Shown: positions 1-64,000 of the stretch, in pieces
Layout of the letters: every line of letters begins with the position of its first letter
How positions within the stretch are numbered: the first letter of the stretch is position 1
Assembly: GCF_019059575.1 (NCBI RefSeq)
Contig: NW_024881535.1
Coordinates: forward strand, 62,001-126,000
DNA length: 64,000 bases
From: Amphibalanus amphitrite
Taxonomy: Eukaryota > Arthropoda > Thecostraca > Balanomorpha > Balanidae
Reading direction: 5' to 3'
Position numbers and translations under genes: made by a program
The notes under the pieces: generated by a model
What the model was told of the DNA's origin: nothing
What the model saw: only the letters and a program-made list of their open reading frames with translations
The model's database searches: none

Positions 1-3000
1 TCCAAGCACCGCGCCAGCCTCCGCCACCGCGTAGACACTTTCACATTCCGGCTATAGAGCGAATTCCAGCCGTGCGCGCGGCGCGACCATACCCTCCGGC
101 GGCGGGGTCGAATCTAGGCGCCGGCCGATTTTCGGGGTAAGGGTGGGTGGGTTGAGTAAGGCTGCCGGTGGGTAGGTATGTGAGGAATCAGTGGAGGTGA
201 GGGGTGAGGGGGATTACAGTTTTATGGCGGAGACATGACGTTCCTGAAGTGGTTGATAGGGGCGGGAATGTGAGAGGATGGTTGGCCATTAGGGAGAGTG
301 GTTCGGGGGAAGTGAAGGGGTGTGTTGAAATGGAATGAGGGTTTGTTGATTCCTAGAAGAACTGAAAATAGAACAGTGTTTCTAGGTGGCACTAACAGAC
401 ATTCTACAAAACGTGTTTCTTGTGTCACTTCCAATGTCTCAGTTTTTCCCTTGTCAGGCTGTTATAATTAATTATTAAAAGGCGCAGCGTTAGCGGAGTC
501 GAAAAAAATGGAGCCTTGATGGACACCTTATCGTCATAAATTCCTCCCACCGCCGAAATGGAATCTGGCCGCGTGGTTCGGATGAGAGGCGCCTGGTTAA
601 CGCTTGGTTAGTGTGTCCTCGGACAGACTTTATTGCCGAGTGAAAACGCATCGCTAATCAGCTGGTAATCGCACCCGCATTCCTCATGGATTCCTTACTC
701 CACATAGTTGGATTAAAACAGGGATATTGAGTGTTTCAACATGAACATATCAAGCAAAAGATGTGGCATGCTTCAATTTTTTTTTTGGACGCTAGCCCCG
801 TGTCATCACTTGACTGCGTCTGCTCATGATTTATCAACAAATTTTGTACCACAGATTGCATACCAGTATGTATACCACTAATTGCACCCAACCTCGCACC
901 TACACAAATCAAACCCATGATATCGAAACGAGCTGACGCCACGCCTTTCGAATCCTCTCTCAGCCTCCGCTGACCACTTTGGAACACGAATCCCCGGTAT
1001 TCTCACGACTGGGATTTGTCTCACGGGAGCGAATGACCCGTGTCACAGAGCCGGGCTACCGACTGGCCGGCCACTTTCCCGGCTTCTCGAGGCGGAGGCC
1101 ATTGCGGCGCGGTGGTGGCGAGCGGTGGCGCGGTGGAGGCGCCGACTTCGCTTCCCAGGAGCGCACGGCCACGCCCGTTTTACTTTCCCGCGGAGAGGCC
1201 CGCGCCCATGTTGGAGCGAGCGTCACCAGGAAGAGTGGTCAGCGACCGTCATGGTCCTTATAAGATTGGTGTCGATGGACATCTGCTGAATTTTGCTTAT
1301 TTGCATCAGACTTCTTGATTCAAGAGTGAACGCTTTCCCAGCAGTCAGCACAGTCTTGACAGAGCTAATTGGTCTCCAAATCCGTCCCTGCACTTGCGTG
1401 GAACTGAGCGCGTGACTGTGCTTTCCTTCTTTATCAACCCCTACCACCTCTGTCTTCGTAGTTCACAAAGCTCTCCCAGCTCCATCCCGGCCCCATCCAC
1501 CCCTCTAAGCACTTGTAGCGCGCGCTCTGATCTGCCTCACCGGAGGTACTCTCCTGTATCTCGGTCAGCGGGCCGTCTCACTGACCAGGAGCCGGCGGCG
1601 GCGTGTGTGAGCTCTGTGTGACGTCATCACATTCCTTCGCCGCCTGGATGGCAGGCAGACACGGTGTCAGGATGTGAACCGTGTCCGCCTGCATTGCGTA
1701 GATGGGTGTCGGATGAATTGACGAATGAATGAATGAAATGATAACAATTTTTCATGTGCCATATGTCTCATTCTGTCTGACAAAAGTTCCCTAAAATATA
1801 TCGATTCGTGAAACAAATGGTCGGAAATGTATGGAACTCATTCATTCATTGAAAATTTTCTTTCCAACGACTCAGCTTATGTAGATTATCCAACACATAA
1901 TATATCTGTCTCCTAAAATAACATTCCTACCGATTTCTCTGAATACCATCTCTCTTGACATGTTAATCCAAACGTCCAACTCATGTTCACCCATGTATGA
2001 CATGTTTGCTTAGTAATCGCCACCCAACAAACGATGCACAACGTCAAGTGCCTACATAACACCTCCACAATACAGGGTGGGGTGCGCTGGCTACAGCCGA
2101 GCTCCTCACTCGGAAATGAATGGGAGAACGATCGTCCATTGAAGTCTGAGAGGGTCGGGATGCCGCCCTTTACTGTGTTAGACCCATTGTAAGTGAGAGG
2201 AGTAGCCGGCAGAGTTGGTTTGTAATGTGCTAATGATGTTTGAACACACAGTCGATGGTTATTTTTTATCCTAATTAGCACTGGTTAGTTTTGATGCCTA
2301 CATTTCTTTGGCACTTTCCCCTTTATGTTGTTTTTTTCGACCCTGGTCAATATTGCTGTTTTGTTATGCGACAGATAATAATCATCTAACTATGTAGTTC
2401 TAACCCTGTACTTCATCATAACATACGTAAAAGCTCACCTTCTGCCATCACGCACAAACGCATTGCGAGCGTCACACCAATTACTCATAAGGGATGTAGC
2501 GAGACAATATACAGGGTAGGTAGGTACTGCAAATCGTGTACCTCTGCTTAGTTAATTATGACCAGCAACAATCCAAGTGATCATTGATTACTCCCTTAGC
2601 AATTTTAACTTTCCAGTCCCAGTACCTACCTACATTGCTAAAAGCTGACTGTTTCCCACGTGATGCAAGCCGTAAAATAACCAGCAGGTACATTACCAGC
2701 TTTTCTAATGTCTTCATTTGTAGCAATAAATTACCGGTCAGCTTTTACTGCAATTCCTCTTTTCCCCACACATTCATTGAGCATTTGACAGTGTCTCGTA
2801 CTTGTAACATCAGCAGCTTTGGTTAACAAACTAAAGGCATCACAAGCCTTACCGGCCGCTCACGCGACATACTTATCGCTGGTCACGTGGTCATCAAACT
2901 TGTGACGTCATCCAAACTGAAAGTGAAACGGTCCCGATCAGCCAGCGCAGGGTTCGCCGCACGGCTACAAAAGTGACGCAGCCATCAACGGTTTCGCCGC

Positions 3001-3429
3001 GGATTGACTCTCTGTTGTTGATAGTTTGGCTCCTCAAATAAATAATTTGTGGAGTACAGTTTTGTATTCCTAACTGTACAGCTGATGTTAATTGCAATGC
3101 ATGCAAATGAAATTAAGTTGTTTAGAGACAGCATACTATTCGTTTCGGCTGAATATTAAGAACACTTCAATTATGAGACACTTTTGATCAATATTCTACG
3201 AATATAAATCCTTTATACTATACAAAGGTGCAAAACAATTTTTTACGTTCCCAAACATCTTGATCGACATGCTTACTCCACGTCAAAGCTTTGTGAAAAA
3301 TTATTAAAAGTGTTTTTAATTTCTTACAACCATGTCAGACACTCCACTCCACCTCTCCATTCACCGATTCTGTCTGCCACTTCAGTACCACTTCTGGCGG
3401 TCGCCGCGCTCCATAGTGTGTTCCGTCGG
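1..3429. other. Non-coding stretch, no gene seen
   Basis: I see no exon with recognisable protein similarity. Open frames here are short and none has both coding character and splice context. The stretch alternates GC-rich (1080-1250) and AT-rich sequence. A full cAMP-response-element palindrome (TGACGTCA) sits at 1619-1626, just after a GC-rich segment, but no transcript start can be tied to it. Confidence 0.5.
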
Positions 3430-3500
3430 CGCCTCTGACCCTGTCTGACCTCGTCACCCCCGGTGACCCGGCCTGACACCGCGCTGACCCCGCTGACCTT
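3430..3500. repeat. Phased CTGACC/GTGACC motif array
   Basis: TGAC-type pentamers occur at about 3436, 3446, 3464, 3474, 3485 and 3494, with an inverted GTCAC near 3453. Most spacings are 9-11 bp. The bases between motifs are not conserved, so this is either a decayed short minisatellite or a cluster of nuclear-receptor-like half sites. Similar arrays recur near 7.1 kb and 45.2 kb. Confidence 0.5.
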
Positions 3501-5340
3501 TGTTCAGTGGGTCACGACTCCGCGCAGCGCCGCCGCCGCCGGCCGCCGCTGCTACCGGCCGACAGCGCTGTCGTCAATTTAGAAACACGCGGGAGCCCTC
3601 GCGTCGTGCGTTACTTCTGAATTTTGTTGACTGTTTACGATCCAATTTAACGCCTGGAAACTTGAACGGCACCCGGTGTTAACGACACAAACCGTCAAAG
3701 AACCTGTTTAAGACTGTTCACTCGTCGTCAACGCGTGTTGTGGCGTAATTTATCGTAGTTCTTTGTGAAAGGCGACAAGAAAAACGTACAATACGCTCAT
3801 GAGCTGTGGCGGTCGTTTTCAAAAGAAACAAGCCGAGCGTTGACAATGGTTTGAGCGTACAGAGTGACAGAGCGACATGTTTCGTGACATCAAAGAGCCT
3901 CAGATAATGGAGCGATACCGGCGCTCAATGAATGCACGGATCACGTTTCGTGACCACATTAGCATTCAGGTGCGGCCTGACAGCTTCTGTGTGCCCCGTG
4001 GAATAGGCCATTCATACGGCGGGATAAAAGACGGATATTGGTTTTTCGGCCTGACGAGCGTGTGGATGCTTGTAAGAGATAGGTTGGGCTTCTGTAAGGA
4101 CGTTGGTGACATACGTGAAGCGAAAACAATAACGATGCAAGTTTGAAATAGCTCAGAGTAAAAAGTAGCAGAGATTACTAAATGCTGAATGAGTGGAATG
4201 CAACTGTTTGAAGAAATGTGCTTACAGGAGATTCTAGCAAAGGATGTTACCTACTTCTGGAAAACATAATTAGATTTAAGCTCAGGCAGATCCTCAGAAT
4301 TGGTTGCTGCCCCCTCTGAAATGAAATGGGATCGGTTGTTATGGAGACTAATATAGCTGTGAAGGTCAGGCCTCCCACATATAAAACATTTCCCTAAGCG
4401 GTCAGCAGTTTGGTTTACAAAGACAGATTACTGCATTCATTGCACGTGTCTGGGCTTTCATGTAACTGCATGCCAACATAAAACCTCATTACACCCTTGG
4501 CCTGCCCATGGCAGTTTGTAGATGTCAGACGTAAAAACTTTGCTTCAGTAAATATAGTGCAATTACTCGACAATTATCATTAGGAGCGTTGTTCATTCAT
4601 TTAGTTTGCTGGAACTGGCATCAAGTTAAATTGGACTAATGTCTACCTGGTAAGTAGGCTGCGCTGTGAAAGATTAGGTCAGGTCTGTTTTATTTATCTT
4701 TAAACGAGTGAATACTTGAGATAAATGTCAGATGCCTCTCAAATGACAAGACATATGCAAAGAAAGTTTACTAGGCATGCATTGGATATAAAACTTGAAC
4801 GCCATATGGTGAAATTGTATTCATGCTATTTGGTTCCCCTTATTTATAGCTATGCCAATTGACCCTTACATGCCTACCACCGAGAGGCCACGCTTCACTG
4901 AACTGAACAGTCCATTGTACTTTATTTTAATCCTAGCTTTCGTACCTAGTGGAGCATACAATAAATTGCTGGTGGCCAGTGACCGGTGTCGGATTATGGA
5001 CAGCTCCGCCTTTGCACGTGCTACTTCCTACCGACAATCTGTCACCGAAATACCGTATTTAGCGTTGCGACACACCTTTTTCCGGCGGCTTTCCATTAAT
5101 GGAGTCTCGGTGAAACGGTGGGCACAGAAGTCACAGATGTTTTAGCTCCATGTCTCTGGCGCTTTAGGACTAGCTGGTTGGTTGTGTCGGAAGGAAAAAC
5201 ACGGGTGACTGCATTTGAGCATAAGCGCTAACACCAAACAAAGCGCGGGGTCGAGAGACTGCAACGCAGATAACACAGTAGCACCAGTGACTGCGTCTCA
5301 GCACAGCACGATAACACCAGGTTCACGCTGTTGTGTGAAT

Positions 5341-5341
<1 letters not shown>
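3501..5341. other. Non-coding stretch, no gene seen
   Basis: An 89-codon frame at 3877-4146 (+) has no similarity I recognise and no splice context, so I do not call it a gene. The rest is AT-rich unique-looking sequence with no repeat or RNA gene that I can support. Confidence 0.45.
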
Positions 5342-5424
<83 letters not shown>

Positions 5425-5432
5425 TTTCTCTC
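5342..5432. repeat. (CT)n microsatellite
   Basis: An almost pure run of CT dinucleotides of about 80 bp, ending in an interrupted CT/CTTT tail. Open frames through it on either strand give only alternating Ser-Leu or Arg-Glu and are artefacts. Confidence 0.97.
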
Positions 5433-7095
5433 CTCTGTCCACACCTTTCTTCCTGCCGTTGCAAGCTTTTATTGCATCGCATCATCGACCTCACCACTTA
5501 GCTATCCTTCATTTTTTCTTTCTGACTCCCTCATTTCGCCAGCCAATTATATCAACCAAGTGCAAAAGAAACCTCTCGCGAACGCTGCCCACGCTTGGCT
5601 ATTCATGTAGCCATGGGAATAACTCTGCGTTTTTATCGACCCGAGACAGGTGCATGAACTTGGATCATGGCGAAAGTGAAGCCACATAGTCGCCTCGACT
5701 ATCAATGTGTCTGGTCAGCTATCAAAGCCCACCGCCACCCGGTGTGTCCTGGGAACCAGACGCCCATCACCCCACAGCTGGAGCGGCGCCAAAAGTCGTG
5801 CCCGTGGCTGAATGGAAGTACCGAAACGCTTAGCGCTCGTGCCGTATCAGTGGTAAAACGACGGCGTGACTTTTGGCTTGTGTAGCGATCGGTGGAAGAT
5901 ATATCCGGAGCAGGTTTTTCTGAGGGTAACGTAAGAATTGAAACCGGTGCTGAAGTGTTACAACATACTGCGGTGCCAAGTAGTGAAAGTCAATGTTAAA
6001 GTTATCTTCGTTCCGTATCTAAGAGCGGTAGTCTGGTTTTGCGTGCGGTATTGGTACTCACTGCACTAACTTAAACATAAAATTGAGAACGTACGCCGGC
6101 GGACTTTCAGCAAATCCAACGGCTAGGAATTTTCACTTACAATATTATTGTAACGGAAGTTTCTAAATTACTTTTTTTGTGCTGTTCAATTTGACGCATT
6201 AATATGTCTCAATCCTGGCCTGGTAAGATTTATCACTCGTGCTCTTTGGCATGAACAACGATTATAAATCATATGGCTTTGCTAGATTTCAACGGATACA
6301 CATGTTTGAACAATTTTGCAGTCATGCCGCATCCTTCAATTAGTGATTTGATGAAAGTACTCGCGGCATCATTTATGTGATCAATGATTTGTGCATGATA
6401 AGTAAATTCTGTTGTTCATGGTTTGCTTTCTCTAGTACCTGCCTCATTTACTTTGCTGCAAGACAGACGTGGCACGGAAGACACTAGCGAAAGGCGCGTT
6501 ATGTGAATGCTAAATGTCTTCTGTTTTCACGGCACTTTGTGCCAGCGGTTCTTCGAACAGTGATTATGAAAGCAAGAGTTCGCTTCGACAGAACCGGCAC
6601 TTGATTTGTTTTAGTGTGTGACAATTCTCAGGGTGTCTCCGTATTCCTGGGTATTGCAGACGAAAAACGGGTCATCTGTTGGGCATCACTGAGTGCTGCC
6701 CAGAAAGACCGAGACTGACATATGCGATTAAAACATGAAATACCAATGAAAGTCCATAATACCGCTTGGCACTTTTGTGCTTCGATGTTTAAATACAACA
6801 TCTAGTGAAATACTAGCTAGCTCATTTATGTGCGTGGATGTTTGCTGGCTAATTTCATACGCCTTACAAATTTAAAACTTCCGTCTTTTGCAAAGAAACA
6901 TTATAATTTGGCGTTGTATCCCTATATGATTTCCTCTGAATAATGCTAATATAAACCAAGCAATCCACAGAAAATAGGTAATCAAACCAGAAAATCCTTA
7001 GAAAACCAAAGCCCAGATCCAAGCAGCTAACTCTCGGTAGTTTCGAGTCACTAAGCCCCGAACATCTCTATCCTGCCTCGCCTCGGTAGGCAGCG
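5433..7095. other. Non-coding stretch, nothing recognised
   Basis: Unique, AT-leaning sequence. No exon, RNA gene, terminal inverted repeat or tandem repeat was evident on reading both strands. Confidence 0.4.
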
Positions 7096-7175
7096 ATGTG
7101 ACAGCCCGTGACGGCCGAGTGACGAGCCGTGACGGCGGCGACAGGGACGCGGTGGCGTGACCCGGCGCGTCACGC
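7096..7175. repeat. Phased GTGAC motif array
   Basis: GTGAC starts at about 7098, 7108, 7119, 7129 and 7156, with an inverted GTCAC at about 7168. The first four are 10-11 bp apart, close to one helical turn. It sits in a GC-rich patch. It could be a decayed minisatellite or a set of bZIP-like half sites on one DNA face. Confidence 0.5.
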
Positions 7176-8370
7176 TCCCCTCGTAACGCGGTCACAGTCG
7201 GGCCGGGGTCAAGGACAGGTCTGGGGGCGGACTGCGTGACGGAAACGGGGCCGGCAGAACGCTGCGATTGAGAAAAGTTTGAAACTTTTTTTTTGACATT
7301 ATGTGAAAGGAAAATTGTATTAGCATGGCATTGTGATTGGTTTCAAATCAATTATGATCATTTATCTCCCATGCTGGGTAATTTATGTTTTTTTTCTCTA
7401 AAATAAGTGAATCAGTTGCCACTGGATTGCTCTATCCACTATCCTGGAGTAACCTACTTTGTCGAGATTGATTATCTGTCATGTTCGTTGTTCATTGCCC
7501 ATATGTTGTATTAGGTACTCTGTGGCACATGCGCTAAACGCATATTTTTCTTTCGTGCCCTCAAACGTGTCCTTGTGTCCAAGCGTGTCCAACCCTTCTT
7601 CCATCACCACTACACTCACCGCCACCGACCCGCCACCAAAACCACCGCTGAAGCCGCCACCGTCGGCCGCCGTCCGTCCGTCGATTCTACCGTGTCGCCT
7701 TCGGCAGTTTACAATGGAGAGATCGACAATTTCTCCGGCGCTTGGCGCGCGCTCCTTATACCGCTGGTGCCGCCGGCTGGCGATCCGGTCCGCTCGCTGC
7801 TGACCGTCCCCGTGTGACTGGGTACCGGGAGGTGGACACTGGAGGGGGGGAGGGGGGTGTCGATGCAGTGCAGTGCTCACTCACAGCACGACTCATTTTT
7901 TTTTAATGTAATATTGATGTTGATGGCGACCACACCGGCATTATTGCACAATATTTTCACTTATTAATTGTCATTTCTATTTATTAGAATTTGGCTCAAG
8001 CATACATTTGAATATGCGCCATAGATACTATTGTAACAAAATATGCATACAAGAATATATGCACCACTGTAACGAGACTCTCATCCCTACTCCCCAGCCG
8101 CAGCCCATCATCCCCACCCCATCGATCTCCACACATTGCTGCAGATCCCCCTGACAGCGTCAAACCGTCACCATGACACACCTCTCCCCCGGAAGTGCTC
8201 GCTCCGCGACCGGAAGCTCTCCCACAAAGTGCTCGCGGTGCTCGTTTGGGTCAATTAGCGGGTCAGCGCTGTGCGTAGAGCACAGTGACGCCGCCGGGGA
8301 AACGGGTAATGGGACGCTATTAAAGAGACATAACTGGCTCGCGTGGATCGATGGAGTGATGGGAGAGACG
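7176..8370. other. Non-coding stretch, no gene seen
   Basis: Contains a GC-rich patch at 7610-7810 that is open in several frames on both strands (proline/alanine-rich products). This is the pattern of high-GC non-coding DNA, not of an exon. No other structure was recognised. Confidence 0.4.
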
Positions 8371-8450
8371 GGAGGGAAGGCGGATGCGGAGGCGGAGGCG
8401 GGAGGGAAGGCGGATGCGGAGGTGGAGGCGGAATGCAATGCGGATGCGGC
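8371..8450. repeat. 30-bp G/A-rich minisatellite
   Basis: Two near-identical 30-bp units (8371-8400 and 8401-8430, one base apart) are followed by a partial third. Each is built from GGAGGGAAGGC and GGATGCGGAGG. Length variation between individuals is expected. Confidence 0.85.
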
Positions 8451-10554
8451 GGAGAGCGGAAAAATGATGATCAAGGCATGACCGCACCTGCACATTTGAT
8501 GCCTGTCTGTGATTATTTGAACGCATGAATGCGTAAATAGTAGGCGTGACGTTAATCAAACCAATGTAAAGCTGAAATAAGTTTCCAATCTATCAGCTCT
8601 GCAATATTCAGCTCGGTTTCAATTAGCCATGAAGGTGACAAGCTCTGTTGAGTACTAGCATGACGAGTAGCGCCAGAGGCAATTTCGATACAGCTACTTG
8701 AGGTTGTGGGCAAAGCGATTAGCTAGGTGTATTTTTGGTTGCTTCCACTTACACACTTGAAGATCAGGGGTAATTTTGCGGCTAAAATATTCACCACATG
8801 CGCTGTTAAGCATAGCACTTATGTTGCGATCTAATAACTTCTGGCATGATAGCGCCCGCCGCCCGACATATAAAATTAGATGGCATTCTCAGAAACGTCG
8901 GGAAAATACAGAGAATCAGATGGAAGCGAAGAATAATGACATCAGTGAATCAGTTGAAGGAACAGTCGTAAAGAATGAGACGGCTGTCACGACAAGATTA
9001 CGCCCGATTTATTTACGTCGGCCACATGGGAAGTCGAGTATATGTGAGAAATGTCGGCGATCTTATCAGTAGAGAACATGTTGAGCTAGGTCGCCAACAT
9101 CCACCTGTTGTAGTATAAACCATGGTGAAATCAGATTTTATTCATCGAGCGCTCTTATCAGACCTAGCCCACCGTATCAGATTGGCTTGATTAGCGCAGT
9201 CCCACTTGCACGAACACGTGTGCAGGCGGACGTGGGTCTCATGATTTGCAAAATATGACAGCTAATCTTGCATTCTGCAAAAGCAGTGTCAGGAAGAGCC
9301 AAGCATTCACATTATGCAGCCAAACGTTTTTGCAATCATGAATAAAACAAAATCATCAACTGTAGCCTAAGATGAGTTGCAGCGCGCATTATAATGCGTG
9401 AAATTCTAGGGAAAGCGGCGATTTTGAGTCCACCACTGCACGTGCAGCTGCGTGGCCGTACCCCTGCGTCCCGTCACCCTCAGATAATCCAGCTAACAGG
9501 CGCCTGCCTCTGACCGTTACAGTTCAGTTACCACGCCGGTACCTGGCGACGCCACCTACAATTACCAATAGAAACTGCGTCCCTAATTGAATGCATGAGT
9601 AATAATCAGCCCCACGCCTGCCCGGTCAGTCAGCGCGACGGATGAAATCCAGCAATGGAGGAGTTGAAATGGGGCACGGTTCTTTGGTCGCCTTTCTTCT
9701 CGGATTATCACGGATAGCAGCTGGACATCACCGAAAGTACTGCATCTGGCATACAACAACCTCATCCTGGCCTTCGTCCTGCATTAGGTGGTTACTCTTT
9801 TTTTTTTCTCTGTACGCCACTCGTTAATTGCGAGCCGTTCAAGTCTTGTGAGAAGGTATCGCTAGTATGACTAACTAGGGAAGAAGCATTCCCAGCACCA
9901 GCCAGCGAAAGGTTATCAGGTGCTCAAACCCAGATCATGCTCAGGCTCTGAGTCTCTTCTGCGGACTACGGGTCATAGTTTCACCTTATAATCCAACACT
10001 TCGTTCTCTTTGCATTCTCTAGATTAGCATGTTGCAATGCTGCTATATGAACACCGGACAATATTTATTGCAGAAACTAATAACATTGGACTCTGTGACC
10101 ATTGAATAGTTTTGATAATACAACTGTACATTGACCTGAAAACCAAGTAAGGAACGGGTGGTCAGCCAAGCATAATATTCCCATCTGCCACACTGAATAA
10201 CAAATCACCCAAAGCGACGACAATTATTCACAAAGTCCAACGAAAAAAAAAATACAGAGTCGGCAAGCGTGAGCATCATTACACCAATAGCTAAGTTCTA
10301 CAGCCTTTACGATGGCTCATCAGCACCAATTTGCGTCATTTGAAGGGCCCGCAGCTTACAGTGTACCAGACGCGCGTCTGTTGAGCTAGTCGTGCAAGAT
10401 GCATACCTAATCCGTGCAGAGAAACTCACCGACCAAACGAGCACCGTTGGTGTTCAAACGCGCCGAATGACCGGCCATTAGTTGAGCAGTCAAAGGAGCG
10501 CCGAACGAGGGGACATTCCACGGGTGTAGCCATGCTGAGGGGCTGGGAGATACT
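8451..10554. other. Non-coding stretch, nothing recognised
   Basis: Unique-looking sequence with no exon, RNA gene or repeat that I can support. Short open frames such as 8776-9072 (+) show no known motif. Confidence 0.4.
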
Positions 10555-10790
10555 ACGACTTATGTCACGATCATATCACGGTGAGGGTCGAAATCATGAT
10601 ACAGTTCATGTCACGATCGCTGATAATGTCAAAGAAAATATTATAATATTATAATTGAAAATGCAGCGGTATCGCTACGTGAACCTCATGGCAAGTACCG
10701 TGATAATGTTATGTCTAATGTCACGACGAGTGCCATGTCCCACAATTGTTAACCATGACGCGCAAATGTCACGACATACCGTCGCAATCA
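10555..10790. repeat. Dispersed ATGTCACGA repeat
   Basis: ATGTCACGA or close variants occur around 10562, 10608, 10717 and 10765, with degenerate copies between (for example near 10624 and 10735). Spacing is irregular, so this is a decayed minisatellite or a clustered motif, not a clean array. Confidence 0.4.
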
Positions 10791-10920
10791 TTCCACGAAA
10801 ATACCATTTAGAGCGTCCCACCCAATTACGGAACGGGAAGATCCACAGCAACTGGGTAGAAACATACCTCAACAAATTTTCTGAAGATCACCCATAGTCA
10901 CTACTAACCCAATCTCGCCC

Positions 10921-10927
10921 GTCTCTC

Positions 10928-11001
<74 letters not shown>
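10921..11001. repeat. (TC)n microsatellite
   Basis: A nearly pure TC run of about 75 bp. Long frames reading through it on the - strand are repeat artefacts. Confidence 0.97.
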
Positions 11002-11002
<1 letters not shown>

Positions 11003-12150
11003 CCTGTGGTCGGCTGACGAAGCCATCTGGGTCGGTCGAGCCCCGCCCCAGGCGCCACTTCCGGTGACCTCTGACCGGAGCGGTCGACACGCCCGGCCAC
11101 CGGAAACCGAGACGGATCCTAGCTGCCGATCGGACCCAGCCAGGCGAATGGGGAGGAGGCGGCAGTGGTAGCGACGGCTGGCTAAGTTTGGCAGCGGTGG
11201 TGGCGGCGGCGTTGGCAGCGGAGGTATACCTCTGGTATGGCAGCGGCGGCGGTGACGGCAGTAAAAACAGGAGCAGGCAAACGAGGCGTTTGATGGCTCG
11301 GATGTGGCCGCAATGTTGCAAAGTCGAGTAGATGATGCGGAGGTTGCGGTGAATACGAATAGGATTGCGATTTCTACAGGGGCAATGAAGAGCTTTGGGG
11401 GCGGTGGTGGGCTTATGAAGTCGTCGACCGAGAAACAAAGAAGGAAATAGAAGAAGAAATCAATGGCAATTTTATTCCGCAGACCACAACCGGAAGCGGA
11501 AGAGGCTGTAGTTAACAGACAACAGAGTCAGTAAGAATAAAATCGTAGTTACAACTGCCTGGCTGTAAACGCGAGGAACGGGGCCACGCCGCTTGGGTGT
11601 TGACTTCATGAAACTGCAGTCAAAACTTGCGGCTGGTACACTGCAGTGACGGGTCCCGTGCTGATGGTGGCACAGCGGGTGGGTGGGAAAAATGTCAGTC
11701 CGGCGCTACAGCAGCGGTGCTAGTGATGAACCCTTGGTCACCCCTAGGTCAGGGTTCGGCCGCTATAAAAACTGCCTGGCAGGTCATAAATTTTGAGCGA
11801 GACATTATGGGTCACAATAGTAGTTATTTTCGCTTACTTGCCTCTTTCCTCTGAACGCCATACCTACTTTCGTATTGAGTATATTATGAGAGAATAAAAA
11901 ATGAGACATTGTCCGATCTGATTACTTTATTTTATACCTACACCTAAGCTGACTTTCGTTATAATGAAATATAAATTTATCAATAGAGTCCAGTTTCCTG
12001 AACCACGTGTTACCTTTCAAGATTAATAGCATCGATGGCTTCTAAACTACCACAATGTTCGGTCTGTTCGATCTTTGCAAAACCTAGTTTTCCAGACATT
12101 ATCAAGGCGACGAAGCATAAACCTCGTCAAAGTATGCGCTAAAGACCAGT
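11002..12150. other. Non-coding stretch with GGC-rich patch
   Basis: At 11155-11260 the sequence is dense in GGC/GGT trinucleotides (imperfect triplet repeat). No exon or RNA gene was recognised in the remainder. Confidence 0.4.
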
Positions 12151-12158
12151 GTTAGACT

Positions 12159-13893
12159 CAGTGACGTACCCAAGGGGGGGGGGCCACGGGGGCCAAGGCG
12201 CCGAAGGCGCTCAGGTGGCCCCTCAGGCCCCTGGATATTTTTTAAACACTGGATAAAACGTCTTTTACTCGGAAGAAAAATTGATATTAAAGTTTCATTT
12301 ATGTGCCCTGGGTACCCGAGGGGCCCCTGCAGTCATCCAAGGGCCCCCAGTTTCCTGGGCCCCTGGTCGCCTAGGGGGCCTCTGGTAGCCGGGGGCCTGG
12401 TCTCATGGGGGCCCCTGATAGCCTGTGGCCCCTAGTCGCCTAGGGGGCCCTGTTCGCATGGGGGGCCTCTGGTCGCATGAGGCCCCTGATCGACTGGGGG
12501 CCCCTAGTTGCCTAGGGGGCCCTGATAGCCGGGGGCCTGGTCGTATGGGCCCCTGATAGTCTGTGGCCCCTAGTCGCCTAGGGGGCCCTAGTCGCATGGG
12601 GGGGCCTCTGGTTGCATGATATTGAGGCCCCTGATCGCCTGGGGATACCTAGTCGCCCAGGGGGCCCCTGGTAGCCGGGGGCCTGGTCGCATGGGGCCCC
12701 TGGTTGCCTGGGGCCCCCGGTCGCCCCTAGTCGCCTGGGGGACCCTGGTCGCCTTGGGCCCCTGGTAGCCTGGGATCCCCTGGTCGCCTGGGGGCCCCTG
12801 ATCGCCTGAGGGCCGCTGGTCACCTAGAGGGCCCCTGGTCGCCTGGGGGCCCCTGGTAGCCGGGGGCCTGGTCGCATGGGGCCCCCTGGTCGCATGGGGG
12901 CCCCCTGATCGCCTGGGGGCCCCTGATCGCTTTGGGGACCTGATCGCATTGGCCCTTGGTCGCCTGGAGGGCCCTGGTCGCCTGGGGCAGTGGGGCCCCT
13001 AGTCATCTGGAGGACCTGGTCGCCTGGGAACCCCTGGTCGACTGGGGGCCCCTGGTCGTCTGAAAGTACGCTTATCACCTGATTGATCCCAAATCATATG
13101 AGTGGCTACTGGCTACTGGATATAAGTAGTGACTGGAGTAGGCACTCATCTGAAGGAGCCAATATCTTTCACAGTGCCGGAGATATCACAGAAAAACAAA
13201 AAGGCTAAACTGAATACCCCCAACCTTGGCCCCAAAGGCGTCATTGGCTAACACAGGGATGTGGGTCGATTTGCAATCGCATTTCCTCCTAAGTCCTATT
13301 CCTCCAATTAATACAGAGTGTCCCAGAATTACCCAAGCATTTATTTTCTGGCTAAAAGTACAATTGCGCTCGTTTCCTAGTGAAACATACAATAACCGCG
13401 TTTACATAGGGCTAGTTGCCAGATAGTGGAATTCCGATAACGAGACATTTATTCCCCACTATTATATTATATACCTACATATCCGGAATTGGAGGATGTT
13501 CAGTGATTGAGGCGCTCGCTCATAAAATGCCGTGCGTTTCATGCACACTCCTCAAGCAAAACTATTTTTACTTTCCAATTTTCCACATTTTCTCAAGGCT
13601 TAGACCGTTACAGAGACCGTTTTAATTGACTTTGATGAAGTTGAACGCGAGAAATCACAACCAAATGCTACATTAGGTTGTAAAGAACTGAATTGCGTTT
13701 TCCCACACACGTGGCGTTTTCTCACCTACGTCTGCAGGAGAGACCGGACCCACTATGCCCCCCCCCCCCACCATCGAAAGGTTCTTCATGACTCCCGGGG
13801 GCCCCCGGGGAACCTGGGGGGCCCTATACACTGTGGGGGGCCCCTTCGAAAGCAGGTGGCCCCCTCCTAGGCGAAATCCTGGGTACGTGCCTG
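12159..13893. mobile_element. Non-autonomous hAT-like DNA transposon
   Basis: The element is bounded by short inverted termini, CAGTGACGTACCC at the left and GGGTACGTGCCTG at the right (11 of 13 positions pair). It is flanked by an identical 8-bp target duplication, GTTAGACT, at 12151-12158 and 13894-13901. An 8-bp duplication and CAGTG/CAGGC ends are the signature of the hAT superfamily. At 1735 bp with no transposase frame it depends on a partner for movement. Poly-G/C stretches lie just inside each end, and the interior carries a large GC-rich minisatellite. The exact duplication suggests an insertion that is not very old. Confidence 0.85.
12320..13066. repeat. GC-rich minisatellite inside hAT-like element
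   Basis: Dozens of degenerate copies of a unit of about 17-21 bp based on GGGCCCCTGGTCGCCT. On the - strand this reads as Gly-Pro-Pro/Asp-Gln-Gly repeats that mimic collagen, but there is no start, splice or domain context, so it is not a gene. Unit variants (TGGTAGCC, TGATCGCC) are interleaved. Confidence 0.85.
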
Positions 13894-13901
13894 GTTAGAC
13901 T

Positions 13902-15967
13902 CTTTCCTCGCAATTACGGAGCCAAGCCAAAACTAGCACAAAATGTGGGTATCACATAAAACTCTGGTTGACCTCTCGAGCCCCTTTCTATTTACGAGGA
14001 CTCGCTTGTGCAACACTTGCTAGCAGCGCATCACTTTACGACGTGTGCATATCTACTCTCTGACTAGTTTCCGTCCCAGAATTGCTAACCAGCTTCAGCG
14101 TAATTGCGGTGACCTCTTCTCGTGTCTCGTGCATTCCTCTGTAGCGATTTACGCTCGTTTCATGATTGGCACGTGCACAAATTTACGCTGAAATCACCGT
14201 TAGCCTATTTATTGCCTGATTTTCGAACGAACCTATGCCATCCGTGCCAAGGGACAGTTCGGACCCGATCTGCCATTATCGTAAACTGTCCCAGCGAGAT
14301 TCGGTGTTTCGTAAGCATGATTGGCGATGGTTCGTCGCTCGATTGCATACCTGAACGCTCGTACGAAATATTGGCATCGAGGCGTATACTTGAGCTGAAA
14401 AGTGGCCACACTAAGCTCCATTATAGACAAAATTAAACACCCCAAAACCTATGTAAGTGGAACGCCACTCGCGGTTTAAATAATTTGCCAGGATATATTG
14501 TAAAGTAGTACTGACGTAAATGGGCCTGTGAGAATCTAATAAGTGGGACAGACGGTTTGCTGTAAATAGCGGTAAAAGGGGTGGCTGTCATCAAGAAAAG
14601 AAATCGGCAATAATGCAGAGTTTAGGCCGTGAAACGAAGGTGAAACGACCCACAAAAGTAATATCTTCTGAATAATGAGCATTGCGAAAAGATAAAACGG
14701 AAACGTGGTAGCGGCGAAAAATAAAATGATTGATTGACAGAACATTGAAATTGAATATGCATAAGTTAATTCTTTTGCGAAACAGCGTTACAAGAAATAT
14801 TGGCTGGATCGGATTGCTATGAACTTCAAATCCCACTTTGACAGCTTAGCTCTTGCGAAATAGATTTTCCTCTCAACTAAATATTTCCTGCTCGCTCTTC
14901 GTCACTTTGCAGTTGCGCTTGGTAATAAGTCTACATAAAATAACGGACACCTTATGACAAACTTGGAATATTTTGAAACAAAGTATATTTTTCCATAAGC
15001 ATGTTACCTTCCCAGTTCGGATGCCGCTGCTTCCATGGCATAGGTAAGTAGATGACCTCAAAACATTCAATGATTGTCCCCGCAATTGTAAGTAATCTAA
15101 AACTCCGCCAAAGATCATCTAAACCATCATCTTCCCGAAATTTTCCCGACGATGCCGCCGCGGGCGCAGCGATAGAAGCACAGATCGGCGAACCTAGCGC
15201 GGGCTGGGCGGCGGCCAGCGGCGCACCTGTGGCCATCACGGCGTGCCCACACCCAGTGCGCACCTCTCTTCCATCCTCCGTCTGTGCGTGTGTCTCATTA
15301 ACATGCGTAGAAGCGCGCGAGTCGAGACCAAGCGCGCGTCTTCCTGGGCACTAGGTCAGTTGTGGCGCGAAACCCGCCTCCAGCGGCCGCCAGTGGTCGT
15401 CAAACTTCATAGCGGCGAGTGGCCAGTGGTCGTCAAACTGCCAGTCATATGGCCCTCAGCTATTCAGCCATAGGACAGCTCTCTAACCAGCAATGACATG
15501 TGTATATAACCAAACCTGCACAATACCTCACGAAACTAGATCATCCCTTTGGGCTCGAGTTGTACTCGGAATCGGCGCTGGGACCGCCCCCGCTCTGACC
15601 GATTCGCGAGCTGCGCCGAGAGGCAAATCTGGCGAGGGTGTGGCAAGAGAAAACGGCCCACCGCGCCGGGACGGTGGCATGCTAACTACAGAGCAGCCGC
15701 ACTCCTTTGGCCACACGAAAGCGCATAAATAGCGAACTGTTAGTCGCACAAGCGGGAGGACTGGAGTGCGATTTGCGGTCCAGTGGGTTGGGAGGCATGA
15801 TATATGTATGCATATTGCATGCAGCATGCGCAAGATGTTAAAGCGTACGGTGGGCCTCATTAGACTTGGGCTGTTGCGTCATTTATATTTCATTTATTTA
15901 TTTCCGGTGATTATTTTCTGGGTCCATGTTTCATTCATTCAAAGCATCTGAACTTAGCGTTACTTAT
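13902..15967. other. Non-coding stretch, no gene seen
   Basis: No exon similarity, RNA gene or clear repeat was recognised. Overlapping opposite-strand frames at 14122-14445 and 14952-15354 show no known motif. Confidence 0.4.
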
Positions 15968-16069
15968 TCCGTCTCCGTCCCTTCTCCGTCCCGTCTCCGT
16001 CCCGTCTCCGTCCCGTCTCCGTCCCGTCTCCGTCCCGTCTCCGTCCCGTCTCCGTCCCGTCTCCGTCCT
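15968..16069. repeat. 11-bp CCGTCTCCGTC minisatellite
   Basis: About nine tandem copies of an 11-bp unit (GTCCCGTCTCC), nearly perfect apart from the first copy. Confidence 0.93.
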
Positions 16070-18240
16070 ACCCATCACAAGCAGCAGTGCGAAGCCTCCG
16101 CCCGGGGCTGAGTCCATGTGGGTCAGCGCTGGCTGTGGCCAGCACTTAGTGCGCTCAGGACGAGAGGTCTCCTTATACCGTGACGAGTCGTCGCGCCTCC
16201 AGCCGAGGTCGACATCGGTGGAGCTTGTCTCAGAAGTGACCCCAAAGACACAGATAGCCACCTCTGTTACCGATACCAACGCCTTCGCTTCCTCATTCAC
16301 CTTCCTCGCCTTCATCGCTTTTGTCGCCTTCGCCGCCGCTTTCGTGTCCGAGGCCTGTGAATATTTGTCACCGCAACCACAGCCTCAGTCGCCGTGAGAA
16401 GTTTAAATAATGTTGATTAAAGTTATCGTGAGAATGTCGGTAGTGTAACAGAATGCGACTAGTTTTACACAAGTGGGACGGTCGTCGCTTCGGGCCAAAC
16501 CGCCTAGCGGTTTTAAATTTAGCACTTTGAGTTATTGAAGCCACATCTCGGTTACATTGGAGTGAACGCTAAAGCTGCAACAGTAAAATGGCGACATTTC
16601 ATTAGAATGATGACGATATTAGACATGAGCGCTGTCGGCAACTTGTCCCCAACCAGTGTGTAGTAGTCAATTTTATGCACAACAATCACAAACTTCACGA
16701 TATTTTTTTCCCGCCAAGTGAGGCATTAATCCGTTCAGCCGTCTCCGAAATACTCACGGAACTGAAATTGATATCTACCATAATGCAATGTTCAACTCTG
16801 GTCCTGTCATACGAGGTTCATCAACCGTGATGTATCGAGATCTAGATCATCGTTCACGGCATTATCGTTTCCGGCGGCACCGGAAGCTGTGGTTTCCGGG
16901 GCGCTGAGGCGGTGATTTATCTTCCATCCCGAGGATACTTACCGTTGCGGGGTATTTAGTGGACAGCGAAAGTATTTTGCGGTTAGAAGATGTTGACATT
17001 TTAACGTCTCTTTACAGATGGCCTTCTAAAGATCGATAATTACCTAAATAATAAATTGGCTGGTTAAGGAACGATTTGTTACATATTTACCCATTTATGC
17101 TCTAATCGGAAAACCTAGCTCAGCAACAGAACAAAACTGTGCTCATACAGTTCACCCACATTCCGCACTCATACCGCGGTCAGCCCTCGTTTTGACCGCC
17201 CCAAACCACATCCACTTATCGCTGAGCCCGGCAGCCGTTCGACTCAGAGGCGCGCGGCGCCCTAAATGGCTCAGAGCCTCTCATTTGGCGGCCCCGGGCC
17301 TGACAGAGGTTTTGCACCGGCACGCAACCCAGCGTCATCATCTTGTCGGCACTCTGAAACAAAAACGACCGCTGATGAGACGTGTGCGCTCTCTTTTTCC
17401 GACGCGAGGTAATGCGAGTTTTTCTGGGCCGGTGCTGAATGGGTTTGAGACTGACGCATGATGAACAAGGTGCATAAGTACGTAACTCGTGCGTTTCGTG
17501 AGACACGTAAAATAGTGTTTGTGGATGCTTCTTTGGCGTCAAGAGCAGCACACGATATTACATTATCCAAGGATCAGATATAAACTGAGATCATATCGTT
17601 CGATGTTTTGCACATAATGCATGACATATAAGTACGCACCTCGCCGCCTTATACGTATATCTGCGACGCTTTTATATGGCATGTGAAGTCAGCAGTATGG
17701 AAGCAATCGTCTCCCGTTTCTCCCCGGTTCTGCTGAACCTCCCCGCGAGTTCCGCGCGTGGCCTGCCAGAACTGTCTCCTGAGGCTGACCAGAACCGATA
17801 ACCGGTGCTCCCGAATCTGGGACAGCGCAGCTCGCAGACCATTATTAGGCTCATGGAACCTCTCAAGACACGACGTTTTTGTGCGGCCTTCTCAGTAGTG
17901 GGTTCTTGTCTCTAAATGTACCCTTTTTCTCGCAAGCTACTGAATTTTTAATGCGTGCATTTTACTTGTTAGCATGACTGATTGGGATACACCGACACCA
18001 ACGAGTCACAGCGTAGCAAACTTCGTTAGAAAGCTGAAACATGTGCATGAAACTTCAATCGACTATTCAACCTGCCCTCAGCCCTAGCTTGTGTGGGTTG
18101 TCGCACGGTCATAAACGAATCAATATAATTCGTCACAGTCAGCGAAAATCAGCACAATCCTATAAACCCCACCAGTTGTGTGGATTCCACGTAACATCTG
18201 GCAGGCGTCCGGCGGATACGGTATCGATCAAGTTCCACTA
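16070..18240. other. Non-coding stretch, no gene seen
   Basis: The 16116-16397 frame (+) ends in alternating Phe-Ala and shows no family I know. The rest is unique sequence without recognisable features. Confidence 0.4.
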
Positions 18241-20100
18241 ACTAGGAACAGACTCTGCGACCCAGTCGCCGTTCGCCGTCGTTCTTTGCCGGCGCCGTCG
18301 GCAATGAATGGACCGAATCGGCGACGGTGTCGGTCGAGCCGCGTCGAATCGAGGCCAGGAGGCGCTCGTCGGTCCCACGAGCGGCCGACGCTCGACGAGA
18401 ACGGGTAATGGCGGTCGTCGTTCCCAGACGGCTCGTGCCGGCCGGCCGTCGACCGACCGGCTGGCTGGCGACTGGTGCCTGGACGGAGGCGGAGGCGACT
18501 GGCGGAGGGCAGACGGAGGTGGGGCTCCTTTCTCTTCACGAGACACACCGGTCGGCGGTGTCCTGAGCGGGCGGTGTCGAGCTGTGAGAGCAGGGTTCAG
18601 CGGGTCCGATCTGAGATGATGGGGTGTCCGGTCCGTGCCAGTGAGGGCCGGTTCTTAGCTTGATGCGGTGGTCATTCTGTAGCTAATCCCAGCGACATTT
18701 ATTACCTTGGGGCACAATTTTTTTTATCTATCATTCATTATCATCTTGAAACAAATAAACGTAATTGTCTGGGTTGCGACATCAATATTCAAGCTATTCG
18801 TAACATCTCCCAATGAATGAATGAAAAACGTCGTCCTTTTCCTTCAGCTATTCCACCTTACCTATCGCCCAAGCCAATCCAAATACCACCAAATCAGTCC
18901 AACGGCTCGTGCACCGCCACGCGCTTCCGCCATCCAGCATTCCATGCGGAGCTAACATCCTGGCTGCGTTCCTCGGCACCGTCGGCCGTATCGGAGGCCG
19001 CTCCACGAAAGTAGGCCCAGTTACGCAAACACCCGGCGCTAGCCGACGTGCCCCCGGCGCTCGGCCGCGCGGCGCGCCTCAGCTCGACGAGGCGAGGCGA
19101 GGTTTGGCCTGGCTCGCTTCACCGCCAGTCCGGCTCGAAACCTCCTCGGGCTGCCACACCTACCAGCTCGGCGAGCGGCAGCGGCGCCGTTGCCATGACA
19201 ACAAGCAGCGAGCGGTGAGCACCTCCGGTGACGCCCCAGGCTGCGGCTAATCGCCGGCTCTGACTGGGGAGTACGCGGACAGAAGTGCGCCATTCATGGC
19301 GCCGAGCCGGTGGAATGCGGCGTACGCAGCGCGCCGCCGACTGACCCACATTGGCCAGACGGGCTGCGTGCCGGTGTGCGCGTTACGCAAGGCCCTGAGG
19401 CGCTCGGTGGAGATGAGAAGCGACCATGAATGAGCGACCACGGCACTTTGCCGGCGATGCAGCGTGCGTGCGGCAGGACATTAGTGTAATGGACTGGAAA
19501 TGGCGGCGGTAAATGAACGGCTATGTTTTCACTTTATCTAATTAAACAGCGGACGTGCGTCTCATCGTCATGCACACACGCACTCGGCACGTTAATGGGT
19601 CAGATGGCGCGGGACATTTCCGGGCGCCGGGGGCCGCGGCGGGGCGGTCCGGGACGGACGATCTGTGAACGGAGGAATGGGGTCGAACACACGCCCCGGA
19701 CGGTACCCCATGCTTTGCAACGCAGAGCAGATCGATTGCGACCTATTTTGACCGAGAAGCGAGGCGCAGGAGAGGACATTGCTCCACAGGGACGCTTCCG
19801 ACAACTGCCACACGGTTGTCGCCCGTGTAGCGGTGCATCGCTGTCGCCGTCGCTCGTCGCGTCCCGCCGCGGTTTCGCCGCTCCTCGTCACTGACGTCTT
19901 ATCTGCGCCTCTCGTCAAGTCTGTCGCGTGCCGCGTGCATAATCGGAACTCCGTTGACCGACGACGGCCGCGACCCCAGCGATCACCGAGCCTGGAAAGC
20001 GTGACGCCCGGATTAGGTAAGGCGCGATCCTTCCTTGGCACGGTAAGATGCGACAGCCAATGACGTAATGGAATGCGGCACGGCATCGAAGAAGGGATCT
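18241..20100. other. GC-rich, CpG-dense block
   Basis: Nearly 1.9 kb with high G+C, many CpG dinucleotides and open frames in most of the six registers. It could be a promoter-proximal or 5' non-coding region, because frames open on both strands are typical of such composition. I could not find a supported exon. A perfect RFX X-box lies inside. Confidence 0.35.
19189..19202. promoter_or_regulatory. RFX X-box-like site
   Basis: GTTGCCATGACAAC matches the RFX consensus (GTTNCCATGGNAAC type) with both half-sites intact. It sits in the GC-rich block. X-boxes commonly mark promoters of ciliary genes, but no such gene is visible nearby. Confidence 0.4.
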
Positions 20101-21479
20101 GAAGCCTGAGCATGTGCGGATCGATATGATCGTTGACTATCGAATGTCTCGCACGGTACTTTGATGACGCTGATAGACAGTCACACAGTTTATGCGGGAG
20201 GGCAGACGTGATGGCTTCATTGGGAATGACTATACAACGTCCGGAATTGTTTTATTGAGGTGTAACGTTTTACGGTGCACGCACTGCTCCGGGGATAAGC
20301 CGATTCTGCGTGAGAAGCAGAGTTCTTTGAATAGGTCACGCGATAAAGGCAGACGCGGAAGACGAGACAAGTGTCAGAAGAAGCTTGACAAGCGGTACGT
20401 ACAATCGAATCAGGCACAAGCGAGAGAAACAGTTTCAGCGAAGCTACGTTTTGTTGGAACGGACGGGAAAAATGTATTTAGTTATACGTGAAGCTCTTAT
20501 TTATCGGATGCTGTTTTTTTATCAAATTGACGGGCCCGATGGTCATAACTTTCAGCAAAACTTTCACATCATCACGTAAGCAGCGGCGCCGCCACGCTTT
20601 TATGAGCACTACGTACACCCGCATGCAGGTTAGTGTTAGGCTCAGGCACGACACCCAGGGTGGGATGAAAATTTTCCCAAGTTCCAAGGTGCATATTTAT
20701 AACATCACCAAAACCTGAAAACTCTCCGGATTCGTCCCACTGATTGTCGAGAAGTCAACATTTTCATTACAAATAATACAAAATGAGTAAAACGAATGAT
20801 CTAATAAACACCCAGCTGACCAAGGGAAAGACGCGGCTGTCCCTCCCGTCCCTCCCTTGGCTTCGAACCGATTGCAGTCTGCAGAATGATGTGTGTAGTT
20901 ACAGTTGCACTTACACTATGGGGGGCCTGGGGCAAAAGCATGCCTTTCCAGCCGGCGAGTTTGTGATGGTGAAAATTTTCTTCGGGACCACCTTCCTAAA
21001 TAGCAATTTCGACTGTTATTTGAAAACATTTGTACAACTATTCTGTAGGCAGATTAATCCGAAGTCCTACTTAATCCTTTTGTCTGTTTAGTCGAAATGG
21101 CTTGAATACAATAAACAAAACAAAGCAACTTAGATTCAGACTCTGTATTTTCATGCTACCTATACACTGCCTTTCTGAAGTTGTAAGACTCCTAATGGAT
21201 ACTAGGTCCTGCAAGGTTCATTTCCCTGTGAAAGCTCCTCTGGGAGTGAGGGCGTTGCGAAGTTGCGACATCTGAAGACCGTGCAGAGGTTCACTTTTGA
21301 CTTCATAGGTCAGTGACCTGATCTGACCCGAAAATGCGGTTGGTGTCAACAGATCCGGCTTGATTCAAAGGTCAGGTATGCCTAGCTTCAGTTCTCTATC
21401 ACCGGCGTGTTCGGAGCTATCGCGAAAAAAAAAACTATGGAGGGGCGGCACCCGCCTCCCCCCTCGGCCGGCGAGGGTT
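20101..21479. other. Non-coding stretch, nothing recognised
   Basis: Unique sequence with short open frames only. No exon, RNA or repeat structure that I can support. Confidence 0.4.
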
Positions 21480-21960
21480 AAGGCTCTCAGAGACCAGTAC
21501 AGGGCCTGCAAAGGGCAGTTTGAGACGTTTAGATGCCGACTTGGGCCATCAGAGGCTAATTTGGGTCCTTACAGGCCATCATGGGCCCTCAGAGGTCAGT
21601 GTGGGACCCTAAAATACCTGCATGGGCTTACCGGCATGGGAAAATACCGGCACGGGATCTGAGGGCCCGCAGTGCGGGGCCCTCAGATCCCATGCCTCAG
21701 ATCCCATGCTCAGAGGCACCTAAAGGTTAGTCTTGGGACCCCAGAGACAGAAATGATGTCACCAGAGGCCGGAGTGAGGCCCTCAGACGCCGGCTGGACC
21801 CTTGAGGCCGGTTTAGGGGCCCTCAAATGCCAGCGGAGGGCCCTCAGAGGTCAATGTGGGTTCTCATCCCTCAATGTGGGCGCTTGACCGCCACTGAAGG
21901 GCCCTCCGAGATCAGTGTAGGACCCTCAAAGACTGGTATGGGAGCTGTTAATAGCTGGCG
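21480..21960. repeat. Degenerate ~30-bp GGGCCCTCAGAGG repeat
   Basis: Variants of GGGCCCTCAGAGGTCAGTGTGGG recur (without exact copies) roughly every 25-40 bp. A hairpin with 15-bp perfect arms is embedded at 21654-21691 (GGGATCTGAGGGCCC against its complement). The neighbouring poly-G/C runs suggest it may be the core of an old DNA transposon like the hAT element at 12.2 kb, but I found no matching ends. Confidence 0.55.
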
Positions 21961-22019
21961 TGGGTTTCTTGAGCCTCGTGACAATCGAATAAGGGCCAGA
22001 GCCCCATACACCCATGGGG

Positions 22020-22675
22020 ACCCTGCCCATTGGTTGTTTGGGGGGGGGGGCAAATGATATGATGGCCCCCTGATTAGCCTTTGGAGGGGGGAAGGCCATG
22101 GTCCTGACTCCTGATCCCCCCCCCCCCCCTCTGCGACCGCCACTGCACTGAAAGTGCGAAGGGGGAGGGGCAGATACCCACAGACATTGCTGGCCCCCAG
22201 CCTGTTTGAACCGAGGCAGGGGGCACGGTTCCCTGGCCCCAAACTACTATGCCTGTGACGAACTATGCCGACTCCAAGCAGATCCGGTCAAGCGTTGGTC
22301 GTTTGTATACGCATTCTCCTGCACCTTACTAGTATTGTCTTATTCCTTTTCAGTGCCCGCTCATGTACCGCGTCTCGTATTCAACAAAATGCTGCCACCA
22401 GGACTCACAGTTTTGTCTCTGATATGGTTTCCTTCATTGAGTGAAGGAAATTGCGGTCAATAACGCTGTAGAAACAAAAGGGAATCTTCATTAAAGGGCA
22501 GGTTGAATAGTCGTCAAGTTCTGGTGTTTAGGGTACCGGGTGGTAGGTACTTACAGACAGACACTAAAGTCAGCAAAAAGTGGGGGGCCAGTTAACATTG
22601 CTGCCCCCCCCCACCTCCGAAAGTGGGGGGCCATGGCCCCCGCCCCCCCCCCCCCTGTTCCTACGCCTATGGTCA
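22020..22675. other. Poly-G/poly-C rich transposon-like remnants
   Basis: Runs of 9-14 G or C occur at about 22042, 22114, 22605 and 22640. The segment 22575-22675, ending CCTACGCCTATGG, resembles an end of a G-rich DNA transposon, but no partner end or target duplication was found. Confidence 0.35.
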
Positions 22676-22955
22676 ACGGACGCGTCGAAATAAACAACTT
22701 CTAGCACTCCACTCTTCTACTCTGCAGATCTGAGATTACTACCACCTTGCTGACCTTGCTACCACCCAAGCCCTATATCATTATGAGCAACCAATCACTC
22801 ACAAAAGGCCTCTACAGTCTACACCAAGGCCCTAAAACTCTACACCACGCTCGGCGCTTGCTCGGCGCGGTTCATTCCCATGGTTGAGCCGGAGCCCAAG
22901 TTGAGCCCTTTAGACTCTTTAGTGCCCTGGTTGAGCCAAGCCGCCAAGCTTCCTA

Positions 22956-22969
22956 GTTGTTATGGCAAC
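22956..22969. promoter_or_regulatory. Imperfect RFX X-box-like site
   Basis: GTTGTTATGGCAAC keeps the right half-site (ATGGCAAC) and has a weakened left half. No gene is seen beside it. It could be chance. Confidence 0.25.
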
Positions 22970-23150
22970 AAGAGCGTACCTTATTTTTTAGCAGTTCAAA
23001 ATGACAAATGTAATTTTGGTATGTCAAAACTGGTCAAAACAAACTTAAGTTTGGTGACTTTTTTCAATTAAAAAACTTTTCCAAAAAAAACGTAATTAAA
23101 AACTTTTTTTTTTAAAATAAATTAACTATTTTTCACATTTTGAGCAGTAC

Positions 23151-23221
23151 CTACGTACTGTACGTAGTGGATTTCCAAGTCAAAAATTGCACTACGTACA
23201 GTGTACGTACTGTACGTAGTG
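23151..23221. repeat. Nested TACGTA palindromes
   Basis: CTACGTACTGTACGTAG is itself an inverted repeat. It occurs at 23151-23167 and again at the right end (about 23204-23220). A further inverted copy, CACTACGTACAGTG, begins at 23190. The segment can fold as alternative hairpins. Confidence 0.7.
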
Positions 23222-26200
23222 GTGGCGGCGCCCCTGCACGTAAGTACAAATTCAGCTAATCACAGACCATCATAAACGCACTCTGCGCAGTATCATCAAT
23301 CGCATGATGTCGGTGCACAGACTCCGATGCAAATTATGCCAGTGCAAATTGCAGTATTTGCACAGTGTGCGGCGATTACAAGTCTCACTGCGACCACCTG
23401 TGGGGTGGACTACGATCTTGCAGGATCACTCGGCGGGGGAACCATAAAACTAATTGCAAGTGCGTTTTGAGCGGCCCACTGAGCTAGGGATTAGTGCGAG
23501 GGATGTACTGTGATTGAAGTCACGTTTGTAAATGGAGACCTTCCGTGGTTTGTCATTTCCAATAGTCATTTCAACACACAAACCAGACTTCGCATTGCAG
23601 TAATGTGGGCACAAACTAAAAGGCTCGACACAAGCCTACGTTGATGTTAGGTGTTCGTTCGCTGGTATCAGCCCTTGCTCCTTGGCATCAACCCTTTCTC
23701 ACGACAGATCCGCACGGAGTCGTTTTCACTCTCCGACGTGTCACGGCCTCAGATAACAGCACAGCTGCCACCACGCCGCGCGCCGTGACCGTGGCCAGCG
23801 CAGACGGTCCGACGCGCCGCTACGACGGGGGTTTTCCAAGGCACGTGCTTGGCACCACACCACTTTCCAACGAGCTCGCCAGACAGGCGCGGTCGACGGC
23901 GGTGTCGCGTCTGCAATGTCGTCTGCAATGTTGTTCCCGGTGATGCTGGGAGGTATGTCACCTGACCGGTTCACGCTCAAATCGTGAGTGGTAGTGTCAG
24001 CGAGTAAGTCGACGGGTGCCGGTTGACGACGAGTTCGCTGTCTGGAAGTCTCAGCGGTGTGAATAATGCGTCTGCTCCGTGGATGAGGGCATGTTGATGT
24101 CCAGTGCGACTGGTTCAGGAGCAGCATTCTTGACATCGCTGGGTAACAGTGAAAGCCCCGTCAGGTATCTCACAAATGCCCGTGCGACCGGACCTACCAG
24201 TTTCCAGTGCGACTTCTGAGCGACTCGCAGTCACCAGGTGTCTGACCGATGGCGGTCCGACCGACGGTAAGCAATGTCACGCGGTTTTTCACATTGAAAA
24301 CACAACTTTCGCAGTCGCACAACAGGCTCGATTCACTTTCCTTTCGATCGGCTCATCTGAGTTGGTGTCTGGTGGCTTTCCCATGCGCTTTATTCGGCTG
24401 TGATACCACGCTGTGTGGGATCGTGTAGCGCTTCTTCGTCTCCCGTAGTGAAAACGGACAGAACAATAGATAAAAACGCCAAGAAGCGCGCTCACTCTCC
24501 GTTTGGAGATGGTCGAACATGGGTAAGGTGGCATCGAATCAAAACAGATCGGGATGATCCTCTATTGATCTGTCAAGGAACCGTGTTTGGAACCAAAATA
24601 GCGGTTACAAAGGGTGACAACTGGAATAACAATACAAAAGGTTACAAAAGGTTGCGCATTTATTTCTTGTTGATAATCACAGAAAAGAAACGAGCGCTGC
24701 TAACTGATAACGAGAAAAGCAAGGCTCTGTGATAAAGTTCCTAAGGGGCTTCAAGTAAAAAGGGTTTAATTATAAAAGGTGAAAAAGCTAAAGAAAGGTA
24801 AATGCATATGATATTGGAGGGCCAAGTGCTTCCCAAATGAGGAATACAGCTAACCACCTGAGCCGTTTCGCTCCAGTCCCTCCATCTGAGATACCACAGG
24901 TGCGGCGTCTCTGGCGCGAGATAGCCGCGCCGATACCGTCTCTGGCGCGCCGGATCTGCCGCACTACTCCTCTCGCCACCGCCGCGCCCGAAAGGGAAAG
25001 CGGCGCCACCATTGTCGGCCGCGCGCCAGAATGACTAACAAATAAATCGCCGTCCCGGGGAAGGACGACCGGTTGTCAGCTGGGAAGGGGATGCCGACCC
25101 GACCCGCAGTCGGGCGGGCTCTGTCCTCGCCGGAGGGTCCCGGCCTGATGAGGATATTGTTGGCGCAAGAGACAAATGGGGTATTTGTGTTGGGTCGCCG
25201 GGAGTCGGAGGCAAACGAGGCTGGGCAGAGGCCGCGGATCTGAGGCCACCCGACGGGAGGCTGATGGGTGTTGGTGGTGATTCGGGAAACACAATGGGTG
25301 CCTGCTGGGCACAGAAGACCGTGTTGGCATTTATCGCATCATTCGGGGTGACGGGAGACTTTCCCCGGCTAGTATCGCCATTTGCCTTACAGCCAGTTTG
25401 ATGTCAAAGGCGAAGCACTGGCTTTGAAGACAGCGAACCAAAGATATTTTACATCCCCGTACTGTTTCATTCGGTGACTTGGTTTACACCCCAACGTAGG
25501 AACTAACTAGCCAGCAAAGTTATGGATCTTAGTAGAGATATCTTTCGTCGCCAGTCCAACATGCATCCAATCTTGTTTGTTATTTCCCTTCTCTTATCTC
25601 CCGTTTCTCACCTCACACCTCGTCCTGCATTCCTCGTTGCCACTCGCTCCTCTCTGGGCCGGGGCGGCGCGGCAGGATGTCTTGTCTCTGTACTGGAGAG
25701 GCGCCGGTGTCGGCGTGATGTGACTGACAACAAGGTTCTCCGGGCCGCCTCCGCCGTCAGAGCAGCCCACTTTCACAGAGCGGCCGCCTCTGAGGAGGCC
25801 CGACAGCCGCCGCGAGCCGGGCAGGATGGACGGAATGGTCCTCGGTGAGGTTAGATGCAGTGTGTTTGGTGCGCCGAACTGATGGAAACGAGCTAGAGGT
25901 GCGACCGAACACTGAAATCGGTAGCACTGCAGTGACGTTTTTTTGTCGTTTCATGATCCACTCACGGTTGTTTCGTTTTTAATTGCTTATTTCAAATCAA
26001 CCATCCTTTCGTTCATCAAGAATTGAGCTTACATCTGTGTTCTTTGCATGTAGGTGTCATTTCTCATCCATTTTTATCATTTTAGAAAGTGTCAAAGTTA
26101 TTTTCGATAGCGTCTATTCCCACGCATCTCTCATCTTATCCCCAGCTCATGCTCACGTTTCTATCAGAACATTTTATTTGTTTTGCGACATACCTAGCTC

Positions 26201-27344
26201 AGTTCCGGCGAATCGTGTTGAAAGATCCGGGAGAGCGCCCCAAGGCTGTGTTCTCGTAGGACACACACAGACATACACACCCGGGACTGACATCCGGGTC
26301 AGCCTAGTGACACACCCGGTGACAGCCCCGGTCGACTCCGCTGAGTCGACCTGATGTAATGGGAAACAGGGAGAGGCAGCTCGAAACGAAGATGGAGGAG
26401 GGAATGGTGACGAAATAGACGCCAGCCGGAAATGGGGCAGAGGTGGTACGGAGACGGGGCGAAGAGAAAAGGTAGTAAGGCTAACGAAGCATGTAACGGC
26501 AAGCAGGTCAATTTTAGACAGAAGTGAGACGGCAGCCTATGCACAGATCCCAAGACAGTTTATATATTGAGCTTATTCTGCGTTAGTAACGCATGAAAGC
26601 AATATCACGATCCAGGTTGATACACTTGTTACCAGGTCCGCCACACGATCCATGGGCGGTGGAATGCGAGCGACATCCAACCACGGCCCAGTGGTGAAAC
26701 AGGTCCCGGTCGGGATGTGGGCTGAATCCCTGACGGACTCAATGAGGTGATGCTCGACCCGATACAGTGGACAGCCGGACTGGCTTCTTGGCAGCCGCGC
26801 CAAGGGAAATCGACCTCACCACCGCCCGAAGAGCAACAGCAGCGGCCTTGCCAGCCGGCAATAGCAGTTTGCAAGCTTTATCAGCGAAAGTCGAGTGTAA
26901 ACAGGTGTATAAAAATAGGCCCGGCTCGGCTGTAGGATGAGCTGTCCGGGATGTTTTGTTGGTCGGGCGGGACGACGGATGGACCCGAGAGGACCGGAGG
27001 ACGAGAGGGAGATAGCGGAGATGCATGGGAGACACTCTTGTCTCGTGGTGTCTCACTTCTCAGTGTCGCCGCCCCGGTGTATCACACAACACCAAGAGAC
27101 CTCGGGGCTTGACTCGTCGCTTGCCAAGACTCCTATTTTCTCCGTGCCACTGGAGAAGCTACTTTAATCTCTTCCTAAACGAGCTGTCAAGAGGCTCTTA
27201 TCCGTGACCTCTCCATCGGCGGGCTGCTCTCACAACCGTGACGGGAGGTGACGGTTCGCTGTTGTCTCGCCGACTTGACTGTGACAGGTGGACAGGGCAA
27301 CAATAGGACGGGACTTCGGACACGTGCCACTGTCTGAGGACCAA
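23222..27344. other. Non-coding stretch, no gene seen
   Basis: Includes GC-rich patches at 24860-25300 and 25640-25850 that are open on both strands, and otherwise unique sequence. No exon similarity, RNA gene or transposon end was recognised. Confidence 0.4.
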
Positions 27345-27575
27345 ATCACGGCTCCTGGGTAACACGAGGTGCTAGCCAAGTCAGGTTTATAGGTAACATA
27401 AGCACCAGACCGAGTAGTGGCCCATGAGCAACACAAGGTGAGGGCCGAGTAGTGGTCCCTGGGTAACACCAGCACAGGACCAAGTCATGACCCCTGGGTA
27501 ATACCAGCTGAGGACCGTATCACGATAGCCACTTACCATCAGTGCAAGACCCAGTTCTCTTGGTAACACCCCGTT
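27345..27575. repeat. Degenerate ~50-bp tandem repeat
   Basis: Four to five diverged copies of a unit containing (C/T)GGGTAACA(C)(C/G)AG followed by a GACC(G/A)AGT core (near 27357, 27408, 27465 and 27495). It resembles no family I know. Confidence 0.55.
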
Positions 27576-29944
27576 ACCTTCAGCTACCCACCTCTGAGGC
27601 AAAACGTCCGGCTTACGTCCCATTTATCTAACAGATATCTGATGATGTTTCTGCTAATTCATGACAATGAGCATGATAAACATGATAAAGTATTTAGTTA
27701 AAACGATGGTCTCGGGGTTTTCAAATGAGCAATACATAATCTCCACACAATTGCACACATAATGGCTGCCGTTTTCTCACCTGATCGCACCTGTGCGGGT
27801 GAAACCACTCCCAACAATTGCCATATCTATTTTTAGTCATGCTCTGTGAATTCAGCACATGTAGCCAGCAATGCAGCAATGCGTGGGTGGTCAGCGCGGG
27901 TGAAACGGGTGCCGCCTTTGGTGTTGTGGTCTCAGCGGCACTGAGGGTCAGAGCTGGGGATATATGGCGTGATTGAATTAGAGAGTGGGAGACCGCAGCG
28001 TTTAGTGTCTAGGTCAGTTGGTCGTGCTCGCTGTGCTGCGCAATACCAGAGGTGGGCTGGTCTCGGGCTGGTCGAAAACTTAAAGACAACACGTGTCTAA
28101 TAACCGCCCTAGACCCCGTGCTATAGCGATCTTCACTGCAAGAGATGCGCAGTTGAACACTTTGACATGGTTTGGGTGTTGAGGAACTGCGCAGTAGAAA
28201 TCTTCAGCCAACGCTTTTCCTATGCCACAATGAGGGTAGTAAATGGCGCCAATAAAATGATTCCGCAGTGTTACCTGCCATTCAAACATACAAACTTATA
28301 AACTTATTTTGAAAGCCGTCAAACGTGGGGAAACTGGACCCAAGCTTAGCAATCTACGAAATTATAAAATATAATCCTGATTCGTAGGTACTACATATTT
28401 GAGTTCAGACACACTATCACAAAGGAGTCCCACTAAAACATCTATACATTTGGTCCTACATCTGTTGGTAGATCTTCTTTAAACCTTTCACACCCAAGAG
28501 CGTTCAAGCTGTGAACGGGAAGAGCTTCCTTTGCACCAGTTGACCCCAGAACTGTGGCGCGGCGGTCGATTTATTGTCGGGTCACATGAATCGCACGGGT
28601 GTTTTATACGATTCTGATGGGACCGTTTGCGGATGTATATGGTGTATTTAGCACTCCATTGGCTGCAAATGTAGGGCGCTGGTCGGTGCACGAGGCTGTC
28701 CAATGCACCTGTCTCTCAACTACGCGAACACAAAGATTACAGCGCTTTTTCACATTTAAACACATGTTTTGCGATCATTCTTACGAAAAGTTATCATAGC
28801 TACGTTCAGTCACCTTTCTAAGCTGAGAAACAACAGCGGAACGAACCACTTCAGGTTTCAAAAATTATTTACACAATGTCCAAATATCTTATTTGTTCGA
28901 AATTTATCAGCGTTTCTATCGGAGCATTTCTGGACAAGCTGACCGGAAATTTCATCGGTCTGACAGCTGGCTATTACAAGAGGCCGCTCGGCCTTCTGTT
29001 AGCGCCCGTCAGGCTCGCAGCTTTACACCACAACTAGGCATCTTATCGTCCTAACGGGCCCCAATTAACCGCGCCGCTATCATAATACAGGCATCTGATA
29101 CCGCCACCGCCACTGCGGCAGTCGCCGTCGCGTCGATAAGCGACTCTGACATATCAAACGCCGGCATCTAATCTCCATAAATTGACCCGCTACGTTCCCC
29201 CAAAGTCGGTGGTTTCTCGGCAGTTATTCGCGCCGCGCGCCGCCCGCTGACGTTCCGCCAAGTCACCAGCGCACCTCGCTGCAGCATTTCACAGATAGTG
29301 CGGATACCGAGCGGCACCGGGCGCGGAATAGGCGAGCCGACTGGCCGTTTAGCGGCGCTTAGATCTAATCTGGGGACGAGCGTGCTGGTCAGATTTCACA
29401 CCGGCTCTGGTACTAAGCGGTCGACACTACTGGCTGGCTACGAGCCCCACCCCACGCTCGCTCTCCCTCAGCTCGCAGAGTGGGCAGGGTGGCCGCGGGG
29501 GTGGCGGTTTGGGTGGCCCCGGCAGTGACATGCAGAACGGCGGGGGCGGCAGAGTGCAGCCTGCAGAAGTACCCCGCTGTGAGGTGATTTTACAGACCGT
29601 AAATCGCCGCCGAGGCAGCCGCAGCGGTGACACGCTCAATTCGCTGCTGAGGTGAGTGCTTCCGGTGACGGGGAGCCGCGGAATGGGCGAGGACCTGCCT
29701 CGGGCACGGCGTTCGAGGCAGAAATGGGTCACTCGAAATAGAAAGATGACAAACTTAAATCGATGAAGATGATAAAGCATACATTCCGAATCAAGTAACA
29801 CAATGCAATCAAGAGATGAAACAGAACTGGCAACGCTAAAAGAAAATCAGCAAATTTGGACGGAAATCTCAACATTTGGCTTCATATGTATCACGAACCT
29901 AAGACGTGTGCTATCAAGCTGAAGGGCTTGAGGTACCATGCTCC
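27576..29944. other. Non-coding stretch, no gene seen
   Basis: Unique sequence, with a GC-rich patch at 28960-29700. No feature that I can support. Confidence 0.4.
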
Positions 29945-30230
29945 TGTATTGATTGATGGATTGACGGACTACGGACTGATGGATTTCAGACTGACCAACT
30001 GACGAACTGACCAACGACAAACTGACCGACGGATATACTGACCGAATGACGAACTAACTTATAGAATGAAAGATTGACCGACTCTCAGATCGACGCACTG
30101 ACGGCCTGACCAACAGACTAACCGGCTCACTGACAGACAGACTGACTGACTGACTGACCGACTGACTGTCTGACATACTGACTGACCATCCGACTGACAG
30201 ATTGACGGATTGACGAACTGTCAACTATCG
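29945..30230. repeat. (GACT/GACN)n low-complexity tract
   Basis: About 280 bp built from GACTGAC, GACCAAC, GACGAAC and similar 4-bp/8-bp steps, cleanest at 30130-30180 (ACTGACTGACTGAC). It is a decayed tetranucleotide microsatellite. Confidence 0.8.
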
Positions 30231-33494
<3,264 letters not shown>

Positions 33495-33498
33495 TTAA

Positions 33499-34412
33499 CC
33501 CTCGCCCGCACATGCCATTTTCCCATCCTAGAACGCACATGGGGGGGGGGTGGTTGCCACCCCCCCCCCCGCGCCATTTCGTTCCTGTTGGAGATAGAGC
33601 TTAGCAGTAAAGACCAAAAAGATTCTTTGGGAAGAGACAAATCCAATGATACCCAGTTTTACCTTCTCAGGTCAGTCATTGACCTTCCAGGTCAGGTCAA
33701 ACTAAAAAATGTTGCTGTTTTGGGTCACCGTTGGATATCAAGTGTGCTGCTTATCAAATACCGATGACGATGCTGTTTTCTGGTGCCAAGCCAGCTAGAA
33801 CCTCTTTGTCACACTACCCGACCAGAATTTTGCTGCTGAGGTCATTTCAGGTCAAGTTAGGTCAAGGTCAATTATATGTGTTTGTATGTCTGTGTGTGTC
33901 TGTGTGTATACTGATGTGTGCACCGATTGTTTTTGGGTCCATATTACATGAAATCATGCTCTGAGAAGCTTTTACCAAAAATGCAGTCAAAAAACTTCAA
34001 AAAAAAAGTAAATTCAGCTTGCCTAAAACGCAATTATCTTAGGTGACCTAGGTTGACCTTGACCCTGACCTTGACCCCTGTACATCGTCAAACAACATGT
34101 TCCATGATAGGTAGGAGGTAAGACTGGCAAAAAAGGCCGAAATCAGGGTGTCAAAAGCTCATAAGGCCCATGGCAAACGCAAGATGTTGAGAATTGGCCA
34201 TTTGGGTCATGACATGACCTGAAAAACAAGGTCATATCTCCGAAACCAAAAATCACAGAAACTTGAAATTTTCAGTGGACATCAAGAAAGGATAGAGGAG
34301 CAGCTATACGAAAAATCAGCCTTCTAGCTCTAAAAATGTTGAGTGCAGAGCAGAAAGACTACCTGGGGGGGGGGGGGTGGCAACCACCCCCCCCCCCATG
34401 TGCGGGCGAGGG
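33499..34412. mobile_element. TTAA-flanked piggyBac-like MITE
   Basis: The inverted termini CCCTCGCCCGCACATG and CATGTGCGGGCGAGGG are perfect complements, and the element is flanked on both sides by TTAA (33495-33498 and 34413-34416). TTAA duplication with CCC...GGG ends fits the piggyBac superfamily. At 914 bp there is no transposase. Near each end is a G-run/TGG/CCA/C-run hairpin (33541-33570 and 34365-34397). The interior carries many AGGTCA-type hexamers in both orientations (for example around 33670, 33840, 34040 and 34205), which look like nuclear-receptor half sites. Confidence 0.85.
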
Positions 34413-34416
34413 TTAA

Positions 34417-35585
34417 GTCCAAACAGCGCCTGCAGTAAGCTGCGGCCGACATTCACAGTTCCATAACCGACTTAACATCCATGGAATGCTTAGGAGATGA
34501 GCCTCGTTGCACGAAAACAATAGAATAAACCTAGCATAATCCCTCCGTAAAAGCTGCATTCCCTCCGTCCAATAAAAACCCAATGACCGCATCCCTCCAC
34601 TGCACATTCCCTCTGCAAATCATCGTTCCACTTGGCCGGCGCTTTTCACGGCACCTCGAACACCTCAGCAGTGCCCCGCCCAGGAGATTCCAGCTGCATT
34701 CCGCCAGCGTTCCTGACCCCCGCGCGTCCGGCACAGGCGGGGCTGGTCGAACGGAATCCCGGCGGGCGCGCGCGCCGGCGCCCGAGGCTCGTCTTGCGCC
34801 ACAGACGGCCGTCGGGCTGGGGAGCGGCCGGAACGCGCGGTTCGCTTTCATTCGGGCCGGACAGACGCTCTGCGCGAGGGCCGAAACTTGTCGGTTTCTC
34901 TTTCATCGAGTGCCGCCGATGGCCCCCGACGTGGGACGCTGTCATGACGCCGGCGAGGGAAACCGGCCCGGTCCCACCTACCTACCGTCCAGTGACGACC
35001 GAACGTCTGTCGTCAGCTGGAGACAGCTGACAATCAGTCGAAATCAGACAGACATCAGAAAATCAGACATCGTTCAGCCCTCATCGAAATCAAAGTGTTT
35101 CGCCATGGGCTATTTGAGAGTATTTAGGAAAATGGATAATGAGCAATGCTCGCCTTATGTTCGTGTTTAGTGTTTGCGCTTCAATTATTCAAATCGGAGC
35201 ACCACCCGAGCGTAAACCAATTACATCAATCTGAGACGGGCCAGATGTTGTTTGATTGACTCCAGATGTGTGCCGTCGGCATCGTTATGGACGTAATTGT
35301 GCGAACCAATGTCCTATATGTATATGCTTCCAACACAAAACATCAAATACTTCAAACAAACACAATCCTTCTGTGACCAGGTGCTAGGTGACGCTGCCAT
35401 TCTGTGTCAAAGGCTTAGTATTGGTCTTTATCGACTTCATAAAAGACCCGCTCAGGAATGTTAATTACGAACCCCGATTTCACGTATCCCGTCCTATTGC
35501 TGAACCGCCTCCCGTTCCCCAACATGTCCAACTTGCCCCGAACGGCGTAACCCATTCTGACGGTCATTTCTTCTTTCTTCCGCAG
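34417..35585. other. GC-rich 5' flank and intron of the mucin-like gene
   Basis: The part at 34560-35030 is GC-rich and open in several frames on both strands, including one of 195 codons with no recognisable motif. The part just before 35586 ends in a pyrimidine-rich tract and CAG typical of a 3' splice site, so at least the last few hundred bases are an intron. The upstream exon with the start codon was not located. Confidence 0.45.
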
Positions 35586-37614
35586 GTCCCGAGAGCGCTG
35601 GGTCATCCTGGCTGTCACGCTCGCCGTCCTGCTCCCCTGCACCTCCGCACAGGCGCGCTCCGCCAGCGTGCTCCAATGGAACCGACACGTGGACACAAGT
35701 AACAACTGGCGACCCGTATCGACACACCGAGACGCCTCCGTTTGGTCACCAGGAGGTGTCAGTCAAACGCAGCGCAGAGTCTACTACCCGACCCAGTACA
35801 GCGACTATGACTACGAGGATGAGGACGACGACTATGTGGCGGCGCCGACTCCCGCGCCCTATGCGTTCTGGGTGACTTCCCCGCGCACAACGACGGTGGA
35901 GAGGCCCGAGAAACAGCCGCTGCTGCTTGGAGAGAGCTTCTACCACGAGCTAGCCCGGCAGAGAACTTCAACTACGACGACCACCACCACAACCACTACG
36001 ACCACCACCACGAAGGCGCCGACGACTCGGACCACCACCACGACTACAACTGAGAAGGCGACAACCAAGAGCTCCTTCGAGAAGGAAGCGGCACCTCGGC
36101 CTTCGTCATACTCACAGTCGCCAACCACGAGTCTTCTGCAGCAGATCCTGCGTCGACCGGCGCCCGGACAGAAGCGACCCGACTTCTCGTCGCTGCTCGG
36201 AGCGCTGCTGGCTCCTCCGACCATCGACGACAGTCCTGACAACATCTCTGGGCCACCTTCGGCACATCTGGACAGCAGTAGTAATGCACCGACGAGCTCC
36301 TTCGCCGCGTTCTTGAGACGCACTACAAGGGCTCCGACAACGACCACGACCACGACTGAGAAGACGACCACACAGACGACCACGACGACTGAGCAGGCGA
36401 CGACGGAAGCCGGCGGGTCGACGACCACTCGACGACCTGGAGGGTTCCTCTCCAGCCTGTTCGGCATCCTGTCTCGTCCACGAAGACCGAGACCGACGAA
36501 AAAGCCTACATCGACGACTACAACGACAACAACAACGACGACTACCCAGAGTCCTACGACTGTTCGCAGACCTTTGGATAAAATCGACGCCGGCTTCCAA
36601 GTGCTGAACCAGATCTTCGGCGGCAGCCCGCTGGCGACAGCCACTAGGCCAACCACGACGGGCCAGGTGGTCAGCGAGTCACGCCCTGTCGCGCAGATCA
36701 CCCGACCGCCTCCTCCCACCACCACAACCACTACCGAACATCCACCTCGTCCCCATCACCCTCACCTGGTCGGGCGCCATCCGACGACCGTCCTGGCCAC
36801 CTCGCCGAGGTATCCCACCACGGTATACCCTACCCCGCCTCCGTACCCCAACTCCTCTCCCTACTACTACAATACCCATCACCAGGGAACCTCTCCGCAT
36901 CCATACCCCTTCTACAATCGTCCGCATCCTGTCGACAAGATTGACGGCCCGAGGCGTCCGTTCCGTAGACCGAACCCGCCGAATGTGCCGTTCTACTACA
37001 ACACGGAGCAGACCGATCCCGAGCCGCCGCCAAAGGTGAACCTGCAGCAGCTCTTCGGCAGCGTGGTGCAGCTGGTGAAGAGCGACGGACCCTCAATGAT
37101 GTCCGCGCTGGGTGATGCCATGGGCGCAGTGCAGGAGGGCAACTACATGGGAGCCATCCAGTCCGTGATGCCGGTGCTTGGACAAGCTACCCCGGTTATC
37201 ATGAACGTCATCAACACTGTGGGGCCCGCACTGGAGAAGTCAGATATCTTCGGCCAGGCTGTGGAGGGAGGCGGCCTCAACAGCCTTGTCACCATATTCA
37301 CCAACTCCCTCAACGGCCGGCCGCTGCCGCCGCGACCTCAAAGCTACGGCTACATAGACAAGAGTGACACGGACGACTTCAACCGACCCTACTACCTCGG
37401 CAGGATCATCGGCTCTGGCCTGAAGCTCGCCACCTACCTCATCAACTTCGGCTCGAGCGTGGTGCGAGCGAGGGACGCCGGTCGCGCTATGCCAGACTTC
37501 GATACAGTGGCCTTCGAGACGACATTCCAAGAGGAGATCTGCTGGGTACAGGAAGCGATAGGAGAAGAGAACCTCGCGTTCCTCAGAGACTGGGCGGACG
37601 GCAGGTTCCGGTGA
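35586..37614 (+). CDS. Secreted threonine-rich mucin-like protein (main exon)
   Basis: The exon follows TTCTTTCTTCCGCAG and starts with the last base of a split codon, so the initiator lies upstream; the first in-frame alternative (a GTG) is not a real start. From the first full codon there are 675 residues. Residues 5-23 (WVILAVTLAVLLPCTSAQA) look like the core and cleavage region of a signal peptide. A Tyr/Asp/Glu-rich stretch follows at about 67-82. Then come Thr-rich tracts near 127-160, 250-270, 307-322 and 377-384, of the kind that is heavily O-glycosylated. Between them are short hydrophobic segments followed by Arg-Arg, and a Pro/Tyr/His-rich part at 385-475. Residues about 484-675 look folded, with few prolines and several amphipathic helices. 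Secretion and extracellular function are inferred; I recognise no named family. The stop TGA overlaps a good 5' splice site (CCG|GTGAGA), so the protein may continue in a further exon. Confidence 0.75.
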
Positions 37615-37745
37615 GATGAGCACGTGCGCTCGCGCACTAAGAACTCTCGTATGGTGAGAGACCAGTGAGCGATCGCAGTGCAACGGTGAGAGGCGATAGT
37701 GAGTTAGCGAACTCAGTGAGCGAGTGACCGTGAGCCACGGTGAAC
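37612..37745. repeat. GTGAG-rich degenerate array after the exon
   Basis: GTGAG/GTGAC pentamers recur from the exon's end to about 37742, often 8-16 bp apart, beginning with the GTGAGA that overlaps the stop codon. It may be an amplified splice-donor neighbourhood or simply another phased GTGA array. Confidence 0.4.
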
Positions 37746-38249
37746 TCGAACTCAAACACTTAAGCGAGTGAGCAGATAAAATCGAAGCAGTGCTATTGCT
37801 TCCATGCGACTTGCTGACGTTTTAATGAGCCCAGTGTTCGTCGCTGCGCGCGCAGTGACCAGGCCACCTCCTAAGTGTGGCAAGGTGTTCAGTGAGCATA
37901 GACAGACGCGCCGCAAGTGTCACGGTGCGCAGCGAGCGCCGCACCGCGCCGGGAGCTCCGCAACAGGGTCCGGTCAAAGCGGTCAGCTCCCGGCGTGCCC
38001 GCGACCTTAGCTAGTTGAGCGGGTCACCGGCAGGCGGCGCTAGTGGTGCGAGCTGCGTGCGAAGTGCAGTGTGCGGACAGTGTTAGCGAACAGAGCGCCA
38101 GTCGGTATGGATGTGACAGCATTAGAGCTCAGAGTTGGAGTGTGTTCTGTGTTCGGCGCTCCCTGCTGTGTAAGCAGTAGTGTGTGTTCGAGTCCGGACC
38201 CGCGGGCGGGTTACAGGATCCGAGAAGAACCGCCGGCGGTCAGCAGGAG

Positions 38250-38270
38250 TGACGTCACATTATGACGTCA
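38250..38270. promoter_or_regulatory. Pair of CRE palindromes
   Basis: Two complete TGACGTCA sites at 38250-38257 and 38263-38270, separated by 5 bp (13 bp centre to centre). These are canonical CREB/ATF sites. The ATG just after the second site opens only a short unrecognised frame. Confidence 0.5.
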
Positions 38271-38621
38271 TGGCGAGAATGTCAGAGGCGATAGCGTTGG
38301 GTCGGAATGGCGGTGTTGGAGGCAGAAATCACCGGATGCAGGACAGTTCCTCATTCACGCCACGAACAATTCCCTCAGCAACCCAACTTAGGGCACTTGT
38401 TCTCGTCAATAAGCTCTCCCTTCTCCGCTACGATAGGCAATATGTAGAGCATTCAGGGTCCGAAACGGGACCAACCCTATGAAACAATTCCAAACTCGAG
38501 CGAAACACAGCTAAGTGCGTGAATGCTACTTGCCCAATCTTCTGAATCCGCATCGATAACCCGTCCCGTAAGGTCATCTCAGGTCAGATATCACCCCGTC
38601 AGCGCTCGCTCTGCCTACTCC

Positions 38622-38843
<222 letters not shown>

Positions 38844-38938
38844 CAGTGCCGGCGCCCGGGGCGCGGCCTCTGGCACGCGTGACCACCACCACTGGAAGCC
38901 CAATCACCTAAACTGGGTTATAGATCCGGCACCGGACG

Positions 38939-38980
38939 GTCACGTGACGCCACCGCCGCGACGGCTGTAAAGTCACGTGA
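38939..38980. promoter_or_regulatory. Two CACGTG E-boxes
   Basis: GTCACGTGAC (38939-38948) and GTCACGTGA (38972-38980) lie 33 bp apart. The first is a perfect palindrome matching USF/TFEB-type sites. No transcription start is defined. Confidence 0.4.
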
Positions 38981-40339
38981 GCTGGGCTGTGAGTGACGTG
39001 GGGGTGGTAAAGAGAGAAAAAAAAGGGTTAAAAATTTTTAATTTGGGTTTCGATCTTTTTACTCACTTATTGTAAAGCCTGTTCCTCACTTCAAAATTCA
39101 AATTCATCTCACAAGGCCCCATTCTTAATTCCACATCCTTCACCCTAAAAAACACCCCCTCTCGCAAACCCCAGCCGCTCGCCGATTGGCGCACCCGTTT
39201 CGCACGGACCTCCTCTCCCTGGCGGCTGGGAGGCCGCGTCGGGAGTCGATGCGGCGAAACGACGGCAGCTTTCTCCTGCCGATCGCTCAGAGTAGCGCCC
39301 ACGGCCCTGTCCGTCTCCGACTCCGGCTGTCCGGTCGGCCCACGGGACGAGGCACTTGGCTGGGGCTGGGCTGGGGGTGGATTTGGGGTTGGCTAAAGGG
39401 GTGTAAGGGTGGGATGGGGGGGGGGGGGGCTTAGAGGGAACCCGAGGACTGATGCGTAGCTTGTTGCTATCCGTAAGAACAGAATCTTTTCGGTCTCAGT
39501 TCGAGATTCAAGTATAAGTTGGATTCAATATTCGCTCTTCACTTTGAAAACGACTCTCATTCGGCCTTTGACTCGACCCAAGCTTCGCCTTACCACCCTG
39601 ACTCGATTCAGTCTTGAGCGGAATGACTAAATCAACAGCTGACTCACGATTCGGTGACAATACAGTACCCGCGCGTCCTTCACCCACGCGTGCCAGTGTC
39701 GCCCAATTGTCACCGATTCGGTCACCTGGCATAATAGTCATAACGCGTGACCTCCGCTGAAAGTTGATAGGATTGAGGAAAGTTGGGTTAGGGAGGGGGA
39801 GGTAGGTAGGGCAGATGTCACGCTCTACAAATCTTGATTGTTTTTGATTGGGTAGCGTCTGGCGGGGGGGGGACGGGGGTGGTTCAGGCGAACACGGTGG
39901 ATATCCGCCCCGGCCCGGCTACAGCAGACCGAATAAACGCTTGGCTATTGATTTAGCAAAACGGGGGGTGGGGGTCAGCTTTTTAGTCCAGCATCTAAAA
40001 AACATACGGTTATCAGCATACAAAATCTCTTCCTGTCCCCCCAGCCCAGACCCAACAAACACAACCGGTCCATGCACAGACAAAAATCTACTTCATTCCA
40101 AACCCACTCATTTTTGCACCATCCTAGTTCAGCTGAAAATCATCGAAGACCTTTCGAAACCTTCCTACACCACAATCTTCCAGGCATATTTATTGAACCT
40201 CTGCCAAGACACCGCTATCCGGCCTAAAGCGAGTACGCCAGAGTGTGTTGTAAGGCTATCAAGTGTTGTATTGCGCCTCGAATGATGTGTATAGCTATAT
40301 ATTTTCATTGTTACCTGTTACTTGCGACTCCACGCCAGC
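38981..40339. other. Non-coding stretch, no gene seen
   Basis: Holds a G-run at about 39418-39430 and unique sequence. The first AATAAA downstream of the mucin-like exon is near 39926, more than 2 kb away. Confidence 0.4.
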
Positions 40340-40560
40340 ATTCTCAGGGGCGTGGAGTGCGCATGCGCAGCGGAGTTGTGCGCAAGCGCTCGTTGCTAAG
40401 GCGACCGAACCGCCGTCCTTTTCGCTCAAGCTACCCGTTCGTAGCCGTTTTGTGTACCGTTTTGCAGTGATGTGCGATTTCGTTCGTTACTGCGATGTTA
40501 TGCAGGGGTGTTACGTCGTTATGATGTTACGTTGTTACGTAATGTTACGCCGTTACGCAG
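40340..40560. promoter_or_regulatory. Candidate promoter (NRF1 and X-box-like sites)
   Basis: A perfect NRF1 palindrome TGCGCATGCGCA is at 40358-40369. It is followed by an imperfect RFX X-box GTTGCTAAGGCGAC at 40392-40405, in a GC-rich patch. Downstream, GTTACG recurs five to six times at 40508-40555, including one TTACGTAA. NRF1 palindromes are strong markers of animal core promoters. No gene with similarity starts here, so the target is unknown. Confidence 0.4.
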
Positions 40561-42641
40561 TGTTTGATGTGTCGAGGTATGCAGCAATACAAACATTATA
40601 CAAACGGTTATGTGTTGGGTACTCAGAGACGATTAAGCGATGACTTCAACTCGAAAGCACAGAAAGCGAAACATGTGTTATTTGACCGCCTTTCATCTGC
40701 GTAGCCACTTCCAACATTCGTTGCCGAGTGGGACATCACAGAGTTCAATTCCTATTTCATTCTCGTCAATCTAAGCATAAAATACACTGACACCCAAACC
40801 CAATCCCACTGGACACCGCAAATACGGGTTAACAATAAGTGTATTTCTGTATCACAGTGCTCACGGTACACGCAAATCCCACCCAATGGAGGTCACAGAC
40901 GGCAAGATCCCACCACACTCGGGTCGGCAGACTGGACAATGAACGCGGCAGTCCTGGGCCACGGGACACGAGGATCCCCAACATCCGGAATGACTATGGA
41001 ATAAAACGGAAACGATACGGCAATATGTACTTCTGGGCTGTATATTCCTAGAATTATACCACACAAGCAAACGTGGGTCACCGTATCAAAAAAAAAAAAC
41101 ATATAGGGATGCAGCACCCACAATCTTTATAATCGTACGAACACTGCAGAAGACTGGCATAATTTACACTGGGAAGAGACTGTGTAACACACGGATTGAA
41201 GGCACCGTTGGCTTGTTAATACGTGCTTGTGCAATGGCCGCTATCATTTCTGACGTTTATCGCCCCTCCGGTAATGTTCATTGAATAACGAACAACATAT
41301 CACATACCTTCTAAATATTCTATACCTATTCGCCGTAGGTCCCATCAGTGCATTCTATTTCGTATACAGTTTGTAGTTCTGCGTTAGTGCTGTCACAATA
41401 ATTGTCTGCTCTATCCTTGCGTGCGTAAATGGCACAACACAGTGTCCGGGAAGAGTAATCAGGAATGGCCACTTTGCCCTGTCGAACAATACAACCGACG
41501 AGTGCCTACCACTCCCGCCCGCAACCATATTTCTCACTTGACTGGCTCCTTCTACATGACTCACATCCCTGTCCTATACTCGAAACTGCCATCGCACCTT
41601 ACAGTCCTAACAACCCACCCCAATTCTAGCACCCTACCTCTACTCCAGCTACAATCCTGCTCTTCAAACGCTGAACACCATTCATAATCCAAATGACGTA
41701 GGGACGAACATAGCTGTTCCTTTGGACAAAACCCTCTGCTAAATTTATACCGAACCCCCCCCCCCCAAAAAAAAAACTGCATCTATCTGCACAGCCTGTG
41801 ACTGAAGATTGGAAAATTCGCTCTCCCTTCTCCAACTCGCCCGACCGAACAGCAACAAGCCCGTGACTTATTCATAATCAGTAACACACATTGACTGAAG
41901 ACTGATCCACCACACCCCGGACTGAAGACTGATCAGACATGCACAGCTCAACTGGAAACTTGAGCAGTCACGTACAGAAGACAGAAAACACATCACGTGC
42001 CCATTGAGGTGTCTCCCATCGCTTCACAAACGAGCGTCAACGCGCACACCACAACAATCGACCGAAAAACTACGGAAAAACGCCACCCAGCTCGACAATG
42101 GCGTAGGTTTTGTATGGGTTGTCTCCACACGGGCAGCCGCCGCAGGCTGGTTGTCGGTTACGATTTTTGAGGTGTGTGGTCAAACGTCCGGTAGGTAAAC
42201 AGGTATTGTGAGCTGTTTGAAGTGTGGGGAGAGAAAACGAGGAGTTTTTGGATGGTTTGATGTGTGTGGGCTTGGATAAGAGTGTGACCAAGTCTGGGGA
42301 TTTTGAGGGCGACGAGTTAGATGGGCGATGGGTTTAGAGTTGGACCATCATGCTCCGGCTATGATAACACGTCATAACTACATTGACCGTGACATCATAA
42401 GTGATTTAATGTCAATGGACAATCTGACCCATGAAGAAACATCACTGGTAAGCCCATGCATTTCAAACCTATCAGAGGAATTAACCCCGACATCGTACCT
42501 AACCATAGAAAGGATTTCACCTGAGCAGCAACGGCACACTGAACAGCGACCACGTCAGTCAGAAACCCCCGCTGGCCCCTGCCGGATATCCCTCTTGTCC
42601 CCTGATATCACCCCTTCACATCACCGTCCCCCGATCTGACG
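40561..42641. other. ALG1 3' flank and intergenic sequence
   Basis: Holds the probable 3' UTR of ALG1 (read on the - strand) next to the stop codon. A possible poly(A) signal, ATTAAA, is on the - strand at 42405-42410, about 235 nt past the stop. Further left I see no gene; a C-run beside an A-run lies at 41756-41776. Confidence 0.4.
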
Positions 42642-42858
42642 TCACACATCATCAAACAGGTGACGCGCGTGTCTCTCCCAGTTAGCCTCCCAACCCTGAC
42701 TTCGGAACTCGCCAATACGCTGTCTGAAGCGGCGCCGCAGTGCTGCCATCTGTTGGCTGTGCGGAAAACCTCGGAACCAGGCGATCAGCTGCTCGGCGAG
42801 TTGGGAGGCGGAGTTGAAGACGAACCCGTTCTCGCCGTGCTCGACCAGTTCCGATAGG
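42642..42858 (-). CDS. ALG1: ALG1 exon 9 (terminal)
   Basis: 217 nt, after ATCATTTCAG, with TGA at 42642-42644. It encodes [20 protein letters not shown] and a C-terminal helical tail ending HLFDDV. The match to human LHELVKHEENGLVF fixes its identity. It is separated from exon 8 by a 3.6-kb intron. Confidence 0.93.
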
Positions 42859-45800
42859 CTGAAATGATGTCATAATAACGTCACAATACGGTAAATGTGG
42901 GTCTAAAGTGGATAAGGGGGAGAAGAATGACGTCATTATCAAAGGAGGAACGTGAAATAGGGTGGCTGGTAAAACAGCCAACGGTCCAGGTAAAACGGAA
43001 AGGTAAAACAGCCAACGGTCCAGCCGATACGCGCCCTATTTCCATTTTACCAGGCATAATGAAAGTAGTCGAGCGTATCGTACAAACTCAGTTGACTGAG
43101 TATTTGCACGCCCATGACTTACTTACTGCAGCACAGCATGGGTACAGAAAACTACACTCAACCGAGACAGCTCTCAGCGTCATCACTGACCGCATCCTAC
43201 ATGCTATGGACAATGCCGAAATTTCCATTTTGGTTCTTCTAGATCTTTCAAAATGTTTTGATGTCGTGCCTCACCAAAAACTCCTAGATAAACTTAGCCT
43301 GTACGGGATAGACACGGAATGGTTTAACAACTATTTGACGGGTCACGTGCAGCAGGTTACCGTACGAGGTGCTGACGGTTCCAGCATAACGTCCCGACCC
43401 AGAGAAAACAAAATCGGAGTTTTTCAAGGCGGGAGCCTTAGTTGTGTGTTATTCATGCTGTTCGCCAATGACCTGAGCCTACATTTGCCCGATGGCGTCA
43501 CCATTGTTCAATTTGCAGATGACACGCAAATTTTGGTCACCGGTAAGAAACGGGATCTGGCTACTATCATCTCACTCATGGAGACTGCCCTCGATAACGC
43601 TTACCAGTGGTTTTGTCACAACGGAATGAAAGTAAACACTGCCAAAACGCAGATGTTAGTTTTGGGCACCCCAGCTATGTTAAGGGGCCTCCCAACTGTC
43701 ACCGTTAACTTCTGCGGCTCTGTGGTGGGCGATGCCGGAACTGTGAAAAACTTAGGAATTCAACTCGACCGTCATCTGAATTACCAGGCACACATTGACG
43801 CCATGACTTCAAAATGCACCGGTATACTCATCGCCCTCGCCCACGCACGCCACGTGATGCCATCCAGCACACTGAGGTTTGTAGTGCAGGCCCTGGTTCT
43901 TTCCATTGTGCGGTACTGCATGAGTGTGTACGGGACGTGTGGTGTGACACAGATGACTCGCGTACAGAAAATCATCAACTTTTGTGCGCGGGTCGTCAGC
44001 GGTCGCAGACGCAGTGACCACATCTCCGATGTCATCGAGCGGTTCGGCTGGCTGCGAGCTGATGAGTTAGCCGAGTACCACACTATCTGCGCAGTCCAGC
44101 GAGCTATCACCACGAGAACTCCTGAATATATCAGTCAAACCATCGGTCCATTAGCCCGCGACCTACATGACCACAACACAAGGCACGCCGGCAGATTGAC
44201 ACAACCACGACCCCGAACCGAGACGGGGAGGCGCCGACTGTGTATCAGGGGGGTCTCGATGTTCAACGACATGAACTTGGATCCGTGTTTGCCATCGTTC
44301 CGTCGAGAGGCAAAAAACGCGATTCTTACCAGACGTCACTGAGGTGATATTGGTGTGAATGTCGTGTGCGTGATTTGTGTGTGCTATGATGATGCCATAC
44401 CATGTCTACTTACCCTATGTTTTATCGGTTTTATCTGCTTTACGTGTCAGGTGAAAAGCCACTTTTTGCTGTGGACCCTCGATGAATACATATCTGAATC
44501 TGAATCTGAATCTGGGTTGGGTGAGGTCCGGACAGCACACACTAATGGAACTTTATGTAAAGATGTAACGCCAGGGGACTAGTCATTTTCCATATCCATA
44601 CCGTTAGGTACTTGAAGTCGGATAAATAAGGCATCGATCAGCTTCATGTTAGAACATCGATAAGTAAAGAGAAATGAAGCAATACAACACCATAAAGAAA
44701 CGCACAAGCATGATTCATCGCGAGCCTTTCTTCAACTAAATAATCAAGCCAGATCACCATCCTACTGCCTTATACGCCGGAAACCCATTCCCAATGAGTC
44801 CCCTCCCTCCCCTGGCGCCCACACAGCGTATTGTTTACCGCAATGACGCTACAGTGTGCCGCCCACAGAACAAAACACACCCCCTGACCGCACGTCGCTT
44901 TCTGTCGGCTTTCGTTTTCAATCACTCTCCGCACGACGGTAGTCGTTCGTAACCGAGTAACCACAGACCGAAAATGAAGGCGTCATCGGCTCCCCCTCTC
45001 TCCCTCCCTCCGGGCCATCAACGCTAGCTCTCCCTTTCTTGGCAATAGTCCATTGCTTTTGGGTTGATGATTTATAGACGAAAGAACTCAAGCGAGGCGA
45101 GGGGAGGAGGGGGAGGGGGGTGGCACAGGGTAGTGACTCAGGCCCGTGACGCCTATCTGTGACGCTGCTCTGTGACGCTCCGTAACGGCACGCGTGACGC
45201 ACTGCGTAACGAGGTGTGACGCCCAGACAGTGACGGCCGGAGTATGACGGTAAGGGTGAGTATCGGACACTTATCGCAATATTTCTGTTCACATCATGAA
45301 CACACGATGTGTGTTACGGCGAAAAGACATAATAACCGGTCAGGGGTCGATCTGTAAGTAAGTGGGTACGAACAACTGATATTTTCCAGCAGAACATACC
45401 AGCAGTAGATGTTTTATGTTAGTGGCAGAATATATTAACTTTTGACCGAGGGATATATTATTTCTGGCAAGGTACACAGAGAAGAAAAACACAAGAAACA
45501 CATGCAGGCAGGAAAATAAAAACAATCACAACCAATGTTCTTACCATTCAGTTCCCACGTTCGTTCAATATCATCACGCTCCTATATTCCGACAGTCGCC
45601 CATCCTCGAAACCACACTACCCTCCGCCCCCGCAGTGACCGCCATCGGCTGTATTACCTTGCGACAGCGAAAGTGCGTGGAAATACGAATGTGCCTCCGG
45701 GTTTGGATAAGCTAAGGAGGAAGAATACAACCTGTCGCAACAGTGATTGTTTTGATAGTCTTTGTGATACGCCTTCAGCCATGAATGACGCAGTACCAGC

Positions 45801-48800
45801 CTATATTCAAACGACAAAACATGGTGGAATTGAATATGGGATGGGGTAGAGCAGCAATGCACAACGCAGGCCGAGTAAAATATCGGCGATGGAAATGAGA
45901 GAGGAAGACAGCATAGACGACAGACAAGGGTACATCGTCGTCTAGCCATTTGAACCCGAATCACACAAGGGCAGGCTCGGAGGGGAACGGGACGGTACCT
46001 AAAGGAAGGGACAGGGTTTAGCGACCCACCATTTGAAGTCGAAGGCGCAGACGGCCAGGTCAAGACAGTACATACAGGGTGGAAGTAAGAGTGATGGATA
46101 TGTGCCAGAGACCGGTAAATTGACCCGCCATCTGAAGCAGATGGCGCACACGGGCAGTCCGGGAGGGTCATCTGACGCACATAGGCAGGATGGTGGTAGA
46201 CTGGCAAGGAATTATAGACAGGGTTCCGCGACTCACCATTTGAAGTCGAAGGCGCAGACGGGCAGTCCGGGACGGGCTGATACGTTAGTATACGGAATGG
46301 ACAGTCAGTAGTGTAGCGATAGACATAGACTCACCATTTGAAGTCGAAGGCGCAGACTAAGAACTAAGAACGGTAGTGTAAGGAATTATAGACAGGGCTC
46401 CGCGACTCACCATTTGAAGTCGAAGGCGCAGACGGGCAGTCAGAGAGGGGATGATATGTTTGTGTGGGATGGAGCTGGGACTCACCATTTGAAGTCGAAG
46501 GCGCAGACGGGCAGTCCGGCGCCGAACATGTCCACCACCTTCATCGGCAGGTCCAGGCCGCTGGAGGAGGTGTGCAGGCTGACGCCCAGGTCCGCGCTGG
46601 CTGTGGGGACGGGAGGGGGTACAGTTAGCAGGTCCACACCGATGGAGGACGTGTGCAGGCTGACGCCCAGGTCCGCGCTGGCTGTGGAGACGGGAGGGGG
46701 TACAGTTAGCAGGTCCACACCGATGGAGGACGTGTGCAGGCTGACGTCCAGGTCCGCGCTGGCTGTGGAGACGGGAGGGTTTACAGTTAGCAGGTCCACA
46801 CCACTGGAGGACGTGTGCAGGCTGACGCCCAGGTCCGCGCTCGCTGTGGAGACAGGAGGGGGTACAGTTAGCAGGTCCACACCGATGGAGGGGGTGTGAG
46901 GGCTGACGTCCAGGTCCGCGCTCGCTGTGGAGACGGGAGAGGGCGCGCTCAACAACTGTAACCTACTGTGGGCGAGGAGAGTGACTGTCAGGCTTAAGTT
47001 GCCTGTGGGGACACGAGGGGGGATAGAATTGATGTGTGATGATGATGGCTTGTGATTTTAGTGCACAAGTTTTACGCTCAACACTAACAATATCGCGACG
47101 AAGTACAGAACCGTTATTGCTTTCCCTTAGCAATGCACCTGTCCAATGTCCATACCATATGATTCAATACATATAATGAAGTCATCGAAGCAAAGTAATA
47201 CAAAACCCTTGCTCTGAATATCGTAACAGCCTATATTTCAGTAGTTTCTTCGCCGACATCTTTCATCACTACACCTACATACAAACACCCACCACCCTCC
47301 ATCCTACACCCCTCCTCCCCTACTCTCCCCGCCTCCCACCCCTCTCACCAAGCAGCCGCGGGTAGTCCTCCTACTCCCCTACTCTCTCCCCTCCTCCCAC
47401 CCCTCTCACCGAGTAGCCGCGGGTAGTCGTCCTCCTCCCCTACTCTCTCCCCTCCTCCCACCCCTCTCACCGAGTAGCCGCGGATAGTCGTCCTCCTCCC
47501 CTACTCTCTCCCCTCCTCCCACCCCTCTCACCGAGTAGCCGCGGATAGTCGTCCTCCTCCCCTACTCTCTCCCCTCCTCCCACCCCTCTCACCGAGTAGC
47601 CGCGGGTAGTCGTCCTCCTCCAGCCACGGCGTGAGCACCTCCACGTGATTCCAGTGTTTGCGCTCCATCAGCTGACAGTAGAACTCTTTGAGCGGCCCGC
47701 GGCCCGTGATGACGCACACCAGCCGGGGCAGGTCGTGACCGCCCTCCTCCCTGGCAGACTCGTACTCTGGGGGGGGGGGGGGGAGGGGTCAGACCAGGAG
47801 CGGAGGCAGAGGCGTTCCCGACCAATATGCGTACTGTAAAGACGCACGAGCAATTATCAGCTGTCTAGGTCGTTATTTACCGTCAATCTACCCTGTGAGT
47901 AAGTCCATGCGACGGAGTGACCTGTTTTCATGTCCGATCCTTCTGGACAATTCTTATCATTCATCTTCCGAAAGTTTTCATTCTACCCATCTTTTAACAA
48001 GCGGATAAGCTTTTAGCGAGCGGAGGGGGAAATGCCTTCTCAATTCCCCTACTATCTCATTCTCATTCATTTCATCGTACTATAAAAGTCAACACCCACC
48101 CACTGCACAAACATACCCAGTGATATTCCTCTTCCCTTTCCGAACCAATTCCTCACACCTCTCACCTTGCAGGGCGTGCAGGAGTACGGAGAAGTCCTCA
48201 TCCTCGGTCCAGCTGGTTCCCGACACCAGCAGGCCCGGCCGGTCGTCGAACAGCGCCACTGAACCGTCAGCGTGACTGTGGGATCGGGAGAGGGAGTCGA
48301 TAGGGGGCAGTAGTGTGGGGACTCGGGGCAGCGAGTGTGTCGAGTGGGTGGGCGTAACTTCACTCGGAAAATGTAATAAGAACAGCAGATGCAAGAGCAG
48401 GTGTAGGATGAATATAAAAAACTCTTCTCAGGCCAAAAGAGCTTGCTCCCCCCCCCCCCCCCCATAAAAGCAAATATTTTGTCTTCATAATAGCGTCATT
48501 ATTTGAGAAGACGTGTCAGCTGATACTGAAATGCAATTGAACACCAGCTAACAATGGCAGTTGGCACCAGCTGGACTTCTGCTCATCAGTCTTGTTCCCC
48601 TCGTGAAGTGCGTACACCCCCTTGCCCCACTTTTCCCTTTAATCCCCCCCCCCCCCCAACAAAAAAAAAAACACCCATTCCACTACATCCTGCACCCTGC
48701 ATACCGTTCTGTGAATGCGGTCCTGTCCGGTACGGTGGTGCTGAACGCCTGGTAGATCTTCCCCAGTCTGACAAACAGCTCGTGGGTCTCCTCAGGTGGG

Positions 48801-51800
48801 ATCGGGTGAAACCGCGCCGCCGGACGGTCGTGAAGCGGCTCCGCGCTGTCGGGGGGGGGGGAGGGGGGTCATCATGGGGTCAGAGGTCAGGTACTGGGGC
48901 ACGTGGTCGAGCAATGGAGTCAAGAGGGTTAGGTAGTGATAACACACGGTAGGTACTAGGGTGAGAGGATATATTCTGTGGCCAGAGCAGAGGTCAGCTT
49001 TAGCACGTAGACAGGAATGAAAACACATAGGAGACTTGGCAAACAAGCGGACAATCTGGACCTCGCATGCGGGTTGCGAGTTTGCGGGTTTTAAGTTTGC
49101 GGGCATAATGCTAATTCATAGAGTGATTAGACCGTTCCCTTATGGTAACTTCGTGAATGCAGTGAAGCCGGTACACCTTCAGAAAATTACATATAGTCGC
49201 AATACCAGCGCAACGATTAACGAATCAAAATTCGACTTCAACGAAAAACCCGCAAACCTCGCAGACCTCGCAGACCTCGCAGCGAGGAAAATCGAAAGTT
49301 GACTCAAAATCAACATTTGGAATGCGATGCAAGGTGGCTCGCAAGCTAAAAACATGCAGACTCGCTTGTTAGATGGTAGTGTGGGTCACTCAGCTTAGAT
49401 TGTATTATTTAATTTTGAAGAAATCCGAAAACCCAAAAAATCGCAACCGGCATGCGAGGTCCAGTGTGGGGCGGCCTTTAGACAGCTAACCGAGCCACAC
49501 AAAAACGGATAACGTAAACAGAAACACCCACAAGGCCTTCTGCCGGGCAAGGATACGTAAACAAAACTCGCCAATCCCACGGCTGGTTATGTCATGTTTG
49601 GTGCGTGATATACAAGTGATCGGACAAAGGTTTCATGCTTCATACCAAATGTCTTTCACAAAGAAGAAGAGCATTAATGAGGAAATTGGGTAGCGAGGGA
49701 TGATATGAAGAGACAATGGTGCGCGTGCCTATGTCGCGACTATTGTTTTGAAGACAAGGAGAGATTCATGTCGACATCTTCTGTTATCGGTGTAATGTTT
49801 CAGACTGACCTTAGTTTTTTACATGACCTGACCTAGCCTCTCATTTGCTACACTCAGTACTCACACGACTCCCCAGTTTTTGGCCAGGTCCTGCTGCATG
49901 GCTCGAGTCACGCAGAGATTGGCATCAGCTCGGCGACCAAACACGCCTTCCAGCCACCTGAAATCGCCGTCACTGAGTCAGGCACGCGATAACATCGGAG
50001 TCAGCAAAGTTCGTGTTTGGATACACAATAGACTCAGGCTGATTGTGATAGCCAGACAGGAACATGGCCTTTTGTGAAATGGCATTCAATGAACATTGTT
50101 GGGGATTAATTTAACCGAGAATGTTGGAGCAAGTAGCCGCAAATCGCTCAGACTAACAGACAGTACTGAGTACGAGCACGAACGCAGTATGAGTACGAAC
50201 GCTTATTTGTCTTTGCAAGGTCAGAGTGAATATGAACGTTTGAATCCATCGTTAGCATGACTTTCAAAAGCGCCGGCTGCCGTTGCGCATCGTGGTTGCG
50301 CATAACATTGCATCTTTCGCCGTATCGTGTTTTATTGACGCAGATAATGAGGTTTGAAGCCCGTATCTACACCTGGTATCACACAAGCCGCTTCCGAGCA
50401 ACAACGAATGGCTCAGTCGGAGTATCTCCACAATCAGATCAAACTGATAAGCACATGAGATAGACCACAATACAAAGAAAGCTACGGTCTTATACCAAAA
50501 CAGCAAAATCACCTGTGACGAACTCAAACCAAGCATGACTTTCTGATGTTTAATATCAGCGGTGATGATTAACCTGACCACAACAGAGCTTTTCCTGGTA
50601 ACACGCTATCAAAATGTGCCACACACTATCAACAAGTTGTATCATAGAAATGCGACATACACAGCTGTGATGTCCATGTGTAGGCCTGCAGCCTTCGCAT
50701 CACAAGTCACAACTTTGATCAATGTCACATGTAACATAACATATTGACAATAAATGAGCCGGGAGCACTGCTTTTTGTTGTGGTTGTTGTTGTAATTGCA
50801 TTGTTCTTGTAGCGTCAAACTTTAGCGAGGATAGATTGAGCAAATACATAACTATTTTGAATATAGTTTCCTATTCTCTGGGTATTGTGTTCCAAATACT
50901 CTGCTCATATATCCCCGTTCTGTGAGACAACTATCACTGATGGACAGAAGTCTGTTCTTCTTGTTCTTGTTGAATTTGGGCGCACGGCCTCACCTGGTTA
51001 TATGGCCACGTACCTGGTGATTTTAACGAGGGGGCTCTGTCTCCCCACACTCAGCGCCATGATGGTGTAGGAGTAGTTGTGCCAGTCGACGACCAGGCGG
51101 GCTCGGCGCAGACGACAGGCCAGCCAGCACACCTGGCACGGCAGAACAGGGGGAGCGTCACTGGACGTCACCGTCACTAGTCGTCATCGTCAACTGCAGG
51201 TATCGAACGTCATCGGCACCGGTCATCGAGCGTCATCGACGTTCGACGAGATCAACTAGACCTGTGTGATAAAACTGAGTGTTCGTCAGGGATATGTTAG
51301 ATTTTATCTAGGCAGAAACATTCCAGAATTGTGGGCTTGCAGTTCAGCTCAGCGCATCATCATTTGGTGTCCAGCTGAATTTAGACCTTTTCTCACTTGT
51401 GCCAACCAACAAATTTGGAATATGGCTTCAACAGCTTTGGACCATGGCTTCATCAAGCAGTTATGAAAACACACAAGACACTCCTTAAAAATAACAAGCC
51501 TTAGAGCAGTACCCATTTCAGACTCTTGGCTACAATTATGCCTTATTAGGGGTATGATTAGAGTGCCATGATTAGTGTATGATTAGTGTGCATCATATTC
51601 ATAGCACTGACCGGCATAGCGGGCACTCCTGGGGGATTCTGCATCAGCAGACTGGAGAAGTGTGGCAGCGTCATCAGGATGATGAACAGCACCACTGCCT
51701 GCCACAAGGCCTTCAGCAGGTAGGCCAGCAGTCCTGGGCAGCCTGTGGGGTAACAAGAGGTTGGAGGAGCAGGCAGTCATCAGCTGAGTTCAAAGAGGGA

Positions 51801-52515
51801 GACCTGTGGGGTAGGTATTGAAGACACTCAATATGCTGAACCAAAGATGTATGATTATCAGCATTCTTTTAGAACTTTCCTATTATTAGCATTCTTTTAG
51901 AACTTTCCTAAGTCTTATGGGCTTATAATTAAAATATATTGGTTTAGTGTTTCTGCTAAAAATATTTAATCAGCAGGACACAACAAATGCAAGTTAAGAT
52001 AGATGTACAAAAATGACTACAACTGGAAAGTCATTGCAATTAGCAGGTTAACATTTATCTGACACACCAAGGGTAAAACATTTTAAATCATTTCAATTTT
52101 AATCATTTAAATCATTAGGTTGATCTTGTTAAGGTAAGCAGTAAACAAAATAAAAAAGCTCTTGTGCTTCTCAAGATTTTGTATCCCTATGTAGGTGCCT
52201 ATCCAAAATGAACAAAAATTGGTTGTTCTTACACAAGAAGCAGCACCCAAGAATGATGTAATAGAAGCTTATGGTTATCATAGCCCAGCCCTTCAACCCA
52301 CCTGATATCCATCCTGGCACCTGCCACAGCGGGTACAGAGTGGCCGAGCGAGCCACGGCCAATTTCTCAGCGTCCTTGCGCATGTAGCCCACCACGTCCA
52401 CGGGGTGTCCGCGGGAGGCCAGGGACTGGGCGTGGTAGCACATGCGCGGACTGCGCCCCACATCTCCCAGTACCACCACACACACTCGGCCTGGATGACG
52501 CTTCGTCACTGCCAT
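42642..52515 (-). CDS. ALG1: ALG1 beta-1,4-mannosyltransferase, nine coding exons
   Basis: ALG1 moves mannose from GDP-mannose to dolichol-PP-GlcNAc2 on the cytosolic face of the ER, the first mannosylation in N-glycan precursor assembly (GT33 family, GT-B fold). Reading leftward, exons at 52302-52515, 51612-51742, 51014-51132, 49865-49957, 48705-48845, 48166-48275, 47593-47766, 46486-46600 and 42642-42858 join in compatible phases into 1314 nt, 437 residues. The family motifs appear in order: [13 protein letters not shown] near the N-terminus, [52 protein letters not shown], then [18 protein letters not shown] and HGENG. Human ALG1 has 464 residues, and the shortfall is the N-terminal membrane anchor. 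A splice acceptor abuts the first ATG, so an upstream exon may supply that anchor. Nothing in the coding sequence is broken. Confidence 0.95.
42968..43023. repeat. 22-bp direct duplication at retroelement 5' junction
   Basis: A 22-bp sequence containing ACAGCCAACGGTCCAG is present at 42968-42989 and again at 43002-43023 (34-bp offset). Retroelement-derived sequence begins right after the second copy, so the duplication probably arose at the 5' junction of the insertion. Confidence 0.6.
43024..44514 (+). mobile_element. 5'-truncated CR1/L2-type non-LTR retrotransposon
   Basis: An open frame ending at 44342 encodes about 440 residues of reverse transcriptase starting at RPISILP. It has [33 protein letters not shown] and the catalytic FADD, then the thumb and a C-terminal tail. 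The endonuclease and N-terminal fingers are missing, so the copy is dead on arrival. The canonical GVPQGS box reads GVFQGG. The 3' end is four copies of a 6-bp TCTGAA unit at about 44492-44514, a tail type seen in CR1/L2-group elements. It lies antisense in the last intron of ALG1. The still-open frame points to a fairly recent insertion. Confidence 0.85.
44515..45130. other. ALG1 last intron, nothing further recognised
   Basis: Intronic sequence between the retroelement tail and the GTGAC array. No exon similarity or repeat was seen. Confidence 0.5.
45131..45250. repeat. Regular GTGACG array in ALG1 intron
   Basis: GTGACG/GTAACG motifs start at about 45133, 45146, 45159, 45172, 45182, 45194, 45205, 45216, 45230 and 45244, with a mean spacing near 12 bp. 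The bases between are not conserved. Either a decayed 12-bp minisatellite or an array of bZIP half sites. Confidence 0.7.
45251..45940. other. ALG1 last intron, nothing recognised
   Basis: AT-rich intronic sequence. No exon or repeat that I can support. Confidence 0.5.
45943..46518 (-). repeat. Tandem copies of ALG1 exon 8 donor junction
   Basis: The end of exon 8 plus its 5' splice site (rev. comp. of CACCATTTGAAGTCGAAGGC) recurs at about 46022, 46228, 46328 and 46404, before the real one at 46481. Two more diverged copies start near 45943 and 46121. Steps are 76-107 bp. Four copies keep GACTCACC, i.e. GGTGAGTC, intact as a donor; the 46022 copy reads GACCCACC. Between copies lies variable intronic sequence. 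Confidence 0.9.
46486..46600 (-). CDS. ALG1: ALG1 exon 8
   Basis: 115 nt, phase 1 to 2, acceptor CCCCACAG, donor AAATG|GTGAGT. It encodes [26 protein letters not shown] and LPVCAFDFK, the best conserved block of the family. Both edges of this exon are copied into tandem arrays in the flanking introns. The split TGC codon joined to exon 9 gives FKC as in human ALG1. Confidence 0.95.
46547..46951 (-). repeat. 81-bp tandem array of ALG1 exon 8 acceptor junction
   Basis: Exon 8's acceptor is followed upstream by four more copies with junctions at 46600, 46681, 46762, 46843 and 46924, exactly 81 bp apart. Each unit is about 27 bp of intron (ending CCACAG) plus 54 bp of exon 8 coding for [12 protein letters not shown](S/I)G(L/V)DL. 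Because 81 is 27 codons and no stop occurs, all copies share one open frame with exon 8. Confidence 0.95.
47317..47621 (-). repeat. 61-bp tandem array of ALG1 exon 7 donor junction
   Basis: Junctions at 47347, 47408, 47469, 47530 and 47591 are exactly 61 bp apart. Each unit has about 31 bp of exon 7's end with its donor (CTACTCG|GTGAGAGG) and 30 bp of pyrimidine-free intron on the - strand (GGAGGGGAGAGAGTAGG). The farthest copy has lost part of the match (TGCTTGGTGAGAGG) but keeps GGTGAG. Confidence 0.95.
47593..47766 (-). CDS. ALG1: ALG1 exon 7
   Basis: 174 nt, phase 1 to 1. The acceptor follows a run of about 14 cytosines (CCCCCAG). The exon encodes [15 protein letters not shown] and [17 protein letters not shown] and ends CTCG|GTGAGA. 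The last 31 bp or so, with the donor, are repeated in tandem in the downstream intron. Confidence 0.94.
48166..48275 (-). CDS. ALG1: ALG1 exon 6
   Basis: 110 nt, phase 2 to 1, after GATCCCACAG, donor CAAG|GTGAGA. It encodes [19 protein letters not shown] and [18 protein letters not shown] second CAG 17 nt further in was considered, but only this acceptor keeps the frame with exon 5. Confidence 0.94.
48705..48845 (-). CDS. ALG1: ALG1 exon 5
   Basis: 141 nt, phase 2 to 2. Its acceptor is preceded by a nearly pure poly-C tract ending GACAG, and its donor reads CG|GTATGC. It encodes [20 protein letters not shown] and ends RTAFTE(R), equivalent to the YDKPASFF and AFTER segments of human ALG1. 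Confidence 0.92.
49056..49464. mobile_element. MITE in ALG1 intron 4
   Basis: Inverted termini: CTGGACCTCGCATGC at the left pairs with GCATGCGAGGTCCAG at the right, and weaker pairing (GGTTGCGA, GGGTTTT) continues inward. The length is 409 bp without coding capacity. No clear target duplication was found. The inside holds CGCAGACCT in tandem near 49256-49280. Confidence 0.75.
49465..49864. other. ALG1 intron 4 remainder
   Basis: Unique intronic sequence with no further element recognised. Confidence 0.5.
49865..49957 (-). CDS. ALG1: ALG1 exon 4
   Basis: 93 nt, phase 2 to 2, after GCGATTTCAG and ending GTCGT|GTGAGT. It encodes [20 protein letters not shown] and [10 protein letters not shown], matching the family's FFGR...LCVT.AM..DL..NW block. 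Confidence 0.93.
49958..51013. other. ALG1 intron 3
   Basis: 1056-bp intron with GTACGT donor and GATTTCAG acceptor. GAGTACGA(A)C recurs near 50168 and 50192; nothing else recognised. Confidence 0.6.
51014..51132 (-). CDS. ALG1: ALG1 exon 3
   Basis: 119 nt, phase 0 to 2, after CCGTGCCAG and ending ACCAG|GTACGT. It encodes VCWLACRL followed by [13 protein letters not shown], the conserved DWHNY block of ALG1. Confidence 0.94.
51612..51742 (-). CDS. ALG1: ALG1 exon 2
   Basis: 131 nt, phase 1 to 0. Begins after TTACCCCACAG and ends CCG|GTCAGT. It encodes a hydrophobic segment (AVVLFIILM) and [10 protein letters not shown], corresponding to the membrane-associated hydrophobic stretch and QNPPG motif of the family. 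Confidence 0.93.
51743..52301. other. ALG1 intron 1
   Basis: 559-bp AT-rich intron, no insertion recognised. A 22-bp segment containing AGCATTCTTTTAGAACTTTC is repeated directly near 51860 and 51887. Confidence 0.6.
52302..52515 (-). CDS. ALG1: ALG1 exon 1 (first one found)
   Basis: Encodes 71 residues plus one base, from [10 protein letters not shown] through GDVGRSPRM to VPGWIS, ending CAG|GTGGGT. The ATG follows directly after TTTTACCTACAG, a strong 3' splice site, so this may be an internal exon. If not spliced there, the frame stays open upstream and adds a short hydrophobic run (LLFFFYL) that is simply the translated pyrimidine tract. Confidence 0.9.
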
Positions 52516-52730
52516 CTGTAGGTAAAAGAAAAATAGAAGTGAATTTAACCACCAGCACAATGTAAATGCAAAAAATAGAGTAAATATGCATAATAAGCTG
52601 CCTAATCAAGTAGGTATGGGTAATTAGGTAAGTAGGTACCTAGCTGGCAGTTAATGGCAATTTCTGGACTGATATACCTAATTTCCATTTCTAAACTCAA
52701 ACTGAAACATTGTAGTAAGCTGAAGCAGGA

Positions 52731-53236
52731 TTAAAGGGACTATCCCACCTTTAACATGGGGTTTGAGTTGAGATAGCCAAGTTTGCGGCGAGGTCCAGAA
52801 ACCTCTATCTATCTAGGTTGCAACCCCCGCGGCCTCTTGGTGTTGAAGAAATTCGTTCCCTTCATTTGAAAATGGGCCTTGTACAAGGCCCAATCTTCAA
52901 CATGGAGCGACCGTTAGTGTGACATCACCTCGTTTAGTCATTCTGATTTAAATGGGTTTGTTCGTTGAAAAATCGCTTAAAACTTGGTCTGAACCTTTGT
53001 TGTGGTGCCTACAGAGTAAAAAGAATCAGCTTTATGACAGTAATGTGGCCTGGGGAAGGAGGTAATTTTGGGCTCAAACGTCACATATTTGAAAGTTTGT
53101 GTTTGGAATATGGGAAGCCTAAGATGTTTAATGAAAAATAAATGCCAGAACCGTGTTCCTGGTCATCCAATCTATAAAGTCGGGCGCAATTTAACTGGTT
53201 TTAACAACATTTTAGAAGGTGGGATAGTCCCTTTAA
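52731..53236. mobile_element. TTAA-flanked MITE (Kolobok-like ends)
   Basis: 21-bp perfect inverted ends (52731-52751 and 53216-53236) contain AGGGACTATCCCACC inside a TTAA on each side. TTAA duplication with AGG ends recalls Kolobok, though piggyBac-like origin cannot be excluded. The length is 506 bp (with TTAA) and no transposase is present. Confidence 0.8.
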
Positions 53237-53314
53237 TTGGCACAAGCAGCTGCATAAGCTGTTTAAAAAAAATCAAAAGCACTATAGTTCGTTGAGTATC
53301 CATGACAGATTGGA

Positions 53315-53571
53315 TAATGATGTAAATAATAAACCAATTAATACAAATCAAATATATTCAAAATACACAAAGCTTTCGGCTTAAACAGCCTTGATCACTG
53401 TGAGTTGTGGCAATGTATAATCGGTACCGATTAATATATAAATATAATAATATATACCGTACCGATTATACATTGCCACAACTCACAGTGATCAAGGCTG
53501 TTTAAGCCGAAAGCTTTGTGTATTTTGAATATATTTGATTTGTATTAATTGGTTTATTATTTACATCATTA
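53315..53571. repeat. Perfect 113-bp inverted repeat
   Basis: Arms 53315-53427 and 53459-53571 are exact reverse complements with an AT-rich 31-bp spacer. A transcript would fold into a long perfect hairpin. Perfect identity implies a recent origin or homogenisation. It contains no gene. The adjoining sequence shares a 12-bp CACTATAGTTCG with the left flank at 53280. Confidence 0.93.
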
Positions 53572-53573
53572 CA

Positions 53574-54107
53574 CTATAGTTCGTATTTTTTCAAAAGGAC
53601 TCTGGCTCCAAGTATGTTTTTCGAAAAAGCACGCGTTTAAGCGAGCAAAACTAGCAAAAACTGAACTTGAGAAACTCGAACGTCGCCCTATTTTAACATG
53701 TGAATTATTCCCGATAATTTCCATCCGTGCCTTTTGGAGCCAGATATGAGAACAGTGGTGACGTCATGCTGTCAAACTTTTTTGCAATGAAGCGTATAAC
53801 TATCATGGACGAAACCGCTTCCTCGATTATAACCTCGGCAACAGTGAAAAACGAAGTTTTTCCCAAATTCGTCGAAACCTTGTCCCATCGTACGGACATT
53901 GATTGCCCGCTGCGACCAGTGACGTCATCATAGTATACTAATTTTTCAAGACACAATTTCTAGGTACTTACCGTGCACAATTTGAAATCGAATATTTTTT
54001 CGGTAAGAAATTCTTGGCCAGACGCTGAAGCTGCCAAAACTCACGTGAGAGCTTCGATAAGGAACTTGGAGCCAGCGTCCTTTTGAAAAAAAAAAAACGA
54101 ACTATAG
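53574..54107. mobile_element. MITE with CTATAGTTCG termini
   Basis: The left end CTATAGTTCGT, followed by a T-run and CAAAAGGACTCTGGCTCC, is mirrored at the right end, with a length difference in the T-run and one C/T-type mismatch. TA occurs at both edges, as in mariner-type target duplications. The length is 534 bp, with two full CRE palindromes inside at 53759-53766 and 53920-53927. Confidence 0.75.
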
Positions 54108-54364
54108 CTGCTATTTAGCGTTTAACCTTACCATTCATAGGCAGGGTAGAATCCACGCAAATGAAATATAAAATTTGTATCAAAGCCTTCCCTCCTATGC
54201 GTAACCGTTACAAAACTGTACCAAGAAACTGTACAAAACACACTGGGCACTGAGATTTTTTTTTTTTTATTTAGTGGCCTCAACTTTCGTTTTTCGCCTC
54301 GCGAGGAGGTGACCCCTATACCCGGCTCATGAAGTGAAACCGGTGGCCACTTTATTAATAGCAA

Positions 54365-54485
54365 AATAGGGAAACCCACGCACATGTAACTTTTCAAAAG
54401 GTAAAGAGGGGCCAATTGCAAAATAACTCTGCTGATTGGGGGGGGGGGATGCTTCGGATTACATGTGCGTGGGGAAAACCCTATT
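54365..54485. repeat. Short imperfect hairpin element
   Basis: AATAGGG...ACGCACATGTAA at 54365-54389 is complementary to TTACATGTGCGT...CCCTATT at 54459-54485, with a mismatched AAA/TTTT bulge. About 70 bp with a G-run separates the arms. It may be a small MITE or the 3' boundary region of the neighbouring retroelement. Confidence 0.6.
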
Positions 54486-54826
54486 ATTTACGTTAGGGTT
54501 TACCTGCTGGTTGTCCTCATCCCGAAGTTAGAGATGCTAAAGCAGCTGAGGAGGCCAGGAACGTTGCAGCGCCGCTTCGCAGCTCGAAGGCGTGTGTGGG
54601 GGGCGAGGTGGACTCCGGTCGCCTTTTCAGGCAACTGTGTCGTGTCTGTTTGCGATCCCCGACCCGGCCACATCGCTCCCGATCGTTGAGCTCAGGGCCT
54701 GGGGTCAAGGATCTTTTGGAGTTTTCGGGCACAGTATCAACGACATACTCCCGTCTCTGAGTCCGGCCGCTGTTCCAGGCTCAGGGGGAGGTGCGGGTCT
54801 GCAAAAGCCTTTAAGTCGTCATCGCG

Positions 54827-57800
54827 CTAGAGTTCTTCTACTAGTTTAGAGTTTATTATGAAGTCGAGTACCAAGTCTGTTAGTGTGGGGTTATCACCAA
54901 GAATGGTCGGCATGTCAAAATTTAGACGATGTAAAGCGAGGTACCTTGTGATGTGCCGGCGTTCGTTTCGGAATGATTGGCATCCGATTAGTAGATGTTC
55001 GACGGTCAGCCGTATGTTACAATTTTGACATACAGGCGGGCCTGCTCTGTCAAAAAGGTGACTGTGGGTGAGGCGGGTGTGACCGCATCTCAGCCTAGTT
55101 AGGATAACTTCTCTTATCCTGTTCGGCTGATTGCAAGTGTGCCAAATTCCGAGCCTTGGTTTGATCGCGTAGATATGTGGCGCGTGAGTTTGATTCCATT
55201 TTCGTTGCAAATACTCCGCAAACTTAATTTTGACTATGTGCAGTACGTCTCCATGCGCCATAGGTTCTATTACCGACTCAGGGAGCAGTGTAGCTTCCTT
55301 CGCAAGGGCGTCCGCTCGTTCATTACCAGCAATGCCGTGATGGCTGGGTATCCATAGGAAAGTAACATGCTGTGCTGCCGTCAGTTCCAGAAGTATTTCG
55401 TGGATATTATGGATGCCGTGATGGGTAACGTTTTCTTTCCGTTTGAGGGCCTGAAGTGTCGATTTAGAGTCAGTGCATATCGTAGCACGTTCGATATTTT
55501 CCGCTTTGATGTATGCGAGGACTTTTCTTATCGCATATACCTCTGCAGTAAAGATGGTGCTGTAATCAGGGAGGCGAGCTTTGAATTCGAATCCTTGTCC
55601 CACGGCTGCAGAACCAGCCTTATTCTCTGTGCACGAGCCATCGCTGTAGAAAAAGGCTGAATCGTCGTTTTGTTCCATGTAGCTTCGAAGAAGCATAACA
55701 CTCTCTAATGGTGATATATACTCTTTGCAGTCGTCGAAAAGAAATTCTATTGTTGGGTTTCTACGGGTCCAGAAGGGCGTAGGAGGGGGTTTGCGAGCAA
55801 CGTCAAACCGGCACATGTTGAAAGATGTGTGCGCTTCCTCAAGAGAATCAGGGAGAAAGCAGGATCCTCGTAGCGGTCGCCGCGTTCGAGGCTTTCTTCG
55901 CTCTATTGCGGGTATAGATAAGTGGTTTTGAACGCTTTTCGCACGATAGTAGTAACGCATTAGTAAGTAGAGGCGTCGGTCTTTAAGTGCAGGTAGGGCG
56001 GATTCTGCTCGTAGGGCGAGGACGGGGGTGGTACGAAAAGCCCCGGTTATCAGCCTCAGGCACGTAGACTGAACGGCTTCCAGCCTTTTGCACAATGTGG
56101 GCGAGATTGTGTTAAATAGATAGCAGTTGTATTCAATAGTTGATCTAATGAGGCCAATATACAACATCGATAGAGTTTTTCTGTCAGCACCCCAGGAAAA
56201 GCCACTGATACATCTTAGAACGTTAAGTCTTTTGATGCAACGTGTTCTTATGTGATCAACGTGAAGCCTGAAGGTCAGTTTTGAGTCTAGTATGATTCCT
56301 AGAAATTTATGAGACTCATGAAACGGAATAGCTGTTCCCTCAATTCGAGGCGAGTCATTCAGGGACGGGGGTGGTCCACGTTTGAAAACGATCATGGCAG
56401 ATTTGGGAGCAGATAGGAAGAACCCCCATTCCATGCACCAGTTGACGCAGTGGTCGATAGCTGCTTGGAGGATGAAGTACGCCCTCTTGTAATTTTTGTG
56501 TGTGACCCATAGAGCAATATCATCAGCAAACAAAGAATATCGTACTGAAAAAGTCAGTACGCGCGGGAGCGTCAGGAGGATATCGTTTAGAGCGATCAGA
56601 AAAAGCGTTGGCGACAACACACTACCTTGGGGTACGCCGTGTTCCATCGGGAAGCTGTCCGAATATGTCGTTTGACATCGAACTCGAAAAGTTCTGGGCA
56701 TGAGAAAGTTGCGTAGAAAAGCTGCCAGGTGGCCTTTAATTCCGAGGGAGTGTAGTTTGTAAATAATGGTGGAAGTATGTACCTTGTCGAAAGCCGCCAC
56801 GAGGTCCAGGAACACCGCGACGGTCGGCAGACGACGCTCCCAATTTGTTTGGACGTCAGTAATAAGACGCAGCACGTTATCCGCCGTGCTTCGGTCTCTG
56901 CGAAAACCACTTTGACAGCTGTCGATGATGCACTTGCTCTCAAGGAAGAATCGGAGACGTGTATTCACCATTCTCTCAAACACTTTGCAAATACAATTGG
57001 TAAGGGCGATGGGACGATAGGAACCTGCTAGGCTACTATCCTTACCGGGTTTGAGGATGGGAATAATTGTACTGCTAAGCCAGCCATCCGGAAAGGAGTC
57101 GCTTAGCCACATATCATTGAAAGCAGTCAAGAGTGTAGAGAGGTTTAATTCGTTAAGATTGGTAAAAAAGGAATAGGGAACACCATCTGGGCCAACTGAT
57201 GTTTTAGTTCTCGTCTTTGCTAGGGATAGTTTAAGTTCATAGAGGGTGAAAGGAGCGTTATAGGATTCGGAGTTTGTAGAGGAAAAGTCAAGTCGCGCTG
57301 TTTTTGCTGTTAGAGACCGGTGAACATTAGGAGAGTAGATATTCGAGGAAGATACGTCGGCGAAATGTTTTGCGAATAGGTTGGTAACAGCGAGTGGATC
57401 AGTTACGAAGACACCGTTGGAGAGCAGCTGTGGAAAGACTCTGAGATGGTTTTTTCGAGAAGCGAAAGAGCGCACATTTCCCCAAAGTTCGGCCAGTGGT
57501 GTGAATCTGTTACACTTGGATGCATACTCTTCCCACGCTGCCTTTTTTTCTGCGTAGATTACTTTAGAACATTCCTTTCGTGCAGCTGTGTATAGTTCCG
57601 CATGTCTATCGCAAATACATTTTTGAAAGTTTCGGAATGCTCTTTTTCTAATAGCTTTCGCTCGGTGGCATTTCCAATTCCACCATATTACATTTTTTGG
57701 CCTATTTGAAGAACCGGTTGTTACATTCTTTTCTCGCAAAGTCTCTTTGGCTGAAAGTACTACTGCGTTCATAAAGCTATCTACAGTTTGATGAATGCTA

Positions 57801-58564
57801 TTAGACGTATTGTGGCTTATACTCGTGTTAAATGCGTCCCAATTAGCGTTATTTGTTTGCCACTTTTTCAAAGTCGGCGCGCGAGGTAAAGTATTGCTAA
57901 TCGTAAGACTTATGTGGATAGGAAAATGATCGGAAAAGAGAGGATCTGAAGTTACATTCCAATTGAAGAGTGGTGCTACGCGGGGAGAAGCGATAGAAAG
58001 ATCAATCATTGATGTTGTGTGGTAACTATGGCTAAGGTATGTGGGCCTGCCACTGTTCAGGCACACCAGTGATCGCCGGTTAAGCTCAGCCTCGACTATC
58101 CTTCCGCGCGCCGACAAAAGCCGGCTGCCCCACAAAGGGTTGTGGGCGTTAAAGTCACCAAGAAGTAGACAATTATCAGGCATTTGAGCTAGCAATTGGT
58201 CCATAGCATGTCGTGTGATTAGAGGAGAGTTAGGTGGTAGGTAGAGAGAAGCAATTAGGATGTCGCGATTGAAAAGTGACACAGTAGCCGCTACGATGTT
58301 GAGTGGTGTAGTCAAGTTTGTTTGCCGTTGTGGAACTGCGTTAGCTATGTATAGGGCCACACCTCCTTGTCGATTAGTATGATTTATGTCGTGTCTATAA
58401 AGGGTGTAGCCAGAAACATTATAATTGTAGTTATCAGAATCCCGAAAGTGCGTTTCTTGAATGGCTGCTACGAGAGGGGATTCTTTCCGCAAATATTGTT
58501 TAAATTCAGATAGGTGCGTTAGCAGCCCTCCTACGTTCCACTGGAGTAGCATGTCCCTAGCCAT
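54827..58564 (-). CDS. ORF2: endonuclease / reverse transcriptase / RNase H
   Basis: A 1245-residue polyprotein that nicks target DNA, copies element RNA and removes RNA from the hybrid. The apurinic-type endonuclease covers about residues 5-220 with N10, E37 (QETHF), Y108, D137 and N139 (GDFNAH), D188 and S211-D212-H213 all present. RT spans about 500-770: SYRPIALTN, FRRDRSTADNV, FLDLVAAFD (D587), GVPQGSVLSP and FADD (D681, D682). RNase H covers about 970-1092 with D975, E1008, D1032 and D1085. A Cys/His segment (CGHTRLTHSHL...CQNC...EHLLIGC) follows at 1160-1195, as in I/Jockey elements. All catalytic residues are there, so the enzyme could be active. ORF2 starts 26 nt after ORF1, suggesting reinitiation of translation. 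Confidence 0.93.
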   Translation of the reverse strand: MARDMLLQWNVGGLLTHLSEFKQYLRKESPLVAAIQETHFRDSDNYNYNVSGYTLYRHDINHTNRQGGVALYIANAVPQRQTNLTTPLNIVAATVSLFNRDILIASLYLPPNSPLITRHAMDQLLAQMPDNCLLLGDFNAHNPLWGSRLLSARGRIVEAELNRRSLVCLNSGRPTYLSHSYHTTSMIDLSIASPRVAPLFNWNVTSDPLFSDHFPIHISLTISNTLPRAPTLKKWQTNNANWDAFNTSISHNTSNSIHQTVDSFMNAVVLSAKETLREKNVTTGSSNRPKNVIWWNWKCHRAKAIRKRAFRNFQKCICDRHAELYTAARKECSKVIYAEKKAAWEEYASKCNRFTPLAELWGNVRSFASRKNHLRVFPQLLSNGVFVTDPLAVTNLFAKHFADVSSSNIYSPNVHRSLTAKTARLDFSSTNSESYNAPFTLYELKLSLAKTRTKTSVGPDGVPYSFFTNLNELNLSTLLTAFNDMWLSDSFPDGWLSSTIIPILKPGKDSSLAGSYRPIALTNCICKVFERMVNTRLRFFLESKCIIDSCQSGFRRDRSTADNVLRLITDVQTNWERRLPTVAVFLDLVAAFDKVHTSTIIYKLHSLGIKGHLAAFLRNFLMPRTFRVRCQTTYSDSFPMEHGVPQGSVLSPTLFLIALNDILLTLPRVLTFSVRYSLFADDIALWVTHKNYKRAYFILQAAIDHCVNWCMEWGFFLSAPKSAMIVFKRGPPPSLNDSPRIEGTAIPFHESHKFLGIILDSKLTFRLHVDHIRTRCIKRLNVLRCISGFSWGADRKTLSMLYIGLIRSTIEYNCYLFNTISPTLCKRLEAVQSTCLRLITGAFRTTPVLALRAESALPALKDRRLYLLMRYYYRAKSVQNHLSIPAIERRKPRTRRPLRGSCFLPDSLEEAHTSFNMCRFDVARKPPPTPFWTRRNPTIEFLFDDCKEYISPLESVMLLRSYMEQNDDSAFFYSDGSCTENKAGSAAVGQGFEFKARLPDYSTIFTAEVYAIRKVLAYIKAENIERATICTDSKSTLQALKRKENVTHHGIHNIHEILLELTAAQHVTFLWIPSHHGIAGNERADALAKEATLLPESVIEPMAHGDVLHIVKIKFAEYLQRKWNQTHAPHIYAIKPRLGIWHTCNQPNRIREVILTRLRCGHTRLTHSHLFDRAGPPVCQNCNIRLTVEHLLIGCQSFRNERRHITRYLALHRLNFDMPTILGDNPTLTDLVLDFIINSKLVEEL

Positions 58565-58590
58565 AGCTAACTTTCTTCCTCTTTAGCCTT

Positions 58591-60195
58591 CTACGCGCTT
58601 TCTTCTGGAACGAAAGCCCGCTTGGTCACGGGTTGAGATCGGATGCCCATGTTTTTCCGCTCCCTTGATGACCGAGCTCGGAGGCGGGTGTTCGGTCGCG
58701 GATCGGGAAGGGTGGAAGTGTCAGATTCACTGTCAGAGGTGGCTGACGGTAGTCGTGACATTGGGGTCATGGCGAGTAGCTTCGGGGTTTCCTCGTTGTC
58801 ACTACTAGTGTTGGCGGAGTCGAAAGTGTCGTCATCGGAGCCAAAAAGTGGGCCTTGTGACGCTTTCGGGGCCTGGGTGTGGTGAGAGGCGGGGAACGGG
58901 GTCGCTTGTACGGGCACAGTGGGGGCCTCCGCTTTGTTTCTTTCAGGGCTGAACTGCGTCAGCGACTCGTCCCCAGTGTCGTTCTCGCTATACGTCTCCG
59001 TTCGGGCGTTTTCAGTGTTCGATGGCTGTTGTTTGGCGGGGGACGCGGCTGCGTTCGGAAGCATCGCTGTGCGCTGCTCTCTGATGATCGAGGTGGAGAA
59101 GTGTCCTTCCTCGCGCGGTGTTGGCGGACTCTGTCCCTCGGTGGTTGACGGAGGAGAGCTTGGCTCCTCGGTGGGTAATGGGAGTGAGTGATTCTCTTCG
59201 ATGGCCCTACCGGGTGGGCGCAGCTGCACGGTGGGCGGTGCGTGCGAGTGCTGGACTCCGGCGGACACTGCGGGAGGACGAGTCTCCTCTGGGGCCGGCA
59301 GGGGGGCATGAGGAGGGGACGCTTGGTTCGCGCTTGGCTGGGCCGGATCCGTTTGGGTGCCAGTGGTGACCGTGGATGGCCGATCCTTGCCTGTAGGGGC
59401 TCGAGGGGTCGGGAGGCTCGGCCACACGTCCGGACTCCTGGTGGTGGGATTGTGAGTCTCAGCACGGAGGGCGGCAGCCATTTCCATCCAGACAGGACAT
59501 TTTTTATCCGTCACAGGGTGTGGTCCCTGACATGCTGCACAGCGGGGCGGGGCGGTGCATCCTTCGGACGAGTGGTCCTCAGAGCAGCGTGCGCATCGAG
59601 TGCGGCTCCGACAGGTGTTTTTGCCATGTCCATACCTCAGGCACTGCCCACATCTGCGTGGTAGGGGGATACAAGGTCGTACCTCGTAACGTAGGAAGGC
59701 AGCGTAGAAGTGGGAGGGGAGGAGCATGGCAGCGAACCTGATTTTCAGCAGGGGACTCGGACGGTGGGTTTTTGATGGTAGTCGTGTAACCATGGTCACC
59801 CCTTGCATGACGCTTTCATCCAGGATAGCCTGAACTGACTCCTCCACAAGCTCAGGTGCATACACTAGCCCCTCCCGGTGGTTTAGCTTATCAGCTAGGA
59901 TGACCTGGATTTTCTTTCCCTCAATGGAAGACCAATTCAGAAGTGTCTCTGTCTGGGTGCGGTCCCTTGTTTGGATCAAGAGTGCACCACTGCGGGTTGG
60001 GGTAACCTTCTCCGGCCGTTTAGACAGGATGAGTTTTAGAGAGTCCCTGATTTTGTAGGGGCTGGTGCTTTTGAAGCTGAGGGTTTTATCTTCATACCGC
60101 ACCAGCAGAAATGCTGAACCCTCTGGCACAGTGGTCTGACTAGCTGAAGCTGTACTTCCAGCAGATCTGTTAGGATTGCCTGTTTTTGGTGGCAT
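58591..60195 (-). CDS. ORF1: zinc-knuckle nucleic-acid-binding protein
   Basis: A 534-residue gag-like protein that should coat element RNA. Three Cys/His knuckles lie at residues 182-233: CGQCLRYGHGKNTC (canonical CX2CX4HX4C), CARCSEDHSSEGC and CAACQGPHPVTDKKC. The first 170 residues carry the structured part; the C-terminal half is Pro/Ser/Thr-rich and probably disordered. It precedes ORF2 in the same orientation. The start ATG fits a short leader; other upstream starts were not needed. Confidence 0.9.
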   Translation of the reverse strand: MPPKTGNPNRSAGSTASASQTTVPEGSAFLLVRYEDKTLSFKSTSPYKIRDSLKLILSKRPEKVTPTRSGALLIQTRDRTQTETLLNWSSIEGKKIQVILADKLNHREGLVYAPELVEESVQAILDESVMQGVTMVTRLPSKTHRPSPLLKIRFAAMLLPSHFYAAFLRYEVRPCIPLPRRCGQCLRYGHGKNTCRSRTRCARCSEDHSSEGCTAPPRCAACQGPHPVTDKKCPVWMEMAAALRAETHNPTTRSPDVWPSLPTPRAPTGKDRPSTVTTGTQTDPAQPSANQASPPHAPLPAPEETRPPAVSAGVQHSHAPPTVQLRPPGRAIEENHSLPLPTEEPSSPPSTTEGQSPPTPREEGHFSTSIIREQRTAMLPNAAASPAKQQPSNTENARTETYSENDTGDESLTQFSPERNKAEAPTVPVQATPFPASHHTQAPKASQGPLFGSDDDTFDSANTSSDNEETPKLLAMTPMSRLPSATSDSESDTSTLPDPRPNTRLRARSSRERKNMGIRSQPVTKRAFVPEESA

Positions 60196-60800
60196 GTTTC
60201 CTCACTATGGGGTTTAAGCCAGGAGATGGAGCAATGTGATGGTGTGAGATACGAGATGAGATGTGGAACAGAGCAGTGAGCACAAGTACAAAATCAATGG
60301 AGCGAAGGCCGAAGAGGAAGGACAAAGATGAACCAGTTTGAAAAATTGACCAGCAGACTGAACCTAAGAGCAGGAGTAAGAAGAGCAAGAGCAAGAGATG
60401 ATAAATTAACTGACCAAGAAAATGGTGCCAAAAACCACGAGGCAAGGAACTGGAACAGCCACAAACAGGCTGTTATCCTAAACCTGAGTCCGAGATGGAG
60501 TTGAAAACTCAGGTGCAGTGGAAAAGTTAGGGAAAATGCCTTGAAGGTCCAGAAGTGAGAGATATGAAAAACGCTCTTTTTCCAAACGTGAGCGTTATCT
60601 TACCGTTGCTAGCCGAAAGGAATTTTCTAGAAGCCGAAACGCCGAGGGAAAGATCAGTGCTTTTTAAATACGGGGCCAGTCCTGGAACGCTCACAAACGC
60701 GCGGGCAGCCCTCTTTTTATCGCAGGAGCGATAAAAGGCAAGCGCAAAATGCAAAATGCAAAATGCAAAGGAAAAACTATCTAATCGCAAAAAGACCACA

Positions 60801-62106
60801 CGACGCTACCAGCGATGGCGCGAAACTGAGGGCACTGAGATTCAAGATAGATTCGTCGATTCGTAAAAGAAGTTCTAAATTTTGTTATAAATACTGCTAG
60901 CGAAAAGTGACCAATCACACGTAAGGCATACAAACAACAACAAATCATTAAGCCAGAAGTCATGCTTACCGCGAAAGCTAAAAACTTTGAACAGGATTGA
61001 TTTGAAGATACTGCGTAGTATATGTCTACAAAAATTGCTACCAAATTGCGGCAAGTCACACCAAAAAGTAAAGAAGTTTCAAAAAAGGCAAGCAAACTAC
61101 AAGCAGGCCTATAATGACAAATTGTCAATTTTGCTATTATTGCGATAAGATAAGCCATAAGAAATCTAAATGCAACGTGACTGCAGCACTCGACAGCCAA
61201 CAGTAAATACCAAATAACCAGGTGAAAATAATTTCACGGTTATTGAACTGACTGATAGCCCCGTCGCGACATAAAACATAGGTACCTATGAAATGACCTC
61301 CAGCTGACCTCAGGCTCAGTTGACAGTTCATCGGTCAGCTAGAGGCCACAGACCATTACCGGAACACCGATAGATAACGGGGTAGGGGTGAATCGCACAC
61401 TGCTTGACCAAGGCACTGCAGTCTTGTTCCTTGAGGACACAAGACGTGTGCATCTTCGGTGGTGAGCATTACCGGAGTCTGAGGCGGTTCTGAGGTCTGT
61501 AGGCATTTTAGGTCAGGCTCTTTCGTCTGGCAGGAGTTGAGGCCTTTTACAGAAGCGGAAGGATGAAAAGCATTAGGAGGAGGCCATAATTTGGGTGGGC
61601 ACCCTGCAGTGCACCATCAAAACTGAGCCCGCCCCAATGGGCATGTCAACCAGCCTCGCTAAACGATCACCCGGCCGCAGAAAAGCATGTCCTGATGAGA
61701 GGCTATTCGAGTCGGATTATGATAACCGTCCGATCTGGAACAGAGGGCTAGTAGAGCCGTGGAGAAAGATTTGTGTTCTGAGGAGTGAGGAGTCTGACCC
61801 CAGATTACCAATACCAAATGACCTTCAGTGAGAATGTGTGCGTCTGGGTGGCCAGTTCGTAGAGACGGGCTGAGGGCTGATCCCCGACGGCACACCAGGG
61901 TAGCCGCCCGCACCAATGTCTCCCACTAATTACTATCATCCTTCCGGCTCTGAAATTGCAACAATACATAGACCGAAAAAGCCTAACACAACGATAGTTA
62001 CACAAAAAGTACTTTACCCGAGGGATGTAATTAACGTTTATGTAGGGTCCAATTTGTTATTTGTACCTACCTACGCAGCTGTTTACGGTTGTCTCTTTCT
62101 GTATAG
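60801..62106. other. Intergenic stretch, nothing recognised
   Basis: Unique AT-rich sequence right of the retroelement. No exon or transposon end that I can support. If ALG1 has an anchor-encoding exon upstream it could lie here or beyond the window. Confidence 0.4.
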
Positions 62107-62545
62107 GGGAGAGCGGGGCCAGTTGAAACACGGGGTCAGATGAAACATGGCTTTATTTTCAACAGTATGCAACATGTGGCGTTGCCGACACCACTGCGCA
62201 TCCGTGCTCGACCACTTCTTTTGTCAACGGCGTTTGGGCGGCAAACGGACGGTAATTTTGATTTGACACTTGTTTTTGTGTTTTTGAGGGGCGTTTGGGA
62301 GAAATCGTTTTTATGAATATTTTGTGATATCTCATATACCTACCTTTGTTTGCTGAAAGAAGAACTCCTAGCTCCGGAATAACACCTTATTTGGCCCTTC
62401 ATTCAGCATGATGCCGTTCCTCCAGCTCGTTTGACTTGTGCTTTACGGCGCGTGCGAGATGGCGGGAGAGGATGGGGTCAATTGAAACGCTTCTCTGAGG
62501 GTCAGTTGAAACAGGGCCACAGGCCGTTTCAATGGACCCCGGTGA
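62107..62545. repeat. GTCARTTGAAAC motif repeats
   Basis: GCCAGTTGAAAC (62120), GTCAGATGAAAC (62135), GTCAATTGAAAC (62476), GTCAGTTGAAAC (62502) and an inverted GTTTCAATGGAC (62526) mark both edges of about 430 bp. It looks like the ends of a decayed DNA transposon, but the outer boundaries are unclear. Confidence 0.45.
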
Positions 62546-62580
62546 CCTTTGCCATGGTTATTGTTCAGGGGCTGTAAACA

Positions 62581-64000
62581 TTAAAGGAAATAGTCCACCT
62601 TTGAAATGAGCTTTTAAACTGAAATAGTTGTTTAATAGAGCTCAATTTTTTACCCCTTTTTCTCCAGCCTTTTGCTTGAAAGCACACTATAGCCGGCCTT
62701 GCTATAGCCTGAGATATTGCTCATTTTTCTCATCCGCCCATTTTACCATAGTCTATGTACTTTATGTCACCTATTATTAGGAACTTTGCACTTTTAGCTT
62801 TCCAACGACCTATTGAATGTACCATTTGGAAAAGTAAACCGGACAAAATATCTGACAAAAGTGGCCTTAACCCGGCACCGCCTGGGCTATTTCCGTACCC
62901 ACATCAGCCTGGGGGGGGGGGGTCGGATCCGACCCCCCCCCTTGTTATCTCGAGAACCAATGGTCGTATCGAGCCCCGCGAGGCGGCGTTCGAAAGGTCT
63001 CTACGAGACCTTCCCAAAGCACTCTTAAGATTTTAAGATTGAAGTCAACTTTCGGGTCAAGGTCAGGTCAAAGGTCAAATTCAGGGGTTTTGCATGATTA
63101 GGCTTACGGACAGCGGAATCGATAGCTGCTGCTCGAAACTCACCACAAATGACCTCAAAGACCTAGTGAAGGTACCATGTGCGTATAGGGGTCATAAGAA
63201 GTACGGGTCAAGGTCAGGTCAGGTCACGAAAGGTCACGGTTTTCACTTTCTGCTACATGGGCGTGCGACACATGTTTTATGGCTTATTTTTCACGCCAAA
63301 TCCGATGGTAATGGTTATATGTGACCCCAAGTCACTGTGCTGGTGATAAGTGTGCATTGAAAGCATAAAAAAACGTTTATACCATACATAACTAAACGAG
63401 GGCTAAGAAAAAAAGTCAATTTTTCAACTTTTTATTTTTGACATAAAAATGCACTTTTCTAGACGAGCTTTGTCCCAGGAATCTAGTGGTGCTATTTGTT
63501 TTCACATGCGATGTTCAGAAGTGCCTCTAATTCGCGAAAATGCTTATGACGTCACCATGCCCTATGCATGTTGGAGCTATTTTTTACAATTTAGGGGTCA
63601 AAAATCACGATAGAAAGTTGAAATTTGGGACATCTAATGTTCTAATAGAGCTCTATAACATATATTCCGTTTTTTTGGAAATTCTCAAAATTTTGGATTT
63701 TATTAGCTGTTTTCCAAAAAAGATAGTTTTTTTTGAATTTTTAGGGGTGAAAAACGCATTTAATGGAAAATCCGAGATAGCCATTTTAAAGAACTCGTTG
63801 AGCTGCGTCTTTTCATGTCCTTAATTTGCAATTTGCTTAAAACCTCGATTTTTGGCGATTTTTTAAACATTTATCATTTTTTGACTGAAAACGCCGTGTA
63901 GTTACATCACTAAAATCGATATATCTCAAAATTTTTTGAAACATTTTTCTTAAAAAATGCACAGGAGACGTCAAATTGATGGGGGAGAAGGTATGCAAAG
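62581..64000. mobile_element. Left part of a TTAA-flanked element (runs off window)
   Basis: It begins TTAAAGGAAATAGTCCACC, close to the end of the MITE at 52731 (TTAAAGGGACTATCCCACC). Inside are a G-run/GTCGGATCCGAC/C-run hairpin (62911-62941) and clusters of AGGTCA near 63055-63080 and 63207-63237, as in the element at 33499. No right end is present before 64000, so extent and class are inferred. Confidence 0.45.

Follow-up and report, generated by a model that had tools for sequence, protein, structure and literature searches.

In Amphibalanus amphitrite, three neighbouring exon-intron boundaries of the ALG1 gene are multiplied into short repeats, which are very likely boundary minisatellites of the type called mirages in amphioxus, tolerated because splicing would use the exon-proximal site. 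The gene lies in the window, i.e., the whole stretch of 64,000 nucleotides that was analysed (GC content 0.50), which is part of contig C38 in an assembly of 807,550,619 bases and 2,644 contigs. The following features of the gene were delineated.

42642..52515, minus strand: ALG1 gene with nine coding exons (tblastn with human ALG1, joined model, Pfam)
52515-52302, 51742-51612, 51132-51014, 49957-49865, 48845-48705, minus strand: ALG1 coding exons 1-5
48275-48166, 47766-47593, 46600-46486, 42858-42642, minus strand: ALG1 coding exons 6-9
46547-46943, minus strand: 81-bp acceptor array at the intron 7/exon 8 boundary (TRF and unit comparison)
46944..47032, minus strand: candidate decayed sixth copy of the acceptor unit, with acceptor 47002 located 78 bp upstream of 46924
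47311..47621, minus strand: 61-bp donor array of exon 7 (TRF, 5.1 copies, 96%)
47593 (taken as working), 47532, 47471, 47410, 47349, minus strand: donors of the 61-bp array
45940..46522, minus strand: exon 8 donor 46486 and its six intronic copies (blast of the boundary, copy comparison)
46411, 46335, 46237, 46129, 46030, 45947, minus strand: end positions of the intronic exon 8 donor copies

The human ALG1 sequence aligns to the gene exon by exon, the nine exons join with consistent phases into a frame of 437 residues and a stop, and the product contains glycosyltransferase domains. These three lines of evidence agree with the original prediction that the repeated acceptor belongs to ALG1 exon 8, which is the eighth coding exon of the model, while one exon before the first ATG may be absent from its 5' end. 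No second ALG1 copy was found in the assembly, where the sole match is on contig C38. Among the 17 boundaries of the model, each searched for in its neighbourhood, three are repeated; they are adjacent to each other and fall within 1.7 kb, with unit lengths or spacings of 81, 61 and 75-108 bp. The remaining boundary matches in the same search are either short and C-rich or distant.

Several other features were recorded in the window. An open frame with a reverse transcriptase domain (PF00078) occupies positions 42879-44342 of the plus strand within ALG1 intron 8. A non-LTR retrotransposon at 54827-60201 on the minus strand has a long first frame and a second frame with endonuclease, reverse transcriptase and RNase H domains. 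A threonine- and proline-rich open frame of 687 residues at 35551-37614 has no Pfam match, and a degenerate GC-rich 18-bp tandem array was detected by TRF at 12357-13062. Rfam and tRNA scans of the 64-kb window gave no matches.

The acceptor of exon 8 is indeed repeated as an 81-bp array, as had been proposed. TRF reports a period of 81 with 4.9 copies, 92% matches, 0% indels and a score of 661, far beyond chance, and the five acceptors (46924, 46843, 46762, 46681 and 46600), all ending in CCACAG, are spaced by exactly 81 bp. Comparison of the units recovered the composition given for them in the original prediction: 27 nt of the intron 3' end (TAAC, pyrimidine tract, CAG) are joined to the first 54 nt of exon 8, so that each of the five acceptors is followed by 54 nt of the exon or an exon copy. 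We take 46600 to be the working acceptor, the choice of site being deduced from the sequence. Identity to its unit drops with distance from the exon (0.94, 0.90, 0.91 and 0.81), and in the candidate sixth copy the resemblance is weak beyond the acceptor and a few exon bases. This sixth acceptor, the 61-bp donor array and the donor repeats of intron 8 are features beyond those described earlier. Within their exonic part, the acceptor copies show five distinct nonsynonymous changes on 36.7 sites and four synonymous ones on 14.3 sites, numbers that do not decide between coding and non-coding copies.

Use of the upstream acceptors would yield ALG1 isoforms lengthened by one or several blocks of 27 residues, a functional ladder that we regard as unlikely. 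With the normal exon 7 donor, each of the five upstream acceptors tried (four copies and the candidate 47002) stays in frame to the normal stop, in agreement with the claim that the array is open in the frame of the exon; such behaviour is what a functional ladder would show, and it counts against a neutral view. The last 20 intron bases of the upstream acceptors are also near-identical to those of the working one. However, frame-keeping may well be accidental: after shuffling of the 27-nt intron part, with the exon part and CAG retained, 0.90 of the units stay open, which together with a factor of 1/3 for length gives an accidental frame-keeping of ~0.30 for an 81-bp unit. The frame-keeping of the ladder is thus unremarkable. 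Moreover, the inserted blocks would adjoin a conserved block of the enzyme, and the frame is broken both by the adjacent donor array and by the array of another gene, CCT7 (see below). The view that frame preservation makes the ladder unusual is thus unsupported; the readings with 27 additional residues would be a by-product of the unit length, yielding at most minor isoforms.

The 61-bp donor array combines 29 nt of the exon 7 3' end with 32 nt of intron 7, and GGAGGAGG occurs at both of its edges. All 24 combinations that use later exon 7 donors lose the normal frame or run into a stop, and only the first donor retains the normal frame and stop. The copies of the exon 8 donor are organized differently. 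They are spaced by 75-108 bp and do not form a plain tandem array; GT is retained in four of the six intronic copies (46411, 46335, 46237 and 46030). The 29-nt core is identical in three of them (29/29) and differs at one position in a fourth (28/29), whereas identity between the 40-nt linkers that follow the core is mostly 0.41-0.62, as compared with a mean of 0.49 and a maximum of 0.63 for shuffled sequence. With the exception of one pair (0.74), the linkers are mostly no closer to each other than shuffled sequence. This combination of like cores and unlike linkers is not explained by simple tandem duplication and drift; the donor cassette could have arisen through conversion from the exon, decoy-donor selection or repeated templated insertion.

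Boundary arrays recur at other genes of the assembly. The survey covered 28 further regions with 134 exon matches from families that we chose, namely 97 of the 101 matches to CCT chaperonin subunits, 31 of the 100 to myosins and 6 of the 48 to DEAD proteins. Outside the survey were the four other CCT matches (on contigs C233, C689, C335 and C1157), 69 myosin and 42 DEAD matches, as well as the matches to PF00501 (17) and PF00071 (151) found in the assembly. The assembly contains at least 150 above-threshold matches to the cuticle family PF00379, scoring having covered 150 out of 705 candidates, and the loci L010 and L011 of this family were outside the array scan. Such abundance fits an arthropod and spoke against amphioxus, the host first considered; the family gave 0 of 14 in control genomes, which adds little, as those with names are prokaryotes. 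The names of the CCT subunits are presumed from their sequences. The following arrays were identified at exon starts, and whole-exon repeats 817 bp apart at L064 were excluded from the count of boundary arrays.

L047 4461-4722, contig C1029: CCT7 acceptor array, four copies spaced by 72, 73 and 71 bp
L048 5053-5270, reverse strand, contig C1931: CCT7 acceptor array, three copies spaced by 71 bp
L049 1353-1449; L050 1754-1853, reverse strand; L057 1985-2143; L063 1335-1468, reverse strand: further exon-start arrays (CCT4, CCT5, myosin)

The arrayed CCT7 exon starts GTATAACTTCTTCAGC. On both contigs, each of the upstream CCT7 acceptors (five of five) leads into a stop within 38 residues, so an intact protein requires the last acceptor. 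Two copies are present at the CCT4 exon, separated by 47 bp on C401 and by 57 bp on C887, and two at the CCT5 exon, 102 bp apart. One myosin exon carries a 34-bp array whose units include the AG together with a few bases of the exon, and in another a 31-bp array merely abuts the acceptor. Many genes occur on two similar contigs, for example C8/C391, C160/C461 and C1029/C1931, as if these were unmerged haplotypes of a variable genome. C1029 and C1931 also have a Ras match in common, ~11-18 kb from CCT7, an indication that the two are either haplotypes or recent duplicates. The copy number of the CCT7 array differs between them (four versus three), whichever of the two this pair may be.

The same arrays bear on the suggestion that 3' splice sites are duplication hotspots, at which a process linked to splicing or transcription would copy the branch site, pyrimidine tract, AG and exon start together. 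We compared the numbers of exon edges within arrays with an expectation from 2000 random rotations of the array positions; the edges are the ends of profile matches, as distinct from annotated splice sites, and the sample is small. When ALG1 is set aside, 7/134 acceptor-side edges lie in arrays versus 2.2 expected (P 0.002), and for donor-side edges the figures are 0/134 versus 2.2. The acceptor excess persists when one contig per pair is counted (5/92 versus 1.8 expected, P 0.02). Such an excess is unpredicted by duplication that is blind to boundaries, and a CTAAC-like sequence, which resembles the branch-site consensus, opens the intron part of the ALG1 and most CCT7 units or lies close to its beginning. 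On the other hand, the excess shrinks to 4/89 versus 1.5 expected (P 0.044) once the abutting array is dropped, and ALG1 itself has two donor repeats. With this gene included, acceptors stand at 8/143 (P 0.003) and donors at 2/143 versus 3.2 expected (P 0.87), the latter close to expectation. An acceptor excess might also result if other duplications were selected against, and C-rich tracts could bias arrays toward acceptors as well. On balance, a hotspot at the 3' splice site seems improbable. The same low probability is given to an extended version, in which the hotspot module is accompanied by a second, templated route for the exon 8 donor cassette and boundary repeats arise separately in lancelets and arthropods; if it were true, boundary repeats would be raw material for new exons and introns.

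Less probable still is an assembly artefact or a dispersed mobile element such as an introner. Tandem arrays misassemble easily, and one amphioxus mirage is reported to be aberrantly assembled (PMC3087553). Here, however, substitutions distinguish the copies from each other, and comparable CCT7 arrays are present on two different contigs. No dispersed copies of the array or of the 1.7-kb region were found, each giving a single match in the 807.6-Mb assembly in a search that skips simple or very common words; in this respect the ALG1 array is unlike dispersed elements and introners.

We therefore return to mirage-type minisatellites, for which the following scenario can be drawn. A tandem duplication would first have copied a short stretch across an exon-intron border, slippage or microhomology-mediated repair being the probable cause, and GGAGGAGG at the edges of the 61-bp array counts toward such a duplication. 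The arrays would subsequently expand and contract by unequal exchange, which would fit both the lower identity of the copies farther from the exon and the difference between the paired CCT7 contigs. All surplus copies, each with a usable-looking splice signal, sit in the flanking intron, outside the true exon. The spliceosome would then take the exon-proximal site, i.e., the last acceptor or the first donor, leaving the mRNA unchanged; for ALG1 this would mean splicing at acceptor 46600 and at donors 47593 and 46486. Since the mRNA would be unchanged with these sites, selection would maintain the exon-proximal copy alone, and the other copies would decay as intron, presumably neutrally.

The kind of structure is already known. 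In the amphioxus reports (PMC3087553, PMC3902484), mirages are described as duplications that resemble minisatellites; they extend across an intron-exon boundary, which may be at the start or the end of the exon, and many of their copies contain splice signals. They affect Adh3, the globins BflGb6 and BflGb9, PGBD5 and TnC (Adh and TnC as cited there), their units measure 10-160 bp, and their copy number varies between haplotypes, for example six and three in BflGb6. Arrays across intron-exon boundaries, the wider class to which the proposed ladder belongs, are thus already in print (PMC3087553). The arrays described here likewise hold intron and exon sequence across the junction (27 + 54 nt in the 81-bp unit, 29 + 32 nt in the 61-bp unit) and affect either exon end. 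The CCT7 copy numbers of four and three would match the haplotype variation of mirages if the paired contigs are haplotypes and not recent duplicates, while ALG1 occurs once in the assembly. In the globin and Adh3 mirages splicing is reported to be undisturbed (PMC3087553), and at the level of the reading frame the exon-proximal boundaries of ALG1 give an intact full frame with its domains. Splicing was checked in amphioxus, whereas at ALG1 it is predicted from the sequence. Other differences are the arthropod host, the fact that a single gene has three adjacent boundaries affected, and the retention of the core in the copies of the exon 8 donor despite differing linkers.

Related cases have been described in human CBS. 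In the 844ins68 variant the more distal duplicated site is strongly favoured and the mRNA is normal, and the name of a 31-bp VNTR, c.1444_1467+7, indicates 24 bases of exon and 7 of intron; this repeat is present in 16-21 copies (PMC2630376). Unlike the arrays described here, these are single human cases, and 844ins68 is a polymorphism with one extra copy. Taken together, the stops in CCT7 and the CBS and amphioxus precedents suggest that the arrays survive because the extra copies are skipped in splicing. According to two other reports (PMC2812944, PMC2891723), introns can form and cryptic sites become active where repeats of exonic DNA or at exon-intron boundaries contain splice motifs, as in human segmental duplications and at novel intron positions in Drosophila. 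Those repeats changed intron positions or transcripts, whereas the exon and frame of ALG1 are intact.

In a literature search on boundary repeats, which covered mostly papers free of subscription, we found no report of arthropod mirages, which is weak evidence of absence. What sets the present case apart is the host, the presence of three arrays within a single gene, and donor copies that resemble cassettes; the in-frame ladder is the least surprising part, and recurrence in this genome is more interesting. Boundary minisatellites are thereby extended from lancelets and single human cases to an arthropod, with recurrence at several genes. Series of near-identical splice sites, on paired contigs that differ in copy number, make it testable how the spliceosome picks among equal sites and how often tandem duplication feeds new exons or introns.
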